Positions 1 through 64,000 of a stretch of 64,000 nucleotides of DNA are shown here, piece after piece. The DNA comes from an uncultured Ruminococcus sp. (GTDB lineage: Bacteria; Bacillota; Clostridia; Oscillospirales; Acutalibacteraceae), in the NCBI GenBank assembly GCA_902777275.1, contig CACYTI010000006.1, forward strand, positions 45,267-109,266, written 5' to 3'. The translations under genes and the position numbers were made by a program. Each line of letters begins with the position of its first letter. Positions within the stretch are counted from its first letter, which is position 1. The notes under the pieces were generated by a model, which saw nothing but the letters and a program-made list of their open reading frames with translations, was not told the origin of the DNA and did not search any database.

Positions 1-29
1 AGGCAGAACTGTAATTATGCGGTTTTGTC

Positions 30-58
30 TTGATATTTTCGGCTTGATGAGGTATAAT
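30..58 (+). promoter_or_regulatory. SigA-type promoter of copA
   Basis: The -35 box TTGATA lies at 30-35 and the -10 box TATAAT at 53-58, separated by 17 bases. Just downstream, GTTAG at 63-67 and CTAAC at 74-78 form an inverted repeat that could be the operator of a copper-responsive regulator. That role is inferred from position only, since the sequence does not match a textbook CopY or CsoR box. Confidence 0.7.
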
Positions 59-96
59 GTCAGTTAGAAACAGCTAACCGCTGAAAGGATGATAAA

Positions 97-2610
97 ATGC
101 GGCAATATGATGTGAAAGGAATGTCCTGCGCGGCGTGCAGCTCGCGGGTGGAAAAAGCGGTTTCAAAGCTTGACAACGTGACGTCCTGCTCGGTCAGCCT
201 GCTGACAAACTCAATGACGGTCGATGGAACGGCTTCAACAGAGGAAATAATCGGAGCGGTTGAGAACGCGGGCTACTCCGCGTCTGTCAAAAATGATCGC
301 AAATCAGAAAAGGACAGCGCGGCGGACAGCTTGAAGGATACCGAGTCTCCCAAAATATTAAAACGGTTGATTTTTTCTGCTGCGTTTTTACTCGTGTTGA
401 TGTACTTTTCAATGGGTCACATGGTCGGGCTGCCGCTGCCGCCCTTTTTCGCGGAGAACCATGCGGCGCACGGGCTTGTTCAGCTTTTGCTATCGGCTGT
501 TGTTATGGTTATCAATCAAAAATTCTTCATAAACGGCTTTAAGGGTCTGATACACCGCGCCCCGAATATGGACACGCTCGTGTCAATGGGTTCGGGAACC
601 GCCTTTATATACAGCACTATCGTTCTGTTTTTGATGATAGACGCCATGGGAAAGGGCGACTCCGCCGCTGTCGCGGAATACGCGCATGAGTTTTATTTTG
701 AGTCGGCGGCGATGATCCTCACACTGATCACAGTCGGCAAGCTGCTCGAAACGAAGTCAAAGGGGCGCACGACCGACGCCCTGAAAAGCCTTATGGATTT
801 AGCGCCCAAAACCGCCGTTGTTGAGCGCGGCGGAAAAGAAACCGAGGTCGATATCGAGTCGGTGCGTCAGGGCGATGTGTTTGTTGTCCGCGCGGGCGGA
901 AGTATTCCCGTTGACGGCATAATTTTGGAAGGCGACTGCGCGGTTGACGAGTCCGCGCTGACGGGCGAGAGTATTCCCGTAGACAAGTCGGCAGGCGACA
1001 CTGTTTCGGCGGCGACGATAAGCCGCTCGGGTTTTATCAGGTGCCGAGCGACAAAGGTGGGCGAGGACACCACGCTTTCGCAGATCATCAAAATGGTGAG
1101 CGACGCTGCCGCCACAAAAGCGCCGATTGCGAAGGTTGCCGATAAGGTATCGGGAGTTTTCGTGCCTGCGGTCATCGCGGTTGCCGTTGTAACGGCGGTC
1201 GTCTGGCTTATATTGGGTCAGGGAGTCGGATTCGCTTTGGCGCGCGCGATATCTGTTCTTGTAATAAGCTGTCCTTGCGCACTCGGGCTTGCTACCCCGG
1301 TCGCGATCATGGTGGGCAGCGGCGTAGGAGCTAAAAACGGGATCCTGTTTAAAAACGCCGTCGCGCTTGAAACGGCGGGCAGGATACAAACCGTTGCACT
1401 CGACAAAACGGGCACAATAACACGAGGAGAGCCCGCCGTGACCGATGTCATCGTTGCCTGCGGCAGCGAGAACAAGCTGATTGAAGCGGCGTACTCGCTT
1501 GAGATCAAGAGCGAGCATCCCTTGGCTAAGGCGGTCGTGCGTTATGCCGAAAAGAATAATTATTCCGCAAAAGAAATAAATGGATTTAAGGTCCACACTG
1601 GCAGCGGTTTAACCGCAGAAATGGACGGTGAAACGCTGAGCGCGGGCAATTTGGACTTTATCCGAACAAGGTGCAAGGTTGACGCAACCGTGCAAAAGCA
1701 AGCCGACGCACTCGCTGAGGACGGCAAAACTCCGCTGTATTTTTGCCGCGCCGGAAGACTCCTCGGCGTTATAGCCGTAGCCGACGTAATAAAGCCCGAA
1801 AGCCCTGAGGCTGTCAGGGAGCTTAGGCGCATGGGGCTGCGCGTTGTAATGCTGACGGGGGACAACCCCAAAACCGCCGAAGCCATACGCAGGGCAGTGG
1901 GGGTAGATGAGGTCATAGCGGGTGTGCTCCCTGGCGGAAAGGCGGAGCGTATCGAAGCGCTGTGCCGCGACGGAAAAACCGCGATGGTCGGCGACGGGAT
2001 AAACGACGCGCCCGCGCTGACCTCGGCTGATCTGGGTATCGCGATAGGAGCGGGAGCCGATGTAGCCGTTGACGCGGCGGATGTGGTTCTTATGAAAAGC
2101 AGCCTGAGCGACGTTCCCGCGGCTGTCAGGTTGGGCAGAGCTACACTCAGGATCATTCATCAAAACCTGTTCTGGGCGTTTATTTACAATGTGATCGGGA
2201 TACCGCTTGCGGCGGGAGCGTTCATCCTTGCCTTGGGCTGGAAGCTGAACCCGATGTTCGGCGCGGCGGCGATGTCGCTTTCGAGCTTCTGTGTTGTCAC
2301 AAACGCGCTCAGACTTAATTTTGCGCGTATTTATCCCAAGCAAACGGAAAATCCGGCTGCGGTCGGACCCGACATAAAAATCATAAACGAAAAGGAGAAA
2401 GATACTATGACAGTAACAATGAATATCAACGGCATGATGTGCGCTCACTGCGAGGCGCGTGTAAAAAAGACGCTTGAGGCGATCCCGCAGGTGGAAAATG
2501 CCGATGTCAGCCACACCGAGAACCGCGCAGTCGTGACGCTCAGGGAAGAGGTGCCCTTCGAGGTGCTGAAAGCCGCTGTTGAGGCTCAGGACTACGAAGT
2601 GGTCGATTGA
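97..2610 (+). CDS. copA: Copper-exporting P1B-type ATPase with N- and C-terminal HMA domains
   Basis: This membrane pump uses ATP to move Cu(I) out of the cell. The 837-residue protein opens with a heavy-metal-associated domain carrying the GMSCAAC metal site near residue 8. The membrane and catalytic core follows, with the TGES actuator loop, the CPC transmembrane copper site (SCPCALGLATPV), the DKTGT phosphorylation motif and GDGINDAP in the ATP-binding domain. A second metal-binding domain (GMMCAHCEARV) occupies about residues 771-837; it looks like a complete CopZ chaperone fused to the C terminus, which is not the usual place. An AGGAG sequence and an in-frame ATG at 2407 lie exactly at the start of this tail, so it might also be made separately. 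The start at 97 follows an AAAGGA ribosome site at 84-89. Family assignment is secure; copper rather than silver specificity is inferred from the CPC motif and HMA domains. Confidence 0.93.
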   Translation: MRQYDVKGMSCAACSSRVEKAVSKLDNVTSCSVSLLTNSMTVDGTASTEEIIGAVENAGYSASVKNDRKSEKDSAADSLKDTESPKILKRLIFSAAFLLVLMYFSMGHMVGLPLPPFFAENHAAHGLVQLLLSAVVMVINQKFFINGFKGLIHRAPNMDTLVSMGSGTAFIYSTIVLFLMIDAMGKGDSAAVAEYAHEFYFESAAMILTLITVGKLLETKSKGRTTDALKSLMDLAPKTAVVERGGKETEVDIESVRQGDVFVVRAGGSIPVDGIILEGDCAVDESALTGESIPVDKSAGDTVSAATISRSGFIRCRATKVGEDTTLSQIIKMVSDAAATKAPIAKVADKVSGVFVPAVIAVAVVTAVVWLILGQGVGFALARAISVLVISCPCALGLATPVAIMVGSGVGAKNGILFKNAVALETAGRIQTVALDKTGTITRGEPAVTDVIVACGSENKLIEAAYSLEIKSEHPLAKAVVRYAEKNNYSAKEINGFKVHTGSGLTAEMDGETLSAGNLDFIRTRCKVDATVQKQADALAEDGKTPLYFCRAGRLLGVIAVADVIKPESPEAVRELRRMGLRVVMLTGDNPKTAEAIRRAVGVDEVIAGVLPGGKAERIEALCRDGKTAMVGDGINDAPALTSADLGIAIGAGADVAVDAADVVLMKSSLSDVPAAVRLGRATLRIIHQNLFWAFIYNVIGIPLAAGAFILALGWKLNPMFGAAAMSLSSFCVVTNALRLNFARIYPKQTENPAAVGPDIKIINEKEKDTMTVTMNINGMMCAHCEARVKKTLEAIPQVENADVSHTENRAVVTLREEVPFEVLKAAVEAQDYEVVD
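2393..2409 (+). promoter_or_regulatory. Internal ribosome-binding site and ATG within copA
   Basis: AGGAG at 2393-2397 is followed after 9 bases by ATG at 2407, in frame with copA. Translation from here would give a 67-residue CopZ-like protein starting MTVTMNINGMMCAHC. The spacing is ideal and the start coincides with the domain boundary. Confidence 0.55.
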
Positions 2611-2650
2611 ACAGGCAGATTGCCTGAACGCTCCGCAGGCAGTAATGTCT

Positions 2651-2723
2651 TATGGGAATCTCTAATAATTCAATGCCATGAAGCTTCCGTGCTTATGCGC
2701 GGTCGGGAATTTTTAAGGGTTCC
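2651..2723 (-). repeat. Dispersed intergenic repeat, copy A
   Basis: Read on the minus strand, this stretch aligns with 15586-15656. Both contain GCGCATAAGCACG followed by a CATTrAATTATTA-type block and then a GGAA-type end. It lies directly after copA, is non-coding, and appears diverged from its partner (roughly 70 per cent identical by eye). Confidence 0.55.
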
Positions 2724-2738
2724 TTATATTATGATTTG

Positions 2739-2790
2739 AAAAACGGTTGGTTCAAGCTCAATTTTCGAGCTTTGAGCCGACCGTTTTTTG
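2739..2790 (+). terminator. Rho-independent terminator after copA
   Basis: A long imperfect stem pairs AAAACGGTTGGTTCAAGCTC with GAGCTTTGAGCCGACCGTTTT around a short AT loop and ends in a T run. It also has A residues on its left side, so it could act on both strands. Confidence 0.8.
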
Positions 2791-2858
2791 GCTAAAAAAG
2801 TATTCAAAAAATAAAAAATATAGTTGGCTTTTGTGTCATTAATTTGTCATTCATACTT

Positions 2859-2867
2859 TGATATACT
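2859..2867 (+). promoter_or_regulatory. Extended -10 promoter of the lipase-like gene
   Basis: TG at 2859-2860, one base, then TATACT at 2862-2867 make an extended -10 element. No good -35 box is visible at the usual distance (TTAATT at 2839-2844 is weak). Confidence 0.4.
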
Positions 2868-2951
2868 GTAGACACCGACAGAGGAAAGCAACAAATTATC
2901 ATAAACCTCAAAAAGTATTTGAAAAAAACAATTTGAAAAGGAGCAATCAAA

Positions 2952-4403
2952 ATGAGAAAAATAAATATGAAAACAAGAGTCGCATCAAGCTTTCTTTCCG
3001 CAGTCACAGCTATTCAGTCAGGCGCAGCTGCTGTTTCAAACAGTCACGCGGGAAAAAATCCTGCCGTTCCCGATAAACCCAAGAACGTTATAAAGGGCAC
3101 CGTAGCCGTCAAAAAACCAAACTGGAGAATAGTCAACGATAACTATTTCTACAGCGACAGCTATTTTGAACATTCGGGTAAAGAACGCGACGCGCACCTG
3201 AGAACGATGTCCGCCGCACTTGCTTTCGCAGCAAAAGGAACATCGGAAAATCACATTAAGATGCTTAATAATATCGGCTTCTCAGACATAAAGACATACG
3301 ATATGGATAAAACAACAGCCGACACCATCGGAACAGTGCTCGCCCACAAGGAGATCGGCGGCGAGGAGGTTGTCGCGGTCTCAATCAGAGGCGATGACTA
3401 CAAAAACGAATTCGCTTCCAATTTTCTGGTAGGCGAACAGGGTGACGCGAGAGGATTTGCTTCGGCGGCTAAAATCGTAAAGAAAAGAATGAAGGCTTAC
3501 ATTGAAGAAAACGGATTCGACTTTGTGAAAATCTGGATGGTAGGCTACAGCCGTGCGGGCGCAGTGGCGAACCTTATAGGCAGAGATATCAACCGCAGAC
3601 CCGACGATTACTTGACCGACGAGGACAGCCTGTACGTCTACACCTTTGAGGCCCCCAACTGTTCAGAGGTTCCCACTGTTTACAGGAACATTCACAACGT
3701 ATCCGACTGCCGCGATATCGTCAGCGAGTTTTATCCGGAGGCGTGGGGGCTTTACCTCAACGGCGTCAGAGAGGAAATAGGCGACGCAAAGGATACTCTC
3801 ATGGCTAAAAAGCTGAATCTTATCGCTCCCGGCTATAACGACGATTTCAAAGAAGTTAACAAGGCGATGTTTGTCATGAAATTTTCGGATTTCATCGGGA
3901 AAAATATAAGCAGAAGCGTATTCAGCGATACTCTGGAGAGGCACCTCAGTCAGCTGATCGACATTTTTTTCTCCATGACAGGCATTCAAAAGGCGGTTCT
4001 TGCCGTCTACATCAATCAGGTTATTGCCAACATTAAATCCGATAAGGATTTGTTAAGAACTGCAATGGCGCTTTTCAGCGACTCCGACCAAGATAAGGCT
4101 GCGGAGGACGCGGCAGCCTTTATCATCCGCAGCCTTGACAAGGCTGCGTCAGAGGTCAAAACGCCGTTTTCCGAGCAGGAATATTCCGCTGTGAAGGACG
4201 CTGTCAAGCCCATAGTTTCCGCTCTTATCCCTATAATCAAGTCCGACCTTACAACCCTGACGATCGACGCTGACGGAAGCGTGGTCACAGTGCCTATTTA
4301 CCACATTCTTTCCTTTGTCGGTAATTTAAACAATATCATTAAGCACCACTACACCGCGAGTGTTTTTGAACGGCTCAAGGCGCTCGATTCATATTACGCG
4401 TAA
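2952..4403 (+). CDS. Secreted class 3 lipase-like alpha/beta hydrolase
   Basis: A 483-residue protein that starts with a basic, then hydrophobic segment ending in a small-residue stretch (about residues 1-34), consistent with a signal peptide. The core contains VGYSRAGAVANLIG, a G-x-S-x-G nucleophile elbow with Ser200, preceded by a region typical of class 3 lipase (Mbeg1-like) hydrolases. It is followed by the NVSDCRDIVSEFYP stretch, which may supply the acid residue. The C-terminal third is helical and unassigned. AAAAGGAG at about 2936-2943 sets the start. The gene stands alone, convergent with a secreted dockerin protease, and shares a bidirectional terminator with it. The substrate cannot be told; esterase or lipase activity is inferred from the nucleophile motif, and the catalytic histidine is not identified with certainty. 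Confidence 0.7.
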   Translation: MRKINMKTRVASSFLSAVTAIQSGAAAVSNSHAGKNPAVPDKPKNVIKGTVAVKKPNWRIVNDNYFYSDSYFEHSGKERDAHLRTMSAALAFAAKGTSENHIKMLNNIGFSDIKTYDMDKTTADTIGTVLAHKEIGGEEVVAVSIRGDDYKNEFASNFLVGEQGDARGFASAAKIVKKRMKAYIEENGFDFVKIWMVGYSRAGAVANLIGRDINRRPDDYLTDEDSLYVYTFEAPNCSEVPTVYRNIHNVSDCRDIVSEFYPEAWGLYLNGVREEIGDAKDTLMAKKLNLIAPGYNDDFKEVNKAMFVMKFSDFIGKNISRSVFSDTLERHLSQLIDIFFSMTGIQKAVLAVYINQVIANIKSDKDLLRTAMALFSDSDQDKAAEDAAAFIIRSLDKAASEVKTPFSEQEYSAVKDAVKPIVSALIPIIKSDLTTLTIDADGSVVTVPIYHILSFVGNLNNIIKHHYTASVFERLKALDSYYA

Positions 4404-4439
4404 CAGTGTGTAAAACAGCGCAGCGCTGTGACAAACAAC

Positions 4440-4513
4440 AAATGTCATTTCGGTTAAAACGGATAAGCCTGCTAAAGCTCAGTATCCAGTTTTAAACCGA
4501 AATGACATCTTTT
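4440..4513. terminator. Bidirectional terminator between convergent genes
   Basis: AATGTCATTTCGGTT at 4441-4455 pairs with AACCGAAATGACAT ending at 4508. An inner GGATA/TATCC pair extends the stem, and T-rich flanks lie on each strand. It serves both the lipase-like gene and the dockerin protease. Confidence 0.8.
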
Positions 4514-4526
4514 ATTATACATTTTT

Positions 4527-6164
4527 TTATTCAAAGTCGTCATATTCCGCGAGAAAACGCTGGATCATTGTGCAGTCGTCGATCGTTATGCTTCCGTCTT
4601 GGTTATAATCGGCGTTTGAAGCGGCGGTCTTTTTTAGCGTGATCATCTCGGACAGGTGGCGCTGGATCTGCGTCACGTCATTGATATTGACAACACCGTC
4701 TAAATTTGCATCGCCTATAAGCGTTGCTGGATAATACTGAGCGGTTATCGCCTTTATAGTGAAGGTGCCGCCAATGGTATCGTTGTTGTTTATCTCGTAC
4801 CAGTCCATCAAGTCCCGGATCGAGCCGTCTTGCATTATGTAGCTGTCGCCGTGCCGGCTCTTGTTTTTAAACACCATATCATTTCCTGCCGTCAGCCATT
4901 CGCCGACGCCTATCGAGCAGGAAGAGGAGATTTCGGAGGCGTCGATGTTCACGGCTATCGAGCCCTTTGCGGCGGAATACTCAAAGTCGTCTATATCGGC
5001 GCAGATATAGCCCGCGTAGTCAACTGTTCCGTCGTAAAGCTTTGTCCATTTTGTCAGGTCGGACTCGGGTTGGTTGTCCTTGCCGTCGGGGACAAAGTAA
5101 AGGCTGTATTTCGCGCCGGCGTTTTTTGTTTCAAAAGTGATTTTGTCGATTACGTTGTAATCGTCGTCAAAATCAAAACGGTTTAGGAAGGTCAGATTAT
5201 CGCTATTGATGTATTCAAACTCATACGTCGCGCCGTAAATCTCGTTCTGGATAAGCTTTTTGGTTCCGTCAAGCTTTTCAACGCCTGTGAAGCTGTAGGA
5301 GGGCGTGTATTTTTGGGTGAATACGTAAGCGTCCTCATAGGACATCCAGAAATAGCCGCCGAGCGGGTTGTTGTCGCCCCAGCTGTTTTTTATCAGCCAA
5401 GCGCCGTTTTCGGAGGGAAGACTGCCGCGTCCGTTAAAGCTTTCTTTGGGATAGTTGTCGTCCCAGCCCACGATCTCAATCGAATGACCCATATAATAGC
5501 CTGAATACTCGGGCGGCATATAATACGAAACGCCGTCGGTGCCAAAGCAAGCCGCAGTGTGGGCGAAGGAGGTGTAAACTCCGCCGTAATCCATAACGCT
5601 GCGCTTTATTTCGTTCGGTTGGTCTTTGTAGTGGTATTTTACCGAGGTTACGCCGAAGCGAGCTAAGTCTGTGGGTATCTCGTCGGCGGTCGATGTATTG
5701 GATAATACGAGATCGCTCACCTCCGACTGAAACACTCCGCCCTGCCACGAGGTCAGATATCCTATGGGTATTACGGGATATCCGTCTGACTCAACATCGC
5801 GCAGCCAGCCTGTTCCGTCGCTGTGACGGGTTGCCCAAAGATTGAGGTGAGTAGTGGACATATCCTCGATTTCAAACCCCATCCTGAGCAGCATGGATTC
5901 AAATGTAGCAAGACCCGCGAAAGCCCAGCATGAGTTGTAAATCTGGCTCTTTACGGGCGTAACATATCCCAAATCGCGCGAGCTGTAGCTTGACGGAAGC
6001 TCGTCGCCCTCAGCTTCATTGTTGACAACGCTTACCGATTTATCGTTTTTTGTGCCGGTAAAGCCGAAATCAACCGTTGCGGCTCCCGCTCCGATAAGGC
6101 TTGTTCCCGCAGTTGCGGTAACGGCAAGTGAGGCGCAGAGTATTTTAACAGGCGTTCTTTTCAT
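4527..6164 (-). CDS. Secreted papain-like (C1) protease with C-terminal type I dockerin
   Basis: The 545-residue protein has an N-terminal signal peptide (about 1-29) and a C1A peptidase domain with the classical catalytic residues: Cys79 in YNSCWAF, His227 in MGHSIEIVGWDD and Asn260 in LIKNSWGD. A beta-rich region of about residues 300-460 follows, resembling the lectin-like domain commonly found after bacterial C1 peptidases. The C terminus (about 482-545) is a type I dockerin with two calcium-binding repeats, GDANLDGVVNINDVTQIQR and ADYNQDGSITIDDCTMIQR. The dockerin should plug the protease into a cohesin-bearing scaffold on the cell surface. No cohesin protein is encoded in this window. 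AGAGGTAAG precedes the start. The role of proteases in dockerin systems is not settled; remodelling of the complex or digestion of plant or host protein are both possible. Confidence 0.88.
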   Translation of the reverse strand: MKRTPVKILCASLAVTATAGTSLIGAGAATVDFGFTGTKNDKSVSVVNNEAEGDELPSSYSSRDLGYVTPVKSQIYNSCWAFAGLATFESMLLRMGFEIEDMSTTHLNLWATRHSDGTGWLRDVESDGYPVIPIGYLTSWQGGVFQSEVSDLVLSNTSTADEIPTDLARFGVTSVKYHYKDQPNEIKRSVMDYGGVYTSFAHTAACFGTDGVSYYMPPEYSGYYMGHSIEIVGWDDNYPKESFNGRGSLPSENGAWLIKNSWGDNNPLGGYFWMSYEDAYVFTQKYTPSYSFTGVEKLDGTKKLIQNEIYGATYEFEYINSDNLTFLNRFDFDDDYNVIDKITFETKNAGAKYSLYFVPDGKDNQPESDLTKWTKLYDGTVDYAGYICADIDDFEYSAAKGSIAVNIDASEISSSCSIGVGEWLTAGNDMVFKNKSRHGDSYIMQDGSIRDLMDWYEINNNDTIGGTFTIKAITAQYYPATLIGDANLDGVVNINDVTQIQRHLSEMITLKKTAASNADYNQDGSITIDDCTMIQRFLAEYDDFE

Positions 6165-6194
6165 ATAACTTACCTCTTTTTAAATGTTAGAAAA

Positions 6195-6223
6195 ATTATA
6201 GCAAAAAAAAGCGGGCTTGTAAA
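6195..6223 (-). promoter_or_regulatory. SigA-type promoter of the dockerin protease
   Basis: Read on the minus strand, TTTACA (6223-6218) and TATAAT (6200-6195) are separated by exactly 17 bases and lie about 30 bases upstream of the start codon. Confidence 0.65.
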
Positions 6224-6283
6224 GAATAATCGAAGCTTAATTTCAAATAATACACCTGTAAATTTTTTCTTCGGAGCGGTTGT

Positions 6284-7150
6284 ATGCAGTTGAGAACGGA
6301 TTTGGCTATAGAAGCGCGCGAGCTTGCGGGCGAAAGAGTGTCGGGAACGGAGTATAAAGAGTACTGTGAAAACGGGCTTAAAATCTCGCGCCTCAGCGTA
6401 AAGACACCGAGGGCTAAGCAGGTTCTCGGAAAGGAGATAGGAACATATATAACGGTTGAGCTGCCCTCGCTCACCGATAATTTCCGCGAAACCGACGACA
6501 GGATAAAAACGATAGGCAGGGAGCTGCGCCGCCTGCTCCCCGTCAACGGTCTGCTGCTTGTGGCGGGGCTCGGAAACAAGGACATAACACCCGACTCGCT
6601 CGGACCCAAAACAGGCGCAAGGGTTTTGGCGACGCGGCACATAACGGGAGAGCTGGCGCGTTCGGCGGGGCTTGACCGCCTGCGCCCCGTGGCGGTGATG
6701 AATACGGGAGTGACAGGGCAGACGGGAATAGAAACGGGGGAGTATATATTAAGCGTGGTTCGGCGGATAAGACCAAGCGCGGTCATAGCCGTTGACGCGC
6801 TCGCCTCGCGGCGGGTCGAGCGGCTCGGGCGCACCCTGCAAATAAGCGACGCGGGGATCGCCCCGGGCGCGGGAGTCGGGAATCACCGCACAAGGATAAA
6901 CCGCGACACGCTCGGAGTTCCCGTTATAGCGGTCGGCGTGCCGACTGTGGTTGACGCGCGTACCTTTGCGGGGGATTTGCTCGGCGGCGGGCTGCGGACG
7001 GTTCAGTCAATTTCGTTCGGTCATCAAATGGTCGTTATCCCCCGTGAGATCGACCTGCTGACCGAGCGCGCCTCGCGGCTTTTGGGCTTTTCGATAAATG
7101 CCGCGATACAAAATGCCTTTGAGCTGAAGGACTTGATTTCGCTTATGTGA
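6284..7150 (+). CDS. gpr: Germination protease GPR (spore protease)
   Basis: GPR degrades small acid-soluble spore proteins during germination, freeing the DNA and supplying amino acids. The 288-residue product matches the family throughout: an RTDLAIEA start, VAGLGNKDITPDSLGPKTG, GVTGQTGIETGEYI, DALASRRVERLGRTLQISD and GAGVGN. It is shorter than the roughly 370-residue Bacillus enzymes, mainly through loss of a C-terminal insertion. Only three residues precede RTDLA, so the N-terminal propeptide that keeps the Bacillus zymogen inactive would be very short here. A stop codon in frame at 6248, and no start codon between it and 6284, rule out a longer form. GGAG at 6273-6276 supports the start. 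It is followed by spoIIP, the usual gene order in spore formers; a forespore sigma-G promoter is expected but not clearly visible. Confidence 0.93.
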   Translation: MQLRTDLAIEARELAGERVSGTEYKEYCENGLKISRLSVKTPRAKQVLGKEIGTYITVELPSLTDNFRETDDRIKTIGRELRRLLPVNGLLLVAGLGNKDITPDSLGPKTGARVLATRHITGELARSAGLDRLRPVAVMNTGVTGQTGIETGEYILSVVRRIRPSAVIAVDALASRRVERLGRTLQISDAGIAPGAGVGNHRTRINRDTLGVPVIAVGVPTVVDARTFAGDLLGGGLRTVQSISFGHQMVVIPREIDLLTERASRLLGFSINAAIQNAFELKDLISLM

Positions 7151-7183
7151 TATTTTTCACCTGACGGGCATATAATTACATGT

Positions 7184-7398
7184 GCGCCGAGGCGCTCAAT
7201 TCATGCCGCGCAGCGGCTATTCACGGCATAGCCAATTGACGACCGAAGGTCAATTCATTCCTGCTGCTTACGAATTATAAAAACTCAGGCGCATTTATCA
7301 GCGGAAAGCTTGATACGGGAATGAATAGTTGCTCCGCAACATGAATTGTGTTTTGACACATGAATAGCGCTGTGCGCATGAATTGCAGCGGAGCTGCA
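7184..7398. repeat. Mosaic of short hairpins separated by ATTCAY / RTGAAT spacers
   Basis: Between gpr and spoIIP a series of perfect small hairpins alternates with a conserved spacer. Left half: GCGC/GCGC, GCCGC-gca-GCGGC (7205-7217), GGC-ata-GCC (7225-7233), GACC-gaa-GGTC (7241-7251), separated by ATTCAT, ATTCAC and ATTGAC. Right half: GTTGC-tcc-GCAAC (7328-7340), GTGT-tttg-ACAC (7348-7359), GCGC-tgt-GCGC (7367-7377), GCAGC-gga-GCTGC (7385-7397), separated by ATGAATw. The spacer is reversed in the two halves, so the whole element is a large inverted structure around 7260-7320. It contains no open reading frame of note. Confidence 0.75.
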
Positions 7399-7423
7399 TT
7401 TTTAACACCCGGAAGGTGATGAA

Positions 7424-8512
7424 GTGAAGCAAAGAGGAAAACTCTTTAAAGGAATAAAAATGATCGCGGCGGCGTTTCTGATTTCGGCGGCGGTTTTCAG
7501 CATTTGCGTAAGGGTCCCCGAGGTGTTCTCCGACAGCGACACGGCGCTCGCTGCTGCGGCTTTTACGCTTACGGACGGAAAGTATTATATTGAAAGCACA
7601 ACGCCTCCGGAGGAAGCCTCCGTGACCGCTTCGGACAACAATACCCATGAAACGATCGCCGCGCCCGTCGCAGCCGAAAAGCGCGACCGCGACAAAAGCG
7701 GCTATTACGACAGCTTCGGAGACCACTCGGGCGAGGCGAAATATCCTATAGACGAAAAGACGATTTACCCCGACGGAATCGACGTTGAAGGCTGCTGTGT
7801 GAAGAACTACACCTCTCTGTCGCCTGATTTTTCGGGGCTGCTCAGCGCGCCACTCACTTTTAAGACGGAACAAGGCTCTGATTCTCCGCAGGTTCTTATT
7901 TATCACACTCACACGGGCGAAAGCTACATAGACGAGGACGTTGATTATTTCTACGAGTCGTATTACTCGCGCACCAACAACAACGACTTCAATGTTGTGG
8001 CTGTGGGGGACGCCATAGCCGAAGGGCTTGAGAAAAACGGGATCAAAACCGTACATGACAAAACCGTGCATGATTCGACCTACAACGGCTCCTATGACCG
8101 AAGCGTTCAGACGGTTCAGGCAGATATGCAGAAATATCCCTCGATAAAGGTCGTGCTCGATATCCACCGCGACGCTCTCGGAGCGGACGACCGCAAGGTC
8201 AAAACGGTTTTCACGCACGACGGAAAAAAGGGAGCGCAGATAATGATCCTGTCGGGCTGCGATCCCGACAACGAGCGAGGCTTTGTGAACTGGAGCAACA
8301 ATCTGAGCTTCGCGCTTAAAATACAGCACACCGCCGAGACGCTTTATCCCGGAATGACCCGCCCGCTCGATTTCGGATATTTCGCCTATAATGAATATGT
8401 CTGCGACGGTTCACTATTAATAGAAATAGGCACCGACGCGAATTCCGTTGACGAGGCAGTCTATTCGGGAACTCTGTTAGCGGACGTTTTAGCGAAAGTG
8501 CTGGTCGGCTGA
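7424..8512 (+). CDS. spoIIP: Stage II sporulation protein P
   Basis: SpoIIP is the peptidoglycan amidase and endopeptidase that works with SpoIID and SpoIIM to thin septal peptidoglycan and drive engulfment of the forespore. The 362-residue protein has one N-terminal membrane anchor (about residues 12-30) and a low-complexity linker. The amidase-like domain contains the zinc-binding YHTHTGESY motif, VVLDIHRDALG and the conserved LLIEIGTDANSVDEA near the C terminus. The start is GTG at 7424, with GGAAGGTGATG just upstream. It lies 273 bases after gpr, from which it is separated by the hairpin mosaic. Assignment is secure from motifs and from the gpr-spoIIP gene order. Confidence 0.92.
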   Translation: MKQRGKLFKGIKMIAAAFLISAAVFSICVRVPEVFSDSDTALAAAAFTLTDGKYYIESTTPPEEASVTASDNNTHETIAAPVAAEKRDRDKSGYYDSFGDHSGEAKYPIDEKTIYPDGIDVEGCCVKNYTSLSPDFSGLLSAPLTFKTEQGSDSPQVLIYHTHTGESYIDEDVDYFYESYYSRTNNNDFNVVAVGDAIAEGLEKNGIKTVHDKTVHDSTYNGSYDRSVQTVQADMQKYPSIKVVLDIHRDALGADDRKVKTVFTHDGKKGAQIMILSGCDPDNERGFVNWSNNLSFALKIQHTAETLYPGMTRPLDFGYFAYNEYVCDGSLLIEIGTDANSVDEAVYSGTLLADVLAKVLVG

Positions 8513-8721
8513 CAATCCATCCGCGGTCGGCTAATCCGGCAGCTTGAATCTGCACCCGATCCGCGCTTCAAACGTTTAGCAAAAACTTTACCGTTATTCC
8601 CGCGTTATGACGCGGCGTTAACGGAAGGGTATCTTTATATGGCACTTTCCAAAGCCGCCGAAAGCGCCCACCGGCGCCCGCGTTATATGTTGATTAATAT
8701 GTTCATTTCCTCGGGATTGTA

Positions 8722-8745
8722 GGGGCGCACCCGCGTGTGCGCCCT
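8722..8745. repeat. GC-rich REP-like hairpin
   Basis: GGGCGCAC at 8723-8730 pairs with GTGCGCCC at 8737-8744, inside TAGGGGCGCACC. Short TAGGGGCG-type hairpins of this form are commonly dispersed in intergenic regions of Clostridia. There is no T run, so it is not an obvious terminator. Confidence 0.5.
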
Positions 8746-8841
8746 TGCACCGATGTTGTTTTTACGTCCGGTTGCCGATAGGAAACAGAACGTATAATTC
8801 AGCGCACAAGGATAACATTATAAAGGTTTCTGAATCAGAAC

Positions 8842-8969
8842 GGTGTAGGGTTGTGTATAGTTGAAGGGTTTTTACAATTGTACTTACAAAAAAATTAATT
8901 CTATAAATGAATATATAAAAAAATAGAGGGTTTATAGAAAATGCCTCAAACCCTACACCACCCTACACC
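8842..8969. repeat. Palindromic repeat block, copy 1
   Basis: Begins with GGTGTAGGGTTGTGTA and ends with TACACCACCCTACACC, its approximate inverse. The AT-rich interior contains a GGGTTTATAGAAAA stretch shared with copy 2. The ends carry repeated TGTAGGGT / ACCCTACA units. Confidence 0.6.
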
Positions 8970-8997
8970 GCAAATTTCTTTATTGGAATAATGCATA

Positions 8998-9117
8998 GTT
9001 ATGCAGGGTATGCAGGGTTTTTTCTATTGTTGTGTATAGAAAATATAATTCTATTAAAGAATATAAAAAATATAAAGGGTTTATAGAAAACGCCCCAAAC
9101 CCTGCACAACCCTGCAT
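8998..9117. repeat. Palindromic repeat block, copy 2
   Basis: Same architecture as copy 1 but with TGCAGGGT / ACCCTGCA units at the ends and the same interior GGGTTTATAGAAAA stretch. The coordinated change from TGTAGGGT to TGCAGGGT at both ends suggests that pairing of the ends is maintained. Confidence 0.6.
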
Positions 9118-9214
9118 AAATTATCCGATTGTCAACTGTCGGTTGAAATGTCAGCCTGTTGAATTATGCAAAATTGTGCAAATTGTGCAAACTCTCCTGT
9201 TATCAAAAAACCTC

Positions 9215-9243
9215 TTGCAAAGTGGGGATTTCTTTGCTATAAT
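9215..9243 (+). promoter_or_regulatory. SigA-type promoter of the 9276 gene and dusB
   Basis: TTGCAA at 9215-9220 and TATAAT at 9238-9243 are separated by 17 bases, about 30 bases before the start codon at 9276. Confidence 0.7.
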
Positions 9244-9275
9244 ACAAGTTAATATGTTTGATTCGAGGTGACGGA

Positions 9276-9833
9276 ATGTTACGCAAAACAGTAAAGATTC
9301 TATTGCCCGTGCTTTTGGCGGCGGTTTTCTTCTCGTCTATGTTCACCCTTAAGGTCGGCGCTGAGTCGCAGAGCGACGGAGGAAGCTATATCAGAGATTT
9401 TATTTCCGACCTGTTAGACTTCGATGATGACAACGACCCCGTTGAAACTGCTCCGGTATATACTGAGCCTGAGCCTGAGCCGCCTACCGAAAATACAACG
9501 CCCTCCTTCACCGATCCCGAGCCGACGCGTCCGACGGAAACCGTTCCCGTGCCGACAGAGACCGTGCCTCCCGAGACCGAGGAGCCCTATTACCCGGAGG
9601 AAGAAACCGAGTCTCCGCGCGACGAATACGCTCAGCTCCTTGAAGAAGCCGAGGAGCCGACAGGCATGAACTCCGTAAAAATGGACAAGTCTGTCAGCAA
9701 TAAGGCGTACACCACCGATAACATGGCGGGGATCGTGTCATGGATCTGCGTAGGTGTGGGACTTATCGTTGTAGCCGTAATGCTCATAACCACAAAGATT
9801 ACCGGCAGACGCTCCTCTCAGAGGGAAATATGA
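9276..9833 (+). CDS. Membrane-anchored extracytoplasmic protein with acidic, Pro/Thr-rich stalk
   Basis: I do not recognise the family. The 185-residue product has an N-terminal signal sequence or anchor (LLPVLLAAVFFSSMFTL), then about 100 residues dominated by Pro, Thr and Glu (runs such as TEPEPEPPTENT and PTETVPPETEEP). A hydrophobic C-terminal segment (GIVSWICVGVGLIVVAVMLI) and a basic tail ([13 protein letters not shown]) follow. This suggests a protein with an extended external stalk held in the membrane. The ATG at 9276 follows GAGGTG at 9265-9270; a TTG 18 bases earlier is less likely. Its stop overlaps the start of dusB (ATGA), so the two genes are probably co-transcribed, although no functional link is evident. 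Confidence 0.7.
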   Translation: MLRKTVKILLPVLLAAVFFSSMFTLKVGAESQSDGGSYIRDFISDLLDFDDDNDPVETAPVYTEPEPEPPTENTTPSFTDPEPTRPTETVPVPTETVPPETEEPYYPEEETESPRDEYAQLLEEAEEPTGMNSVKMDKSVSNKAYTTDNMAGIVSWICVGVGLIVVAVMLITTKITGRRSSQREI

Positions 9834-10801
9834 AAACCGATTCGATCGGCGGAGTAGTTTTAAAATCGAGAGCGCTGCTTGCGCCGATGGCGGGAGTGAC
9901 TGACCGCGCTTACCGCGAGCTCTGCATGAGCATGGGCGCAGGCGGCTGCGTCAGCGAAATGGTCAGCTCAAAGGCGCTTTCGTTCGGCAGCAAAAAAAGC
10001 GAGGAGCTTATGGACATCTCGTCCGCCGAGCGTCCATGCGCCGTTCAAATATTCGGCGACGACCCCGAATGCATGGCTGATGCGGCGCTGTCCGCCATGA
10101 AAAACTCTCCCGATATAATTGATATCAACATGGGCTGTCCCGCGCCTAAAATCAGCGGAAACGGCAGCGGCTGCGCGCTTATGAAAACTCCTGAGTTGTG
10201 CGGAGAAATCACCGCCAGGGTCGTGAGAGCTGTCGGCGTGCCCGTCACCGTTAAAATCCGCAAGGGCTGGGACGACTTTACCGTTAACGCCGTTGAGGTT
10301 GCAAAAATCTGCGAGCAGGCGGGCGCTTCGGCTGTGACTGTCCACGGCAGGACGCGTCAGCAGTATTATAAGCCGCCGGTGGATTACGAATTGATCCGCG
10401 CGGTGAAGCAAAGCGTTTCAATTCCTGTTGTTGCCAACGGTGACATTGACAGCGCGAAAAAAGCGAGACAGGTTTTGGATTTTACGGGCTGTGACTTTGT
10501 AATGATAGGCAGGGCAAGCCTTGGGGATCCGTGGCTGTTCACGCGGATAAACTCATTTCTGCAAGACCCTGCCGCGCCGCTTTACTATCCCGGCCTGGAA
10601 GAAAAGCTCGAAACGATGATTGCTCATGTGGCGAAAATGGTCGAATACAAGGGCGAGTACATAGCGATGAGACAGGCGCGAAAGCTTGTTCCGGGCTACT
10701 TTAAGGGAATCAGAGGAGCCGCCGCGCTGCGCGGAGAGGCGGGAAAAATAGAAACAATGGAGGATTTGATTCGTTTAAAGAATAAAGCCCTGCGTTTGTA
10801 A
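9830..10801 (+). CDS. dusB: tRNA-dihydrouridine synthase
   Basis: This FMN enzyme reduces specific uridines in the tRNA D-loop to dihydrouridine. The 323-residue protein shows the family hallmarks: [14 protein letters not shown] near the N terminus, [20 protein letters not shown] with the catalytic cysteine, [26 protein letters not shown], and VVANGDIDS followed by [13 protein letters not shown] for FMN phosphate binding. The C-terminal helical domain is present. GAGGGA at 9821-9826 supports ATG 9830, which overlaps the stop of the preceding membrane-protein gene. The DusB subgroup is favoured by the NGDI and GRASLGDPW motifs, but the precise target uridine cannot be read from sequence. Confidence 0.92.
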
Positions 10802-10836
10802 TAAATAACTGTATCATTTATGCGCCGGAATCTGCG

Positions 10837-10851
10837 TGTAAATGGTTTACA
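10837..10851. promoter_or_regulatory. Perfect dyad upstream of glyA
   Basis: TGTAAA-tgg-TTTACA, a perfect 6-base inverted repeat with a 3-base centre, lies 63 bases before the glyA start. It is a candidate operator; it resembles but does not fit the CcpA cre consensus. Confidence 0.4.
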
Positions 10852-10914
10852 TATATATCTACACAAGAACACATGGAAAAAGGAAATCAAGTACAGAAAA
10901 AGGGGAATTTTAAA

Positions 10915-12171
10915 ATGAGTGAATTGACAAATATCGCGTCGCTTGAGTATCTCAAGGAGTACGATCCCGCTGTCGGCGAGGCTATGGACAGCGAGTTGAA
11001 AAGACAGCGCCGCAATCTTGAGCTTATCGCAAGCGAAAACATTGTCACACCTGCGGTAATGGCGGCTATGGGCAGCCACCTCACCAATAAATACGCTGAG
11101 GGCTATCCCGGCAAGCGTTACTACGGCGGCTGCGAGTGCGTAGACGTTGTAGAGGAGATCGCCCGTCAGCGCGCCTGCGAGCTTTTCGGAGCGGAGCACG
11201 CAAACGTTCAGCCCCACTCGGGCGCTCAGGCTAACATGGCGGTTTACTTTGCCATGCTTAATCCCGGAGATACCGTTATGGGTATGAACCTCAACGAGGG
11301 CGGACACCTTACACACGGCTCACCCGTGAATATGTCGGGTAAATACTTTAACTTTGTTCCTTACGGAGTTGACAGCGTCACTCACCGCATAGACTACGAC
11401 AGAGTCCTTGAAATCGCGAGGGAATGCAAGCCCAAGCTTATCGTTGCGGGCGCTTCGGCATACCCCAGAATCATTGATTTCGCGCGTCTCAGGTCAATTG
11501 CCGACGAGGTTGGCGCGTATCTCATGGTAGATATGGCGCACATCGCGGGTCTTGTGGCGGCAGGAGTTCATCCCAACCCCGTTCCTTACTGCGAGTTTGT
11601 CACCACAACCACTCACAAAACCCTTCGCGGACCGCGCGGCGGCATGATCCTCTGCCGCAAGGAGTTCGCAAAGCAGATCGACAAGGCGATTTTCCCCGGT
11701 ACACAGGGCGGTCCTCTGATGCACACTATTGCGGCTAAGGCTGTTTGCTTCGGCGAGGCGCTCAAGCCCGAATTCAAGGAATACGGCGCAAAGGTCGTTT
11801 CCAACTGTAAGGCGCTTGCCAACGGTCTTATCAAGCGCGGCTGCAAGCTTGTATCGGGCGGTACCGACAACCACGTTCTGCTTCTTGATCTCCGCGACTC
11901 CGACGTTACGGGCAAGGAGCTTGAGGCACGTCTTGACGACTGCTACATCACCGTGAACAAGAACACCATTCCCGGCGAGCCGCGTTCACCGTTTGTAACA
12001 AGCGGCGTGCGTATCGGTACAGCGGCTGTGACCACGCGCGGACTTAACGAGGACGACATGGATCTCATCGCCGAATACATCACCATGGTGCTCAACGACT
12101 ATGAAAACAGCAAAGACACCGTAAGAGCGGGCGTAGAAGCTATCTGCAAAAAGTATCCGCTTTACGAATAA
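10915..12171 (+). CDS. glyA: Serine hydroxymethyltransferase
   Basis: This PLP enzyme converts serine and tetrahydrofolate to glycine and 5,10-methylene-tetrahydrofolate, the main source of one-carbon units. The 418-residue protein is full length for the family, with [27 protein letters not shown], the [15 protein letters not shown] phosphate-binding stretch, [13 protein letters not shown], and the PLP lysine in [14 protein letters not shown]. An AAAGGGGA ribosome site ends about 8 bases before ATG 10915; an upstream in-frame ATG at 10873 lacks one. Its methylene-THF product feeds ThyX, encoded about 32 kb away. A perfect dyad lies upstream. Confidence 0.96.
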
Positions 12172-12229
12172 CGTAAGTATTAAAAGGGCTGTCCTAAGTG
12201 GCAGTCCTTTAAACAATAAGGGTGAAATT

Positions 12230-13492
12230 ATGAAAACACCATTGGCAGACCGTTTCAGACCACGGACGCTTGACGATATAGTGGGGCAGAGTCACCTGAT
12301 CGCTGAGGGAAAGCCGCTTCGCAGGATTATAGAGAGCGGCGAAATACCCAACCTGATATTTTACGGACCTTCGGGAGTTGGCAAGACAACGCTCGCGACG
12401 TATATCGCGGGCAAGACCAAAAAGACTCTGCGCAAGCTGAACGGCACCACAGCCTCCACCTCAGATATCAAGGATATTGTTTCTCAGTTAAACACCTTTT
12501 CAGGACTTAACGGAATATTGCTCTATCTCGATGAAATCCAGTATTTTAACAAGAAGCAGCAGCAAACCCTGCTCGAATTCATAGAAAACGGCAGCATAAC
12601 CCTTATAGCCTCCACCACCGAGAACCCGTATTTTTATGTTTACAACGCGATACTCAGCCGCTCAACAGTGTTCGAGTTTAAGAATGTCGAGCCGCCGGAA
12701 ATCGAAAAGGCTGTGCGCCGCGCGGCAAAGCTGCTTGAAGAGGAGCAGGATATACAAATCGAAATCGGCGACGATTGTGTCAGAAAAATCGCTGTCGGCT
12801 GCGGGGGAGACGTCAGAAAAGCGATGAACGCGCTTGAGCTGTCGGTGATCGCGGCAGACCGTGACGGCAAACGTCGAGTTGTCACGGGTGAAATCGTCGA
12901 AGGGCTTGTTCAGCGGAGCGCGGTGCGATATGACCGCGAGGGAGACGAGCACTACGACATTGTTTCCGCCTATCAGAAGAGTATGCGCGGAAGCGACCCG
13001 AACGCAGCTCTTCACTACCTCGCAAGACTTCTTGAGGCGGGCGACCTTCCCTCGGCTTGCCGCAGGCTGATGGTCTGTGCCTGTGAGGACGTCGGGCTTG
13101 CCTATCCCCAAATCATACCTATTGTAAAGTCATGCGTCGATATAGCGCAGGCTGTCGGACTTCCCGAGGCGCGGATTCCGCTTGCCGACGCTGTTATAAT
13201 GGTTTGCAGCGCGCCGAAATCCAACTCGGGCGAGCAGGCGATAGACGCAGCCATTTCGGACGTCCGCCGCGGAAATACGGGAGGTATACCCCGTCAGCTC
13301 CAAAACAAGCATTATGACGGCGCGGACGCGAAAATCAAAGGTCAGCATTACCTTTATCCGCACGACTACCCAAACCACTACATACAACAGCAGTATTTGC
13401 CCGACGCGATTAAGGACAGAATTTACTACCACGCGGGCGATAACAAAAACGAACAGGCCTTCAAGGCGTATTGGGATAAAATAAAAAAATAG
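12230..13492 (+). CDS. rarA: Replication-associated recombination ATPase RarA/MgsA
   Basis: RarA is a clamp-loader-like AAA+ ATPase acting at stalled replication forks. The 420-residue protein begins with PLADRFRPRTLDDIVGQSHL, has Walker A GPSGVGKTT, Walker B LYLDEIQ and sensor 1 STTENPYF. It continues into the SSB-binding and tetramerisation region ending with QQYLPDAIKDRIYY and a basic tail, as expected for full-length RarA. It lies 58 bases after glyA; the gap holds an imperfect hairpin (AAAGGGCTG/CAGTCCTTT) without a T run. GGGTGAAATT precedes the start. Assignment is secure. Confidence 0.93.
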   Translation: MKTPLADRFRPRTLDDIVGQSHLIAEGKPLRRIIESGEIPNLIFYGPSGVGKTTLATYIAGKTKKTLRKLNGTTASTSDIKDIVSQLNTFSGLNGILLYLDEIQYFNKKQQQTLLEFIENGSITLIASTTENPYFYVYNAILSRSTVFEFKNVEPPEIEKAVRRAAKLLEEEQDIQIEIGDDCVRKIAVGCGGDVRKAMNALELSVIAADRDGKRRVVTGEIVEGLVQRSAVRYDREGDEHYDIVSAYQKSMRGSDPNAALHYLARLLEAGDLPSACRRLMVCACEDVGLAYPQIIPIVKSCVDIAQAVGLPEARIPLADAVIMVCSAPKSNSGEQAIDAAISDVRRGNTGGIPRQLQNKHYDGADAKIKGQHYLYPHDYPNHYIQQQYLPDAIKDRIYYHAGDNKNEQAFKAYWDKIKK

Positions 13493-13501
13493 CAAACATC
13501 A

Positions 13502-13541
13502 AAAAAGCAGGGTACGGACAAAGCCGAACCCTGTTTTTAAT
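13502..13541. terminator. Bidirectional terminator between rarA and pckA
   Basis: AAAAAAGCAGGGT-a-CGG pairs with CCG-a-ACCCTGTTTTTAATT; T-rich on each strand, it sits between convergent genes. Confidence 0.85.
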
Positions 13542-13548
13542 TATATTA

Positions 13549-15162
13549 TTATAACTGAGGACCTGCCGGAACAAGCGCCTTGCCTGCCTCGTTGGTTGTG
13601 TATTTGTTGAAGTTCTTGATGAATCTCTGAGCCAGATCCTTAGCCTTTTCGTCCCATTCAGCGGGATTTGCGTAGGTGTCTCTGGGATCGAGAATACCGG
13701 TGTCAACTCCCTCAAGCTCGGTGGGAACCTCAAGGTTGAAGTAAGGGATCTTCTTTGTGGGGGCATCCTTGATCGCTCCTCCGAGGATCGCGTCGATAAT
13801 GCCGCGTGTGTCCTTGATAGTGATTCTCTTGCCCGTGCCGTTCCAGCCGGTGTTTACGAGGTACGCCTTTGCGCCGCTCTTTTCCATTCTCTTAACAAGC
13901 TCCTCGGCGTACTTGGTGGGGTGAAGTTCGAGGAAAGCCTGACCGAAGCAGGCGGAGAAGGTGGGAGTGGGCTCGGTGATACCGCGCTCTGTTCCCGCAA
14001 GCTTTGCGGTGAAGCCCGAGAGGAAGTAGTACTGAGTCTGCTCGGGGGTGAGGATAGAAACGGGAGGAAGAACTCCGAAAGCGTCAGCCGAAAGGAAAAT
14101 AACATTTTCAGCGGCGGGACCCGAGGAAATATTGTTGACTTTCTTTACGATCTTCTCGATGTGCTCAATGGGATAAGAAACGCGGGTGTTCTCGGTTACG
14201 CTCTTGTCGGCAAAGTCGATGGAGCTGTCCTCGTTAACGGTGACGTTTTCAAGCAGAGCGTTTCTCTTGATGGCGTTGTAGATGTCGGGCTCGCTCTCCT
14301 TGTCAAGACCGATCACCTTCGCGTAGCAGCCGCCTTCAAAATTGAAAACGCCGTTGTCGTCCCAGCCGTGCTCATCGTCGCCGATAAGCAGTCTCTTGGG
14401 GTCGGTTGAAAGGGTGGTTTTGCCCGTGCCGGACAGACCGAAGAAGATAGCGGTGTTCTCGCCGTTCATATCGGTGTTGGCGGAGCAGTGCATTGAGGCG
14501 ATTCCCTGAAGCGGCAGGAAGTAGTTCATCATCGAGAACATACCCTTCTTCATCTCGCCGCCGTACCAGGTGTTGAGAATGACCTGCTCGCGACTCGAAA
14601 CATTAAAGAGAACCGCTGTCTCGGAGTTGAGTCCGAGCTCCTTGTAGTTTTCAACCTTTGCCTTTGAAGCGGTGTAAACGATGAAGTTCGGCTCATATGT
14701 TTCAAGCTCCTCGTCGGTGGGGATGATGAACATATTCTTAACAAAGTGAGCCTGCCATGCGACCTCCATAATGAAGCGCACTGCCATACGGGTATCCTTG
14801 TTAGCGCCGCAGTAGGTGTCTACAACGTAGAGCTTTTTGCCCGAAAGCTCTTCAAGAGCGAGCTTCTTGCAGGTGTCCCACGCCTCCTGAGTTGCGGGGT
14901 GGTTGTCGTTGGGATAGTCGGGAGTGGTCCACCAAACGGTATCCTTGCTCTTTTCATCCATTACAATAAATTTGTCTTTGGGTGAACGACCCGTGTAAAC
15001 GCCTGTCATAACGTTAACGGCGCCTAATTCGGTGAGCTGACCTTTATCGTAGCCCTCAAGAGCGGGATCCATCTCGTCCTCGAAAAGCTGCTCGTAAGAA
15101 GGATTGTAAATGATCTCCTTTACGTCCTGAATGCCGTATTTGGTTAAATCGGGTTTTGCCAT
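13549..15162 (-). CDS. pckA: ATP-dependent phosphoenolpyruvate carboxykinase
   Basis: This enzyme interconverts oxaloacetate plus ATP with PEP, CO2 and ADP. In rumen-type anaerobes it often runs towards oxaloacetate to feed succinate formation. The 537-residue protein has the signature kinase-1 motif ([13 protein letters not shown]), [49 protein letters not shown] and the adenine-binding [11 protein letters not shown]. The start at 15162 ([10 protein letters not shown]) follows AAGAGGAA; a longer reading frame to 15231 would begin inside the promoter. It is monocistronic, with its own promoter and a shared terminator. The direction of flux cannot be read from sequence. Confidence 0.96.
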
Positions 15163-15201
15163 AGATGATTCCTCTTTTCTGTGAGTTATTTGTACAAGTA
15201 T

Positions 15202-15231
15202 ATAATACCATAGCATAAAGCTCGTTGTCAA
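15202..15231 (-). promoter_or_regulatory. SigA-type promoter of pckA
   Basis: On the minus strand TTGACA (15231-15226) and TATTAT (15207-15202) are separated by 18 bases, about 40 bases upstream of the start codon. Confidence 0.7.
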
Positions 15232-15696
15232 TATTGCCCCGTTTACAAATAAAACTGTAAAAATGCAGTTTTTTCAGCGAATTCTTTCAAAAATAAGCAG
15301 ATTTTAAGGAGTGTTGCCTGACAAAAGCCGTGATTTTGAAGCGAAAGAGTTTTTTGCTGTCATTTTTTGAAAAAAGAATTTTAAATTTCCGAAACGAATC
15401 GAAAGAAAAAAGTGTTGTTATAAAAAGTATAGTTTTCAAACTAATACAAATAGTCTCTCCGCAGCAAATGAAGTGAGAGATTTGAGCATTCTTTTAAGGT
15501 AGCGCTGATTTATTCACGCCTTGCGGTCGGGCAAGCTGACGGAAAATCCGACTGCACAATTTGCATATCCAAATCAGTCTTTGCGTCCTTATAATTTCCA
15601 AACGCGCATAAGCACGAAATCTGCACGACATTAAATTATTATAGATTTCCTTAACAAACGCTGAACGATTCTACTGTGGAAATTTATCCGTTGTCA
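15232..15696. other. Intergenic region upstream of pckA
   Basis: About 465 bases with no supportable gene. The right-hand part holds copy B of the dispersed repeat (15586-15656); the rest is AT-rich and I see no further signal in it. Confidence 0.5.
15586..15656 (+). repeat. Dispersed intergenic repeat, copy B
   Basis: Aligns with the reverse complement of 2651-2723 over about 70 bases, sharing GCGCATAAGCACG and the following AATTATTA stretch. Both copies lie in non-coding DNA. Confidence 0.55.
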
Positions 15697-16512
15697 TCAG
15701 CTATCGGGCGTCAAGCGAATAACAACTAACTCCCTCGGATTTTTGAATCGCGGCATTGCCACAGTGTTGGAGCAGCCCGCCGAGACAACTATGCGGTCTT
15801 CAAACAGCCCTCCGTCATATTTCGGGAACAGACCGCTGCCTGAGGAAAACAGACCCTTTCCGAACAGGCGTATCTGACCGCCGTGATTGTGTCCCGAAAG
15901 CGTTAAGTCGATGTCATTTTTGGGCACAATCTTGTCGAAGTATTCGGGATGATGACACAGCAGCAGCTTAAAGCCGTGCTTCTCAGAAAAGCTTTGCAGC
16001 CAATCAGTGTCGGGCACAGAGGAAAGACCGCCAATCAATAATTTGCAGCCGCCGACAGTAAGCTGAGTGTCGGCATTGTCGAGCAGGACAGCCCCGCTTT
16101 CTCGAATCACGGCGTGATCCTCGTCCTCAAGCTTGCCCTCATGGTTGCCGAGACTCATAACCGTGGGAGCGATTTCGGGAGCGCCTTTTATAAAGCGATA
16201 GGCGTTTTTGATGTCGGGGCGGTTGTGCCTGCCCAAAACGAATACAAAAAACCAATTTACATAATACGCGGCTTCGATTATTGCTTTCCGCAGAAAATTA
16301 TTGCTCTTTGAAATGACGGTGTTTTCCGCAATATGATACCTTTCAAGCGTATCGCCCGAAACCGCGATCAAATCGGGCTTTACTTGTCTGAGCAGCTCAA
16401 GAAACTCGTCTCCGTTCCGCTCGTGCAGGTCGGAAACGTGCGCGATCGTGAGAGGCTTATCAAGCTTTGATGACTTGACAGTATATTCGGTTATCACAGC
16501 CTTTTTCGACAT
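15697..16512 (-). CDS. Calcineurin-like metallophosphoesterase
   Basis: A 271-residue member of the calcineurin-like phosphoesterase superfamily, closest in layout to YkuE/YaeI-type enzymes. The five metal-ligand motifs are visible in order: HVSDLHE (D-x-H), AVSGDTLER (G-D), LGNHEGK (G-N-H-E), LCHHPEY and SGHNHGGQIRLFG. A hydrophobic segment of about residues 91-101 (NWFFVFVLG) interrupts the N-terminal half and may allow membrane association. Relatives include phosphatases acting on lipid head groups, but the substrate here is unknown. No operon partner is obvious; the neighbouring amidohydrolase gene is on the same strand but about 350 bases away. Confidence 0.85.
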   Translation of the reverse strand: MSKKAVITEYTVKSSKLDKPLTIAHVSDLHERNGDEFLELLRQVKPDLIAVSGDTLERYHIAENTVISKSNNFLRKAIIEAAYYVNWFFVFVLGRHNRPDIKNAYRFIKGAPEIAPTVMSLGNHEGKLEDEDHAVIRESGAVLLDNADTQLTVGGCKLLIGGLSSVPDTDWLQSFSEKHGFKLLLCHHPEYFDKIVPKNDIDLTLSGHNHGGQIRLFGKGLFSSGSGLFPKYDGGLFEDRIVVSAGCSNTVAMPRFKNPRELVVIRLTPDS

Positions 16513-16864
16513 ATGACTTCGCTCCGCTAAAGTTTAATTGAATAATTAAAAAAATATTAAGGGAAATTTTAGGTTCCCATAAAAATATTTTACCGATATT
16601 TCCCAAAAAAGTCAACCCTTACGCAGCAACGAGCGGCGGCAGGCTTTTTATATTCATCTTCATATTCATATTGGCTAAATTCGCTAAGCGTTCGGCAGCG
16701 TTCGCTAAAAAACGAGCGGTCAGGTTATATCTTTCTGACCGGTCGTTATGCGTGGATATTTGAAAAACCGGGGAGCCGTTTGACGTGAAGCTGCGCACGA
16801 GAGAGGAAAAAATAGTTCCTGACACTTTTTGCACGATTCGCGACTTAAAAGGAAGCTTGTTTTT
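16513..16864. other. Intergenic region with palindromic elements
   Basis: 352 bases between two minus-strand genes. It contains GGGAA...TTCCC (16561-16578), which resembles part of the dispersed repeat family, a strong hairpin (16711-16747), and repeated TTCGCTAA words near 16678-16709. A 71-codon reading frame on the minus strand covers the hairpin but lacks a convincing start site, so it is not called as a gene. Confidence 0.5.
16711..16747. repeat. Strong intergenic hairpin
   Basis: AACGAGCGGTCAG pairs with CTGACCGGTCGTT with a single mismatch around an 11-base loop. There is no T run on either side, which argues against a simple terminator. Confidence 0.6.
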
Positions 16865-17677
16865 TTACAGCGGAATACGGAATAGCTTTTTTGCGTTTTT
16901 GTACATCAGATTATCGTAATCCTCCGTGGATATCAGGTTTTTAAGCTCGTTGAAATACTGCTGATACAGCGAGCGGTCTCCGCTTTTGTTGTGCGCGAGG
17001 GTGTCCTTTCCGTCTATGGGATTGTCGGTGCCGAACAGCATTTTTCCGCTGCCGTACATCCTGATCGCCTCAAGAGTGGTTTTGAGCGGGACCCATGTGG
17101 TGTCGCCGTACAGATTGGGCAGCTTTCCGAGCAAATCGAGAGCCGCCGAGTTATCCGTTCCCAAATCCATATGCACCATGACAAAGTTTGTCTCGGGGTG
17201 ACGCAGAGCGGCGTTGTACAGGTGAGCGGACATAGCTTCCTCACAGCCGCCCGTGTGCGACACAATGGGCAGATCAAATTTCGCCGCGAGCCTGTAAACG
17301 GGTTCGAGCCGCTCGTCGTCGGGAGCGGTGCGCGAGTGGAACGGGTGAAGCTTCAAGCCGAAAATGATATCCCTGTTCTCTTTGATAAGCGATATAAACT
17401 CACTGTCGGGAAGCTCGCTCGCAATTTTGAGCCACGGCAGAACGCCAAACTTTCCGGGAGCCATACGTGCTGCCGCTATGGTTTCTCTGAGCAGCAGGCT
17501 CTGCGGCTTTTGGTATTCGGGCGGTATGGGGTTTCCCTGATGATCGAACTCCACCGCCTCAATGTTGCTTATCAATGAAAAGTCAATGCCGTAGCGCTCC
17601 ATAGAATAGAGCAGGTTTTCAACGGGCATATAAAAAGGGGGGATTATTCCTATATGGGTATGTGTGTCAATTATCAT
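16865..17677 (-). CDS. Metal-dependent amidohydrolase (TIM-barrel)
   Basis: A 270-residue member of the amidohydrolase superfamily. The first residues MIIDTHTHIG carry the H-x-H metal site. The barrel continues with IFGLKLHPFHSR, the PIVSHTGG histidine, VMVHMDLG and the terminal metal-ligand aspartate in LFGTDNPIDG. These are the expected ligands for an amidohydrolase-2-type hydrolase or decarboxylase. The start at 17677 is chosen because a clear GGAAGGAG lies just upstream; an in-frame ATG at 17779 would add 34 residues of poor quality. The substrate is unknown and neighbours give no clue. Confidence 0.8.
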   Translation of the reverse strand: MIIDTHTHIGIIPPFYMPVENLLYSMERYGIDFSLISNIEAVEFDHQGNPIPPEYQKPQSLLLRETIAAARMAPGKFGVLPWLKIASELPDSEFISLIKENRDIIFGLKLHPFHSRTAPDDERLEPVYRLAAKFDLPIVSHTGGCEEAMSAHLYNAALRHPETNFVMVHMDLGTDNSAALDLLGKLPNLYGDTTWVPLKTTLEAIRMYGSGKMLFGTDNPIDGKDTLAHNKSGDRSLYQQYFNELKNLISTEDYDNLMYKNAKKLFRIPL

Positions 17678-18051
17678 GTCGCTCTCCTTCCTTCCTTTAT
17701 TTTTATATAATTCTGTCTCTTGTTCGTTTCGGAAAACTGCCGTTAAATCTATAATATCATTTCGCCTGATACTATTCAATAAGATTTTCTTTAAGTAATA
17801 AAAAAGTATATTATTTTGACCCTGTATGTATTATGCCGACAAAAAATCTCTTTACAATTACCGTGAAATGGTATATAATGTTTCGAGATAATGCTTTTTT
17901 ATGAGGCTTAAAGGCGCTTTTGACTCATTATTGCGGCTATTAAATAGCTGTAATTTGTCTTTAGATGCCAAATTTTTCTACAAAAATCTGATGATTTTTG
18001 GCGATATTTTGCTTTACTGCACTTTAAAAAACAGATTTGGGAGGTAATGTG
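17678..18051. other. Divergent regulatory region
   Basis: 374 bases between the amidohydrolase and the polymer operon. It holds the operon promoter at 17851-17879 and an untranslated leader of about 165 bases. Within the leader GCCAAA and TTTGGC (about 17967-18003) could pair, but no known riboswitch is recognisable. Confidence 0.5.
17851..17879 (+). promoter_or_regulatory. SigA-type promoter of the surface-polymer operon
   Basis: TTTACA at 17851-17856 and TATAAT at 17874-17879 are separated by 17 bases. The first gene starts at about 18052, leaving a long 5' leader. Confidence 0.65.
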
Positions 18052-19290
18052 TTGAAAGCGTATATCGATCCCGGTACGGGAAGTATGCTTTTTGCCATAT
18101 TGATCGGTATTTTCGGCGCGGCGGGATTTTTTTTCAGAAACATTATCACCAAGCTGAGGTTTGCTTTGTCTGCGGGAAAAAACAAGGAGCTCATGCAAAG
18201 CAAGCAGCCGCTGGTGATTTTTTCCGATGATAAGCGATATTGGAAAAACTTTGAGCCGATTTGCAGAGAGCTGGATAAACGGGGCTTTGAGGTCACGTAT
18301 ATGACAGCCTCTCAGGATGACCCGGTGTTAGAGAATCCGTATCCTAATATTCACGGGCAGTTTATCGGCTCGGGAAACAAGGCTTTTGCGAAGATGAATT
18401 TTCTTAACGCGAGCATGGTTTTATCGACTACTCCGGGGCTTGACGTTTATCAGTGGAAGCGCTCCAAAAATGTCGATTATTATATTCATATTCCACACGC
18501 GGCGAGCGACATTACGATTTACCGTATGTTCGGCATTGACTATTACGACTCCGTTATGGTTTCGGGAAAATATCAGATAGATCAGATACGAAAGCTTGAA
18601 AAGCTACGCGATCTGCCCGCAAAGGAGATCGTGTTGGGCGGCTTGCCGTATATGGACGAAATGGTAAAGCGTTATACCGCGGACAAAATCGAAGAAAACA
18701 CTGTTACAACGGTGCTGTTGGCTCCTTCATGGGGAAAGAGCGCTATTTTTTCAAAATACGGCGGCAAAATCATCGAAGAGCTGCTGAAAACCGACTGCGA
18801 TATTATAATCCGTCCGCATCCCCAGTCTGTGATTTCGGAGAAAAAAATGCTCGATAAGCTTATGGCTGAGTTCCCCGAATCCGATCGCCTGAAATGGAAT
18901 TTCGACAACGACAATTATGAGGCCCTAAAGATATCTGATATTATGATCTCGGACTTTTCGGGCGTTATTTTTGATTTTACTCTCGTTTATGACAAACCGG
19001 TGATCTACGCGGATACCGAGTTTGATAAATCTCCTTATGACGCGTGGTGGCTTGACGAACCGCTGTGGACCTTTACGGCTCTGCCCCGTATCGGCGCCGA
19101 GCTGAGAGAAGATAACATTGAAAGCATTTCCGAAATCATCGAGGATTGTCTGCACGATCCCAAATACAGCGCCAACCGTGCCGAGGTCAGAAAAGAAACA
19201 TGGGAAAACTACGGCAAAGGCGCTGAAATCGCTGCGGATTATATTATTGAAAAATATAATGATCTGCTTGAAAAACAGGAGGAACGATAA
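18052..19290 (+). CDS. CDP-glycerol glycerophosphotransferase-family protein (TagB/TagF-like)
   Basis: The 412-residue protein matches the teichoic-acid glycerophosphotransferase family, which transfers polyol phosphates from CDP-activated donors to a growing cell-surface polymer. A hydrophobic N-terminal segment (MLFAILIGIFGAAGFFF) should anchor it at the cytoplasmic membrane face. Family features include YYIHIPHAASDITIYR, the VLLAPSWGK start of the donor-binding half, IIIRPHPQS, and SDIMISDFSGVIFDF with the conserved histidine, aspartate and serine residues. The start is TTG at 18052, seven bases after GGGAGG; GTG at 18049 is an alternative. It heads a tight operon with the YidC-phosphotransferase fusion (start codon directly after its stop) and the cytidylyltransferase fusion. 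The donor could be CDP-glycerol or the product of the third gene; the sequence does not decide. Confidence 0.85.
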   Translation: MKAYIDPGTGSMLFAILIGIFGAAGFFFRNIITKLRFALSAGKNKELMQSKQPLVIFSDDKRYWKNFEPICRELDKRGFEVTYMTASQDDPVLENPYPNIHGQFIGSGNKAFAKMNFLNASMVLSTTPGLDVYQWKRSKNVDYYIHIPHAASDITIYRMFGIDYYDSVMVSGKYQIDQIRKLEKLRDLPAKEIVLGGLPYMDEMVKRYTADKIEENTVTTVLLAPSWGKSAIFSKYGGKIIEELLKTDCDIIIRPHPQSVISEKKMLDKLMAEFPESDRLKWNFDNDNYEALKISDIMISDFSGVIFDFTLVYDKPVIYADTEFDKSPYDAWWLDEPLWTFTALPRIGAELREDNIESISEIIEDCLHDPKYSANRAEVRKETWENYGKGAEIAADYIIEKYNDLLEKQEER

Positions 19291-22020
19291 ATGTCTTTTG
19301 GGACACTTTTATACTCATTTCTGTTAATGCCCATACAGCTTGTTTTTGAAGTTGTATTCAGCTTCGCGTATACGCTCACCAACGAAAGAATAGGGCTTGC
19401 CATAGTTGCGCTGAGCCTTGCGATAAATATTCTGATTTTACCGTTATATCGCCGTGCCGACGCGATGCAGGAGGAAGAGCGCCTTTTGGAGGCGAAGCTT
19501 CATCCGGGAGTATCTCACATAAAAAAGACCTTCCGCGGCGACGAACGCACCATGATGCTCCGCACGTATTACCGCCAGAACAACTACAGCCCTCTTTTCG
19601 TGCTGCGCGGCGCGGTATCGCTGCTTTTGGAGATCCCGTTTTTTATTGTGGCTTACCGTTTTCTTTCCGGTCTGAGCTTGCTTCAGGGAGTTTCGTTCGG
19701 TCCGATCTCCGACTTGGGCTCTCCCGACCATCTGATAACCATAAACGATTTGCCGATCAATGTTCTCCCGATAATAATGACGCTTATCAATGTCATTTCA
19801 ACCATTATTTTCACAAAGGGCAGTCGTCTTAAAACAAAAATCCAGCTCTATGCAATGGCGGCGTTTTTTCTTATATTTTTATACACCTCGCCTTCGGGAC
19901 TTGTATTTTATTGGACGCTAAACAATCTTTTCTCGCTCGTAAAAACCCTTTTTTATAAGCTGAAAAATCCTCAAAGGGTTTTAAGGATAGTTTTGGTCGT
20001 TGCGGGCACGGCTTCCATCGGCTTCGGAGTTTTCACTCTGTTCAGGGATTCGTCGTATAAAAGAATGATAATTTTCACGGTTATCGGCGTTCTGTTATTC
20101 GTACCCTTTATTGTTTCAAAAATCAGAGAAAAGCACGATTTCTCTTTGCCGAAAATCAAAACAAAGCCAAATAAAAAGCTGTTTTGGGGCGGGGCTGTTT
20201 TTATGACGGTACTCACGGGTTTTTTGATCCCGTCAGCCGTTGTTACGGCGTCGCCGCAGGAGTTTATTGTTGTCGGCGTAGCCATGCATCCCATTTGGTA
20301 TGTCGTCGGTTCGTTTTTGATAGCGGCAGGATTTTTTATCCTTTGGATGAATATTTTCTACTATCTGTTCTCGGATCAGGTCAAGGTCGTGATCGAGCGG
20401 CTTCTGCTTGTCGCCGGCGGTGTGGGAATAATTGATTATCTGTTCTTCGGAAACAATCTCGGCACCCTGTCGGCGGAGTTAGTGTTTGATAATGAAGTCA
20501 GCTTCTCCGCGCTGACAATTATTATCAATTTGGCTTTGGTGATCGCCGTAGCTGCCGGTCTTATCTTTTTGATAAGGCTCAAGCCGCGGATCGTGTTCGG
20601 AGCCGCAGTCGCCGCTTCGGTTGCGATGACTTGTATGTCGGGTGTAAACGCTGCGGGAATATTCAGATCCGTCGCCGAGGTTGACCTTGACGAAAACTAT
20701 AAATCCGGTGCGGATTATAAGCTCCCTCTGAGCAAGGAAGGCAAAAATGTTGTTGTATTCATGCTTGACAGAGCTTTGGGAGAATATCTTCCCTATATGA
20801 TGTCGCAAAATCCCGAGCTTGAAAAAATGTATTCGGGATTTACGTTTTACTCAAACACCGTGTCCTTCGGCGGACACACCAACATGACAACGCCGTCTTT
20901 GTTCGGCGGATATGAATACACGCCGGTCGAGCTGAACAAGCGCGATAAAGAATCGCTCAAAGACAAGCATGACGAGGCGCTCAAGGTGATGCCGGTGCTT
21001 TTCGACAAAGCGGGATATGATGTAACGGTTTGCGATCCGCCGTATGCCGGCTACAGGGAAATACCCGATCTGTCGATTTATGATCAATACAAAAATATAA
21101 ATTCCTATCTTACCCAATACTCGATGCAGGAAGCGCTTCAGCAGCAGACTATTAATACGCGCGTCCGCAATTTGTTCAGCTACAGCCTTTTCAAAACCGC
21201 TCCGTCGTGCTTCGGCAGCGCGCTGTATGACGACGGAAATTACAATCAATTGGCTGACAGCCTGAATTTGGGCTCTTATTGGCAGCCCTTCCAAGCTCTG
21301 AAAAACCTGAGTGAGCACACTGTCGTTTCGGACAATAAGACAGGCAGCTTTATTATGATGGATAACGAAGCTACCCATGATATAATTGTCGATTCCTCCG
21401 CCGAGATGCCGAAAACTGCGGACGGTTCCGACGTTCCCGGGGCATCCGAGCTGACGGTTGACGGCGTTACGCTGCATTTTGATAATTTTGTGCAGAGCGG
21501 AGAATATCAGGTGGATTTCGCCTCGCTGATAGAGGTCGGAAAATGGCTGGAGTATTTAAAAGAGCAGGATTTGTATGATAACACAAGAATAATTATTGTT
21601 TCCGATCACGGATTCAGTTTAAGGCAGATAGAGGAACTGTTTTTAGACGATACGGTCAATCATATAGATCTCAATCAGCGTTACGGAGACGTTGAGTTTT
21701 ACTATCCGCTGCTCATGGTCAAGGATTATAACAGCAAGGGCGGCATAACTACGTCAAAGGAGTTTATGACAAACGCGGACGTCCCGACGCTGGCGACCGC
21801 AGGCATTTTTGAAAAAGCCATAAATCCCTTTACGGGCAATGAAATCAATAACCGCGAAAAAACAGCTCACGACCAATATATTTTAGGCTCGGATAAATAC
21901 ATTATCGCCGAAAACAACGGAAACTGTCTGGTACCCGGACGCTGGTATTCGGTTCACGACTCTATTTGGGACAAGAGCAACTGGAAGCTTGAAAAGGAAA
22001 ACGGCGTTTTGCCGTATTAA
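19291..22020 (+). CDS. YidC/Oxa1-like insertase domain fused to an LtaS-like (sulfatase-fold) phosphotransferase
   Basis: A 909-residue protein joining two known folds. Residues 1-230 resemble YidC/Oxa1: several membrane segments, the LLLEIPFFIVAYRFLSGL helix and the typical YTSPSGLVFYWTLNNLFS end. Residues 230-480 add further membrane helices. From about 485 to 905 comes an alkaline-phosphatase/sulfatase-superfamily domain, with VVVFMLDRA (Asp493) as first metal ligand, a threonine-rich nucleophile loop HTNMTTPS (Thr530, Thr533 or Thr534), His696 in DNEATHD, and Asp772-His773 in VSDHG. This is the ligand order of LtaS-type enzymes, which move glycerophosphate or ethanolamine phosphate from lipids to acceptors outside the membrane. 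The gene begins directly after the stop codon of the glycerophosphotransferase-like gene. The role is inferred: late step in assembly or decoration of a surface polymer. Whether the YidC part still inserts proteins is unknown. Confidence 0.82.
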   Translation: MSFGTLLYSFLLMPIQLVFEVVFSFAYTLTNERIGLAIVALSLAINILILPLYRRADAMQEEERLLEAKLHPGVSHIKKTFRGDERTMMLRTYYRQNNYSPLFVLRGAVSLLLEIPFFIVAYRFLSGLSLLQGVSFGPISDLGSPDHLITINDLPINVLPIIMTLINVISTIIFTKGSRLKTKIQLYAMAAFFLIFLYTSPSGLVFYWTLNNLFSLVKTLFYKLKNPQRVLRIVLVVAGTASIGFGVFTLFRDSSYKRMIIFTVIGVLLFVPFIVSKIREKHDFSLPKIKTKPNKKLFWGGAVFMTVLTGFLIPSAVVTASPQEFIVVGVAMHPIWYVVGSFLIAAGFFILWMNIFYYLFSDQVKVVIERLLLVAGGVGIIDYLFFGNNLGTLSAELVFDNEVSFSALTIIINLALVIAVAAGLIFLIRLKPRIVFGAAVAASVAMTCMSGVNAAGIFRSVAEVDLDENYKSGADYKLPLSKEGKNVVVFMLDRALGEYLPYMMSQNPELEKMYSGFTFYSNTVSFGGHTNMTTPSLFGGYEYTPVELNKRDKESLKDKHDEALKVMPVLFDKAGYDVTVCDPPYAGYREIPDLSIYDQYKNINSYLTQYSMQEALQQQTINTRVRNLFSYSLFKTAPSCFGSALYDDGNYNQLADSLNLGSYWQPFQALKNLSEHTVVSDNKTGSFIMMDNEATHDIIVDSSAEMPKTADGSDVPGASELTVDGVTLHFDNFVQSGEYQVDFASLIEVGKWLEYLKEQDLYDNTRIIIVSDHGFSLRQIEELFLDDTVNHIDLNQRYGDVEFYYPLLMVKDYNSKGGITTSKEFMTNADVPTLATAGIFEKAINPFTGNEINNREKTAHDQYILGSDKYIIAENNGNCLVPGRWYSVHDSIWDKSNWKLEKENGVLPY

Positions 22021-22042
22021 AGGGAACCTCTGAAAATTCCCT
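22021..22042. repeat. Short palindrome related to the dispersed repeat
   Basis: AGGGAA-CCTCTGAAAA-TTCCCT lies between the second and third genes of the operon and overlaps none of them. Its GGGAACCTCTGA word resembles the GGGAATCTCTAA end of copy A at 2654. Confidence 0.4.
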
Positions 22043-22062
22043 AAACAACAGGAGTGACTTAA

Positions 22063-23883
22063 TTGCAGGCGATTATTTTAGCTGCCGGAATGGGCAAACG
22101 GTTAAAAGAATTAACAACCGAAAACACAAAATGTATGGTTGAGGTCAACGGAGTGACCCTCATCGACCGTATGCTGCACCAGCTTGACAGGCAGTATTTA
22201 TCGCGCATAGTGATAGTTGTCGGTTATAAGGGAAAAAAGCTGATCGACTACATTGATACACTCGATATCAAAACGCCGATCACATTTATAAACAATCCGA
22301 TATACGATAAAACCAACAACATTTATTCTCTTTCGCTCGCAAAGGATTATCTCTGCGACGAGGATACGCTTTTATTTGAATCGGATATCATTTTTGAAGA
22401 CTCCGTTATAACTGCGCTCATTGATGATTCCCGCGAAACTCTCGCGCTTGTTGACAAGTACGAGAGCTGGATGGACGGCACCTGCGTAAAGCTTGCGGAG
22501 GACGATTCCATAGAGGCTTTTGTCTCGGGCAGTAAGTTCAAATATAATGAAAGCGGCGATTATTATAAAACCGTAAACATTTACAAATTCAGCAGGCGCT
22601 TTTCACAGACGCATTATGTGCCGTTTCTTGACGCTTACTCAAAGGCGCTGGGCAACAACGAATACTACGAGCAGGTTCTGCGCGTTATCACAATGCTCGA
22701 TAATCCTGAAATAAAAGCGAAAAGATTATCGGGCCAGCGCTGGTATGAAATTGACGATGCTCAGGATTTGGATATCGCGACCTCTATGTTCACAGCGGAT
22801 TCGGAGCAAAAGCTCAGCCTGATGCAGAGCAGATACGGAGGATATTGGAGATATCCTCAGCTTATTGACTTCTGCTATCTTGTCAACCCGTATTTTCCGC
22901 CGCAAAAGCTGACTGACGAAATCAAAGCGAGCTTTGAAAAGCTCCTGACTCAGTATCCGTCGGGAATGAAGGTCAACTCTCTGCTTGCGGCAAAGAACTT
23001 TTCCGTTCACCGTGATAATATTTTAGTCGGCAACGGTGCCGCCGAGCTTATCAAATCCTTTATGAGCGGAATCAATGGCAAGTGCGGCTTTGTCCGTCCC
23101 ACCTTTGAGGAATACCCCAACCGCTTTGATGAAAACAACTCGGTCATCTTCACTCCCGATGATCCCGACTTTTTCTATTCCGCCGAGGATTTGACGGAAT
23201 ATTTCCGGGACAAAACGATAGACACCCTTGTGGTTGTGAATCCCGACAATCCGTCGGGAAACTATATCCCGAAAAGCGGTTTGCTGAAGCTGATCGATTG
23301 GGCAAAAGAAAAAGGGATACGCCTTGTTATCGACGAATCCTTTGCCGATTTCTCGGATGAGATCAATAACACCTTGATCGAGCAGAAGCTTTTGGACGAC
23401 AATCCCCACCTCTTTGTTGTAAAGAGCATTTCAAAATCCTACGGCGTCCCCGGATTGAGGCTCGGCGTGCTTGCCTCGGGGAATGTTGATGAAATAGAGC
23501 GTATGAAGAAAGACGTAGCGATATGGAACATCAACTCTTTTGCCGAGTTCTATATGCAGATAGAGGAAAAGTATCATAAGCAGTATTTGATTTCTCTTGA
23601 AAAAATCAAGGCAGAGCGGAGCCGCTTTCAATCGGAGCTGTCTATCATCAAGGGCTTGCGCGCGGTGCCGTCACAGGCGAACTATATCTTGGTTGAGCTT
23701 GACGGAATAAGTGCGACGGAGCTTACAAAGGTGCTGCTCGAAAAGTATGATATTTACATCAAGGACCTCTCCGTGAAGATAAAGGGCGGTCAGTATGTAA
23801 GGATCGCGGTAAGGAATACCGAGGATAATAATAAGCTGCTCAGGGCGTTAAAAGAAATAATAAACAAAGTAATGAACAAATAA
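22063..23883 (+). CDS. Fusion of a LicC/PntC-like cytidylyltransferase and a class I/II aminotransferase-fold PLP enzyme
   Basis: The 606-residue protein has two complete domains. Residues 1-240 form a nucleotidyltransferase: AIILAAGMGKRL and TKCMVEVNG give the nucleotide site, and LLFESDIIFED and WYEIDDAQDL supply metal-binding acids. This layout is seen in cytidylyltransferases for phosphocholine (LicC) and 2-aminoethylphosphonate (PntC). Residues 265-606 form a fold-type I PLP enzyme like HisC/CobD, with VNPDNPSGNY, LVIDESFADF and the PLP lysine Lys458 in SISKSYGVPGLRLG. Similar fusions are known from phosphonate tailoring and from capsule pathways that make CDP-amino-alcohols. An attractive inference is that the PLP domain makes an amino-alcohol phosphate (or converts an aldehyde phosphonate) that the first domain activates with CTP. 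No PEP mutase lies nearby, so phosphonate is not demonstrated. The start is TTG, eight bases after GGAG at 22051. Confidence 0.85.
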   Translation: MQAIILAAGMGKRLKELTTENTKCMVEVNGVTLIDRMLHQLDRQYLSRIVIVVGYKGKKLIDYIDTLDIKTPITFINNPIYDKTNNIYSLSLAKDYLCDEDTLLFESDIIFEDSVITALIDDSRETLALVDKYESWMDGTCVKLAEDDSIEAFVSGSKFKYNESGDYYKTVNIYKFSRRFSQTHYVPFLDAYSKALGNNEYYEQVLRVITMLDNPEIKAKRLSGQRWYEIDDAQDLDIATSMFTADSEQKLSLMQSRYGGYWRYPQLIDFCYLVNPYFPPQKLTDEIKASFEKLLTQYPSGMKVNSLLAAKNFSVHRDNILVGNGAAELIKSFMSGINGKCGFVRPTFEEYPNRFDENNSVIFTPDDPDFFYSAEDLTEYFRDKTIDTLVVVNPDNPSGNYIPKSGLLKLIDWAKEKGIRLVIDESFADFSDEINNTLIEQKLLDDNPHLFVVKSISKSYGVPGLRLGVLASGNVDEIERMKKDVAIWNINSFAEFYMQIEEKYHKQYLISLEKIKAERSRFQSELSIIKGLRAVPSQANYILVELDGISATELTKVLLEKYDIYIKDLSVKIKGGQYVRIAVRNTEDNNKLLRALKEIINKVMNK

Positions 23884-23937
23884 AAAATCTGCCGGATATA
23901 AACCGAAAGGCTCGTTTATCCGGCAGATTTTTATTTT
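23882..23937 (+). terminator. Terminator of the surface-polymer operon
   Basis: AAAAATCTGCCGGATA pairs with TATCCGGCAGATTTTTATTTT around a loop that itself contains an AAC/GTT pair. It is a strong stem with a T run, directly after the stop codon of the third gene. Confidence 0.9.
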
Positions 23938-24312
23938 ATTTGAAGATAGTTTTAGTTATTTGATTATGTCTATTCGCAGAAAAGAGTTACGGCACCATTT
24001 GAACACTGAGGAAAAAGCCCTGTTGAAATCGAAGTCGTCGGGCAGCTCTGGAATTGAAAGCATTTCCCGGTCACGCTCCGAAACCGATGCCTTCAACTCT
24101 CTCTTTGCTGATACGAAAGCGCCGCTTTCATACTGTAAAAATTATCATGCTGCATTTCCGTACAAGAAAACAACCGTCTCGACGTGAAATTCTTAGGATA
24201 TTTACATTCTGATTCTAAAAAGCTCTGAAGTCTTGTGTCTATCAGTGTTTTAAAGTATTTCTCGTGTGTTTCCAAATCAGTTTACAAACTAGCTGAAAGT
24301 AGGCTATTTGTA
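23938..24312. other. Non-coding or decayed stretch left of the accessory patch
   Basis: About 375 bases in which I see no supportable gene. Short overlapping reading frames on both strands lack ribosome sites and known motifs. The stretch could be the remains of a gene, but that is a guess. Confidence 0.4.
24300..24311 (+). repeat. Direct repeat TAGGCTATTTGT flanking the accessory patch (left)
   Basis: Matches TAGGCTACTTGT at 26114-26125 at 11 of 12 positions. The two copies flank the hypothetical gene and the serine recombinase gene, so they may mark element boundaries or recombinase sites; chance similarity is not excluded. Confidence 0.3.
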
Positions 24313-25068
24313 TTATTCACTTTGAATTGACAAGTTGGAACCAATTGCTTTATTTGGTTGAAAATCCTGTTCAAATCTATCTTCTATCAATCTGATTGCA
24401 GCTTTTATATACGATATTAATTGAGGTAATTTGTCATCAGTATATCCATAGTATTCTTTTATCGGATACGGAGGAGCCAACATATACATATTTTTAATAC
24501 TATATTTATCCATTATCTCATCAAGCCATTGTTTCATTTCTTCTCTTTTATAAATACCAGAGTTATTATCTTCTAGATTTTTATAATAAACAGATGGATA
24601 ATCTTTATTAAGATTCCATGTACCTTTACCATTCTTTCTATCGCTTCCATTGAAATATTTCGGGGCAGGCATTAAATTTGAAAAAGAGTACATTAAATCA
24701 AAAAATCTATCAAACAATGCTTTTAGATCACTATATCCATCAAATATTTTTTCTAAATTCAAAAAAATTAATGCCAGTTCATCCTTTTGTGGTCTCTGCT
24801 TATCATATAGTTTCAATTTCAATTCTTTTGCACGGCAAAAATCTAAAAACGGAATAAAAGCATTAAATATCGTGTCTGCCGATTCGGGAATATCCTCTCC
24901 ATAAAACTTCTCATATGATTTTCTAACAATTTCAGATGAATCAACTTCAACACTTGGAAGAATTCTATATAAAATGGCTGCCTTTATGCCACATTCATTT
25001 TTTAAGCCTGGATTAACAATAGGAATTAAATTAGTAAGTTTGTTATCAATAATATTAAATTTTTCCAA
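24313..25068 (-). CDS. Hypothetical protein in accessory patch
   Basis: I do not recognise this 251-residue protein. It is soluble, without signal peptide or membrane segment, mixed charged, and rich in Lys, Asp, Asn and Tyr. Notable stretches are KAAILYRILPSVEVDSS near the N terminus, MLAPPYPIKEYYGYTDDKLP and a helical C terminus LISYIKAAIRLIEDRFEQDF. Its codons are clearly more AT-rich than those of the flanking chromosome, which together with the adjacent serine recombinase suggests horizontal acquisition. A GAAAGGAG ribosome site lies upstream of the start at 25068. It might be cargo of the element; no function can be proposed. Confidence 0.6.
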   Translation of the reverse strand: MEKFNIIDNKLTNLIPIVNPGLKNECGIKAAILYRILPSVEVDSSEIVRKSYEKFYGEDIPESADTIFNAFIPFLDFCRAKELKLKLYDKQRPQKDELALIFLNLEKIFDGYSDLKALFDRFFDLMYSFSNLMPAPKYFNGSDRKNGKGTWNLNKDYPSVYYKNLEDNNSGIYKREEMKQWLDEIMDKYSIKNMYMLAPPYPIKEYYGYTDDKLPQLISYIKAAIRLIEDRFEQDFQPNKAIGSNLSIQSE

Positions 25069-25172
25069 GCTAAAACACTCCTTTCAAATAATTCGCACAA
25101 CCACACTCTTCTAAACTCTGATTACAATTTAGATAAACTATATTCTTATTGATTCCCAACAAACAAGAAAAT

Positions 25173-26093
25173 CTATTTCTTCACAGAACTATATTTCTTA
25201 TTACTTCTGTGTATTCCATTCTCATCAACAACTAAATTACTGCGTTTCAGCTTTTCTTCCTGAACAGCGTCAAATATTTCATTTGAAATGATTGCCGGAT
25301 GAGAATTGTTTAACTTATAAACCTGACCCTCTTCGCCATCCACATTCACTACTGCAATACCTATATACTTCTCATTACTCAGCATTTCTTCTATTGAACG
25401 TTTAGGCCAGTTATCTTTTCCTGTAGGAGATTTAATGCCTCTCTCTTTAAGTTCTTTGACGATACCTAATATGCTTTTACCGCCAAGATACAAATCAAAA
25501 ATCAGTCTAACGATTACTGCTTGTTCTTCATTGATTACAAGATCACCATTTTCGCCCTTATCATAGCCATAGCATTTTCTACGATAAAAACCTAAGCTGC
25601 CGTTACTGGCTCTTTGTTTGATGCCCCATTTGATGTTAGCACTTCGTGTTTCGTTCTCTGCTTGTGTACAGGCTTCTATGGTAGATATTAAAAGCGAACT
25701 TCCAACAGTTAAAGTATCAAGCTCTTCCTGTCTGAAAATAATACGTACATCTGCTTCTTTTAAAGTATTGATTGCATCAAGCACTTCCACCGTATCCCTG
25801 CCCAGTCTGCTGATATTCTTTACTACAACGATATCCGTAAGTCCGGCTCTACATTCTTCAATCATTTTATGAAATGCAGGACGGGCAGATCCTTTTTTAG
25901 AGGATGCAATATCTATATGGATATCGACAAGTTTCCAGTTGTTATGCCCGGATACAAATCCAACCAGACCAGAAATCTGTGCCTTTAAACTTTCCAGTTG
26001 TTCCATACTGTTAGAACTCACACGAGCATAGATGACAACGTGCTTTACGGGTTCACTTATCCTTGGTGATATCACTCTTACCTTACCTGGCAT
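25173..26093 (-). CDS. Serine recombinase, shortened at the C terminus
   Basis: The 306-residue protein begins with a resolvase-type catalytic domain (VVIYARVSSNSMEQLESLKAQ with the nucleophilic serine, then VVVKNISRLGRDTVEVLD). A recombinase domain with typical motifs follows (GFYRRKCYGYDKGENGDL, IVRLIFDLYLGGKSILGIVKEL, WPKRSIEEMLSNEKYIG). Large serine recombinases of transposons and integrative elements are usually 450-550 residues and continue into a zinc ribbon and coiled coil. Here a stop follows KYSSVKK just where the zinc ribbon should start, and the DNA beyond does not resume it. It is therefore either a naturally short form or, more likely, a decayed recombinase. GGAAAGGAGAGG upstream supports the start. 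Base composition is AT-rich. It sits beside the 3' end of rlmD, a known integration hotspot. Confidence 0.85.
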   Translation of the reverse strand: MPGKVRVISPRISEPVKHVVIYARVSSNSMEQLESLKAQISGLVGFVSGHNNWKLVDIHIDIASSKKGSARPAFHKMIEECRAGLTDIVVVKNISRLGRDTVEVLDAINTLKEADVRIIFRQEELDTLTVGSSLLISTIEACTQAENETRSANIKWGIKQRASNGSLGFYRRKCYGYDKGENGDLVINEEQAVIVRLIFDLYLGGKSILGIVKELKERGIKSPTGKDNWPKRSIEEMLSNEKYIGIAVVNVDGEEGQVYKLNNSHPAIISNEIFDAVQEEKLKRSNLVVDENGIHRSNKKYSSVKK

Positions 26094-26112
26094 AACTACC
26101 TCTCCTTTCCAA

Positions 26113-26158
26113 ATAGGCTACTTGTCCATAAAAATATATAATATGATTATTAGCCTAT
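26113..26158. repeat. Inverted repeat upstream of the serine recombinase
   Basis: ATAGGCTA at 26113-26120 and TAGCCTAT at 26151-26158 form a perfect 8-base inverted repeat flanking an AT-rich centre that contains promoter-like TATAAT. It could be an operator or a recombinase binding site. The left arm is also part of the 12-base direct repeat shared with 24300-24311. Confidence 0.45.
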
Positions 26159-26347
26159 TATCAGTCTTGTTTTTATCCATATAATAGGAATAAACATTTT
26201 TATCTACCCAACCTATTCTCAATCCTTCTGTCTATTCAACTATAAGAAATCACAGGATTTACGGTACTTTTCGGTCATTTTTCAACACTTGATTTTCAAT
26301 ACCCAAAACACCGAAAAAGTCTCATTTTTTCAAGCATTTTCACACTA

Positions 26348-27526
26348 TCAATTATGTACTTTAGTCAACAGAACCACACACTCCACATGCTTTGTATGCG
26401 GGAACATATCCACCGGTTGGATTTTCCTGACCTTATATCTGCTGTGCTTTGTCAGATACTCCAAATCGCGCGCGAGGGTTTCGGGGTTGCAGCTTACGTA
26501 AACCACGGTTTTGGGGTTCATTTTTATCAGAGATGCAAGGAACTTTTCGGTGCTGCCCGCTCTCGGGGGGTCCATGAATACCACGTCGGGCTTTTCTTTT
26601 TCGTCTGCCGCTGCCTGCATGAAATCTCCCGCGTCGCCCTTGAAGAAGCGGATGTTTTTCAGGGCGTTTGCCTTGGCGTTTTGTATCGCGTCGCGGACAG
26701 CCTCTCCGTTCAGCTCAACGCCTAAAACCTGACCCGCGCCGTGCTTGGCGGCAATTATCCCGATAGTGCCTATGCCGCAGTAGGCGTCAAGGACGGTTTC
26801 GTTTCCCTTCAGCCCCGCAAATTCGATCGCCTTGCCGTAAAGCACCTCGGTCTGCACGGGGTTGATTTGGTAAAAGCTTTTCGGGGAGATCCTGAAACGG
26901 CAGCCGCACAGCACATCCTCGATATATCCCTTGCCGTACAGCACATTTTGCCGCTCGCCGAGCACAAGGTTTGTGTTGTACGGATTAATGTTTTGTATTA
27001 CTGTGGTGATTTCGGGGAACTGTTTGCGCAAAGCCTTTACAAAGTTGTTTTTGGACGGAAAAACAGGCGTGCCCGTCACAAGCACAACCATGACCTCGCC
27101 TGTTGCAAAGCCGCGCTTTACAAGAACATGGCGCAAAAATCCCTTTTGAGTGTCCTCATTGTAGGTCGTCAGGCGAAACGAGGGTAGAAGTTTTCTGACG
27201 GCGACGATAATTTTATCGGCAAGCCTGTCCTCAATTTGGCAGTCGTCCACGCTGACAATGCGGTGAGTCCCCGACTGATACACGCCGGACTTAATATTCC
27301 CTCTGCGGTCGGTGAAAAACGCCGCCTGAACCTTGTTGCGGTAGTGATACGGCTCGTCCATGCCTATAATAGGCTCGACCCTGCCGAACGCTTTTAAAAG
27401 CCTGATGACTGTGTTCTGTTTGAATCGCAGTTGTTCCTCATAGCTCAGATTTTGAAGCTGACAGCCGCCGCATTTTTTGTATACGGGGCAGCTTCCGTTT
27501 TGTATGTTGATTTTTGACTGTGACAT
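26348..27526 (-). CDS. rlmD: 23S rRNA (uracil-5-)-methyltransferase, RlmD/RumA family
   Basis: This SAM-dependent enzyme methylates C5 of a uridine in 23S rRNA. The 392-residue protein carries the iron-sulfur cysteine cluster near its N terminus (CPVYKKCGGCQLQ), the SAM-binding VLDAYCGIGTIGI, FMDPPRAG, and the catalytic cysteine in VYVSCNPETLARD, ending with FPHTKHVECVVLL. It lacks the N-terminal TRAM domain found in longer members (about 450 residues), starting almost directly at the cluster. GAGGTAA precedes the start. The 3' end encodes HVECVVLL, the segment used as an attachment site by several integrative elements in other Firmicutes; a serine recombinase gene lies 254 bases downstream. 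Which uridine is methylated (1939-type or 747-type) cannot be told. Confidence 0.9.
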   Translation of the reverse strand: MSQSKINIQNGSCPVYKKCGGCQLQNLSYEEQLRFKQNTVIRLLKAFGRVEPIIGMDEPYHYRNKVQAAFFTDRRGNIKSGVYQSGTHRIVSVDDCQIEDRLADKIIVAVRKLLPSFRLTTYNEDTQKGFLRHVLVKRGFATGEVMVVLVTGTPVFPSKNNFVKALRKQFPEITTVIQNINPYNTNLVLGERQNVLYGKGYIEDVLCGCRFRISPKSFYQINPVQTEVLYGKAIEFAGLKGNETVLDAYCGIGTIGIIAAKHGAGQVLGVELNGEAVRDAIQNAKANALKNIRFFKGDAGDFMQAAADEKEKPDVVFMDPPRAGSTEKFLASLIKMNPKTVVYVSCNPETLARDLEYLTKHSRYKVRKIQPVDMFPHTKHVECVVLLTKVHN

Positions 27527-27600
27527 TTATTACCTCGGAAGTTTATCGTCTTTTGAATATCCTAATTATACCGCTTATGCATTAAAAGCGCAATAAGTAA

Positions 27601-27629
27601 TTGATATTTTACACGGCTTGTTGTATAAT
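27601..27629 (+). promoter_or_regulatory. SigA-type promoter of the NusG-II / Gx transporter pair
   Basis: TTGATA at 27601-27606 and TATAAT at 27624-27629 are separated by 17 bases, 20 bases before the start at 27649. Confidence 0.7.
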
Positions 27630-27648
27630 CGGAATCGGAGGGCGAAGA

Positions 27649-28041
27649 ATGAAGAACGTGAAAAACAAAAATAAACTGAAATACAAGATTATAATTGTTA
27701 TTGCCGTTTTGATTTTTGCGGCAGGCATAGCCGGAAGCATCGTTGTTCTGAACGCGCCAAAGAAAAACACGGTCATTATAAAGAGCGATGGAAAAATTTT
27801 GTACACGCTCGACCTGAGCAGCGAGCCCGACCGCACTTTTGAAATCAAAACCGACAGGGGAGAGAATACCGTTGAAATAAAGGACGGGAAGATCCGCGTA
27901 ATATCCGCCGACTGTCCCGACAAAACCTGCGTGCGTATGGGCCGGCTCGAAAGCTCGGCAATGCCGATAGTATGCCTGCCGCATAAGCTTGTAATTGAAT
28001 TTGCCGCCGCCGACGACGGCGTAGACGCGATAACGGAGTGA
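27649..28041 (+). CDS. NusG domain II-containing membrane-anchored protein
   Basis: A 130-residue protein with one N-terminal membrane segment (IIIVIAVLIFAAGIAGSIVVL) and an extracytoplasmic beta-rich NusG-II-type domain. The domain has a DCPDKTCVRMG cysteine motif and PIVCLPHKLVIEF. Such proteins are widespread in Firmicutes next to Gx transporter and quinone or flavin-related genes, and are thought to act in membrane redox or lipid metabolism, but no activity is established. The start is the ATG after GGAGG at 27637-27641; a TTG 48 bases upstream is unlikely because it coincides with the -35 box. It is followed after 4 bases by the Gx transporter gene, so the two form an operon. Confidence 0.8.
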   Translation: MKNVKNKNKLKYKIIIVIAVLIFAAGIAGSIVVLNAPKKNTVIIKSDGKILYTLDLSSEPDRTFEIKTDRGENTVEIKDGKIRVISADCPDKTCVRMGRLESSAMPIVCLPHKLVIEFAAADDGVDAITE

Positions 28042-28045
28042 GCTT

Positions 28046-28552
28046 ATGAAGCGTATTGATGTAAAAAGACTGGCATCCCTCGGCTTGCTCACCGCGCTTG
28101 CCTTGATTTTGTTTTTTGTTGAGCTGCAGATACCGAACCCGTTTCCCGTTCCGGGAATAAAGATAGGGCTTGCGAACATTGTCACGATTTATGTCATTTA
28201 CCGTTACAGCGCGGGCGAGGCGGTCTTGCTGACGGCGGTCAGAATAACTCTCGGCTCGGTGTTCAGCGGAAATGTAATGGCGCTTTTTTACAGCGCGTGC
28301 GGAAGCTTCCTATGTCTGCTCGGAACCATTTTCCTGAAAAGAATTATAGATGAAAGACACCTCTGGCTGACAAGCGTATTCGGCGCGCTGCTTCACAACA
28401 CCGGACAAATGGCGGCGGCGCTGCTTGTGACTCAAACACCGTCGCTGATAGTGTACTATCCGTTTTTGATCGTATCGGGCTGCCTCGCGGGAGCGTTTAC
28501 GGGACTTTGCGCACAAATTATAATTTTGAGAACAACAAAATTCAAGCCGTAA
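28046..28552 (+). CDS. Gx transporter family protein (heptaprenyl diphosphate synthase component I-like)
   Basis: A 168-residue polytopic membrane protein with five or six hydrophobic helices. Its features (ALALILFFVELQIPNPFPVPGIKIGLANIV, a start shared with the family in spaced form, then FSGNVMALFYSACGSFLC and GALLHNTGQM) fit the family annotated as Gx transporter or heptaprenyl diphosphate synthase component I. These proteins resemble substrate-binding subunits of ECF transporters rather than enzymes, so the synthase name should be treated with care. It is co-transcribed with the NusG-II protein, a pairing common in Clostridia. The substrate is unknown. Confidence 0.8.
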   Translation: MKRIDVKRLASLGLLTALALILFFVELQIPNPFPVPGIKIGLANIVTIYVIYRYSAGEAVLLTAVRITLGSVFSGNVMALFYSACGSFLCLLGTIFLKRIIDERHLWLTSVFGALLHNTGQMAAALLVTQTPSLIVYYPFLIVSGCLAGAFTGLCAQIIILRTTKFKP

Positions 28553-28596
28553 ACGATCGGTCGGATTATTGCCTATTTTTATTTTTGATTAATCAC

Positions 28597-28615
28597 GGAA
28601 TATCTCCGATATTCC
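28597..28615. promoter_or_regulatory. Perfect dyad immediately upstream of the glnN promoter
   Basis: GGAATATC-tcc-GATATTCC is a perfect 8-base inverted repeat with a 3-base centre, ending 2 bases before the -35 box. Its position suits an activator or repressor operator for the glutamine synthetase gene. It lacks a T run and is not a likely terminator. Confidence 0.55.
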
Positions 28616-28617
28616 CA

Positions 28618-28646
28618 TTGACAAATCGCCCGAAAAAGCATATACT
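28618..28646 (+). promoter_or_regulatory. SigA-type promoter of glnN
   Basis: Consensus TTGACA at 28618-28623 and TATACT at 28641-28646 are separated by 17 bases. Confidence 0.8.
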
Positions 28647-28665
28647 ACATATCGTAACAGCAAAG

Positions 28666-28697
28666 GCGCTGCGGATATACCCGCAGTGTTTTTTATT
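28666..28697 (+). terminator. Attenuator-like terminator in the glnN leader
   Basis: CGCTGCGG and CCGCAGTG pair around the six-base loop ATATAC, followed by TTTTTTATTTTA. It lies between the promoter and the start codon, so it would stop most transcripts unless prevented. The six-base loop starts with A, as in ANTAR target hairpins, but has T rather than G at position 4, and a second upstream hairpin is not seen. Confidence 0.65.
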
Positions 28698-28721
28698 TTA
28701 TATAACAGGAGCGTAAGAGTT

Positions 28722-30812
28722 ATGTCTAAGGTACCCGAAATGTTTGGTTGCAATGTTTTCAACGACAAAAAAATGCAGGAGAGACTTCCCAAATCAACCT
28801 ACAAGGCGCTGAAAAAGACTATCAACGAGGGCGAACCGCTTGATATAAGCGTTGCAAATGTTGTCGCGGCTGCTATGAAGGACTGGGCTATTGAAATGGG
28901 CTGCACCCATTACACCCACTGGTTCCAGCCGATGACAGGCGTTACCGCCGAAAAGCACGACAGCTTTATCCAGCCCAACGGAGACGGCGTTATCATGGAG
29001 TTTTCGGGCAAGGAGCTTATCAAGGGCGAACCCGACGCATCGTCGTTCCCGAGCGGCGGCATCCGCGCCACCTTTGAGGCTCGCGGTTACACCACATGGG
29101 ATCCCACTTCACCTGCCTTTGTAAAGGACGGCTCACTCTACATTCCGACTGCTTTCTGTTCGTACACGGGCGAGGTTCTTGATAAAAAAACCCCGCTTCT
29201 GCGTTCAATGGAGCGTATCAGCAGCGAGGCTGTTAAAATCCTTCACCTTTTAGGAAAAACAGACGTTACGCGGGTGGTAACGACCGTCGGCCCCGAGCAG
29301 GAGTATTTTCTCATCGACAGAGAGCTTTACAACCGCCGCGAGGACTTAAAGCTGACGGGCAGAACTTTGTTCGGCTCCAAGGCTCCCAAGGGACAGGAGC
29401 TTGACGACCATTATTTCGGCGCGATAAAAACAAGAGTTGCCGATTATATGCGCGACCTTGACGAGGAGCTTTGGAAATTGGGCGTGCTCGCCAAGACCAA
29501 GCACAACGAGGTCGCGCCCTCACAGCACGAGCTTGCTCCGATTTTTACCACCTCAAACATTGCGAACGATCACAACGAGCTTATGATGATCATAATGAAG
29601 AAAACCGCCGAAAAGCACGGTCTGGTCTGCCTTCTCCACGAAAAGCCCTTTGCGGGCGTAAACGGCTCGGGTAAGCACAATAACTGGTCGCTTTCCACTA
29701 ATACGGGTGAAAACCTGCTCTCTCCGGGCAAGCACCCCGAAACGAATTATCAGTTCCAGCTCTTTTTGGCAGCCGTTGTAAAGGCTGTTGACGAGTATCA
29801 GGATTTGCTCCGCGCGACAGTTGCCTCCGCCGGCAACGACCACCGTCTCGGCGCGCACGAGGCTCCGCCCGCCATTATCTCGATGTATTTGGGAGACGAT
29901 TTGGGCGAGCTGGTTGAGTCGATCATCAACGGCGAGGAATACATCAGCCACGGCAAGGAGAAAATGGAAACGGGCGTTGATGTTTTGGCTGACTTCAAAA
30001 AGGATACCTCCGACCGCAACCGCACATCACCCTTCGCTTTCACGGGCAATAAATTCGAGTTCCGCGCTCTCGGCTCCGCGCTGAATATCGGCTGCCCCAA
30101 CTATATGCTCAACACCATGGTAGCCGAGCAGCTCAGCCAGTTCTATGTTGAGCTGAAGGATGCCGAGGATATGACCGCTGCGGTGAAATCTCTCGTTAAA
30201 AATGTCCTCACCGAGCACCGCCGCATTATCTTCAACGGCGACAACTACACCGACGAATGGGTTGCCGAGGCGAAGAAGAGAGGACTTCTCAACCTTAAAT
30301 CAATGCCCGAGGCGTTCTCGCACTTCCTCAACAGAAAGAACGTTGCACTGTTCGTGAAGAACAAAATCGTCACCGAAGCGGAGTACCGCGCGCGTTACGA
30401 GATCGAGCTTGAAACCTACTGCAAGCAGATAAATATAGAAGCGCTCACCATGATCGACATGGCGAAGAAGAAAATCGCTCCTGCGGTTTCGCAGTTTGTC
30501 GGAAGCATTACGCAGATCGCGCTCAACAAAAAGGCTCTGTCCGACGCGATCCCGACCTCATATGAAGAGGGCTTGGTTACAAGGCTCTCAAACAAGCTTG
30601 TCTGCTTTGTAAACACCGCCGACGAGCTTGAGGACGCTGTTTTGGGCGCTGCGGAGCACAAAAGCGATATCCTCGACCGCGCCAAGTATTTCCGCAACGA
30701 GGTGTTCGCGAAAATGCAGGAGCTCCGCGCAATAGGGGACAGCATGGAGACCGAAACCTCCTCCGAGTACTGGCCTTATCCGTCGTACAGCGAGCTGCTG
30801 TTCAGCGTGTAA
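28722..30812 (+). CDS. glnN: Glutamine synthetase type III
   Basis: This enzyme makes glutamine from glutamate, ammonia and ATP and is the main ammonia-assimilating step. The 696-residue length and sequence are characteristic of the large GSIII class: an N-terminal region beginning VPEMFGCNVFNDKKM, HYTHWFQPMTG, SFPSGGIRATFEARGYT, VGPEQEYFLIDRE, the catalytic KHNEVAPSQHELAP, and NGSGKHNNWSLSTNTGENLL. Further blocks are AGNDHRLGAHEAPPAI and NRTSPFAFTGNKFEFRALG. CAGGAG precedes the ATG at 28722. The gene has a consensus promoter, an adjacent dyad and a leader terminator, and is followed by an ANTAR regulator gene, so its expression is probably controlled by nitrogen status through antitermination. 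A comparable glnA-nitR pairing is known in Clostridium. Confidence 0.96.
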   Translation: MSKVPEMFGCNVFNDKKMQERLPKSTYKALKKTINEGEPLDISVANVVAAAMKDWAIEMGCTHYTHWFQPMTGVTAEKHDSFIQPNGDGVIMEFSGKELIKGEPDASSFPSGGIRATFEARGYTTWDPTSPAFVKDGSLYIPTAFCSYTGEVLDKKTPLLRSMERISSEAVKILHLLGKTDVTRVVTTVGPEQEYFLIDRELYNRREDLKLTGRTLFGSKAPKGQELDDHYFGAIKTRVADYMRDLDEELWKLGVLAKTKHNEVAPSQHELAPIFTTSNIANDHNELMMIIMKKTAEKHGLVCLLHEKPFAGVNGSGKHNNWSLSTNTGENLLSPGKHPETNYQFQLFLAAVVKAVDEYQDLLRATVASAGNDHRLGAHEAPPAIISMYLGDDLGELVESIINGEEYISHGKEKMETGVDVLADFKKDTSDRNRTSPFAFTGNKFEFRALGSALNIGCPNYMLNTMVAEQLSQFYVELKDAEDMTAAVKSLVKNVLTEHRRIIFNGDNYTDEWVAEAKKRGLLNLKSMPEAFSHFLNRKNVALFVKNKIVTEAEYRARYEIELETYCKQINIEALTMIDMAKKKIAPAVSQFVGSITQIALNKKALSDAIPTSYEEGLVTRLSNKLVCFVNTADELEDAVLGAAEHKSDILDRAKYFRNEVFAKMQELRAIGDSMETETSSEYWPYPSYSELLFSV

Positions 30813-30854
30813 CCGTTCAAAAAAAATAATTATATTTCCTTTATGTAAATAAAA

Positions 30855-30905
30855 ACCGCCGCTAATCTATTACAATATTATGTTGAGAAAAGATGTAGCG
30901 GCGGT
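30855..30905 (+). promoter_or_regulatory. Long stem covering the ribosome-binding site of the ANTAR gene
   Basis: ACCGCCGCTA at 30855-30864 and TAGCGGCGGT at 30896-30905 form a perfect 10-base stem around 31 bases. The right arm contains the only purine-rich sequence before the start at 30912 (GCGGCGGTG), so folding would hide it. There is no T run after the stem. Confidence 0.5.
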
Positions 30906-30911
30906 GTATAT

Positions 30912-31481
30912 ATGAAAAGGACCTTGTTGATTTCGTCCTCCGGGCAAAGCTCGGCGTCACTGTGCGATATTCTTGAAGCCGAGGGCTTCGGTCCGGTCAC
31001 AGTGAGCGGCACTGCTTTTCACGCCCGTGAGACAGCAGATAAAGAGGAATTTGATTTGATCTGCATAAACGCTCCCCTTGCCGATGAAAACGGCATTGAG
31101 CTGAGCAGGCATTTTGCAGCGACCACCAGATCGGGCATCGTGATAATCGTTCCGCATAAAAACGCCGACGAGGTCAACGATATGCTGACCCAGCACGGAG
31201 TGCTGGTTATAGCAAAGCCGATAAACCGCCATTTGTTCCATCATTTTTTACAGTTTACCGACTGCTTTCGCGCGCGTATGCTCGACATGGAGCGCGAGAA
31301 CAGACAGCTTAAAACCATGGTTGAGGACATGAAGCTCATAGACCGCGCCAAGCTGCTGCTTGTCACCTGCCTTAACATGACGGAAGGGCAGGCGCACCGC
31401 TATCTGGAAAAGCGAGCCATGGATCTGCGCGTTAGCCGCGTAGAGGTCGCCAAACAGGTGATTCAGACCTATCAAAACTGA
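30912..31481 (+). CDS. ANTAR-domain response-regulator-like antiterminator
   Basis: A 189-residue protein. The N-terminal 120 residues resemble a receiver domain, but the usual phosphoacceptor aspartate is replaced: the segment reads FDLICINAPLADENG, with Asn53 at that place. The VIAKPI lysine-proline motif is kept. A coiled-coil linker (MLDMERENRQLKTMVEDMK) leads to a C-terminal ANTAR domain (AKLLLVTCLNMTEGQAHRYL, then EVAKQVIQ), which binds paired RNA hairpins and prevents termination. The position just after glnN, as with NitR of Clostridium, suggests control of glutamine synthetase through the leader terminator. Because the phosphorylation site is missing, the trigger may be protein or ligand binding. 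The start codon sits inside a region that can fold into a stable stem. Confidence 0.85.
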   Translation: MKRTLLISSSGQSSASLCDILEAEGFGPVTVSGTAFHARETADKEEFDLICINAPLADENGIELSRHFAATTRSGIVIIVPHKNADEVNDMLTQHGVLVIAKPINRHLFHHFLQFTDCFRARMLDMERENRQLKTMVEDMKLIDRAKLLLVTCLNMTEGQAHRYLEKRAMDLRVSRVEVAKQVIQTYQN

Positions 31482-31558
31482 GCCGAAAGTCGCTACGCCT
31501 GACGGGATTCGTTATGGATGTGTGCGGCATGAAGCCTGCTATAAGAAAGGAAGAGAAT

Positions 31559-32653
31559 ATGAGTCGCAAAGCATATCTGATTCTTGAAAACGGTGCTGTA
31601 TTTGAGGGCACAGCCTTCGGCGCCGAAAAAGAAACAACGGGAGAGCTTGTTTTTACCACCGCAATGACAGGCTATCTTGAAACACTCACCGACCCCAGCT
31701 ATTTCGGTCAGGTGGTTATTCAGACATTCCCTCTTATCGGTAATTACGGGGTTATTCCCGCTGATTTTGAAAGTGATTCGCCCGTACTGAAGGGCTATAT
31801 TGTACGTGAATGGTGCCAAGCTCCTTCCAACTTCCGTTGCGAGGGTGAACTTGACACCTTTTTAAAAGAAAAGGGAGTGCCCGGTATCTGCGGCATTGAT
31901 ACGCGCGCGCTTACCAGAATAGTGCGCGAGTACGGCGTGCTCAACTGCAAGATCCAATACACCCCCGAGGTGACGGACGCCCTTATGGAGGAGCTTAAAA
32001 GCTATAAGATAGTTGAAGCGGTCGAGAGCACGACCTGCAGCGGGTATGAGGTTTTTGAGCCCGAGGACGGCAACGCGGAATTCAACGTGGTTGTAATGGA
32101 CTTCGGTGCAAAGCACAACATCGGCAGAGAGCTCAACAAGCGCGGCTGCAAGATCACGGTCGTTCCCGCTCACACAACAGCCGAGGATATCCTTGCGCTG
32201 GACCCCGACGGCATTATGCTCTCAAACGGACCGGGAGATCCCAAGGAGAATGTTCAGGCTATTGAGGAGCTTAAAAAGCTGAGCGAAAAGAAGATCCCTA
32301 TTTTCGGCATTTGCCTCGGTCATCAGCTTTTGGCGCTTTCTCAGGGCGGTCAGACCGAAAAGCTCCACTACGGTCACCGCGGAGCTAACCAGCCCGCCAA
32401 AGAGCTTGCAACGGGCAGAGTGTTCATCACCTCTCAGAACCACGGCTACGCGGTCGTTTCCGACAGCCTGCCCGAGGGCGCCGAGGTCAGCTTTGTTAAC
32501 GGCAACGATGGCACCTGTGAGGGAGTAACATATAATTATATGCCCGCTTACTCGGTGCAGTTCCACCCCGAGGCTTGCGGCGGTCCGCAGGAAACCTCAT
32601 TCCTTTTCGACAGATTTATTGAGTTGATGAAAGAATATAAGAATAACGGTTAA
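31559..32653 (+). CDS. carA: Carbamoyl-phosphate synthase small subunit
   Basis: The glutaminase subunit releases ammonia from glutamine and passes it to CarB for carbamoyl phosphate synthesis (arginine and pyrimidine pathways). The 364-residue protein is full length: an N-terminal domain with GELVFTTAMTGYLETLTDPSY-type motif, GICGIDTRALTR, and a class I glutamine amidotransferase domain with the nucleophile cysteine in FGICLGHQLL, SQNHGYAV and the VQFHPEACGGP histidine-glutamate pair. AAAGGAAGAG precedes ATG 31559; a start 45 bases upstream is less likely. It follows the ANTAR gene by 77 bases and precedes carB by 99 bases. Its use of glutamine gives a metabolic link to glnN. Confidence 0.95.
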   Translation: MSRKAYLILENGAVFEGTAFGAEKETTGELVFTTAMTGYLETLTDPSYFGQVVIQTFPLIGNYGVIPADFESDSPVLKGYIVREWCQAPSNFRCEGELDTFLKEKGVPGICGIDTRALTRIVREYGVLNCKIQYTPEVTDALMEELKSYKIVEAVESTTCSGYEVFEPEDGNAEFNVVVMDFGAKHNIGRELNKRGCKITVVPAHTTAEDILALDPDGIMLSNGPGDPKENVQAIEELKKLSEKKIPIFGICLGHQLLALSQGGQTEKLHYGHRGANQPAKELATGRVFITSQNHGYAVVSDSLPEGAEVSFVNGNDGTCEGVTYNYMPAYSVQFHPEACGGPQETSFLFDRFIELMKEYKNNG

Positions 32654-32680
32654 TAATAACGGTTAATAATAACGATTAAG
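32642..32680 (+). repeat. Short tandem repeat between carA and carB
   Basis: The 13-base unit AATAATAACGGTT occurs twice, preceded by a partial copy and with the last copy changed to CGATT. A pyrimidine-rich stretch (CTCCGCTCTCCACTCTCC) follows. The first copy overlaps the end of carA. Confidence 0.6.
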
Positions 32681-32752
32681 AATCAGGAGTTATGATAAAA
32701 CTCCGCTCTCCACTCTCCATACTCCACTCTAAATTAAAAGGGGATTGATTAT

Positions 32753-35700
32753 ATGCCACTGAAAAAGGATATTAAACGAGTAATGGTAATCGGCTCCGGC
32801 CCGATCGTTATCGGACAGGCCGCCGAATTTGACTATGCCGGCACACAGGCTTGCCGCGCTCTCAAGGAGGAAGGCCTTGAGGTTATTCTTGTAAACTCTA
32901 ACCCCGCTACTATTATGACGGACAACGCCATGGCGGACAAGGTTTATATCGAGCCGCTTACGCTTGAAACCGTTAAGAGGATCATCAAAAAGGAGCGCCC
33001 CGACAGCCTGCTTTCCACGCTTGGCGGACAAACGGGACTTACTCTTTCAATGCAGCTTGCAAAGGAGGGCTTCCTCGACGAGTACGGCGTAAAGCTTCTC
33101 GGCGCAAAGCCCGACACAATAGACAAGGCGGAGGACCGTCAGATGTTCAAGGACACAATGCTTGAAATCGGTCAGCCGGTCATTCCGTCAAAGGTCGTCA
33201 ACGACGTCCGCTCCGCGATCGAATTCACAAATGAGATCGGCTATCCCGTAATTATCCGCCCGGCGTTTACCCTCGGCGGAACTGGCGGAGGAATCGTAAA
33301 TAACGAGGAAGAGCTTATTGAGATAACTTCAAACGGGCTGGAGCTTTCACCTATTACTCAGGTGCTTGTCGAAAAATGCGTTTCGGGCTGGAAGGAAATC
33401 GAATTTGAGGTAATGCGCGACGGCGAAGGCAACGTTATCACCGTCTGCTCGATGGAGAACTTTGACCCGGTCGGCGTTCACACGGGCGACTCTATCGTTA
33501 TCGCGCCCACCGTTACGCTTTCCGACAAGGAATATCAGATGCTCCGCAGCGCGGCGCTCAACATTATCTCCGCTCTTAAGGTTGAAGGCGGCTGCAACTG
33601 CCAGTTTGCGCTTGATCCCGAGACCTTTGAATACGCCGTGATCGAGGTCAACCCGAGAGTTTCGCGTTCGTCCGCGCTCGCTTCAAAGGCGACCGGTTAC
33701 CCGATCGCGAAGGTCGCGGCGAAGATCGCTATCGGCTACAACCTCAACGAAATCAAAAACGCCGTGACCGGCACCACCTACGCCTGCTTTGAGCCTGCTA
33801 TCGACTATGTTGTCGTCAAATTCCCCAAGTGGCCGTTTGACAAGTTCGTATACGCCAAGCGCAGCCTCGGCACCCAGATGAAGGCGACGGGCGAGGTCAT
33901 GGCTATCGCTCCCACCTTTGAGCAGGCTATAATGAAGGCTGTCCGCGGCGCGGAGATCTCCCACGACACACTCGACGACAAGGAATTTGAAAAGCTTTCA
34001 AAGGCTTCCGTTGCCGACAGATTGAGCGTTTGTGACGACAGAAGGATTTTCTGCCTGTATGAGGCGCTCAAGCGCGGTATCAGCGTTGAGCAGATCCACG
34101 AGATCACCATGATCGACGAGTGGTTCCTCTACAAGCTTAAAAATATCATCGACCTCACAAGAGAGCTCGAAAGCAGCACGCTCACGGACGAGCTGTACGA
34201 GCGCGCAAAGAAGATGGGCTTCCTTGATAAAACTATCGAGAAGCTCAGCGGTCAGATGGTTGAAAGCCGTCTTATGCCGGTTTATAAAATGGTTGACACC
34301 TGCGCGGCTGAGTTTGAGGCGCAGACTCCCTACTTCTACTCTACCTTCGACAAAGAAAACGAGGCGGAGCAGTTTATAAAGAACAAAAACAGCGATAAAA
34401 AGACAGTTATCGTATTCGGTTCCGGTCCTATCAGAATCGGACAGGGCATTGAGTTCGACTACGCCTCGGTTCACTGCGTTTGGGCGCTGAAACAGGCGGG
34501 CTTCGACGTTGTTATTGTCAACAACAACCCCGAAACGGTTTCTACCGACTTCGACACTGCCGACAGACTTTATTTTGAGCCGCTTACCAACGAGGATGTA
34601 ATGGGCATTATCAACACCGAAAAGCCCTACGGCGTTGTTGTGGCGTTCGGCGGTCAGACTGCAATCAAGCTTACAAAGTTTATGAGCGACAACGGCGTAA
34701 ACATTTTAGGCACCTCATACGACGCCATTGACATGGCTGAGGACAGAGAGCGCTTTGACGCCTTGCTTGAAAAGTACCACATCAAGCGCCCGCGCGGCGT
34801 TACCGTTATGACGACCGAGGAGGCTTTGGACGTAGCCGATAAAATCGGTTATCCCGTGCTTCTCCGTCCTTCCTATGTTCTCGGCGGTCAGAACATGATA
34901 ATAGCCTTTAACGAGGCTGACGTGCGCGAGTATATGGCGATCATTCTGGCGCAGAACATCGAGAATCCGATCCTCATCGACAAATATCTCAGCGGCACCG
35001 AAATCGAGGTTGACGCTATTTGCGACGGCGAGGATATCCTGATTCCCGGTATCATGGAGCACGTTGAGCGCGCCGGCGTTCACTCGGGTGACTCCATAGC
35101 CGTTTATCCCGCTTGGAACATATCGGACGAAATGACCCAAATCATCGTCGAAAGCTCGCGCAACTTAGCGATCGAGCTTCACACAAAGGGTCTCGTAAAT
35201 ATTCAGTACCTTATCTACGACGAAGAGCTTTATGTTATCGAGGTAAATCCGCGCTCCTCGCGCACGATCCCCTACATTTCCAAGGTCACGGGAGTTCCCA
35301 TGGTTGACCTTGCTACCCGCGCCATGCTGGGTGAGAGACTGAAGGATATGGGCTACGGCACGGGTCTTTACAGAAAGAGCCCGTATATTGCGGTAAAGGT
35401 TCCCGTATTCAGTTTTGAAAAGCTTATAAACGTCGATACTCAACTCGGTCCCGAAATGAAGTCAACGGGCGAGGTTTTAGGCATTGCCGGAACGCTTGAG
35501 GAGGCTCTTTACAAGGGTCTTATCGCGGCGGGCTACAAGATGAAGAAACACGGCGGCGTGTTTATCACCGTCCGTGATTCCGATAAGGCTGAAATCGGCG
35601 AAATAGCAAAGAAGTATGCCGACCTCGGCTTCAAGCTCTACGCAACCTACGGCACTGCCGCAGTGCTCGAAAAATACGGTATTGACGCCGTAGCAGTAAA

Positions 35701-36808
35701 GAAGATACACGAGAGCGAGTCGGGCAACAACACGCTGACCCTTATCGAGTCGGGCAAAGTGCAGTATGTTATCTCTACCTCCGCAAAGGGAAGGATCCCC
35801 TCGCGCGATTCGGTCAAGATACGCAGAAAAACCGTTGAGAGAAATATTCCCTGCCTCACCTCATTAGATACCGCCAACGCGCTTGCCGACTGCCTCAAGA
35901 GCCGCTATTCGCAGAACAGCACCGAGCTTGTAGACATAAACAATATGAGACAGAGCAGAATGAAGCTCCGCTTCACAAAGATGCAGGGCATAGGCAACGA
36001 CTACATTTACTTCTCCACCTTTAAGCAGTGGATCAACAATCCCGAAGCGCTCGCCGTAAGACTTAGCGACCGTCATTTCGGCGTGGGCGCCGACGGCGTT
36101 ATCCTTGTGGCTCCTTCAAAGGTTGCTGACGCGCAGATGAAGATGTACAACCGCGATGGCTCCGAGGGAAAGATGTGCGGCAACGGAATCCGCTGCGTGG
36201 GCAAGTTCCTCTACGACCACGGCATGGTCGATTACAACGAGAAGCCCGAAATCACAATTGAAACGCTCAGCGGCATCAAAAAGCTCAAGGCGTATACAAA
36301 CGACGGCGAGGTGACGACCCTTCGCGTGGATATGGGTAAGGCGATACTTGATCCCGCCGAGATCCCTGTGGCGCTCGACGGCGAAAAGATCGTTGACCAT
36401 CCCGTTAAGATCGCGGGCAAGGATTACAACATTACCTGCGTTTCCATGGGCAATCCCCATTGCGTTGTTTTCCGCGACGATATCGACCGCATTGATATTG
36501 AGTCAATCGGTCCCGAGTTCGAGTTTGACCCGCTGTTCCCCGAAAGAGTCAACACCGAGTTTGTCACCGTGCTTGACGACCACACGATAAAAATGCGTGT
36601 GTGGGAGCGCGGCTCGGGCGAAACATGGGCGTGCGGCACGGGAGCTTGCGCTGCTGCTGTCGCCGCCGTTGAAAACGGCTACTGCAAAAAGGGCGAGGAT
36701 ATCAAGGTCAAGCTCATCGGCGGAGACCTCGTAATCAACTACACCGACGAAACCGTTTACATGACAGGCAACGCCGAAAAGGTGTTTGAGGGCGAGATCA
36801 TTATCTGA
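32753..36808 (+). CDS. carB: Carbamoyl-phosphate synthase large subunit fused to diaminopimelate epimerase
   Basis: One uninterrupted reading frame of 1351 residues encodes two complete enzymes. Residues 1-1064 are CarB, with both ATP-grasp halves ([20 protein letters not shown] near the N terminus, [20 protein letters not shown] at the second half) and the C-terminal MGS-like regulatory domain ending [20 protein letters not shown]. Residues 1070-1351 are DapF, which converts LL- to meso-diaminopimelate for peptidoglycan and lysine; it starts [16 protein letters not shown], and has both catalytic cysteines, Cys1142 in MCGNGIRC and Cys1294 in WACGTGACA. The joining segment is only about five residues. 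Internal ATGs at 35945 and 35960 have no clear ribosome site, so a true fusion protein is likely. AAAAGGGG precedes the start. The pathways are not adjacent, so co-regulation rather than channelling may explain the fusion. Confidence 0.93.
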   Translation: [1351 protein letters not shown]

Positions 36809-36857
36809 TTTTTCCTTCCTGTTATACAGGTCTTTAAAAACAGTATAATAACAATAT

Positions 36858-36900
36858 AAGCAAAAGCGTTCCGAAAAAAACGGGGCGCTTTTGCTTTTTT
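36858..36900 (+). terminator. Terminator of carB-dapF
   Basis: GCAAAAGCG-tt-CCG pairs with CGG-gg-CGCTTTTGC around a run of A, followed by TTTTTT. Confidence 0.85.
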
Positions 36901-36991
36901 GAGCGTCAACTGCACAGTGGGGAAAATGCACAAAAAAGGAGCATAATTTTTGGCATATAAATAAGCTCTTATTTTCCAAAAAAGAAAAAAA

Positions 36992-37019
36992 TCGACTGTT
37001 CAATATTGTATGATATAAG
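36992..37019 (+). promoter_or_regulatory. Possible promoter of the starch-utilisation pair
   Basis: TCGACT at 36992-36997 and TATAAG at 37014-37019, with 16 bases between them, are weak matches. An alternative -10 TATGAT lies at 37009-37014. Confidence 0.35.
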
Positions 37020-37079
37020 GGTAAAAGTGGAGAAGTATTGCAATTCTCTCACAATAAAGATTTATGGAGGAGCATCATT

Positions 37080-38651
37080 ATGATCAGAACAAAGCACAAG
37101 GTTATCAGCATTGTTCTCTGTCTGGCGCTGGTGTTTGGCGCTCTGTTCGCTCTGTCGTTCTCGGCGGGCGCTGCGACGGGCGACAAAATCTATGTCAGGC
37201 TGAACAACGGCTGGAGTCAGGTCTACTGCTATATGTGGACAGACAACGTGGGCAACAACCACGATTGGCCGGGCGAGCAGATGACCGCTACAAGCGAAAG
37301 CGGCGTGTACACCTACACGGTACCATCAAATTTTGAGAAAATCATCTTCAACAACGGAAGCGGCGGTCCGGGCAACCAGACCGACAACCTGACCTACACA
37401 GGCAATGGCGGCGACGGAAAGCTGTACGATCTCTCCGCAGGCACATGGTCGCAGTATGCGCAGCCTTCGAGCGATCCCGTTCAGCCTTCAAGCAATCCCA
37501 CTCAGCCCTCAAGCTCGTCAGGCGGAGGTATTACTGTTTATTTCAAAAACACCGCTAACTGGGCGCAGCCTAAGTGCTATATGTGGAACACTGATTCCGA
37601 CAACAACGGTTGGCCGGGCGGAGCCATGGTGAGCGAAGGCGACAACGTTTGGTCTTACACCTCGAGCAAGGTTTATGCCAATTGTATTTTTGACAACGGC
37701 AACAGCGGTACCGGCAACCAGACCGACAACCTAATAGCAATGGACGGTCAGATCTTTGACTACTCAACCAAAACATGGTCGATTTACAGTGCCGGTCCCA
37801 TCAAGGTTCATTCGTTTACTGCCGATCCCTCAAGCAATATTTACACAGGTATGGAAATTGGTCTGACGGCTCAGGCTACAAGTTCCGAGGGCAGCGTATC
37901 CTATAAGTTCAGCGTTAACGGCAACGTTATCCGCGACTTTGCCACAGGAAATACCGCTACATGGACTCCCACCGCTGCGGGTGAATATACGGTCACATGT
38001 GATTTCAAGGACACCGCGAACAACACCGAGTCGCGCACGCTCAACGTGACAGTCGCAAGCGACTCCGGCGTGACAAGCCCGATCATCAAAAAGGTCACTC
38101 CCGCCGAAAACAGCTACATCAAAAAGGGCAGCGCCGCGACCGTAAGCGTTACAGCGGGCGGCGGACAAACCGGTACGAACTTACTGTTCTATAAGTACAT
38201 CATCAAAGATCCCACGGGCGCCCAGACCAACACCGCTTACTACACACTGAACTCTACCTATAAGTTCACTCCTTCAAAGGAAGGCGTCTACAAAATCGAA
38301 GTTTATGTTCAGGCATCAGACAACAGCGTATCCAACAAGACTGTAAATGTTATCTCGGCAGCCAATGTGCCCACAAGCTCCGAGGGTTCGTCGGCAACCG
38401 TTCCTTCATCGAGCGTGCAGACACAACCCACAACGCCGACACAGCCACCAACAACACCCGGTCAATATCAGCTCGGCGATGTTAACAAGGACGGTTATGT
38501 TAATATTAAGGACGCCACGCACGTTCAGCTCTATCTGATCGAGGCTACAGGCTACACTGTAGACAAGGCGCTCGCCGACGTCAACAAGGACGGTTATGTA
38601 ACCGTTAAGGACGTCACCGCGATTCAGAGAATAGTTGCGGAATTTGTGTAA
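37080..38651 (+). CDS. Secreted starch-binding protein with two CBM26-like modules and a type I dockerin
   Basis: The 523-residue protein has a signal peptide (about 1-32). Two similar carbohydrate-binding modules follow (about 34-130 and 150-240), each with a WPGxxM motif and a NNGSGGPGNQTDNL-type loop typical of CBM26 starch-binding modules, separated by a Pro/Ser-rich linker. Two Ig-like beta domains occupy about 240-430, then a Ser/Thr/Pro linker. The C-terminal type I dockerin has two repeats (GDVNKDGYVNIKDATHVQ and ADVNKDGYVTVKDVTAIQ). It has no catalytic domain and should bring starch and dockerin-bound enzymes together, as in amylosome-type systems of Ruminococcus bromii. GGAGGAG seven bases before ATG 37080 fixes the start. 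The amylase gene begins 18 bases after its stop and is probably co-transcribed. Confidence 0.88.
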   Translation: MIRTKHKVISIVLCLALVFGALFALSFSAGAATGDKIYVRLNNGWSQVYCYMWTDNVGNNHDWPGEQMTATSESGVYTYTVPSNFEKIIFNNGSGGPGNQTDNLTYTGNGGDGKLYDLSAGTWSQYAQPSSDPVQPSSNPTQPSSSSGGGITVYFKNTANWAQPKCYMWNTDSDNNGWPGGAMVSEGDNVWSYTSSKVYANCIFDNGNSGTGNQTDNLIAMDGQIFDYSTKTWSIYSAGPIKVHSFTADPSSNIYTGMEIGLTAQATSSEGSVSYKFSVNGNVIRDFATGNTATWTPTAAGEYTVTCDFKDTANNTESRTLNVTVASDSGVTSPIIKKVTPAENSYIKKGSAATVSVTAGGGQTGTNLLFYKYIIKDPTGAQTNTAYYTLNSTYKFTPSKEGVYKIEVYVQASDNSVSNKTVNVISAANVPTSSEGSSATVPSSSVQTQPTTPTQPPTTPGQYQLGDVNKDGYVNIKDATHVQLYLIEATGYTVDKALADVNKDGYVTVKDVTAIQRIVAEFV

Positions 38652-38669
38652 GTTTTGCGGAGGTTTAAA

Positions 38670-41075
38670 ATGTCAGGAATGAAAAAGACTTTGGTCGTCG
38701 TTCTTGCCCTCACAATTCTATTATCAGCATTTACAGCCGGAATCTTCACGGTTTCGGCTGCCGGAGCCTCCGCGTCTGCGGAGATTTCTGCAACTGATAC
38801 GAAAATAATAATTCACGTGAGACAGGAAGGACTGGCGCAGCCTCGCGTATACCTTTGGAATTCGCTGCCCACCAACAGCGCGATGTCAAAGTATTATCCC
38901 GGAGAAATAATGACCGCCAACGCCGGCTGGCACGATTACACAGTTTCGGGCGTTACCAAGGTCAACGCTCTTATCACCGACTCCAACGGCAAGCAGTACA
39001 GCAACGAGAAAAAGCTCACTACCGATGCAAACACCGTGACCGAGTATTGGTTCGACAACGGCCGCTGGTACAAATTTGACCCCGATCAAGAGAATCCTAT
39101 TGACAGTCTGGATCCCCGCGAGGATACGATCTACTTTGTTATGACCACACGCTTTTATGACGGCGACACAGGCAACAACGTGCATTGCTGGGATGACGGC
39201 AAGGCGAACAACCCCGACAGCGATCCCGCCTGGCGCGGCGATTTTAAGGGACTTGCCGAAAAGTTAGACTATATCAAGGCGCTCGGTTTCAACTCGATTT
39301 GGGTCACGCCCGTAGTAACCAACGCCTCGGGCTATGACTACCACGGATATCACGCCATGGATTTTGCAACCGTCGATGTTCGTTATGAAAGCGACGATTT
39401 TGATTTTGATGATTTGATTCACGCTGTCCACGAAAAAGACATGAAGATTTATCAGGACGTTGTGTTTCAGCACACGGGCAACTTCGGCGAATCGCATTTT
39501 TGTCCTCTGTTTACAAAGGATACAACAAAGGATTTGGGCAATCTTGAAGAGTGCATGATTCCCACCGATTATCTGCTCAACTCGTTCGGACTCAACTCCG
39601 CCGAGGAATACTGGGCTCAGATCGGCAACACGCAGTATCAACAGCGCCTTAACCTTATGAAAAACACCGCCTACAGCGGCGAGGACGGAAACACCACGGG
39701 GATTATGCCCGGCGATGACGACTACGACGACAAAAAGCTCTCATCGCATAACCTTTACAACTCTCACAACTATTACCACACGGGCTACTTCCAGAGCCTT
39801 AATTGGGACGACTGGTCTTGCAAATACTGCCAGATCGCAGGCGACTGCGTAGACCTCAACACCGAGAACCCCGCTGTTGCGGAATACATCACCGACACCT
39901 ACGCCGAGTATATCAACCGCGGCGTTGATGGCTTCCGTGTCGATACCGTCAGACACATTCCGCGTCTTGTGCTTAACCTTATGTTCAACGATCAGCTTCA
40001 CGGCGCGGCGACGGCGGCGGGCAAACCTAATTTCCTGATGTTTGGTGAGATCTGCACCCGTGCACAGTCTGCATGGTACCGCGGTCATGCTGAGGAATCC
40101 GCACCCTACTACACATGGAAGGAAAGCAGCAGCGTTTGGGAGCAGGCGTGGAGCTGGGGCGACGGGTTTGACGACATCAACAATAACATGAATGTCACCT
40201 TTGACCACTACCGGGCAGAGGACGACCCGAGCGACGAGCCGACCTCAGATAACGCTTTCCTCAAAAACTTAGCTTACCACACTCCCGACCGCTCAATGGC
40301 TTCCGGCATGGAGGCTATCGACTTCCCGATGCACCGCGCTTTCGGCACCGCGAGCGGAGCGTTTAATCTCGCAAAGGGCGGCGACAAGTATTACAACGAC
40401 GCTACCTACAATGTTATGTATGTTGATTCGCACGACTACGCTCCCGAAGCTCCCGATGAAAAGAACCGTTTTGCGGGCGGCACGCAAACATGGGCTGAGA
40501 ACCTCGATTTGATGTTCACCTTCCGCGGTATTCCCTGCATCTACTACGGCTCGGAAACCGAGTTCCAGAAGGGCAAGGTTATCGACGTGGGACCGAACGC
40601 GCCTCTTTCCACAACAGGACGCGCTTATTTCGGAGACGCACTTGAAGGTGACGTTACCGCTTCTGATTTCGGAAATTACACCGCTTCCGGCGCAGTAAAA
40701 GATACGCTGAATTCAACGCTTTCTCAGCATTTGATCAAGCTCAACAAAATCCGCCGCGCGATTCCCGCTCTGCAAAAGGGACAGTACACGGTCGATTCCA
40801 AGTATGTCAGCGGCAGCATGGCGTACATCCGCCGCTACACCGACGACAGCACCGACAGTCTTGCACTCGTTTCGATCTCCGGTACCGCGACATTTAAGAA
40901 TATCCCGAACGGAACCTATGTCGACGCCGTGACAGGCGACAGACAGACAGTTTCCAACGGCACGCTTACGGTTTCAAGTCTGAGCAAGGCAAACATGAGA
41001 GTTTATGTTTGCTGCGCCAACGGCTTTAACGGAATCAACGGAGCGATAGGCGGAGCAACGACTTATCTTAAATAA
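38670..41075 (+). CDS. Secreted GH13 alpha-amylase with N-terminal starch-binding-like module
   Basis: An 801-residue secreted glycoside hydrolase. A signal peptide (about 1-33) is followed by a beta-rich module (about 45-135, with YYPGEIMTANAGWHDY) resembling CBM26, then a GH13 catalytic barrel. The family residues are visible: YDYHGYHAMDF, nucleophile Asp425 in GFRVDTVRH, acid/base Glu460 in LMFGEICT, and His588-Asp589 in VDSHDY, followed by a C-terminal beta domain. It should cleave alpha-1,4 bonds in starch or related glucans. There is no dockerin, unlike its neighbour, so it is probably free or held otherwise. GGAGG six bases before ATG 38670 supports the start. A strong terminator follows. 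Confidence 0.92.
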   Translation: MSGMKKTLVVVLALTILLSAFTAGIFTVSAAGASASAEISATDTKIIIHVRQEGLAQPRVYLWNSLPTNSAMSKYYPGEIMTANAGWHDYTVSGVTKVNALITDSNGKQYSNEKKLTTDANTVTEYWFDNGRWYKFDPDQENPIDSLDPREDTIYFVMTTRFYDGDTGNNVHCWDDGKANNPDSDPAWRGDFKGLAEKLDYIKALGFNSIWVTPVVTNASGYDYHGYHAMDFATVDVRYESDDFDFDDLIHAVHEKDMKIYQDVVFQHTGNFGESHFCPLFTKDTTKDLGNLEECMIPTDYLLNSFGLNSAEEYWAQIGNTQYQQRLNLMKNTAYSGEDGNTTGIMPGDDDYDDKKLSSHNLYNSHNYYHTGYFQSLNWDDWSCKYCQIAGDCVDLNTENPAVAEYITDTYAEYINRGVDGFRVDTVRHIPRLVLNLMFNDQLHGAATAAGKPNFLMFGEICTRAQSAWYRGHAEESAPYYTWKESSSVWEQAWSWGDGFDDINNNMNVTFDHYRAEDDPSDEPTSDNAFLKNLAYHTPDRSMASGMEAIDFPMHRAFGTASGAFNLAKGGDKYYNDATYNVMYVDSHDYAPEAPDEKNRFAGGTQTWAENLDLMFTFRGIPCIYYGSETEFQKGKVIDVGPNAPLSTTGRAYFGDALEGDVTASDFGNYTASGAVKDTLNSTLSQHLIKLNKIRRAIPALQKGQYTVDSKYVSGSMAYIRRYTDDSTDSLALVSISGTATFKNIPNGTYVDAVTGDRQTVSNGTLTVSSLSKANMRVYVCCANGFNGINGAIGGATTYLK

Positions 41076-41113
41076 TAATACGTATTAAAGTTATTTGCAT
41101 CCGATCAAAACAA

Positions 41114-41146
41114 GCCTCCCCGTAACAAAAGACGGGGAGGTTTTTG
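41114..41146 (+). terminator. Terminator after the amylase gene
   Basis: CCTCCCCGT pairs with ACGGGGAGG around AACAAAAG, followed by TTTTT. Confidence 0.92.
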
Positions 41147-41281
41147 CATATTTAGGACTCAGCACTTAAAAAAACTTGAAACAGAGTACAAATCCCATAA
41201 AATAAAACAGCATATTGCATATATATAAACCGCGCGATTTGTATATTGTGTCAAAAAATTTCTTGCAAAATCAAAAAACAC

Positions 41282-41310
41282 TTTACTTTAATAACGTGAT
41301 AATGTATAAT
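41282..41310 (+). promoter_or_regulatory. SigA-type promoter of the amino-acid transporter operon
   Basis: TTTACT at 41282-41287 and TATAAT at 41305-41310 are separated by 17 bases. In the leader TGCGCAA and TTGCGCA (41324-41341) form a perfect 7-base hairpin. Confidence 0.65.
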
Positions 41311-41367
41311 AAATCTGTTCGTGTGCGCAAGTTTTTGCGCAAATTTATATTAACGGAGGACGAACAA

Positions 41368-42240
41368 ATGAAAAAAGCAGCAGCATTAATTTTGGCTGTC
41401 GCACTGACGGCGTTGTTCCTCGTCGGCTGCGGCGGAAACAGCAGCAGTAACGGCGACAGCAAGAGCAGCGACACCAAAAGCGAAAGCAGCAATGCAACAA
41501 GCGACAGCGCCCAAAGCGATGACTGGAGCTACATTCAGAACAAGGGCGAAATGATTATCGGCATCACATATTTTGAGCCGATGAACTACAAGGACGAAAA
41601 CGGCGAGCTCACAGGTTTTGAGACCGAGTTTGCCAAGGCAGTCTGCGCCGAGCTGGGCGTTGAGCCCAAGTTCCAGGAAATCAACTGGGACACCAAAGAG
41701 GTTGAGCTTAAATCAAAAACCATCGACTGCATTTGGAACGGCATGACCATCACCGACGAGAGAAAAGAAGCCATGAGCATTTCCGATCCCTACATGGAAA
41801 ACAAGCAGGTCATGGTAACAAAAGAGTCCAATGTTGAGAAGTATTCAACAGCGGAAGGCGTTAAGGAAGCCAATGTAGTAGCCGAGGCGGGTTCCGCCGG
41901 TGAAACCGTAGCCAAGGAAGACGCTTTCTTTAAGGATGCCGTATATCTTGCCGCCGATTCCCAAGCTAAGGCACTTATGGAGGTCAAGGCTGGCACATCC
42001 GATATCGCCATCATCGACTATGTAATGTCCATAGGCACACTCAGAGCCGGCTCCGACTACTCCGACCTCAAGGTCGTTGAGGCTCAGTCATTCTCACCCG
42101 AGCAGTACGGCGTTGCGTTCAGAAAAGACAGCGACACAACCCAGAAGGTCAACGAAGCCATGAAGAAGCTTGCCGAGAACGGAAAGCTCAAGGAAATCGC
42201 CGATAAGTACAGCCTTACCGATCTCGTTATCGTTAAATAA
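41368..42240 (+). CDS. Polar amino-acid ABC transporter, substrate-binding lipoprotein
   Basis: A 290-residue periplasmic-binding-protein-like receptor. The N terminus has a lipoprotein signal peptide with lipobox LVGC, followed by a Ser/Asn/Asp-rich linker that spaces it from the membrane. The mature protein belongs to solute-binding family 3 (MIIGITYFEPMNYKDENGELTGFE, given here as a family-typical start, then WDTKEVELKSKTIDCIWNG and AGTSDIAIID). CGGAGGA eight bases before ATG 41368 sets the start. The permease and ATPase genes follow directly. Members of this family import glutamine, cystine, arginine or histidine; the present substrate cannot be chosen from sequence. Confidence 0.93.
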   Translation: MKKAAALILAVALTALFLVGCGGNSSSNGDSKSSDTKSESSNATSDSAQSDDWSYIQNKGEMIIGITYFEPMNYKDENGELTGFETEFAKAVCAELGVEPKFQEINWDTKEVELKSKTIDCIWNGMTITDERKEAMSISDPYMENKQVMVTKESNVEKYSTAEGVKEANVVAEAGSAGETVAKEDAFFKDAVYLAADSQAKALMEVKAGTSDIAIIDYVMSIGTLRAGSDYSDLKVVEAQSFSPEQYGVAFRKDSDTTQKVNEAMKKLAENGKLKEIADKYSLTDLVIVK

Positions 42241-42242
42241 TC

Positions 42243-42899
42243 ATGGATCAGTTTTGGAGTGTTTCCCTTCAGCTTTTAGAGGGTTTTAAAGAAAACTGCA
42301 TTCTGTTCGGGGTTACGCTTTTGTTTGCCCTTCCGCTGGGCTTATTGATCGCGTTCGGCTCGATGTCTGGCTTTAAGCCGCTTAAATTTTTGTGCCGAGC
42401 GATAGTGTGGATCATACGCGGAACACCGCTTATGCTTCAATTGTTTGTGGTGTGCTACATTCCGCCGCTGCTCACCGACGGCAGTTTTAAATTCAAGGAA
42501 AGAATGACAGCCGCGATGATAGCATTCATCATAAACTATGCGGCATATTTTTCCGAGATTTACCGCGGCGGTATCGAAGGGATCCCCAAGGGACAGTATG
42601 AGGCGGGATATGTGCTCGGCATGAAGAAAAGCCAGATCTTTTTCAAGGTCGTGCTGCTTCAGGTCGTTAAGCGCATTGTGGCGCCCATGAGCAACGAGAT
42701 CATCACGCTGGTTAAGGATACGTCGCTGGCGCGCGTGATCATGGTTCCGGAAATCCTTAAATACGCGGAGGATTTTACGAAGATCAACGGATTGATATGG
42801 CCGATTTTCTACACCGGCGCGTTCTTCCTGATTTTCTGCGGCGTTTTGACGCTGCTCTTCCGGTTCATCGAGAAAAAGCTCGATTATTATAAGGGTTAA
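42243..42899 (+). CDS. Polar amino-acid ABC transporter, permease
   Basis: A 218-residue integral membrane subunit of the HisM/GlnP class with about five transmembrane helices. Its features are IIRGTPLMLQLFVV near the N-terminal third and the cytoplasmic coupling loop EAGYVLGMKKSQIFFKVVLLQ with the conserved EAA-type motif that contacts the ATPase. The gene begins 3 bases after the stop of the binding-protein gene and ends 12 bases before the ATPase gene, a classical three-gene importer. With a single permease gene the channel is presumably a homodimer. Confidence 0.93.
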   Translation: MDQFWSVSLQLLEGFKENCILFGVTLLFALPLGLLIAFGSMSGFKPLKFLCRAIVWIIRGTPLMLQLFVVCYIPPLLTDGSFKFKERMTAAMIAFIINYAAYFSEIYRGGIEGIPKGQYEAGYVLGMKKSQIFFKVVLLQVVKRIVAPMSNEIITLVKDTSLARVIMVPEILKYAEDFTKINGLIWPIFYTGAFFLIFCGVLTLLFRFIEKKLDYYKG

Positions 42900-42911
42900 G
42901 GAGGCTGCGTC

Positions 42912-43721
42912 ATGGCGTTTTTGGAAGTAAAAAATATTCAAAAAAGCTTTGGAAGAACCGAGGTATTAAAGGATATCAGCTTCTCGCTCGAAAAGGGAGA
43001 GGTTCTGGCGATAATCGGTTCGTCGGGTTCGGGAAAAACGACGCTTCTGCGCTGTATAAATTTTTTGGAAACTCCGCAGATGGGAAATATTATCGTAAAC
43101 GGCGAGGTGCTTTTTGACGGGGATGACCCTTCAAAGAAAAAGGATTCCGAGATCCGCAAAAATCGCCTGCATTTCGGCATGGTTTTTCAGCAGTTCAACC
43201 TGTTCCCGCAGTATACGGTGTTTGAGAACCTTGTTTTGGCGCCCAAGCTTTTGGCTAAGGAAAAGATAAAAGAGAACGGTGAATACAGGGGAGCTACCAC
43301 CTATAAGGAAGCTGTCGAGAGCATCAACGCCGAGGCAGAGCGTCTGCTTGACAAGGTAGGTCTTTCCGAAAAGCGAGACGAGTACCCCTGCAACCTGAGC
43401 GGCGGTCAGCAGCAGCGTGTGGCTATCGCCCGCGCACTGGCGCTTGATCCCGACGTGCTTTGCTTTGACGAGCCGACGTCGGCGCTTGACCCCGAGCTTA
43501 CGGGCGAGGTTTTGAGCGTTATAAAAGGACTGAAAAGCTCTGAATCAACAATGATCGTTGTTACGCACGAAATCAGCTTTGCCCGCGACGTTGCCGATAG
43601 AGTGATATTCATGGCTGACGGCGTGATTGAAGAGGAAGGCACACCGAGTCAGGTCATCGAACATCCGCAAAGTCCGAGAACACAGGCTTTCCTGTCGCGG
43701 TTCAATCAATATTCAGATTAA
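42912..43721 (+). CDS. Polar amino-acid ABC transporter, ATP-binding protein
   Basis: A 269-residue ATPase of the GlnQ type, which powers the importer from the cytoplasmic side. It has Walker A (GSSGSGKTT), Q-loop ([10 protein letters not shown]), signature LSGGQQQR, Walker B ([13 protein letters not shown]) and the H-loop histidine (VVTHE). An insertion of about 20 residues after the Q-loop ([20 protein letters not shown]) is longer than in E. coli GlnQ. AAGGAGGC lies just upstream of ATG 42912. A terminator follows, closing the operon. Confidence 0.94.
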
Positions 43722-43730
43722 AATTTTATA

Positions 43731-43779
43731 ATCAAGGCGCTTTCGACGGAAGAACGTTGTAAGCGCTTTTTGATTTTTG
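43731..43779 (+). terminator. Terminator of the amino-acid transporter operon
   Basis: AATCAAGGCGCTT pairs with AAGCGCTTTTTGATT around a loop of about 20 bases and is followed by TTT. Confidence 0.7.
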
Positions 43780-43856
43780 AGCTGAAGAATATACGGAAAT
43801 GCTGTTTATAGCCTGAATTTCAAAGATTTGCCGATTGGAAAAACTTTATTCGGGGC

Positions 43857-43885
43857 TTGAAAAATGTGGCGGAAAATGTTATAAT
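43857..43885 (+). promoter_or_regulatory. SigA-type promoter of the thyX operon
   Basis: TTGAAA at 43857-43862 and TATAAT at 43880-43885 are separated by 17 bases. Confidence 0.7.
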
Positions 43886-43923
43886 ACTGATAATTATGTA
43901 AAATGGAAAAGGTGGGTGATGAA

Positions 43924-44730
43924 ATGGCTGTCAAGGTTCAGCTCCTGGCATACACGCCAAACCCTGAGCAAACCGTTGCTATGGCGGCTAAGCTTTGCTA
44001 TTCGCCGTCGGAAATAGAGAACATCCGCGAGGGGCTTACAGAGGAAAAAACAGCCTCGTTTATTGATATGCTTGTGAGCATCGGTCACACAAGCACGATA
44101 GAGCACGTTTCGTTCACGTTCGGGATTGAGGGCATTTCGCGCGCCTGCTCACATCAGCTTGTGCGCCACAGGATAGCCTCCTACAGTCAGCAGTCACAGC
44201 GTTATGTTGACGGCACAAAATTCGATTTTGTCACTCCGCCCGAAATCTTAAACAACCCGAAAGCGCTCGGCGTGTACAACCGGGTGATCGAGAATCAGAC
44301 GCGGGCTTATAAAGAGATCCGCGACGCGTTGGCGGCTGGATATATAAAGGAGTTTATGGGTGAGGAGCTTTCGGGCAGCGATGAGGAAATTATTGATTCC
44401 TTTAAAGAAACAAACAAATCCGAGTGCGCCGCTTTTATAAAAAAAGCAAACGAGGACGCGCGGTTTATTCTTCCCAATGCCGCAACAACAAAAATCATCT
44501 GCACATTTAACGCTCGCAGCCTGCAAAACTTTTTTGCTCACCGCTGCTGCAACCGCGCCCAGTGGGAGATCCGCGAGGTAGCCGAGAAAATGCTGCTCTG
44601 CTGTCTTGAGGTCGCTCCGCACTTGTTTCAAAACTGCGGACCGTCCTGTCTGTTCGGCCCCTGTCCCGAGGGGAAAATGAGCTGCGGCAAGCAAAAGGAA
44701 ATGCGCGAAAAGTACCGCCGTAACTCCTAA
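43924..44730 (+). CDS. thyX: Flavin-dependent thymidylate synthase
   Basis: ThyX makes dTMP from dUMP using methylene-tetrahydrofolate, NADPH and FAD, and replaces ThyA in many anaerobes. The 268-residue protein has the ThyX signature RHRIASYSQQSQRY (R-H-R followed by the spaced Ser and Arg), the preceding EHVSFTFGIEGISRACSHQ, and a C-terminal FFAHRCCNRAQWEIRE motif. It ends with a cysteine-rich segment (CGPSCLFGPCPEGKMSCG) as in many clostridial members. ATG 43924 lies nine bases after AAAAGGTGG; the in-frame ATG 21 bases earlier overlaps this ribosome site and is less likely. It leads a long co-directional gene run and is followed by thymidylate kinase, the next step of the pathway. Confidence 0.95.
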   Translation: MAVKVQLLAYTPNPEQTVAMAAKLCYSPSEIENIREGLTEEKTASFIDMLVSIGHTSTIEHVSFTFGIEGISRACSHQLVRHRIASYSQQSQRYVDGTKFDFVTPPEILNNPKALGVYNRVIENQTRAYKEIRDALAAGYIKEFMGEELSGSDEEIIDSFKETNKSECAAFIKKANEDARFILPNAATTKIICTFNARSLQNFFAHRCCNRAQWEIREVAEKMLLCCLEVAPHLFQNCGPSCLFGPCPEGKMSCGKQKEMREKYRRNS

Positions 44731-44755
44731 GGTTTTTATAAAGGGCGTATTATCA

Positions 44756-45421
44756 ATGAAATCGAAACTGATAGTTATAGAAGGGCTTGACGGCTCGGGC
44801 AAGGCGACCCAGACGAAAATCCTTGCCGAACGCCTTAAAGCTCAGGGTCACACCGTCAGGCAGCTTGAATTCCCCGATTATTCAAGTCCCGCTTCGGCGC
44901 TTGTTAAGATGTATCTTGGCGGCGAATTCGGCTCGCGACCCGAGGACGTCAACGCTTACGCGGCGTCGGCGTTCTACGCTGTGGACCGTGCGGCGGGTTG
45001 GCTCAAGGACTGGAAAAGGGATTATGAAAACGGAGCGGTTCTGTTGAGCGACCGCTACTGCACTTCAAATATAATATACCAGATGGCTAAGGTCAGCGAC
45101 GGCGAGCGCAACAGCTTCATTCGATGGCAGACCGATTTTGAATATGACAAGTTAGGGCTTCCGCGCCCCGACGCCGTGATATATTTGGACGTTGCCCCCG
45201 ATGTTTCTCAGAAGCTCATGGAGCGCAGATACGGCGGCGACAACAGCAAGAAGGATTTGCACGAAAGCAATTTCCGCTATCTGCTCTCATGCCGCAGAAG
45301 TGCGCTCTACGCGGCTGAAAAATGCGGCTGGCTGATGGTCGATTGCTGCCGAAACGGAGAGATCAGACCGGTTTTCGATATCGCGTGTGAGATCGAAGAG
45401 TTGATAAAAACGATTTTATGA
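44756..45421 (+). CDS. tmk: Thymidylate kinase family protein
   Basis: This P-loop kinase phosphorylates dTMP to dTDP. The 221-residue protein has VIEGLDGSGKATQTK (P-loop), EFPDYSSPASALV, LSDRYCTSNIIYQ and the DVAPDVSQKLMERR region covering the lid. It is typical of a clostridial branch annotated as dTMP kinase-like, somewhat different from the E. coli enzyme. The position 25 bases after thyX strongly supports the role, because the two enzymes act in sequence. Its last four bases overlap the next gene (ATGA). Confidence 0.9.
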   Translation: MKSKLIVIEGLDGSGKATQTKILAERLKAQGHTVRQLEFPDYSSPASALVKMYLGGEFGSRPEDVNAYAASAFYAVDRAAGWLKDWKRDYENGAVLLSDRYCTSNIIYQMAKVSDGERNSFIRWQTDFEYDKLGLPRPDAVIYLDVAPDVSQKLMERRYGGDNSKKDLHESNFRYLLSCRRSALYAAEKCGWLMVDCCRNGEIRPVFDIACEIEELIKTIL

Positions 45422-46305
45422 TAAATTTTAAGCCAATTCAAAAAGAAAAAATCAGTGAATACAAGTCGTATTACAGCGACGCCGAGGGCTTGGGCTGCGA
45501 ATGTAACTTTGTCAGCGGCTACCTTTGGAACGAGGCTTATCTTCTTAGAGCTGCGGTTTATGACGATACTCTGATAAAGGCGTATTTTCGCGGCGACGGT
45601 CGGGTTTGGGGCTATTGCTTTCCGCACGGAAAAAACGTGCGCGGCGCTGTTGAGGCGATTTTTGCCGACGCAGCCGAACGCGGCCAGGAAGCTCGTATCG
45701 CTTACATGACCCGAAAAGAGCGGGAGAGCCTTGAAGCGCTTTTTCCCGAACGCTTTACGTATGAGCGCGAGTCGAATAATCAGGATTATATCTACCTCAC
45801 GCACGATTTGGCGACGCTGACGGGCAAAAAATACCACGCCAAGCGCAACCACATTTCGCGTTTTTATCGCACTTACGGCGACGACGTGCATTTTGCCACG
45901 CTCGATCGGAGAAATCTTTCCGACGCAGAGTTTGTTATGAGGCTTTGGTTTGCGGAGAATGATATTGAGCCCGAGAAGAGCGACGAGTATAAGGTGTTCC
46001 TGAAAGCGTGCGCCGATTTTGAAGATTTACAGATTCAGGGCGCTGTGCTTTATGTTGACGGGAAGCCCGCTGCGATGACCGCAGGAAGCGAGATTTCCGA
46101 ACTGTGCTTCGACGTCATGTTTGAGAAAGCTCTGCGGGCGTATGACGGCATTTACGCCGTTATAAATAATGAATTTGCAAAAATCCTAACAAGGTATAAA
46201 TACATCAACAGGGAAGAGGATTTGGGAATCGAAGGACTTCGCAGGGCAAAGCTTTCGTATTACCCCGCGATAATATACGACAGATTTTCCGCTTTCCCAA
46301 AATGA
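45418..46305 (+). CDS. DUF2156 (phosphatidylglycerol lysyltransferase C-terminal-like) protein
   Basis: A 295-residue cytoplasmic protein matching the DUF2156 family, whose double GNAT-like fold is also found at the C terminus of MprF and in FemX-type aminoacyl transferases. Recognisable features are CEFNFVSGYLW-type N-terminal region (here CECNFVSGYLWNEAYLLR), DYIYLTHDLATLTGKKYHAKRNHI, and INREEDLGIEGLRRAKLSYYP at the end. Members are proposed to use aminoacyl-tRNA as donor, but the substrate of stand-alone proteins is not known. The start overlaps the stop of tmk and its end overlaps the following GNAT gene, so it is translationally coupled to both. Confidence 0.82.
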   Translation: MINFKPIQKEKISEYKSYYSDAEGLGCECNFVSGYLWNEAYLLRAAVYDDTLIKAYFRGDGRVWGYCFPHGKNVRGAVEAIFADAAERGQEARIAYMTRKERESLEALFPERFTYERESNNQDYIYLTHDLATLTGKKYHAKRNHISRFYRTYGDDVHFATLDRRNLSDAEFVMRLWFAENDIEPEKSDEYKVFLKACADFEDLQIQGAVLYVDGKPAAMTAGSEISELCFDVMFEKALRAYDGIYAVINNEFAKILTRYKYINREEDLGIEGLRRAKLSYYPAIIYDRFSAFPK

Positions 46306-47123
46306 ATCACGCAATGATCAATTACAGAAAAATCAAAAATGACGACTTGCCGCTTTTACTTGAATTATGGCTGAGCAGCTTTGATGATGAACCTGAAGCG
46401 GCAGAATTATTCTTTAAAAAAAATTTATCTTACACTCACGGCTATATTGCCGAGGACGGTAAAAATATTGCAGCGGCGCTCTATTTGGTGGACTGCCGAC
46501 TGTGCGGAATGTCAGCGCATTATCTTTGCGGTGCCGCGACAAAGGCATCATTTCGCAGGCGCGGAATAATGACGGAGCTGATAGAGTTCGCGCTTGCCGA
46601 CGCTTCGGCGCGGGGCGACGTTTACTCTGTTTTGCTTCCGGCTGACAAAAATCTTTATGATTTTTACGCCAAGCGGGGATATCTCCCCAAGGGCAGAGCT
46701 TGCCGGGCGGAATTTGACACGGCGGATTTCGGTACAATCCCCGATACAAACGCTTTGCCGGATACTGACAGGCTTCAGGAAAATTGTTTAAAAGATAAAT
46801 TTCTTTTGTGGAATAATAACTATTTGCTTTTTGCCCGTGATTACTACTCTGTTTACGGAGCAAAAATCTTGCGGAGCAACGGAGTTTTAGCGTTCTGTTA
46901 TCTGAACGGCAGCTCGGCAGATGTTTTTTATGCGGTTTATAATGACATAAAAGAATTAAAACAAATACTTTTCGATGAAGGCGTAAGAAGGTTCACGCTC
47001 ACAGGCAGCGTTGAGCAGCCGCTTTTTGAAGGAGTCCGGCCAATGACTTACGGCATGGTCAGACCTCTGCAAAAGGAAGTTGACGTGCCTGACAGCGTTT
47101 TCATCGGAATAACACTCAGTTAA
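46302..47123 (+). CDS. GNAT family N-acetyltransferase
   Basis: A 273-residue protein with an N-terminal GNAT acetyltransferase domain: YRKIKNDDLPLLLELW, LCGAATKASFRRRGIMTELI (the acetyl-CoA-binding R-x-x-G-x pattern as RRRGI) and YDFYAKRGYLPKG. A second half of about 130 residues has weaker similarity to the C-terminal part of Eis-like acetyltransferases. The acceptor is unknown. It overlaps the DUF2156 gene by four bases and is followed after 18 bases by the DJ-1 family gene, so it belongs to the same operon. Confidence 0.8.
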   Translation: MNHAMINYRKIKNDDLPLLLELWLSSFDDEPEAAELFFKKNLSYTHGYIAEDGKNIAAALYLVDCRLCGMSAHYLCGAATKASFRRRGIMTELIEFALADASARGDVYSVLLPADKNLYDFYAKRGYLPKGRACRAEFDTADFGTIPDTNALPDTDRLQENCLKDKFLLWNNNYLLFARDYYSVYGAKILRSNGVLAFCYLNGSSADVFYAVYNDIKELKQILFDEGVRRFTLTGSVEQPLFEGVRPMTYGMVRPLQKEVDVPDSVFIGITLS

Positions 47124-47141
47124 TAAAAGGAAGGTATTTTT

Positions 47142-47681
47142 ATGTATTATTTGTTTTTGGCAAACGGCTTTGAAATCACCGAGGCTATGGCTCCTTTGGA
47201 TATTATGCGCCGCGCTGGCATGGACGTGCAGACCGTAGGCGTGACCGGAAGCGAGGTTCAAAGCTCAAACGGCGTGACCGTAAAGGCTGACATTGATTTG
47301 TCGCAGATCTCATATGATGACATCGAGGGAGCTATCCTCCCCGGCGGAATGCCCGGCACGCTCAACCTCAAGGCGTGCTCTGCCGTTACCGATTGCGTTC
47401 GCTTCTGTTATGACAGCGGAAAGCTTGTTGCTTCGATTTGCGCCGCCCCGTCGATTTTCGGCGCTATGGAGATTCTGCGCGACAGGACGGCAACCTGCTT
47501 CCCCGGCTTTGAAAAGGACTTAAAGGGAGCTGTCTGCACCGGCGCGCACACCGAGACTGACGGAAATGTGATCACCGCAAAGGGAGCTGGCTGCGCGTTG
47601 GAGTTCGGTCATGCAATCGTATCCTATGCCCTGTCAAAGAGATCCGCGGACAAGGTTTTAAGTGATATGCAATGCTTTTAA
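47142..47681 (+). CDS. DJ-1/PfpI family protein (YajL-like)
   Basis: A 179-residue member of the DJ-1/PfpI superfamily. It begins YYLFLANGFEITEAMAPLD, with the conserved acidic residue, contains AILPGGMPGT and the nucleophile elbow ASICAAPSIFG with the reactive cysteine, and ends with the ALEFGHAIV segment. Relatives include protective chaperones and glyoxalase- or deglycase-like proteins; activity here is not predictable. AAAGGAAGG lies upstream of the start. The 3' end overlaps the start of the 5-formyltetrahydrofolate cyclo-ligase gene by 10 bases, and the pair is common in Clostridia. Confidence 0.9.
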   Translation: MYYLFLANGFEITEAMAPLDIMRRAGMDVQTVGVTGSEVQSSNGVTVKADIDLSQISYDDIEGAILPGGMPGTLNLKACSAVTDCVRFCYDSGKLVASICAAPSIFGAMEILRDRTATCFPGFEKDLKGAVCTGAHTETDGNVITAKGAGCALEFGHAIVSYALSKRSADKVLSDMQCF

Positions 47682-48256
47682 AGAACGTCAGAGAAGAAAA
47701 GCGTCGATTGCGCAAGCGTTACAAAAAGCTGCGCAGAGAATGTCCGCCCGACGTCAAAGCGAAGCTTGACAATGGGCTTACCGAACGGCTGTTGGATATG
47801 GAGGAGTACAAGGACGCGCAAAGGCTGTTTATTTTTGTTTCTTCTCCGATAGAATGCGACACCTCACGGATCATCAGCGACGCGCTTCAGAGAGGAAAAC
47901 AGGTTGCTGTGCCGCGCTGCACGGAAAAAACGGGAATAATGCATTTTTATTTCATCAGTTCTATGGGCGATCTTTCACCGGGCGCATTCTCATTGCTTGA
48001 GCCGGATCCTCAAAAATGCGAGCCGGTAAAAGATTTGTCAAACGGTTTATGTGTCGTACCGGGGCTTTGCTTCGACCTTGAAGGCTACCGTTTGGGCTTC
48101 GGAAAGGGCTACTACGACAGATTCCTCGATTATTTCGGCGGTGTTACCGTCGGAATATGCTATTCAAAATACATTGAAAAACAGCTCCCCCGCGGAGCGC
48201 ATGACAGGCATACGGATATATTAGTAACCGAAAGGTTTATCAACCGCAACTTATAA
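47672..48256 (+). CDS. 5-formyltetrahydrofolate cyclo-ligase
   Basis: This enzyme uses ATP to convert 5-formyl-THF to 5,10-methenyl-THF, returning the stored folate to the active pool. The 194-residue protein has the basic N-terminal stretch KRRLRKRYKKLRR, the FVSSPIECDT segment and the family signature RLGFGKGYYDRFL, followed by VGICYSKY near the C terminus. It overlaps the DJ-1 gene by 10 bases. Placement in an operon with thyX fits shared folate metabolism, because ThyX consumes methylene-THF. Confidence 0.92.
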   Translation: MLLKNVREEKRRLRKRYKKLRRECPPDVKAKLDNGLTERLLDMEEYKDAQRLFIFVSSPIECDTSRIISDALQRGKQVAVPRCTEKTGIMHFYFISSMGDLSPGAFSLLEPDPQKCEPVKDLSNGLCVVPGLCFDLEGYRLGFGKGYYDRFLDYFGGVTVGICYSKYIEKQLPRGAHDRHTDILVTERFINRNL

Positions 48257-48267
48257 GAGGTGTATGT

Positions 48268-49605
48268 ATGGAAAAAACTCAAGACGACCGCAACAATATT
48301 GATGAGCAGCGCCGTAAAAAAGCGGAGAACTTTCATCTGAATATAGCGGATGAAGGCGAGGCTAAGAACGGTTCCGAAAGCAATTCCCAGGTAATCAATT
48401 CATACAGCGGTCAGGACGTAAAGGAGCAGATCGCGCGCGAGTCGAAAAAATCTCTTCGCAAGCGCGACCGCGCGCAAAAAAAAGAGCTCAGAAGGCGCAA
48501 CCGCCGCAACCGCCGCATTTTCCGCGTGATGTGGATAATTTCCGTTATACTTATCGGAACGATGATTTCCACCTATGTTGTGACGGGAATGAATGATTTG
48601 CTGGCGATCAATCGTCCGGACGATACGGAGGTTTCGGTAAAGATCCCCGCAGATCCGACGCTTGAAAGCGTCACCGAAGCGCTCGTCCGGAACGGAGTTA
48701 TAAAAGAAGGCAGTTATTTTAAAATGTTCGCTTCGCTCACCGGCTCCGGAAACGACTTCACAGAGGGTACCTACCAGCTCCGAAAGAACATGGACTATCA
48801 GGCTATTCTGACCAATTTGGGCGGAAAATCCAGCCGTATCGACACGGTTGAGGTGACGATCATCGAAGGTATGAACGTTATCGAGATCGCGGACAAGCTC
48901 GTTGAGGAAGGCGCTCTTAACGATAAGGATAAATTCCTCGAATACTGCGCCTCCGATAAATTTGACGAGGACTTTGACTTTTTGCGCGAAATCAAAAACT
49001 CGGGCGAGCGTTACTACAAGCTTGAGGGTTATCTCTATCCCGATAAATATGAGTTCTATCACAACGACGATCCGCTGAGTATCATTTATAAGTTCTTGAA
49101 CAACTTTGAAAAGAAGCTTTACACAAAGCAGGCTTTTGATAACTACGAGAGACTCTATTCGATCAACAAGATGATCTCCAAGACAAACTCGGAGTACACA
49201 CTTGACCAAATTTTGACAATCGCTTCGATCGTTCAGGCAGAGGCGGCGAACAAAGAGGATATGTACGTTATTTCCGCTATTATCCGCAATCGTCTCGAAG
49301 CCGATGTCGATTTAGGTGTTATGAACCTCGGCCTGGATTCAACAAAGTACTATCCTTACCGCACAGCGGAGGATCTTCCCGCCGCAGCGGGCAAAAACTT
49401 TAAAAGCAGATACGATACCTACACTCTCATGGGTCTGCCGCCGGGACCGATCTGCAACCCCGGAAACGAGGCTATAAAAGCCGCGCTGCTGCCTGATCCC
49501 AATTCTTCCAGTTACTACTATTTCTGCCACGACAAGAATGGACAGGCTTACTATGCCTCGACCATAGAAGAACATGAGGCTAATTTGGAGTACATTAATC
49601 AATGA
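48268..49605 (+). CDS. mltG: Endolytic transglycosylase MltG
   Basis: MltG cuts nascent glycan strands at the membrane and is thought to set their length. The 445-residue protein has an acidic then strongly basic cytoplasmic tail (KSLRKRDRAQKKELRRRNRR, residues about 65-84), one membrane helix (about 88-110), a LysM-like segment and the YceG domain. The catalytic glutamate lies in SIVQAEAANKEDM, followed by VISAIIRNRLEADVDLGV and YDTYTLMGLPPGPICNPG. The long basic tail is larger than in E. coli MltG and is typical of Gram-positive members. A weak AGAGGTGTATGT site precedes the start. It overlaps the next gene by four bases. Confidence 0.93.
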   Translation: MEKTQDDRNNIDEQRRKKAENFHLNIADEGEAKNGSESNSQVINSYSGQDVKEQIARESKKSLRKRDRAQKKELRRRNRRNRRIFRVMWIISVILIGTMISTYVVTGMNDLLAINRPDDTEVSVKIPADPTLESVTEALVRNGVIKEGSYFKMFASLTGSGNDFTEGTYQLRKNMDYQAILTNLGGKSSRIDTVEVTIIEGMNVIEIADKLVEEGALNDKDKFLEYCASDKFDEDFDFLREIKNSGERYYKLEGYLYPDKYEFYHNDDPLSIIYKFLNNFEKKLYTKQAFDNYERLYSINKMISKTNSEYTLDQILTIASIVQAEAANKEDMYVISAIIRNRLEADVDLGVMNLGLDSTKYYPYRTAEDLPAAAGKNFKSRYDTYTLMGLPPGPICNPGNEAIKAALLPDPNSSSYYYFCHDKNGQAYYASTIEEHEANLEYINQ

Positions 49606-50822
49606 TAAAAAAACCCGAAATACTGTCTCCTGCGGGAGACGCCGAATGTCTGCGTGCCGCCCTGAGCTTCGGGGCGGACGCGGTATTCCTTGCAGGCAGG
49701 ATGTTCGGAATGCGTTCGTCTCCGAAAAATTTTGACGCTGACGAGCTTAAAGATGCCTGCGCGTCCGCTCACGCGGCGGGCAAAAAGATTTATTTGACCT
49801 GTAACACATTGCCGCGCAACGGCGAGCTTGCGGCGCTGCCCGACTTTTTGGCAGCGGCGCAGGATTTCGGCGTTGACGCGTTTATAATCGCCGATTTAGG
49901 CGTGTTTGAGTCGGCAAAACGCTATGCCCCCAAGGTGGCACGTCACATTTCAACACAGGCGGGAGTTACAAACTACGCTTCCGCGACCGTGCTTTACAAT
50001 ATGGGAGCGTCGCGCATCGTGACGGCAAGGGAGATACCGCTCGATGAAATCGCCGAAATCAGGGCGAAAGCGCCGAAGGAGCTTGAAATCGAGTGCTTTG
50101 TTCACGGCGCGATGTGCGTGTCTTTTTCGGGCAGGTGCCTTATTTCGAGCTATCTTACGGGGCGTGACGCTAACCGCGGCGACTGCGCCCAGCCCTGCCG
50201 CTGGAAATACCATTTGTATGAGGAGAACCGCAAAGGGCAGTTTTTTCCCGTTGAGGAGGATGACAGCGGAACATTTTTATACAATTCCCGCGATCTGTGC
50301 ATGATAGAGCATATCCCCGAGCTTGTAAGGGCGGGAGTTTCAAGCTTTAAAATTGAGGGCAGGGCAAAATCCGCATACTACACCGCCGTGACGACAAATG
50401 CCTACCGCAAGGCGGTTGACGAATATTTTGAGAAGGGCGATCCGTTTTCGCTCAGCCCGTGGATAAAAGAAGAGCTTGAAAAAATAAGCCACCGTGAATA
50501 CAGCACGGGCTTTTATTTTGGCGGCGAGCCGGGTCAGTCAACAGGCGACGGCGGCTATATACGTCACTACGACAACGCCGCAGTCTGTGAAAAATGCCTT
50601 GATGACGAAACCTCCCTTGTTTCCCAGCGAAACAAGTTTTGGGTCGGAGATACCCTTGACGTCTTGCCTCCGTGCGGCGTTCCGTTTCTCATCAAGTGCC
50701 TCAGCCTTACAAATGCCGAAGGTGAGAGCGTTGACAGCGCACCTCACCCGACCGAGCTGCTTACAATGCACTCGGACAAGCCTGTTCCCGCAGGCTCGGT
50801 GCTCAGGCGCAGGCGGGTTTAA
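49602..50822 (+). CDS. U32 family peptidase-like protein (tRNA/rRNA hydroxylation type)
   Basis: A 406-residue U32 protein: EILSPAGDAECLRAALSFGAD at the start (a conserved TIM-barrel beginning), IADLGVF, the family signature ECFVHGAMCVSFSGRCL, SSYLTGRDANRGDCAQPCRW with the cysteines that probably hold an iron-sulfur cluster, and SSFKIEGRAKSAYY. Characterised relatives such as TrhP and RlhA hydroxylate RNA using prephenate, while others are called collagenase-like proteases; RNA modification is the likelier role. Its start overlaps mltG by four bases, so it ends the long thyX-led gene run. Confidence 0.9.
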   Translation: MIKKPEILSPAGDAECLRAALSFGADAVFLAGRMFGMRSSPKNFDADELKDACASAHAAGKKIYLTCNTLPRNGELAALPDFLAAAQDFGVDAFIIADLGVFESAKRYAPKVARHISTQAGVTNYASATVLYNMGASRIVTAREIPLDEIAEIRAKAPKELEIECFVHGAMCVSFSGRCLISSYLTGRDANRGDCAQPCRWKYHLYEENRKGQFFPVEEDDSGTFLYNSRDLCMIEHIPELVRAGVSSFKIEGRAKSAYYTAVTTNAYRKAVDEYFEKGDPFSLSPWIKEELEKISHREYSTGFYFGGEPGQSTGDGGYIRHYDNAAVCEKCLDDETSLVSQRNKFWVGDTLDVLPPCGVPFLIKCLSLTNAEGESVDSAPHPTELLTMHSDKPVPAGSVLRRRRV

Positions 50823-50941
50823 ATTATTATAACACGCAGCAGGGGAGCTCCACGCGGGCTCCCGTCAAATTGCATATTATCATAAATTTGGCAATGATTC
50901 AGATCTAACACCGATATTGAAATTAAAAGGAGTAATCTAAA

Positions 50942-53578
50942 ATGCAGTGGACAGGACTAAACGAGCTTCGCGAAAAGTTCCTCGCGTTTTTCGAGAGCAA
51001 GGGATGCCTGCGGCTTCCCAGCTTTTCGCTGATCCCCAAGGACGACAACAGCCTTTTGCTTATCAACAGCGGAATGGCTCCGATGAAAAAGTATTTTACG
51101 GGCGAGGTCACTCCGCCGCGCAAGCGCGTGACGACCTGCCAGAAATGTATCCGCACACCGGATATTGAGCGCGTTGGCATTACGGCGCGCCACGGCACGT
51201 TTTTTGAGATGCTGGGCAACTTTTCCTTCGGCGACTATTTCAAGCGCGAGGCAACAGCATGGGCGTGGGAGTTCTTTACAAGGGTGCTTGAGCTGCCCGA
51301 GGATAAGCTTTACGTTTCCATATATAAGGACGACGACGAGGCTTACGAGATTTGGACAAAAGAGGTCGGCGTAGACCCCTCCCATATGGTTCGTCTCGGC
51401 AAGGAGGACAACTTCTGGGAACACGGCTCCGGTCCCTGCGGTCCTTGCTCCGAGATATACTTTGACCGCGGTCCCGACAAGGGCTGCGGCAGCCCCGATT
51501 GTCATGTCGGCTGCGAATGCGACCGTTATGTCGAGGTTTGGAACCTTGTATTTACGCAGTTTGAAAGCGACGGCAAGGGCAACTACACACCGCTTGAGCA
51601 CCCAAACATCGACACGGGCATGGGTTTGGAGCGTCTTGCCTGCGTTATGCAGGAGGTTGACAATCTTTTCCTTGTCGATACCGTGCAGAATATAATGAAG
51701 CACATCAGCCAAATCACGGGCGTTAATTACGGCGAGGATGAGAAAAAGGATGTTTCGCTGCGCGTTATCACCGACCACATACGCTCCACCACCTTTATGA
51801 TAGGCGACGGCGTAATGCCTTCAAACGAGGGCAAGGGCTATGTTCTGCGCCGTTTGCTCAGACGCGCCGCGCGTCACGGCAGACTTCTCGGCTACACCGA
51901 GCCGTTCCTTTACAAGGTGTGCGATACCGTGATAAACGAAAACCTTACTGCTTATCCCGAGCTTAAGGAGAAGCAGGAGTTTATCACGAAGGTTATCCGT
52001 ATTGAGGAGGAGAGCTTTGCAAAGACGATCGGACAGGGGCTTAAAATGCTCCAGAATCTTATGGAGCGCAATGAGATCCGCGTGATAAGCGGAGAGGATG
52101 CGTTCAAGTTGAACGACACCTTCGGATTCCCGATCGACCTCACCCGTGAGATCCTTGCGGAGCACGGTCTGTCCGTCAACACCGAGCGTTTTTATGAGCT
52201 GCTCAAGGAGCAGAAAAAGCGTTCCCGCGCCGCAAGAAAGAACGCAGGAGCCGACGCGTGGATAAGCGACAACACCGATTTTACCGATATTCCCAAAACG
52301 GAATTTACCGGTTACACCGAGTTGAAATCAGACGCTGAGGTGCTTGCGATAGTAAAGGACGGCGAGCGAGTTCAGGCGGCGGGAGAGGGTGAGAACGTCA
52401 TTCTGGTTCTTGACAAAACCCCGTTCTACGCTGAGAGCGGCGGTCAGGTCGGCGACACGGGCGCCGTTTCTTCCGGCAGCTTTAAGGCTGATGTCGAAAA
52501 CACAACAAAGGACGTTTCGGGCAATATCTTCCTTCATTCGTGCGCGGTCACCGAAGGCGGCGTCACCGTCGGTTCAAGGGTTTCAGCCGCGGTTGACAGA
52601 GAACGCCGTGAAAGTATCATGCGCAACCACACGGCGGCTCACCTTTTGCAGGCGGCTCTGCGTCAGGTGCTCGGCAACCACGTTCAGCAGGCGGGTCAGC
52701 TTGTCTCAGAAGATTCTGTGCGCTTTGACTTCACTCATTTTGAAGCGATGACAGCCAAGGAAATGCTCGACGTAGAGCAGCTTGTCAATGAAAAAATCTT
52801 TGAGTCAATTCCCGTTATTACCCACGAAATGCCGATTGAAGAGGCAAAAAAGCTGGGAGCCACCGCGTTGTTCGGTGAAAAATACGGCGATACAGTAAGA
52901 GTTGTGAGCGCGGGAGATTTCTCGGTCGAGTTCTGCGGCGGTACGCACGTTGACAACACCGCTAAGTTAGGACTTTTCAAGATCCGTCAGGAGGGCTCCG
53001 TGGCGGCGGGCGTAAGAAGAATAGAGGCGTTCACGGGCTTTAGAGTGCTCACCTTTATAAACCGCACCATTTTGCTTATAGGTAATGCGGCGCAGGTTTT
53101 GAAGCTCTCAAATCCTCTCATGCTGGTTGAGGGCGCTCAGAAGGCGGCGGAGCTTATAAAGGCTCAGCAAAAGGAGATCGAAGCTCTCAATGCGAAGCTT
53201 GCGGCTGCAAAGCTTTCGGATATTATGTCGAACTCAATGCAGATAGGCGGCGTGACAGTCGTAACCGGTGTTGTACCGGGTGTAACATCCGAAATTCTGC
53301 GCGGAATGTGCGATGACGCAAAGGCGTCAAAGGATGATATCGCTATTGTAATAGCCACCGTGAACGACGGCAAAGTGAGCTTTGCTGCGGGCTGCGGAAA
53401 GCAGGCTGTAAAGTTAGGAGCGCACGCCGGAAAAATCGTAAAAGCCGCAGCTCAGATCGCGGGCGGAAACGGCGGTGGAAAGCCCGACATAGCCATGGCG
53501 GGCGGCAAAAACGCAGATAAAATCGACGACGCTTTAGCGGCTGTTAAGGACACTGTCAGCGGTATGCTGAAGGCTTGA
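50942..53578 (+). CDS. alaS: Alanyl-tRNA synthetase
   Basis: The 878-residue enzyme charges tRNA-Ala and edits misactivated serine and glycine. Class II motifs are in the N-terminal domain (FFESKGCLRLPSFSLIPKDD, NSGMAPMKKYFTG, TTCQKCIRTPDIERVG, HGTFFEMLGNFSFGDYF). The editing domain has NHTAAHLLQAALRQVLG and the second metal site in EFCGGTHVDNT, followed by the C-terminal C-Ala domain (GNGGGKPDIAMAGGK). An extra cysteine-rich insert (GPCGPCSEIYFDRGPDKGCG, followed by CHVGCECDRY) binds zinc in many bacterial AlaRS. AAAAGGAG precedes the start. No T-box is visible in the 119-base upstream gap, which only holds an imperfect GGGAGC/GGCTCCC hairpin. Confidence 0.97.
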   Translation: MQWTGLNELREKFLAFFESKGCLRLPSFSLIPKDDNSLLLINSGMAPMKKYFTGEVTPPRKRVTTCQKCIRTPDIERVGITARHGTFFEMLGNFSFGDYFKREATAWAWEFFTRVLELPEDKLYVSIYKDDDEAYEIWTKEVGVDPSHMVRLGKEDNFWEHGSGPCGPCSEIYFDRGPDKGCGSPDCHVGCECDRYVEVWNLVFTQFESDGKGNYTPLEHPNIDTGMGLERLACVMQEVDNLFLVDTVQNIMKHISQITGVNYGEDEKKDVSLRVITDHIRSTTFMIGDGVMPSNEGKGYVLRRLLRRAARHGRLLGYTEPFLYKVCDTVINENLTAYPELKEKQEFITKVIRIEEESFAKTIGQGLKMLQNLMERNEIRVISGEDAFKLNDTFGFPIDLTREILAEHGLSVNTERFYELLKEQKKRSRAARKNAGADAWISDNTDFTDIPKTEFTGYTELKSDAEVLAIVKDGERVQAAGEGENVILVLDKTPFYAESGGQVGDTGAVSSGSFKADVENTTKDVSGNIFLHSCAVTEGGVTVGSRVSAAVDRERRESIMRNHTAAHLLQAALRQVLGNHVQQAGQLVSEDSVRFDFTHFEAMTAKEMLDVEQLVNEKIFESIPVITHEMPIEEAKKLGATALFGEKYGDTVRVVSAGDFSVEFCGGTHVDNTAKLGLFKIRQEGSVAAGVRRIEAFTGFRVLTFINRTILLIGNAAQVLKLSNPLMLVEGAQKAAELIKAQQKEIEALNAKLAAAKLSDIMSNSMQIGGVTVVTGVVPGVTSEILRGMCDDAKASKDDIAIVIATVNDGKVSFAAGCGKQAVKLGAHAGKIVKAAAQIAGGNGGGKPDIAMAGGKNADKIDDALAAVKDTVSGMLKA

Positions 53579-53730
53579 TTTCCTTTATTTTGTTATATTG
53601 GAAAATAGTTTTATGCCGCTTTTAAGCCGCTTTTAAGCCAAAAAAACAGCAAAACACATCGTTGTAAATTTCAAACAAAATATGTGAGTATTTATTGTGA
53701 AAAGCGACAGATAAAATTTTTTGAAAAGTA

Positions 53731-53759
53731 TTGAAAGTTCGTCGGAATTATTGTATAAT
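53731..53759 (+). promoter_or_regulatory. SigA-type promoter of the surface-protein gene
   Basis: TTGAAA at 53731-53736 and TATAAT at 53754-53759 are separated by 17 bases. The start codon follows 75 bases later, with GGAGGAG just before it. Confidence 0.7.
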
Positions 53760-53833
53760 TGACGTAAGAGAATAGGGTTATAATTAAACTCGCTATATCT
53801 CTCAGATAATGAACTATTTAGGAGGAGAAAAAA

Positions 53834-54856
53834 ATGTTCAAAAAGATAGCAAGCATTGCACTTGCTGCTATGATGCTCGGCAGCACCGCTGTTGTTGCGA
53901 GCGCAGCAGAAAAAGAAGAGGCTGTTGCGGCAGCAGATGATTCTTCGGCAGTTGCGGCTGCTGATGATTCTGCGGTTGGTGCCGACGAGGGTTCCGAGAC
54001 CACAGGTGCGGGTTCAAAGATTTATTTTGATGTTAATTCCGCAGGTTGGAAGAATTTTACCAACATCACACTCTATCTGTATGAGCACGGCGGCTCTGAG
54101 ATTATTCCTTGGGGCTCCAAAAAGGGTAATATGACTGATGAGGGTAACGGCAAATGGTCTTTCGACATTGAAGGCAAGGGCTATTCTCTTGATTCAAGCA
54201 AGGCTTACGGATGTATCTTCACCGGTGACTGGTCATTCCAGACCTGCGACCTTATCATTGGTTCGGCTTGCTACGGCGACACCGCTTTTTGCACCGGTAA
54301 ACAGGTTGAGAACAACGTTGACTCCAACAAGAAGAGCGACGAAGTTAAATGGACAAACGCCGATTCCAGCGTATACGGCAACCCCATCTGCATCACCTCT
54401 ATCGGTAACGTAATCGGTACTGCTTACTGGCCCGGCGAGAACGCTGAGTCCGTTCTTAAGGAATTCCTCACCACCGACGACGCTAAGAAGAGCATTGAAA
54501 ACGCAAAGAAGTTCACAGGTAAAACCGATCAGGAGATCATTGATGCTACAGCTAAGGCTCTCGGTCTCAGCGACGATCAGGTTTCCGCAATCATTTCTGG
54601 TTCGGGCAAGACCTTTGACTGGAAACCCGCAAACGGCGGCGGTGCTCAGGAGACTACCACTGCTGCCGGCGGCTCATCAGGCGGCAGCAACACATCAAGC
54701 GGTGGCACAACCACCAGCGGCGGCACAACAACAAGCAGCACAACAACCGGTTCCGTAACCTCCGGTGAGGGCACAACCGTTTACTTTGTAATCGGCGGTA
54801 TCCTTCTTGCTGCGGCAGGCGTATTCTTCCTTGCCAGAAAGAGAAGAGAGTATTAA
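53834..54856 (+). CDS. Cell-surface protein with CBM-like domain and C-terminal membrane anchor
   Basis: A 340-residue exported protein with no family I can name for certain. A signal peptide (about 1-25) is followed by an Ala/Asp-rich stretch. A beta-rich domain of about 150 residues (KIYFDVNSAGWKNF, GNGKWSFDIEG, CIFTGDWSFQTCDL) resembles starch-binding modules of the CBM26 type in its aromatic residues. A small helical region (about 210-245) leads to a Gly/Ser/Thr-rich linker. The C terminus is a hydrophobic helix (VYFVIGGILLAAAGVFFLA) with a basic tail RKRREY; this looks like a sortase-type anchor region but lacks LPxTG. It probably displays a carbohydrate-binding head on the cell. GGAGGAG precedes the start, and the gene has its own promoter and terminator, suggesting high expression. 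Confidence 0.75.
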   Translation: MFKKIASIALAAMMLGSTAVVASAAEKEEAVAAADDSSAVAAADDSAVGADEGSETTGAGSKIYFDVNSAGWKNFTNITLYLYEHGGSEIIPWGSKKGNMTDEGNGKWSFDIEGKGYSLDSSKAYGCIFTGDWSFQTCDLIIGSACYGDTAFCTGKQVENNVDSNKKSDEVKWTNADSSVYGNPICITSIGNVIGTAYWPGENAESVLKEFLTTDDAKKSIENAKKFTGKTDQEIIDATAKALGLSDDQVSAIISGSGKTFDWKPANGGGAQETTTAAGGSSGGSNTSSGGTTTSGGTTTSSTTTGSVTSGEGTTVYFVIGGILLAAAGVFFLARKRREY

Positions 54857-54876
54857 TTCAATTTAATAAACATCTT

Positions 54877-54906
54877 AAGAGGTGTGCGAGAGCACACCTC
54901 TTTTTT
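54877..54906 (+). terminator. Terminator of the surface-protein gene
   Basis: AGAGGTGTGC pairs perfectly with GCACACCTCT around GAGA, followed by TTTTT. Confidence 0.95.
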
Positions 54907-55049
54907 AGTGCGCCCGACGGCGATGGTTGGCACAAACACAAATTACAAGCTTTGAGCCGGCTCCGCATTTGAATTCTAAAAAGTGTTTTTGCGTTCTAAA
55001 ACAGGGCAAGTCCGCATAGTATTAACCATAGCGACGGGGAGGAATGTTT

Positions 55050-55994
55050 ATGGATCGGTCGTTGACATATCGTTTGGCGCAGGCGGCGGGGTGCTTGAGT
55101 CCGCCCTTGAATCGGCTGCTGTGCCCGTATTTTTCTTCATTAGAAAATAAAGTGCAGGAGATACGTCTGCGTGTTGCCCGTCCCGCAGCGGTTGATTGTG
55201 AGGACGAAACACTTTTTTTAACCAAAAGCGGCGGGCTGACGGATTTGCCCTGCGGAGATTTGTATATCACAACGCGTACCGATATTGACGATACCTTTCA
55301 GCGCGCCTGTGATTTTTCAGTCTATGCCCGTCAGCGCGAAATTCAAAACGGCTATGTCACTTTGCGCGGCGGTCACCGCGTCGGGGTGTGCGGAACCGCC
55401 GTAAACGAGGGAGACAGAATTTTAAATGTCAGAGATATAACCTCGCTTTGTATCCGGGTCGCCCGTGAGCACATAGGCTGCGGCGAAGAACTGTTCCGAA
55501 GGTTGAAGGACTCTATCGGCGGCGTTCTGATCTGCGGCGCACCGTGTTCGGGGAAAACAACCCTTCTGCGCGATTTGGCAAGGCTCTTTTCAACGGCTGA
55601 AGCCCAAAACGTCTCGCTTATCGACGAGCGCGGAGAGCTTGCGGCGGTGTCGGGCGGCGAACCTCAGAACGACGTCGGATTTTGCGATATCTACAGCGGA
55701 TACCCGAAGGCTCAGGCGGTGGAGCAGGCTTTGCGATGCATGGCTCCTCAGCTTATCATCTGTGATGAAATCGGTTCGCAGGCTGACGAAGCCGCGATCA
55801 AAGGCTGCGTCAACTGCGGAGTGAGGGTCATTGCGGCGGCTCACGCTTCAAGCCGGGAGGAGCTTTACGCACGTCCAGCAATGAAAAGTATTCTTTCCAC
55901 GGGCGCATTCGGCACCGTTGTGTTCCTGCGCGGAAGAAATCACGCCGGAGAAATTGCCTTCTCGGAGCAAACGGAGGAACGACTTGCCGCTTAA
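55050..55994 (+). CDS. spoIIIAA: Stage III sporulation protein AA
   Basis: SpoIIIAA is the predicted ATPase of the SpoIIIA-SpoIIQ channel that links mother cell and forespore and resembles secretion-system ATPases. The 314-residue protein has the family N-terminal domain (EIRLRVARPA, NGYVTLRGGHRVGVCGTAV) and an ATPase core with Walker [24 protein letters not shown] and LIICDEIG. ATG 55050 is chosen because GGGGAGG at 55037-55043 is too close to the ATG at 55044. It is the first of eight spoIIIA genes in the standard order. A mother-cell sigma-E promoter is expected; CATAGTAT at 55015-55022 is a possible -10 element, but the -35 is weak. Confidence 0.93.
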   Translation: MDRSLTYRLAQAAGCLSPPLNRLLCPYFSSLENKVQEIRLRVARPAAVDCEDETLFLTKSGGLTDLPCGDLYITTRTDIDDTFQRACDFSVYARQREIQNGYVTLRGGHRVGVCGTAVNEGDRILNVRDITSLCIRVAREHIGCGEELFRRLKDSIGGVLICGAPCSGKTTLLRDLARLFSTAEAQNVSLIDERGELAAVSGGEPQNDVGFCDIYSGYPKAQAVEQALRCMAPQLIICDEIGSQADEAAIKGCVNCGVRVIAAAHASSREELYARPAMKSILSTGAFGTVVFLRGRNHAGEIAFSEQTEERLAA

Positions 55995-56466
55995 AATCAT
56001 CGGTGGTTTTCTTCTTGCGGCGGCGGGACTCGGTTTTGGCTGCACCCGTGCGCGCAGGCTTGCCCAAAGACGGGAGTTTTTGGGACGGGTGCTGACCTTT
56101 ATAAGCTGCCTTTCAACCGAGCTGCGCTACAGGAACGACGATATCTTCTCACTTGTTAATTCCTGCGGAGAATTATTTCAGGTCAGTCAAAGCGGCTCGT
56201 CACCGTTTTATTCATCATGGCGGGCTTGTATCGGCAAGCTGCGGCGCAGGTGGAGCTTGACTCCGCGCGACATGGATCTCCTTGATGAGCTTGGTTCACG
56301 CCTCGGTACGACCGATTCGGAGGGGCAACTGTCTCATCTTGCACATTACAGAGCGCTTTTTGAAAGGCAGCTTGCCGAAGCGCGGAGAGATGAGGAGCAA
56401 AAAACAAAGATGTATAAAACGCTGGGTCTGTTTGCCGGAGTTTCGGCGGCGATCATGCTGTTATAG
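55984..56466 (+). CDS. spoIIIAB: Stage III sporulation protein AB
   Basis: A 160-residue membrane protein resembling the GspF-like component of secretion systems. It has a short N-terminal hydrophobic segment (IIGGFLLAAAGLGFG), a soluble helical region including LTFISCLSTELRYRNDDIF, and a C-terminal hydrophobic helix (LGLFAGVSAAIMLL). The start is TTG at 55984, six bases after GGAGG at 55973-55977. It overlaps the end of spoIIIAA, with which it is translationally coupled. Length agrees with the roughly 170-residue family; assignment rests on both sequence and operon position. Confidence 0.88.
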   Translation: MPLKIIGGFLLAAAGLGFGCTRARRLAQRREFLGRVLTFISCLSTELRYRNDDIFSLVNSCGELFQVSQSGSSPFYSSWRACIGKLRRRWSLTPRDMDLLDELGSRLGTTDSEGQLSHLAHYRALFERQLAEARRDEEQKTKMYKTLGLFAGVSAAIMLL

Positions 56467-56475
56467 AGGTAAAAA

Positions 56476-56670
56476 ATGGACGTAGAATTGATTTTTAAAA
56501 TCGCGGCGATCGGCATAATCGTGGCGGTGCTGTGTCAGCTGTTAATCCGAAGCGGGCGCGAGGAGCAGGCAATGCTGACCTCGCTTGCAGGTCTTATAGT
56601 GGTGCTGACGCTGATCGTGGGACAAATCAGCAATCTGTTTTCCACAATAAAGCGGTTGTTCGGCTTTTAA
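56476..56670 (+). CDS. spoIIIAC: Stage III sporulation protein AC
   Basis: A 64-residue membrane protein with two hydrophobic helices (IAAIGIIVAVLCQLLI and LTSLAGLIVVLTLIVGQI), matching SpoIIIAC in length and in its ends (MDVELIFKIAAIG, FSTIKRLFGF). AGAGGTAAAAAATG sets the start. The stop codon overlaps the ATG of spoIIIAD (TAATG), so the two are coupled. Confidence 0.9.
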   Translation: MDVELIFKIAAIGIIVAVLCQLLIRSGREEQAMLTSLAGLIVVLTLIVGQISNLFSTIKRLFGF

Positions 56671-57059
56671 TGAACGTAGTTGCAGTTTGCGCTCTCGCAG
56701 TGACCGCGGCGGTTCTTGCGCTGACCCTGCGTCCCAAAAGCGGAGAAACGGCTCTTTTGCTGACCGTTGCCTGCGCCGTTATGATTTTATCGTCTGTGCT
56801 CGGAAATGCGGCTTCAATCATCTCGACGGTTCAAAGCATCGTAGCTGCCTCGCAAATCAGCACGGGATATATCGCTGTTATGCTGAAGGTCATCGGAATC
56901 TGTCTGCTGACAGAATTTACCGCCAATATCTGCCGCGACGCGGGAAGCAGCGCGCTCGCTTCAAACGTGACTTTAGCGGGGAAACTTATGGTGACGTTTA
57001 CCGCGCTGCCGTTGTACGCGGATATTCTGAACATGGTAAGCTCTCTGCTGAGCGGCTGA
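56670..57059 (+). CDS. spoIIIAD: Stage III sporulation protein AD
   Basis: A 129-residue polytopic membrane protein. Features shared with the family are the repeated hydrophobic helices, the GYIAVMLKVIGICLLTEF segment and the NICRDAGSSALASNV motif. It is homologous to SpoIIIAC in its N-terminal half. The start is the ATG overlapping the stop of spoIIIAC; a longer upstream reading frame lies over spoIIIAC in another frame and is not used. Confidence 0.9.
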   Translation: MNVVAVCALAVTAAVLALTLRPKSGETALLLTVACAVMILSSVLGNAASIISTVQSIVAASQISTGYIAVMLKVIGICLLTEFTANICRDAGSSALASNVTLAGKLMVTFTALPLYADILNMVSSLLSG

Positions 57060-57073
57060 AAAGGAAGTGAAAT

Positions 57074-58114
57074 ATGTCTGTAGCATACGATTTTTCGGGG
57101 GTTTATAATAGCCTGTCCGACGATGCTGTCCGCGCTCTTGATGCGCTCGGCATAAATTCCGCCGACGCGAACTCGCTGTCAAAGCTCAGCTTTGAGGGAG
57201 TTATGGGACAGCTTCTGAAAATGACGGGCGAGAGCTTTTCGCACCCGATGAAGGGGCTTGTAACCATTATCGCGGTGCTTATTCTATGTGCCATGCTTTC
57301 CGCATATAAAAGCAGCTTGTCGGGCGATATAAGCGAAACGGTTCAAACAGCGGCGTCGCTTTGTCTGAGCTGCGCTGCGGCAGCGCCTGCGGTGTCGTTT
57401 ATCTGCTCGGCGGGAAATGTAATTACGCACTGCGCCAACCTGTTTTTAGCTTACATACCCCTTGCTTCGGTTATGATGGCGGCATCCGGCAAAGCTTTCG
57501 GATCGGTCGCGTATAAGGGCGGAATGATAGCGGCGGGGCAGGGGGTGGCGAGGATATCCTCAGACGTTATAGTTCCGCTGATGAACATTTTTTTAGGCGT
57601 TGCAGTCACCTCGGGAATCACGCCTGAGGCTCGGTTGAAGGGCTTTCTCTCGCTTGTCACAAAGATAACAAAGTGGATGCTTGCCTTCGCGATGACGGTT
57701 TTCACGGCGGTGCTTTCAATGCGTCAGGCGGCGTCGGGAGCGCTTGATTCTTTAGCCTCACGAACGGCGAGGTTCGCGTTAAGCTCGTTTGTTCCGATGG
57801 TCGGAGGAGCGCTCAGTGAGGCTTACAAAAGCGTTCAGGGCAGCTTGCACGTGCTGAAATCGGGTCTCGGGATCTTTGTTATTCTCGCGCTTGCCATTAC
57901 GTTTTTGCCCGTTGTGCTCCAAGGGATAGGCTGGTCGCTCTGCATTTTAGTCGGAAAGTCGTTTGCCGAGGTGATGGGCATAGACGGCTGTGCCGCTCTG
58001 CTTGACGCTCTCGGAATGGTTTTTTCGGCGCTGATCGCCGTTCTGCTGTGCGTAATGGCGGTGTTTATCATCTCTACCGCCGCAGCGTTTACAATTGGAG
58101 GTGAAGGCGCGTGA
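57074..58114 (+). CDS. spoIIIAE: Stage III sporulation protein AE
   Basis: A 346-residue polytopic membrane protein, the largest of the spoIIIA set. It has a short extracytoplasmic N-terminal part and seven or eight hydrophobic helices. Conserved stretches are LVTIIAVLILCAMLSAYKSS, GMIAAGQGVARISSDVIVP and ASRTARFALSSFVPMVGGAL. It is thought to form part of the feeding-tube channel in the outer forespore membrane. GAAAAGGAAGTG precedes the start. It overlaps spoIIIAF by four bases. B. subtilis SpoIIIAE is about 400 residues; this one is somewhat shorter at the N terminus. Confidence 0.92.
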   Translation: MSVAYDFSGVYNSLSDDAVRALDALGINSADANSLSKLSFEGVMGQLLKMTGESFSHPMKGLVTIIAVLILCAMLSAYKSSLSGDISETVQTAASLCLSCAAAAPAVSFICSAGNVITHCANLFLAYIPLASVMMAASGKAFGSVAYKGGMIAAGQGVARISSDVIVPLMNIFLGVAVTSGITPEARLKGFLSLVTKITKWMLAFAMTVFTAVLSMRQAASGALDSLASRTARFALSSFVPMVGGALSEAYKSVQGSLHVLKSGLGIFVILALAITFLPVVLQGIGWSLCILVGKSFAEVMGIDGCAALLDALGMVFSALIAVLLCVMAVFIISTAAAFTIGGEGA

Positions 58115-58584
58115 GCGGTCTTTACACCGTCGCGGCTACGGTCTGCGCCTGCTGTATAATCACCGCCCTGCTCTCGCATTTTGTCACAGACGGCGGCACC
58201 AAGAAAATACTGAGTCTGGTTATGGGCGCGTTTATTCTGTGCTGTATGCTCGCGCCTGTCGCCCGCGCGATCGGCGGCATAAAGGCTGATTTGAACGGCG
58301 TGCTGTCATCACAGGAGGATACGGCGACGCCTGATGAAGTCTATAACCGTCAGGTACTCGCGCAGACAAAGGAAAATCTTGAAACGGCACTCGGAGATAT
58401 CCTCTCGCAAAACGGCTATGAAATTTCAGGCGCGGAGATAACGCTTGCGCTCGCCGACGGTAACCGCGTTATAATTTCGTCGATCACCGTTACGATCGGA
58501 GAGGAGCAGGCGGAAAACAGTGAAGAGATCGCGGAAATAACCGAAAAGCATTTTACGGTGCGTCCGCGAGTGATCACGGAGTAA
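58111..58584 (+). CDS. spoIIIAF: Stage III sporulation protein AF
   Basis: A 157-residue protein with two N-terminal membrane helices (TVAATVCACCIITALLSHF and ILSLVMGAFILCCMLAP) and an extracytoplasmic domain (LETALGDILSQNGYEISGAEI, IISSITVTIG) of the ring-building-motif type seen in secretion systems. The start is GTG at 58111, overlapping the end of spoIIIAE, with GGAGGTGAAGG just upstream. It has weak sequence conservation overall; position between spoIIIAE and spoIIIAG supports the call. Confidence 0.87.
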   Translation: MSGLYTVAATVCACCIITALLSHFVTDGGTKKILSLVMGAFILCCMLAPVARAIGGIKADLNGVLSSQEDTATPDEVYNRQVLAQTKENLETALGDILSQNGYEISGAEITLALADGNRVIISSITVTIGEEQAENSEEIAEITEKHFTVRPRVITE

Positions 58585-58587
58585 AAC

Positions 58588-59031
58588 ATGAACAAAATTC
58601 GGGAAAAGCTAAAACAATTAGCTGACAGCGGCGGCGCGCGAAAGCTTATTATTGCGGCGGGCGCGCTGGGGATAGCGCTGATTTTTATCTCCGGCTTTTT
58701 CAGCTTTGATAAACCGCAGGGACCCGAAGAATCGGGATTTTCGGTGACGGACTACTGCGGAAAAATCCAAAGTGATTTGGAGGAGCTGTTGTCGAGGATT
58801 CAGGGAGCCGGCAAAACGCGCGTGCTCCTGACTATGGAAAACAGCGCTGAGTTTGTTTATCTTGAAAACGGAACGACAAAAACAAAGGAGATTGAGCCGC
58901 GCATAAGGGGTGTTTTGGTGCTGTGCGACGGGGGAGACGACCCCGTCACGGTCAGCAGGATCACAGATGCCGTAACCAAGGCGCTCGATGTTTCGGCGGC
59001 AAAGGTATGTATCGAAAAACTAACAGATTGA
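58588..59031 (+). CDS. spoIIIAG: Stage III sporulation protein AG
   Basis: A 147-residue protein with one membrane helix (LIIAAGALGIALIFISGFF) and an extracytoplasmic ring-building domain (DLEELLSRIQGAGKTRVLLTM, RGVLVLCDGGDDPVTVSRI, VTKALDVSAAKVCIEKL). SpoIIIAG of B. subtilis forms a large ring in the intermembrane space. It is shorter here because the loop between the beta strands is reduced to a few residues (ENGTTKTKEI). It starts 4 bases after spoIIIAF. Confidence 0.9.
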   Translation: MNKIREKLKQLADSGGARKLIIAAGALGIALIFISGFFSFDKPQGPEESGFSVTDYCGKIQSDLEELLSRIQGAGKTRVLLTMENSAEFVYLENGTTKTKEIEPRIRGVLVLCDGGDDPVTVSRITDAVTKALDVSAAKVCIEKLTD

Positions 59032-59045
59032 AGGTCGGTATTGTT

Positions 59046-59588
59046 ATGAAAATTAAAAAAAAGCATATAGTTTCAGCCGCGCTGGTGCTCGCGCTCGGAA
59101 CAGCAGTTTACGTAAATTGGCAGTTCGGGGGAGCGTCAGCTAAAACGACCTCGAAGCAACTCGGCGAGGCTTCATATGTAAGCGCGGGAGTGTCGTCGGC
59201 TACGGCAGACAGCGTGCAGACCTCAGCGCTTTCCGGCAGTCAGGAGAGCTTTTTCGCCGCCGAAAGGGTCAAACGCCAAAGCACACAGGATAAGGTGCTC
59301 GACGAAGCGGGAAAGGCTTTTGATTTGGATAACGCGGGCGAGGACGAAAAATCCGAGGCTCAGAATAGCGTTGAACAAATGCTGAAACGCTTTACGGTCC
59401 AGGACAGCATCGAAAGCATTGTCAAGGCTAAGGGCTTCAAGGAGTGCCTTTGCATCATAAGCGATGAGGGTGTGACGGTCATCGTGCCCGGAGAGCAGCT
59501 CAACGACACATCTGCCCTTGTTATAGACGACGCGGTCACCTCGCACTACAAGGTCGATTACGATAAAATATCAATTGTCGGCGCGTAA
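59046..59588 (+). CDS. spoIIIAH: Stage III sporulation protein AH
   Basis: SpoIIIAH spans the outer forespore membrane and binds SpoIIQ across the intermembrane space. The 180-residue protein has a basic start (MKIKKKH), one helix (IVSAALVLALGTAVYVNW), a variable Ser/Ala/Thr linker and a YscJ-like domain (ESFFAAERVKRQSTQDKVLDEAG, shown here as the start of that domain, and IVKAKGFKECLCIISDEGV). AAGGTCGG lies upstream of ATG 59046; longer forms would overlap spoIIIAG. It ends the operon, followed by a terminator. SpoIIQ is not encoded in this window. Confidence 0.92.
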   Translation: MKIKKKHIVSAALVLALGTAVYVNWQFGGASAKTTSKQLGEASYVSAGVSSATADSVQTSALSGSQESFFAAERVKRQSTQDKVLDEAGKAFDLDNAGEDEKSEAQNSVEQMLKRFTVQDSIESIVKAKGFKECLCIISDEGVTVIVPGEQLNDTSALVIDDAVTSHYKVDYDKISIVGA

Positions 59589-59597
59589 TGCTCCGCA

Positions 59598-59643
59598 CAA
59601 AAAGACGCAAACCCTGTTTTTAACTGAGGTTTGCGTCTTTTGT
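59598..59643. terminator. Bidirectional terminator between spoIIIAH and comEC
   Basis: AAAAGACGCAAACC pairs with GGTTTGCGTCTTTTG, T-rich on both strands, between convergent genes. Confidence 0.9.
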
Positions 59644-59653
59644 AAATTATTAT

Positions 59654-61852
59654 TTATTTCGACAGCTTTATTTGAAGCTTTGCGCCGTCGGGTATAATCT
59701 CTAAGTCGTTTGCTTTGTCCGAAAGTGAAAGCATTCTTTCGGCTTGAAGCAGATCGGTTTCGTATGCCCTGCCCTCAAAAATCGCGACGTCAGCAAGGCG
59801 CATATTCTCGGGTAGAGTTGAAAGCTTCGCGTTTTCGGGTACGATCAGCACCGAAGTGTCCGTGCCGCTAACAAACTGATAAACCGTTCCGCTGATGTTG
59901 GCGGCTTCAACCTCGGTATCGCTGTTCAGCTCAAGCGTGAAGGATGTGTTTTTCCTGATAATACTGACATTCTCTGCGGGGATTTTTCGCTTCTCAAAAT
60001 GTCCTTCCGATACGAAAATGTTTTCCGCTTCAAATTCACTCAGCAGCCCGGAGCAGAAAGAGACGTTTCGGCTGTGCTTGCTCGTGATTATAATATCGTC
60101 AAGCTTTTCCGTGTCTTTCAGTTCGTTCATCAGCGCGCGCTTTCCGCTTGCGTCGGAACCGCAGCTAAGCAACGAGATGTTGTCCCCTTTTTGAACCATG
60201 ACGGTGTACGCGTTCCCGAAACGGTAAACCGTGAGAACAGAGGAGTAATCTGCCGTGAGGTATGTGACCGAGCCTCCGATCGCAAGTGTCAGCGCAGATA
60301 TCGTCACGGCGGAGAATATGTAGAGCCTTTTGCCGTGAATGATATACCCGGCGGCGGTCAGAGCTGCGGAAACAGCTATCCAGATGTAATAAAACGTTTT
60401 GTCCGTTCCGACGCTGCAAAACGGGAGCTTTGAGAAGAACTTTATAACTGCGACCAGCCAAGCCGAAACAAGCTCGATCGGCGGCGCAAAAATATATTTC
60501 CAAACAGAGATAAACGGTAAAGCCGCGCGAAGCATCACGAGCGCCATCGACATAAGCAGCAGCGCACAGGCTAACGGATAGGCAAACAAGGATATTATGA
60601 CCGTGAGCGGAGATATTTTTCCGAGCAGCAGCACGGTTACGGGAATTACCCAAATCGTCGCCGACAGAGATACCGCGAAAAGAGTGATGATCCACCGAAC
60701 CGGTCTTTTGAGAAGATTTTTCAGCTTGTCCGTAAAAGATTTTTCGGCGGAGAGCGGCTTTGGATTATTAAGACTCAGCTTTTCAAGGCAAAATCCGCTT
60801 ATCTTATCCGCCCATAAAATTATGCCCGCAGTCGCAGCAAAGGACAGCAGCATTCCCACATCGCCTACCGCGTATGGGTTGGGAACGGTAAGTATAAGGG
60901 CTGCGATTCCGAGCGAATTTATCCCGTCGGGGTCGCGCAGAAACAGCTTTCCCAAGTACACGACGATCATCATTATTCCCGCGCGCATCACCGAAGGGGC
61001 AAAGCCCGTTATCGCCATATACGCCAAAATAAAAATAGTTATCAGCACGAACGGGATTATCCTCGCTGAGCCGATTTTTTCAAAAATGCGGCGCAGGAGC
61101 AGGGTGACGACAGCTAAATGCATTCCCGACACCACTATAAGATATGAGGTTCCGGTCACGTTGAACGCGTCCTTGATATCATCGGACAAAGCCTGTTTTT
61201 CACCGAGCAGAACTGCCCGCGCCAAGTCTGCGGCGTCGCCGTCAAGCGAATCGTTTAATGCGTTTCGCATCATTTTCCTGACCGATACCGCCGCAGTGTA
61301 AAGTGAGGTGTGCTTCTCACCGGTAATCGTCAGGTTTGAGTTGTCGCCCTCGTAAGCCCGCAGGAAAATCTTCCTGCTCAGGGAATATGAGTAATCGGCT
61401 TTGACCGGATTGAGCGTGACGGCGATTTTGTCAAAAGGTTCAAGGTCGTAGGTTCCGACCGCCGTAAAGCTGATTTTTACGTCGCAGTCGCCGCCGTCGA
61501 TTTTCTCGGCGTGGAGAACGTAGGTGACAAGCGAGTTTTTGAAGCTGATATCCTCGTCGATATAGCCCTCGGCGCGGATTTGCTTTCCCGCGTATGACGA
61601 AACGATCGGATCAATAATAAAATTCTGATAAAGAAATAAAGACACGACCGCAGCCAGGCATGAAAGAGCGGTGGCGATTATGCCGATGTGAGCTTTAATA
61701 TTTTTGTTTACAAGCCGTGCGAGCACCGCGATGACCGAAGCGACCGCAGCAGCGCACACGATACCCGTAACCAACGCTTGTGAATAAAAATGAAAGACAG
61801 CCGCAAGCGTAACAAGATACGAAAGCCCTGTTACTCCAAACGGCCGTTTCAT
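59654..61852 (-). CDS. comEC: ComEC/Rec2 family competence protein with atypical C-terminal domain
   Basis: ComEC forms the channel for single-stranded DNA uptake. The 732-residue protein has N-terminal membrane helices, an extracytoplasmic OB-fold region (RAEGYIDEDISFKNSLVTYV) and the competence core with GTSYLIVVSGMHLAV, AITGFAPSVMRAGIMM and DVGMLLSFAATAGI. Further helices and a C-terminal domain of about 200 residues follow. In typical ComEC this last part is a metallo-beta-lactamase-like nuclease with a T-H-x-H-x-D-H motif. Here the corresponding segment reads IIITSKHSRNVSFCSGLL, without the metal ligands, so nuclease activity is unlikely. The core is intact, so DNA transport is still possible. 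It has its own promoter and is convergent with spoIIIA. Other competence genes are not present in the window. Confidence 0.88.
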   Translation of the reverse strand: MKRPFGVTGLSYLVTLAAVFHFYSQALVTGIVCAAAVASVIAVLARLVNKNIKAHIGIIATALSCLAAVVSLFLYQNFIIDPIVSSYAGKQIRAEGYIDEDISFKNSLVTYVLHAEKIDGGDCDVKISFTAVGTYDLEPFDKIAVTLNPVKADYSYSLSRKIFLRAYEGDNSNLTITGEKHTSLYTAAVSVRKMMRNALNDSLDGDAADLARAVLLGEKQALSDDIKDAFNVTGTSYLIVVSGMHLAVVTLLLRRIFEKIGSARIIPFVLITIFILAYMAITGFAPSVMRAGIMMIVVYLGKLFLRDPDGINSLGIAALILTVPNPYAVGDVGMLLSFAATAGIILWADKISGFCLEKLSLNNPKPLSAEKSFTDKLKNLLKRPVRWIITLFAVSLSATIWVIPVTVLLLGKISPLTVIISLFAYPLACALLLMSMALVMLRAALPFISVWKYIFAPPIELVSAWLVAVIKFFSKLPFCSVGTDKTFYYIWIAVSAALTAAGYIIHGKRLYIFSAVTISALTLAIGGSVTYLTADYSSVLTVYRFGNAYTVMVQKGDNISLLSCGSDASGKRALMNELKDTEKLDDIIITSKHSRNVSFCSGLLSEFEAENIFVSEGHFEKRKIPAENVSIIRKNTSFTLELNSDTEVEAANISGTVYQFVSGTDTSVLIVPENAKLSTLPENMRLADVAIFEGRAYETDLLQAERMLSLSDKANDLEIIPDGAKLQIKLSK

Positions 61853-61925
61853 AGCTTATACCTGCCTTTTTGCTGAGAATTCGGTCAGACCGCCGTGTTT
61901 TTAAAGCGGAGCTGCCGATAACATA

Positions 61926-61954
61926 ATTATACATCACTCATCGCGGAAGCGCAA
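61926..61954 (-). promoter_or_regulatory. SigA-type promoter of comEC
   Basis: On the minus strand TTGCGC (61954-61949) and TATAAT (61931-61926) are separated by 17 bases. Confidence 0.55.
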
Positions 61955-62020
61955 TATTTTTCGCGAAAACAGAACCGTTTTTCCGATTTTACAAAATATG
62001 TGAATTTATAAAAAATAGTC

Positions 62021-62049
62021 TTGACAAATATCCAGTTTTGTGTTAGAAT
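62021..62049 (+). promoter_or_regulatory. Promoter of the tRNA-Ser genes
   Basis: TTGACA at 62021-62026 and TAGAAT at 62044-62049 are separated by 17 bases; the first tRNA begins 27 bases later. Confidence 0.7.
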
Positions 62050-62075
62050 AATGACTGCTGATGAACAGATCATTG

Positions 62076-62164
62076 GGAGAGATGTCCGAGTGGTTTAAGG
62101 AGCTAGTCTTGAAAACTAGTGATCCCGCAAGGGACCAAGGGTTCGAATCCCTTTCTCTCCGCCA
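62076..62164 (+). tRNA. tRNA-Ser (anticodon UGA)
   Basis: The acceptor stem GGAGAGA pairs with TCTCTCC, followed by G and an encoded CCA. The anticodon stem CTAGT/ACTAG encloses CTTGAAA, giving anticodon TGA. The long variable arm (GATCCCGCAAGGGACC) is typical of class II serine tRNA, and GGTTCGAATCC is the T loop region. Confidence 0.97.
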
Positions 62165-62195
62165 ACTTAATAAATAAGCAAACGCTTTACCATAC

Positions 62196-62285
62196 GGAGG
62201 ATTACTCAAGTGGTGAAGAGGCTCCCCTGCTAAGGGAGTAGGTCGCTAACGCGGCGCGAGGGTTCAAATCCCTTGTCCTCCGCCA
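62196..62285 (+). tRNA. tRNA-Ser (anticodon GCU)
   Basis: The acceptor stem GGAGGAT pairs with GTCCTCC (last pair T-G), followed by G and an encoded CCA. The anticodon stem CTCCC/GGGAG encloses CTGCTAA, giving anticodon GCT. A long variable arm with GGTCGCTAACGCGGC marks a serine tRNA. Its 3' end lies 88 bases from an integrase gene and may be an attachment site. Confidence 0.97.
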
Positions 62286-62289
62286 ACCC

Positions 62290-62326
62290 CTGGCTTATTT
62301 AAGCCGTTTTCGGGTTTTCTTTTTTG
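62290..62326 (+). terminator. Probable terminator after the tRNA genes
   Basis: GGCTT and AAGCC pair around ATTT, followed by a T-rich stretch (GTTTTCGGGTTTTCTTTTTT). The stem is short, so confidence is limited. Confidence 0.5.
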
Positions 62327-62372
62327 CTCGGACATCTCTTTGTTCTTTATCGTGTTCTTTATTTGTTATGTA

Positions 62373-63608
62373 TTATCCTGTTTCAAGCAATTTGGCAACG
62401 CTGTTTAATGCGTTCTCGTTTGCCTGCTGAACGGCGTGGGCGTAAATATTCAGCGTGGTGCTTGTTTGGCTGTGACCTAACATATTTGATACAGCCTTTA
62501 CATCAACGCCACTTGCTAACGCTTGTGTAGCTACGAAGTGTCTAAAGCTATGTAATGCCTTAAATGTTAGTTTCTCATTCTCACAGAAGCGTTTAAGCCA
62601 TTTATAGGGTGCACTGGGGTGCAGCGGCTTGCCGTTCCAAGTGATAAAAAGCCTGTCACATTCAACCCACAAATCACTGCATTTTTTCGCTTGCTCTTGT
62701 TGTTCTTTGCGTAACTGCTGAATCAATTCAATAATTGAATGTTGGATATACAAGGAACGATAACTTGATTTTGTTTTCGGTGTATCTGTATATACGCCAT
62801 AGCCTTGATGATAATTCGAGGTTCTGGAAACAGTCAATACAGATGTATCAAAACAAATATCTTTATACTCCAAGCCCAACGCTTCACCGCGACGCATACC
62901 GCAATACGCTAAAAGATTGAAAAACAACTTGTATTTCAGTGGAGCTTTATCGTCGATAGCCGCTAATATCTTTTTTGCTTCATCAAGAGAGTAAATCTCT
63001 ATTTCTTTTGTCGTCGACTTGGAAAAAGAAATGTCACGACAAGGATTATCGTTTATAATTCCGCATCTCTTGGCATAAATCATTACATCACTGATAAATG
63101 TAAGATAATGCTTTTGCGTTTTCTTCGACAAGCCTAACCCTGTCTTTTGATTAACGCCTATTCTACCGAGCGAAGTTATAAACGCTTGAATTTTCCTATA
63201 TGTCAGCTTGCTAACTAAAACGTCTCCGATTGCCTTGTATGTGCGTTCTCTGCATGATTTCATTCGTAATAAGCTACTGTTTTTCAGCTCATGTGTTTCT
63301 TCCTGCAAAGAGACCCATTCTTCGGCAAGCTCTTGAAAGGTCATATGTTTCTTTGCAAACTCAATCTCGTTATTTTCCTGTTCCTGCCTGTCGGCTTCAC
63401 GCTGTAATTGAAGCGCATATTCTTGCTTGGCTTTTTCTTCAAACAAAACTGCAATTCTGTTTAACTCCTTATCAACTGCTTTTGGCTTCATTACTTTTTC
63501 GGGCTTATAGGTCATACCTTTTGTCTGCTGTTTGCCGTTGATATAGCCTAAGCTAACCCTGATGAAATAAACCGTGCCGTTTTTTGTTTCTCGCGGAAGT
63601 ATAGTCAT
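62373..63608 (-). CDS. Tyrosine-type integrase of an integrated element
   Basis: A 411-residue site-specific recombinase of the phage/ICE integrase type. It has an N-terminal arm-binding domain (RETKNGTVYFIRVSLGYING), a core-binding SAM-like domain (about 90-195) and a catalytic domain with the first arginine in YCGMRRGEALGLEYKDI (about residue 238), H-x-x-R in LHSFRHFVATQAL (about 353-356), LGHSQTSTTLNIYAHA and the nucleophilic tyrosine at about 389. It faces the tRNA-Ser genes, the usual arrangement for an element integrated at a tRNA 3' end. AGAGGGTAAT precedes the start, and the small gene just upstream is probably co-transcribed. The type of element (phage, ICE or genomic island) cannot be judged because only its edge is in the window. 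Confidence 0.93.
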   Translation of the reverse strand: MTILPRETKNGTVYFIRVSLGYINGKQQTKGMTYKPEKVMKPKAVDKELNRIAVLFEEKAKQEYALQLQREADRQEQENNEIEFAKKHMTFQELAEEWVSLQEETHELKNSSLLRMKSCRERTYKAIGDVLVSKLTYRKIQAFITSLGRIGVNQKTGLGLSKKTQKHYLTFISDVMIYAKRCGIINDNPCRDISFSKSTTKEIEIYSLDEAKKILAAIDDKAPLKYKLFFNLLAYCGMRRGEALGLEYKDICFDTSVLTVSRTSNYHQGYGVYTDTPKTKSSYRSLYIQHSIIELIQQLRKEQQEQAKKCSDLWVECDRLFITWNGKPLHPSAPYKWLKRFCENEKLTFKALHSFRHFVATQALASGVDVKAVSNMLGHSQTSTTLNIYAHAVQQANENALNSVAKLLETG

Positions 63609-63614
63609 GCTGTA

Positions 63615-63845
63615 TTACCCTCTTTCTGGTGGCATACAAGCACAAGAATCACTGCCGTTAGTATAGCATGACAGTGTTTCAAAAATCAAGTCTAAATTTA
63701 CCAACACTTTGTTTTCGATTTTTACCGAGGGGATTCTGCCCTCTTTCACCATTTTTCTCAATGCCTTTTTAGAAAAATCGGTATTCGGATCAGCCGCCTT
63801 AATTTCAGCAAAGGCTTTGGGTATCGTCCTCATTCTTACGGACAT
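63615..63845 (-). CDS. Small excisionase-like DNA-binding protein
   Basis: A 76-residue protein starting MSVRMRTIPKAFAEIKAADP, with a predicted helix-turn-helix of the excisionase/MerR type (FSKKALRKMVKEGRIPSVKI) and a short beta wing (ENKVLVNLDLIFETL). Proteins of this size and pattern directly upstream of tyrosine integrases usually control excision. GGTGAT lies before the start, and it ends 6 bases before the integrase start. The Cys-containing tail (SDSCACMPPERG) is unusual for excisionases. Function is inferred from position and size. Confidence 0.7.
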   Translation of the reverse strand: MSVRMRTIPKAFAEIKAADPNTDFSKKALRKMVKEGRIPSVKIENKVLVNLDLIFETLSCYTNGSDSCACMPPERG

Positions 63846-63898
63846 AATATCACCACTTTCATAAAATTAGAATTAGAGCCTTCCCTAGAAAGTGTGGG

Positions 63899-64000
63899 TT
63901 AAATTCTCTGCGCTCTGCCGGGTAAGCCAATGTTTAAGCCACCGCAGCGGAGCATGATCATCGAAATGAGATTGTCGATGTTGCGGAAGCCGTAAGCCAT
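63899..64000 (-). CDS. C-terminal end of a probable transposase (runs off the window)
   Basis: An open frame enters from the right edge and ends at 63899 after the residues AYGFRNIDNLISMIMLRCGG and LNIGLPGRAQRI. The AYGFRN beginning resembles the C-terminal end of ISL3-like transposases. The DNA just after the stop (GAGCCTTCCC, then GTGTGGG, near 63875-63898) could be the end of the insertion sequence, but the partner end is outside the window. The family call is tentative because only 33 residues are visible. Confidence 0.45.
   Translation of the reverse strand: MAYGFRNIDNLISMIMLRCGGLNIGLPGRAQRI

Follow-up and report, generated by a model that had tools for sequence, protein, structure and literature searches.

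A candidate CDP-driven surface decoration operon with a conserved two-gene core and an exchangeable head-group cassette in an uncultured Ruminococcus sp.

Several described systems resemble parts of the three-gene operon reported here, which lies in a 64,000-nucleotide stretch of DNA (the window) from an uncultured Ruminococcus sp. In the Lic-1 pathway (LicA/LicB/LicC/LicD), a phosphorylated amino alcohol is activated with CTP by a LicC-type enzyme, as predicted for the operon. The likeness extends to a choline kinase and EamA-type transporters, which occur in choline cassettes next to the core of genes 1 and 2. Unlike Lic-1, the operon is without LicD, for which genes 1 and 2 seem to substitute, and its head group probably comes from phosphoserine. 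The enzymes LtaS, EptA and PptA have a fold and metal and nucleophile residues like those of the C-terminal domain of gene 2. Their known members use phospholipid head groups and are not known to be fused to YidC or coupled to a CDP-activated donor.

Rice et al. (2019) have described phosphonyl tailoring, in which Tde-PntC is a cytidylyltransferase/PLP fusion like gene 3 (PMC6697681). The later steps of this tailoring are termed enigmatic there, and the available portion of the main text makes no mention of sulfatase, glycerophosph- or insertase. A 2023 survey found no evidence that a CDP donor with LicD and a phospholipid donor with PptA coexist in one species (PMC10434233). We found no description of the core gene combination in the open-access literature, although this does not prove its absence from print.

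The three genes, which are all on the + strand like every feature given below, are enclosed by one promoter and one terminator, as an earlier note on this DNA had stated. The sigma-70-like promoter, TTTACA-17-TATAAT (17851–17879), matches 11 of 12 consensus positions and is the best of the 26 listed (mean in shuffled sequences, 12.5). The terminator-like inverted repeat (23875–23940) has arms of 24 nt (23875–23898 and 23917–23940) that are 88% complementary, with an 18 nt spacer, and is followed by T-rich DNA. Our terminator scan missed this repeat, probably because its loop limit was 3–8. Gene 1 (18052–19290, 412 aa) has a TTG start with GGAGG upstream; the raw ORF list began it at 18037, but the position of the ribosome site places the start at 18052. 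Gene 2 (19291–22020, 909 aa, ATG start, AGGAGG upstream) follows with zero gap, and gene 3 (22063–23883, 606 aa) has a TTG start with AGGAG upstream. The domain content that the same note had read from the three proteins is confirmed by Pfam scores above the cut-offs.

Gene 1 is predicted to encode an N-terminal membrane helix with a YIDPGTGSM motif and a TagF-like GT-B CDP-alcohol phosphotransferase. Its Glyphos_transf (PF04464) score was 47.9 bits against a cut-off of 22.1, the match covering only positions 149–298 of the 367 in the profile. The top PDB match of its AlphaFold model (pLDDT 87.6) was TagF 3l7k (E 1.1e-12, TM 0.59), and residues H149, H256, D301 and S303 showed no variation among 39 sequences. 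The GT-B fold and the RPHP and SDxSG regions are common to gene 1 and the teichoic acid enzymes TagF, TarF and TarL. However, gene 1 differs from these in its DPGTGS membrane helix and in its coupling to YidC and sulfatase domains, and it falls far below the NCBIfam equivalog cut-offs of TarF (15.0/550), TarB (14.8/500) and TarL (12.5/1000).

Profile matches, fold and loop charges indicate that gene 2 consists of a YidC-like part, further membrane helices and an outer-face domain of the LtaS/EptA type. The YidC-like domain (residues 35–222; 19393–19956) scored 82.7 bits for 60KD_IMP (PF02096; cut-off 35) and passed the model of the YidC C-terminal domain, TIGR03592 (86.3 against 84.3); all full YidC equivalog models listed gave scores well under their cut-offs. 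The conserved groove Arg is important in YidC/Oxa1 insertases. Its column holds Asn in 70 of 71 gene-2 proteins (Asn46 in the window) and Ser in the remaining one, whereas the canonical YidC of the window's own genome retains Arg. Other core proteins have Gln (L168, L169) or Ser (L049), and the two fusions of YidC with Glyphos (L051, L170) have Lys. The missing groove Arg is a point that the earlier note did not contain.

The C-terminal part of gene 2 is an alkaline-phosphatase-superfamily phosphotransferase domain (residues 485–787; 20743–21651). Its Sulfatase (PF00884) score of 27.8 bits lies barely above the cut-off of 25, and gene 2 is the sole match to this profile in the genome. Residues D493, T530, D772 and H773 are identical in 46 sequences; T530 is presumably the nucleophile, given the role of Thr in LtaS and EptA, and Ser occupies this column in L049 and L050. 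The gene 2 model (pLDDT 87.4) had LtaS 4uoo as its top PDB match (E 2.8e-7), with a TM-score of 0.24 across the whole model and 0.47 across the target. Because the sequence profile of gene 2 matched YidC and sulfatases in the PDB and found no LtaS, the link to LtaS is fold-based. The layout of membrane helices followed by an outer sulfatase-fold domain with a putative Thr nucleophile is that of the LtaS type.

Gene 3, as read from its sequence, is a candidate bifunctional CDP-ethanolamine synthase, in which a cytidylyltransferase is joined to a phosphoserine-decarboxylase-like PLP domain. The LicC/PntC-like cytidylyltransferase domain (22063–22797; NTP_transf_3, 39.3 against a cut-off of 27) carries E106-S-D108 and Y202-E203. 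The fold-type I PLP domain (22849–23862; Aminotran_1_2, 108.8 against 19.7) most closely resembles 6oux and the CobD family. Its closest PDB sequence is 6oux (155.5 bits), which we take to be an L-serine-O-phosphate decarboxylase of the SMUL_1544 type. Unlike this decarboxylase and CobD, the domain is fused to a cytidylyltransferase, and it scored 177.2 against the CobD model TIGR01140, under the cut-off of 290.55; a cobamide role was ruled out on these two grounds. The PLP half also differs from PntC pathways in being of class I/II and not class V.

In Tde-PntC, Glu104 and Glu196 contact the AEP amine, and LicC has Asp there (PMC6697681). Glu104 aligned with E106 of gene 3, and E203 corresponds to Glu196 only after a one-residue shift of the alignment. 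We compared these positions among 75 cytidylyltransferase domains, which include repeats and enzymes distant from any core, and found that pocket residues vary with cassette type. All 21 gene-3-type enzymes have E-S-D with Tyr202, and all 26 choline-kinase-linked enzymes have Trp202. Trp202 is not choline-specific, since it was also present in 4/8 PEP-mutase-linked and 15/20 other enzymes.

The window's genome (labelled 100% complete, 57 contigs) gave no match to PEP mutase (PepM), another difference from PntC pathways, and none to phosphatidylserine decarboxylase, while SerC scored above its cut-off. The window's head group is therefore most likely phosphoethanolamine derived from phosphoserine, and gene 3, on sequence grounds, most likely makes CDP-ethanolamine from phosphoserine rather than a phosphonate. 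The earlier note had allowed a phosphate or a phosphonate: the CTP-activated amino-alcohol phosphate agrees with a PLP half nearest to 6oux, and the phosphonate was rejected for the window itself because PEP mutase had no match in the genome. Phosphatidylethanolamine as donor was rejected because phosphatidylserine decarboxylase had no match. Two CDP-alcohol phosphotransferases are present in the genome and may offer another route to this lipid. LicD is not among the operon's three proteins; two LicD genes lie elsewhere in the same genome, and their products could use CDP-ethanolamine too.

We examined the loci of the best 80 of at least 574 gene-1 relatives with a crude ORF caller, which lost gene 1 in one locus (L077). 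In 76 of the remaining 79, a YidC-type gene adjoins gene 1 on the same strand. This supports the prediction of a single system in which CTP activation is combined with a transferase on the inside and a phosphotransferase on the outside. All three pairwise fusions of the core's domains exist: YidC-sulfatase in the window's operon, Glyphos-sulfatase next to a separate YidC (L049, L050), and YidC-Glyphos next to a separate sulfatase (L051, L170). Three gene-2 copies lack an adjoining gene 1 (L042, L044 and L045, in genomes G158 and G239), and G239 has four copies in tandem. Copy numbers from the genome search, which scored three candidates at most per genome, are lower bounds. In one locus (L171), gene 1 is accompanied by sulfatases and a phosphonate cassette, with no YidC gene within the stretch examined. 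In a phylum-wide draw, gene 1 was found at E 1e-40 or better in 5 of 398 genomes (six loci), and five of the six loci had a cassette.

Genes 1 and 2 are thus a conserved core, and gene 3 is an exchangeable cassette. The cassettes beside the core serve phosphoserine-to-CDP-ethanolamine (the window), choline, 2-aminoethylphosphonate and probably 2-hydroxyethylphosphonate. Cassette labels, assigned by phmmer at E 1e-3 with a ‘CT’ label that may hit other nucleotidyltransferases, fell on 57 of the 371 genes lying no more than three genes from the core (transporters included), compared with 3 of the 204 that lie at least six genes away; the Fisher test of this enrichment ignores relatedness. No labelled cassette was found within 8 kb in 38 of the 79 loci, some with about 10 kb examined on either side. 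Genome G412 contains two cores, of which one adjoins choline genes and the other phosphonate genes. Among cultured relatives, [Clostridium] aminophilum (L116, L132) carries a choline cassette, and Butyrivibrio sp. AC2005/MB2005 (L089, L095) has the gene-3 type. Parsimony on one quick gene-1 tree requires eight cassette changes, with 62 unlabelled and one double-labelled of 104 rows left out. The 104 rows comprise 100 distinct ones, as some genomes are in both collections (identical rows include L033/L059, L035/L091 and L040/L058). Among the window's five nearest gene-1 relatives, three have phosphonate cassettes and two are unlabelled.

The gene-3-type fusion occurs in 12 of 391 genomes of the class. 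Of the 11 other genomes bearing it, 10 have no core in the 8–19 kb stretch around the fusion; the eleventh, G436, carries the fusion (L146) and a different type of core (L170) on separate contigs. Gene 3 is therefore not tied to this core. The three genes, which had been proposed as a unit, give way to a two-gene core with several interchangeable cassettes, and a strict three-gene system was rejected because gene 3 is often swapped or missing among the surveyed loci.

We consider it probable that the operon is a CDP-driven surface decoration system, in which genes 1 and 2 form a general machine and the head-group cassette is replaceable. Gene 3 would decarboxylate O-phospho-L-serine to phosphoethanolamine, which with CTP would give CDP-ethanolamine. 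The gene 1 protein, held by one N-terminal helix, would use CDP-ethanolamine to load phosphoethanolamine onto a membrane acceptor on the inner face, probably a lipid or a glycolipid. This product would then cross the membrane through gene 2's YidC-like part, and the LtaS/EptA-type domain of gene 2 would move the phospho-head-group via phospho-threonine to a surface molecule. A lipid acceptor and its flipping are suggested by analogy; E. coli YidC scrambled lipids in vitro (PMC10491306). The head group would be set by the cassette, be it of the phosphoserine, choline, 2-aminoethylphosphonate or, probably, 2-hydroxyethylphosphonate type. More tentatively, and with somewhat less than even chances, this could be a third bacterial head-group logic, with TagF-like carrier loading, a YidC-derived lipid translocase and LtaS-type surface placement on a repeatedly re-tooled chassis.

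In a LicD-like route, gene 1 would attach phosphoethanolamine directly to a glycan or a teichoic-acid precursor in the cytoplasm, and gene 2 would be an ordinary phosphatidylglycerol-using polymerase of the lipoteichoic type, its YidC part aiding only folding or anchoring. LtaS is indeed the nearest fold of gene 2, which as the genome's sole PF00884 match could therefore be the species' LTA synthase, and the gene-3-type fusion adjoins LicD in L145 and lies four genes from it in L151. However, gene 2 travels with gene 1 and head-group cassettes, the core's domains are fused in every pairwise combination, and the tandem copies in G239 would be odd for a single LTA synthase. We regard this route as unlikely. 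Less likely again is protein decoration, with the YidC part handling a membrane protein or lipoprotein that would receive phosphoethanolamine, phosphocholine or a phosphonate from the sulfatase-fold domain, as Neisseria pilin does from PptA. PptA is of the same superfamily and modifies proteins (PMC10434233), and YidC proteins are insertases; yet the groove Arg is missing from the YidC part, although Glyphos-fused versions have Lys, and a non-systematic look near the core noticed no recurrent gene for a protein substrate.

The earlier note had favoured a dedicated three-gene route to a new amino-alcohol phosphate polymer. The homology to TagF, LtaS and cytidylyltransferases could be read as a teichoic-acid-like pathway, but choline or phosphonate cassettes stand in for gene 3 elsewhere, and a phosphocholine head group, by chemical reasoning, offers no group for chain extension. 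We regard this route as very improbable; we found nothing to show that a new polymer is built, and the decoration of an existing surface molecule is the better fit.

The operon looks like one form of a decoration machine that is widespread in gut and rumen bacteria and apparently undescribed. In other genomes the core adjoins genes of the kinds known from PntC pathways, for PepM, phosphonopyruvate decarboxylase, AEP transaminase and cytidylyltransferase. Surface phosphocholine, phosphoethanolamine and phosphonates influence how bacteria are recognised by hosts, phages and antimicrobial peptides. If our reading is true, a third logic would unite those of CDP donor/LicD and phospholipid donor/PptA, which the 2023 survey treats (PMC10434233). 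The YidC fold would have been put to use outside protein insertion, and a few cytidylyltransferase residues would help to predict the head group. The conserved, cassette-swapping core would point to the transferase that is still missing for many Firmicutes of the gut and rumen.

The earlier note had claimed a three-gene operon with one promoter and one terminator, and this operon was present with the claimed domains, as judged from a promoter-like site, an inverted repeat and Pfam scores. The promoter-like site (17851-17879, plus strand) precedes the three plus-strand genes, a Shine-Dalgarno-like sequence stands before each of them, and a strong inverted repeat (23875-23940) closes the operon. 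Gene 1 (18052-19290) scored above the cut-off for Glyphos_transf, gene 2 (19291-22020) for 60KD_IMP and narrowly for Sulfatase, and gene 3 (22063-23883) for NTP_transf_3 and Aminotran_1_2. Directly past the terminator, on the minus strand (24313-26093), lie an ORF without a Pfam match and a 306-aa serine recombinase with Resolvase and Recombinase domains, perhaps the remnant of a mobile element.

Genes 1 and 2 form a core that recurs in other genomes. We searched 300 same-family genomes and found at least 17 near-full-length copies in 13 genomes; 42 genomes had some match, and the rest of the matches were weaker or partial. Full gene-2 copies occurred in 15 of 20 fetched stretches, and gene 1 adjoined one in 12 of these 15. 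Gene-1 relatives in GTDB genomes numbered at least 574. By title, the best 80 came mostly from Oscillospiraceae, Lachnospiraceae and unresolved Clostridia, many of gut and rumen, and included isolates of Butyrivibrio and [Clostridium] aminophilum. Among 79 close relatives drawn from these 80, a YidC-labelled gene adjoined gene 1 on the same strand in 76. The label was missing beside L060, L125 and L126, and the L060 sequence stops 163 bases past gene 1.

The three parts of the core are fused in every pairwise combination. In the window, Glyphos is separate and YidC and sulfatase are fused. In L049 and L050, YidC is separate and Glyphos is fused to the sulfatase (the L049 sulfatase scored 24.1 bits, just below the cut-off of 25, and L050 was assigned by similarity to L049). 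In L051 and L170, the sulfatase is separate and YidC is fused to Glyphos. Because all these pairings exist, the domain arrangements are strong evidence that the three parts act as one machine.

Gene 1 encodes one N-terminal helix with a YIDPGTGS motif, followed by a GT-B domain. The motif was unchanged in 39/39 sequences, in which H149, H256 (of RPHPQ) and D301/S303 were also invariant. The AlphaFold model (pLDDT 87.6) matched TagF best (3l7k, E 1.1e-12, TM 0.59), ahead of many further GT-B enzymes, and the RPHP and SDFSG regions aligned weakly with TarL (E 0.012). Gene 1 has the GT-B fold in common with TagF. Its scores lay far under the TarB, TarF and TarL cut-offs, so that it is TagF-like but none of the named teichoic enzymes.

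In gene 2, a YidC-like part (residues 35-222) is followed by further membrane helices and then by a sulfatase-fold domain, which the loop charges would place outside by the positive-inside rule. The top match of its model (pLDDT 87.4) was Listeria LtaS (E 2.8e-7; TM 0.24 for the whole model, 0.47 for the target); the matches ranked behind it included PbgA, LtaP, MCR-1 and YejM. Its sequence profile matched YidC and sulfatases, and LtaS was absent among these matches. D493, T530, D772 and H773 were invariant in 46/46 sequences, and gene 2 is the sole PF00884 match in its own genome. The groove arginine of YidC is important for insertion. In gene-2 proteins, this column held Asn in 70/71 and Ser in 1/71; the window's genome also encodes a canonical YidC, whose gene neighbourhood reads as the usual rnpA-jag and which keeps the arginine. 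Since other core versions hold Gln, Ser or Lys, the common point across cores is, on these alignments, the loss of arginine and not one fixed substitute. Two gene-2 variants were also seen. In L046 (genome G239), gene 3 and gene 1 are followed by four tandem gene-2 paralogues, which may reflect diversified acceptors or head groups. In L048 (G160), gene 1 is followed by a 464-aa ORF with a sulfatase and, at the contig end, by a 720-aa ORF holding YidC and part of a sulfatase; here gene 2 is split or duplicated.

Different head-group genes, or cassettes, stand beside the core. The gene-3 fusion was found there in the window, L043, L046, L085, L089, L095, L107 and L121. In choline cassettes, a LicC-like enzyme accompanies choline kinase, and transporters (EamA, BCCT or others) are frequent. 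Phosphonate cassettes hold PepM, phosphonopyruvate decarboxylase, AEP transaminase and a cytidylyltransferase (L167, L090); L167 scored above the cut-offs for TIGR02320, TIGR03297 and TIGR03301, and L090 has a class V aminotransferase. The L034 cassette, with a cytidylyltransferase-PepM fusion, a TPP decarboxylase and an iron alcohol dehydrogenase, suggests 2-hydroxyethylphosphonate as head group; the dehydrogenase of this cassette type scored far under its phosphonate-family cut-off (141.7 vs 423.7). Core-adjacent cytidylyltransferases with H-G-D and C-Y-A-E motifs (L041:4761-6817, L093:4352-6521, L082, L102), followed in L041 and L093 by a major facilitator transporter, make up a further cassette. 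Upstream of the L097 core, a CTP_transf_like/oxidoreductase fusion and a class V aminotransferase (1131-3723) possibly serve yet another head group. In some cytidylyltransferase/choline kinase fusions (L039:6043-7833, L040:2089-3918, L041:16913-18688), the N terminus is formed by a winged-helix domain, which suggests regulation by the metabolite; L167 gave only a weak hint of this domain.

Within 8 kb of the core, 39 of 79 loci had at least one enzyme label, 2 had a transporter label only and 38 had no label. Cassette labels, transporters included, were concentrated at the core: they fell on 57 of 371 genes up to three genes away and on 3 of 204 genes that were at least six genes away. In a phylum-wide draw, gene 1 was found at E 1e-40 or better in 5 of 398 genomes (6 loci), and a cassette was present in five loci (window, L167, L168, L169, L171) and absent from L170. 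Genome G412 has two cores which, by labels only, lie beside choline genes and phosphonate genes (L168, L169).

We compared pocket residues in 75 cytidylyltransferase domains. Gene-3-type domains had E-S-D with Tyr at the residue-202 column (21/21), and choline-kinase-linked domains had Trp there (26/26). Among eight PepM-linked domains, the four of alcohol-dehydrogenase type (L034, L049, L050, L054) had His and Ala, and the remaining four (L056, L090, L112, L131) Glu and Trp. Another 20 were mixed, with Trp at this column in 15. Tyr202 thus marks the gene-3 type, and Trp202 alone is no proof of choline because it also occurs in the PepM-linked and other domains. On a quick gene-1 tree with some long branches (104 rows, 41 single-labelled), the cassette label needed 8 changes vs a minimum of 2, yet labels were clustered, since none of 200 shuffles gave so low a number. 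This pattern suggests that cassettes were swapped repeatedly and that partnerships lasted. Of the five gene-1 sequences closest to that of the window, three stand beside phosphonate cassettes and two have no label, so that a cassette was probably exchanged inside the supported group of nine to which the window gene 1 belongs.

The cytidylyltransferase half of gene 3 is closest to Tde-PntC and LicC. Its E106 aligns with PntC Glu104. Rice et al. (PMC6697681) reported that Glu104 and Glu196 of PntC are positioned for contact with the amine of AEP, and that LicC has the smaller Asp at these sites. Against the PDB, the PLP half scored 155.5 bits with 6oux, 117.4 with 3ftb and 105 with CobD (1lc5). 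The PDB names 6oux a "threonine phosphate decarboxylase-like enzyme" and 3ftb a histidinol-phosphate aminotransferase; a table in PMC7755780 annotates SMUL_1544 with the same name as 6oux. In NCBIfam, CobD (177.2, top) and hisC (142.8) were both below their cut-offs. We take SMUL_1544/6oux to be an L-serine-O-phosphate decarboxylase. No match to PEP mutase or PS decarboxylase was found in the own genome; SerC, the source of O-phospho-L-serine, was present above its cut-off.

The gene-3 fusion occurred in 12 of 391 genomes of the class, and one of the 11 others (L153) has the core within the stretch fetched. LicD adjoins the fusion in L145 and lies four genes off in L151 (neighbours scanned in part). 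This arrangement speaks for a CDP-head-group product and makes clear that transferases outside the core can be served by it. The own genome has two LicD genes away from the operon. Both lie outside the window (L156, L157), one reading as placed behind an epimerase-like part, and their LicD proteins are possible other users of CDP-ethanolamine.

In the mechanism we propose, the head group would be CDP-activated, an inner CDP-alcohol phosphotransferase would load a presumed lipid or glycolipid carrier, the YidC-like part may take the product across the membrane, and an outer alkaline-phosphatase-superfamily transferase would place the head group on a putative final acceptor. The sequences support CDP activation and its likely substrate, both transferases, and tight coupling to the YidC-like part. 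Lipid acceptors have a precedent among CDP-head-group transferases, since the L145 LicD protein has a weak match (86.2 vs 225 bits) to a model for diacylglycerol cholinephosphotransferase. For the crossing there is an analogy in E. coli YidC, which scrambled lipids in vitro (PMC10491306).

A 2023 survey (PMC10434233) sets out two separate logics: glycans are decorated from CDP-choline by LicD, and proteins by PptA, for which phospholipid donors are a likely source. It found no evidence that Lic-1 and PptA coexist. The core described here would be a hybrid of the two logics. No paper with this domain combination was found in the open-access literature searched, and print beyond it may differ. 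The components and the CDP-activation logic are already known, whereas the core with swappable cassettes appears undescribed in that literature, and there is a real chance that the core represents a new mechanism.
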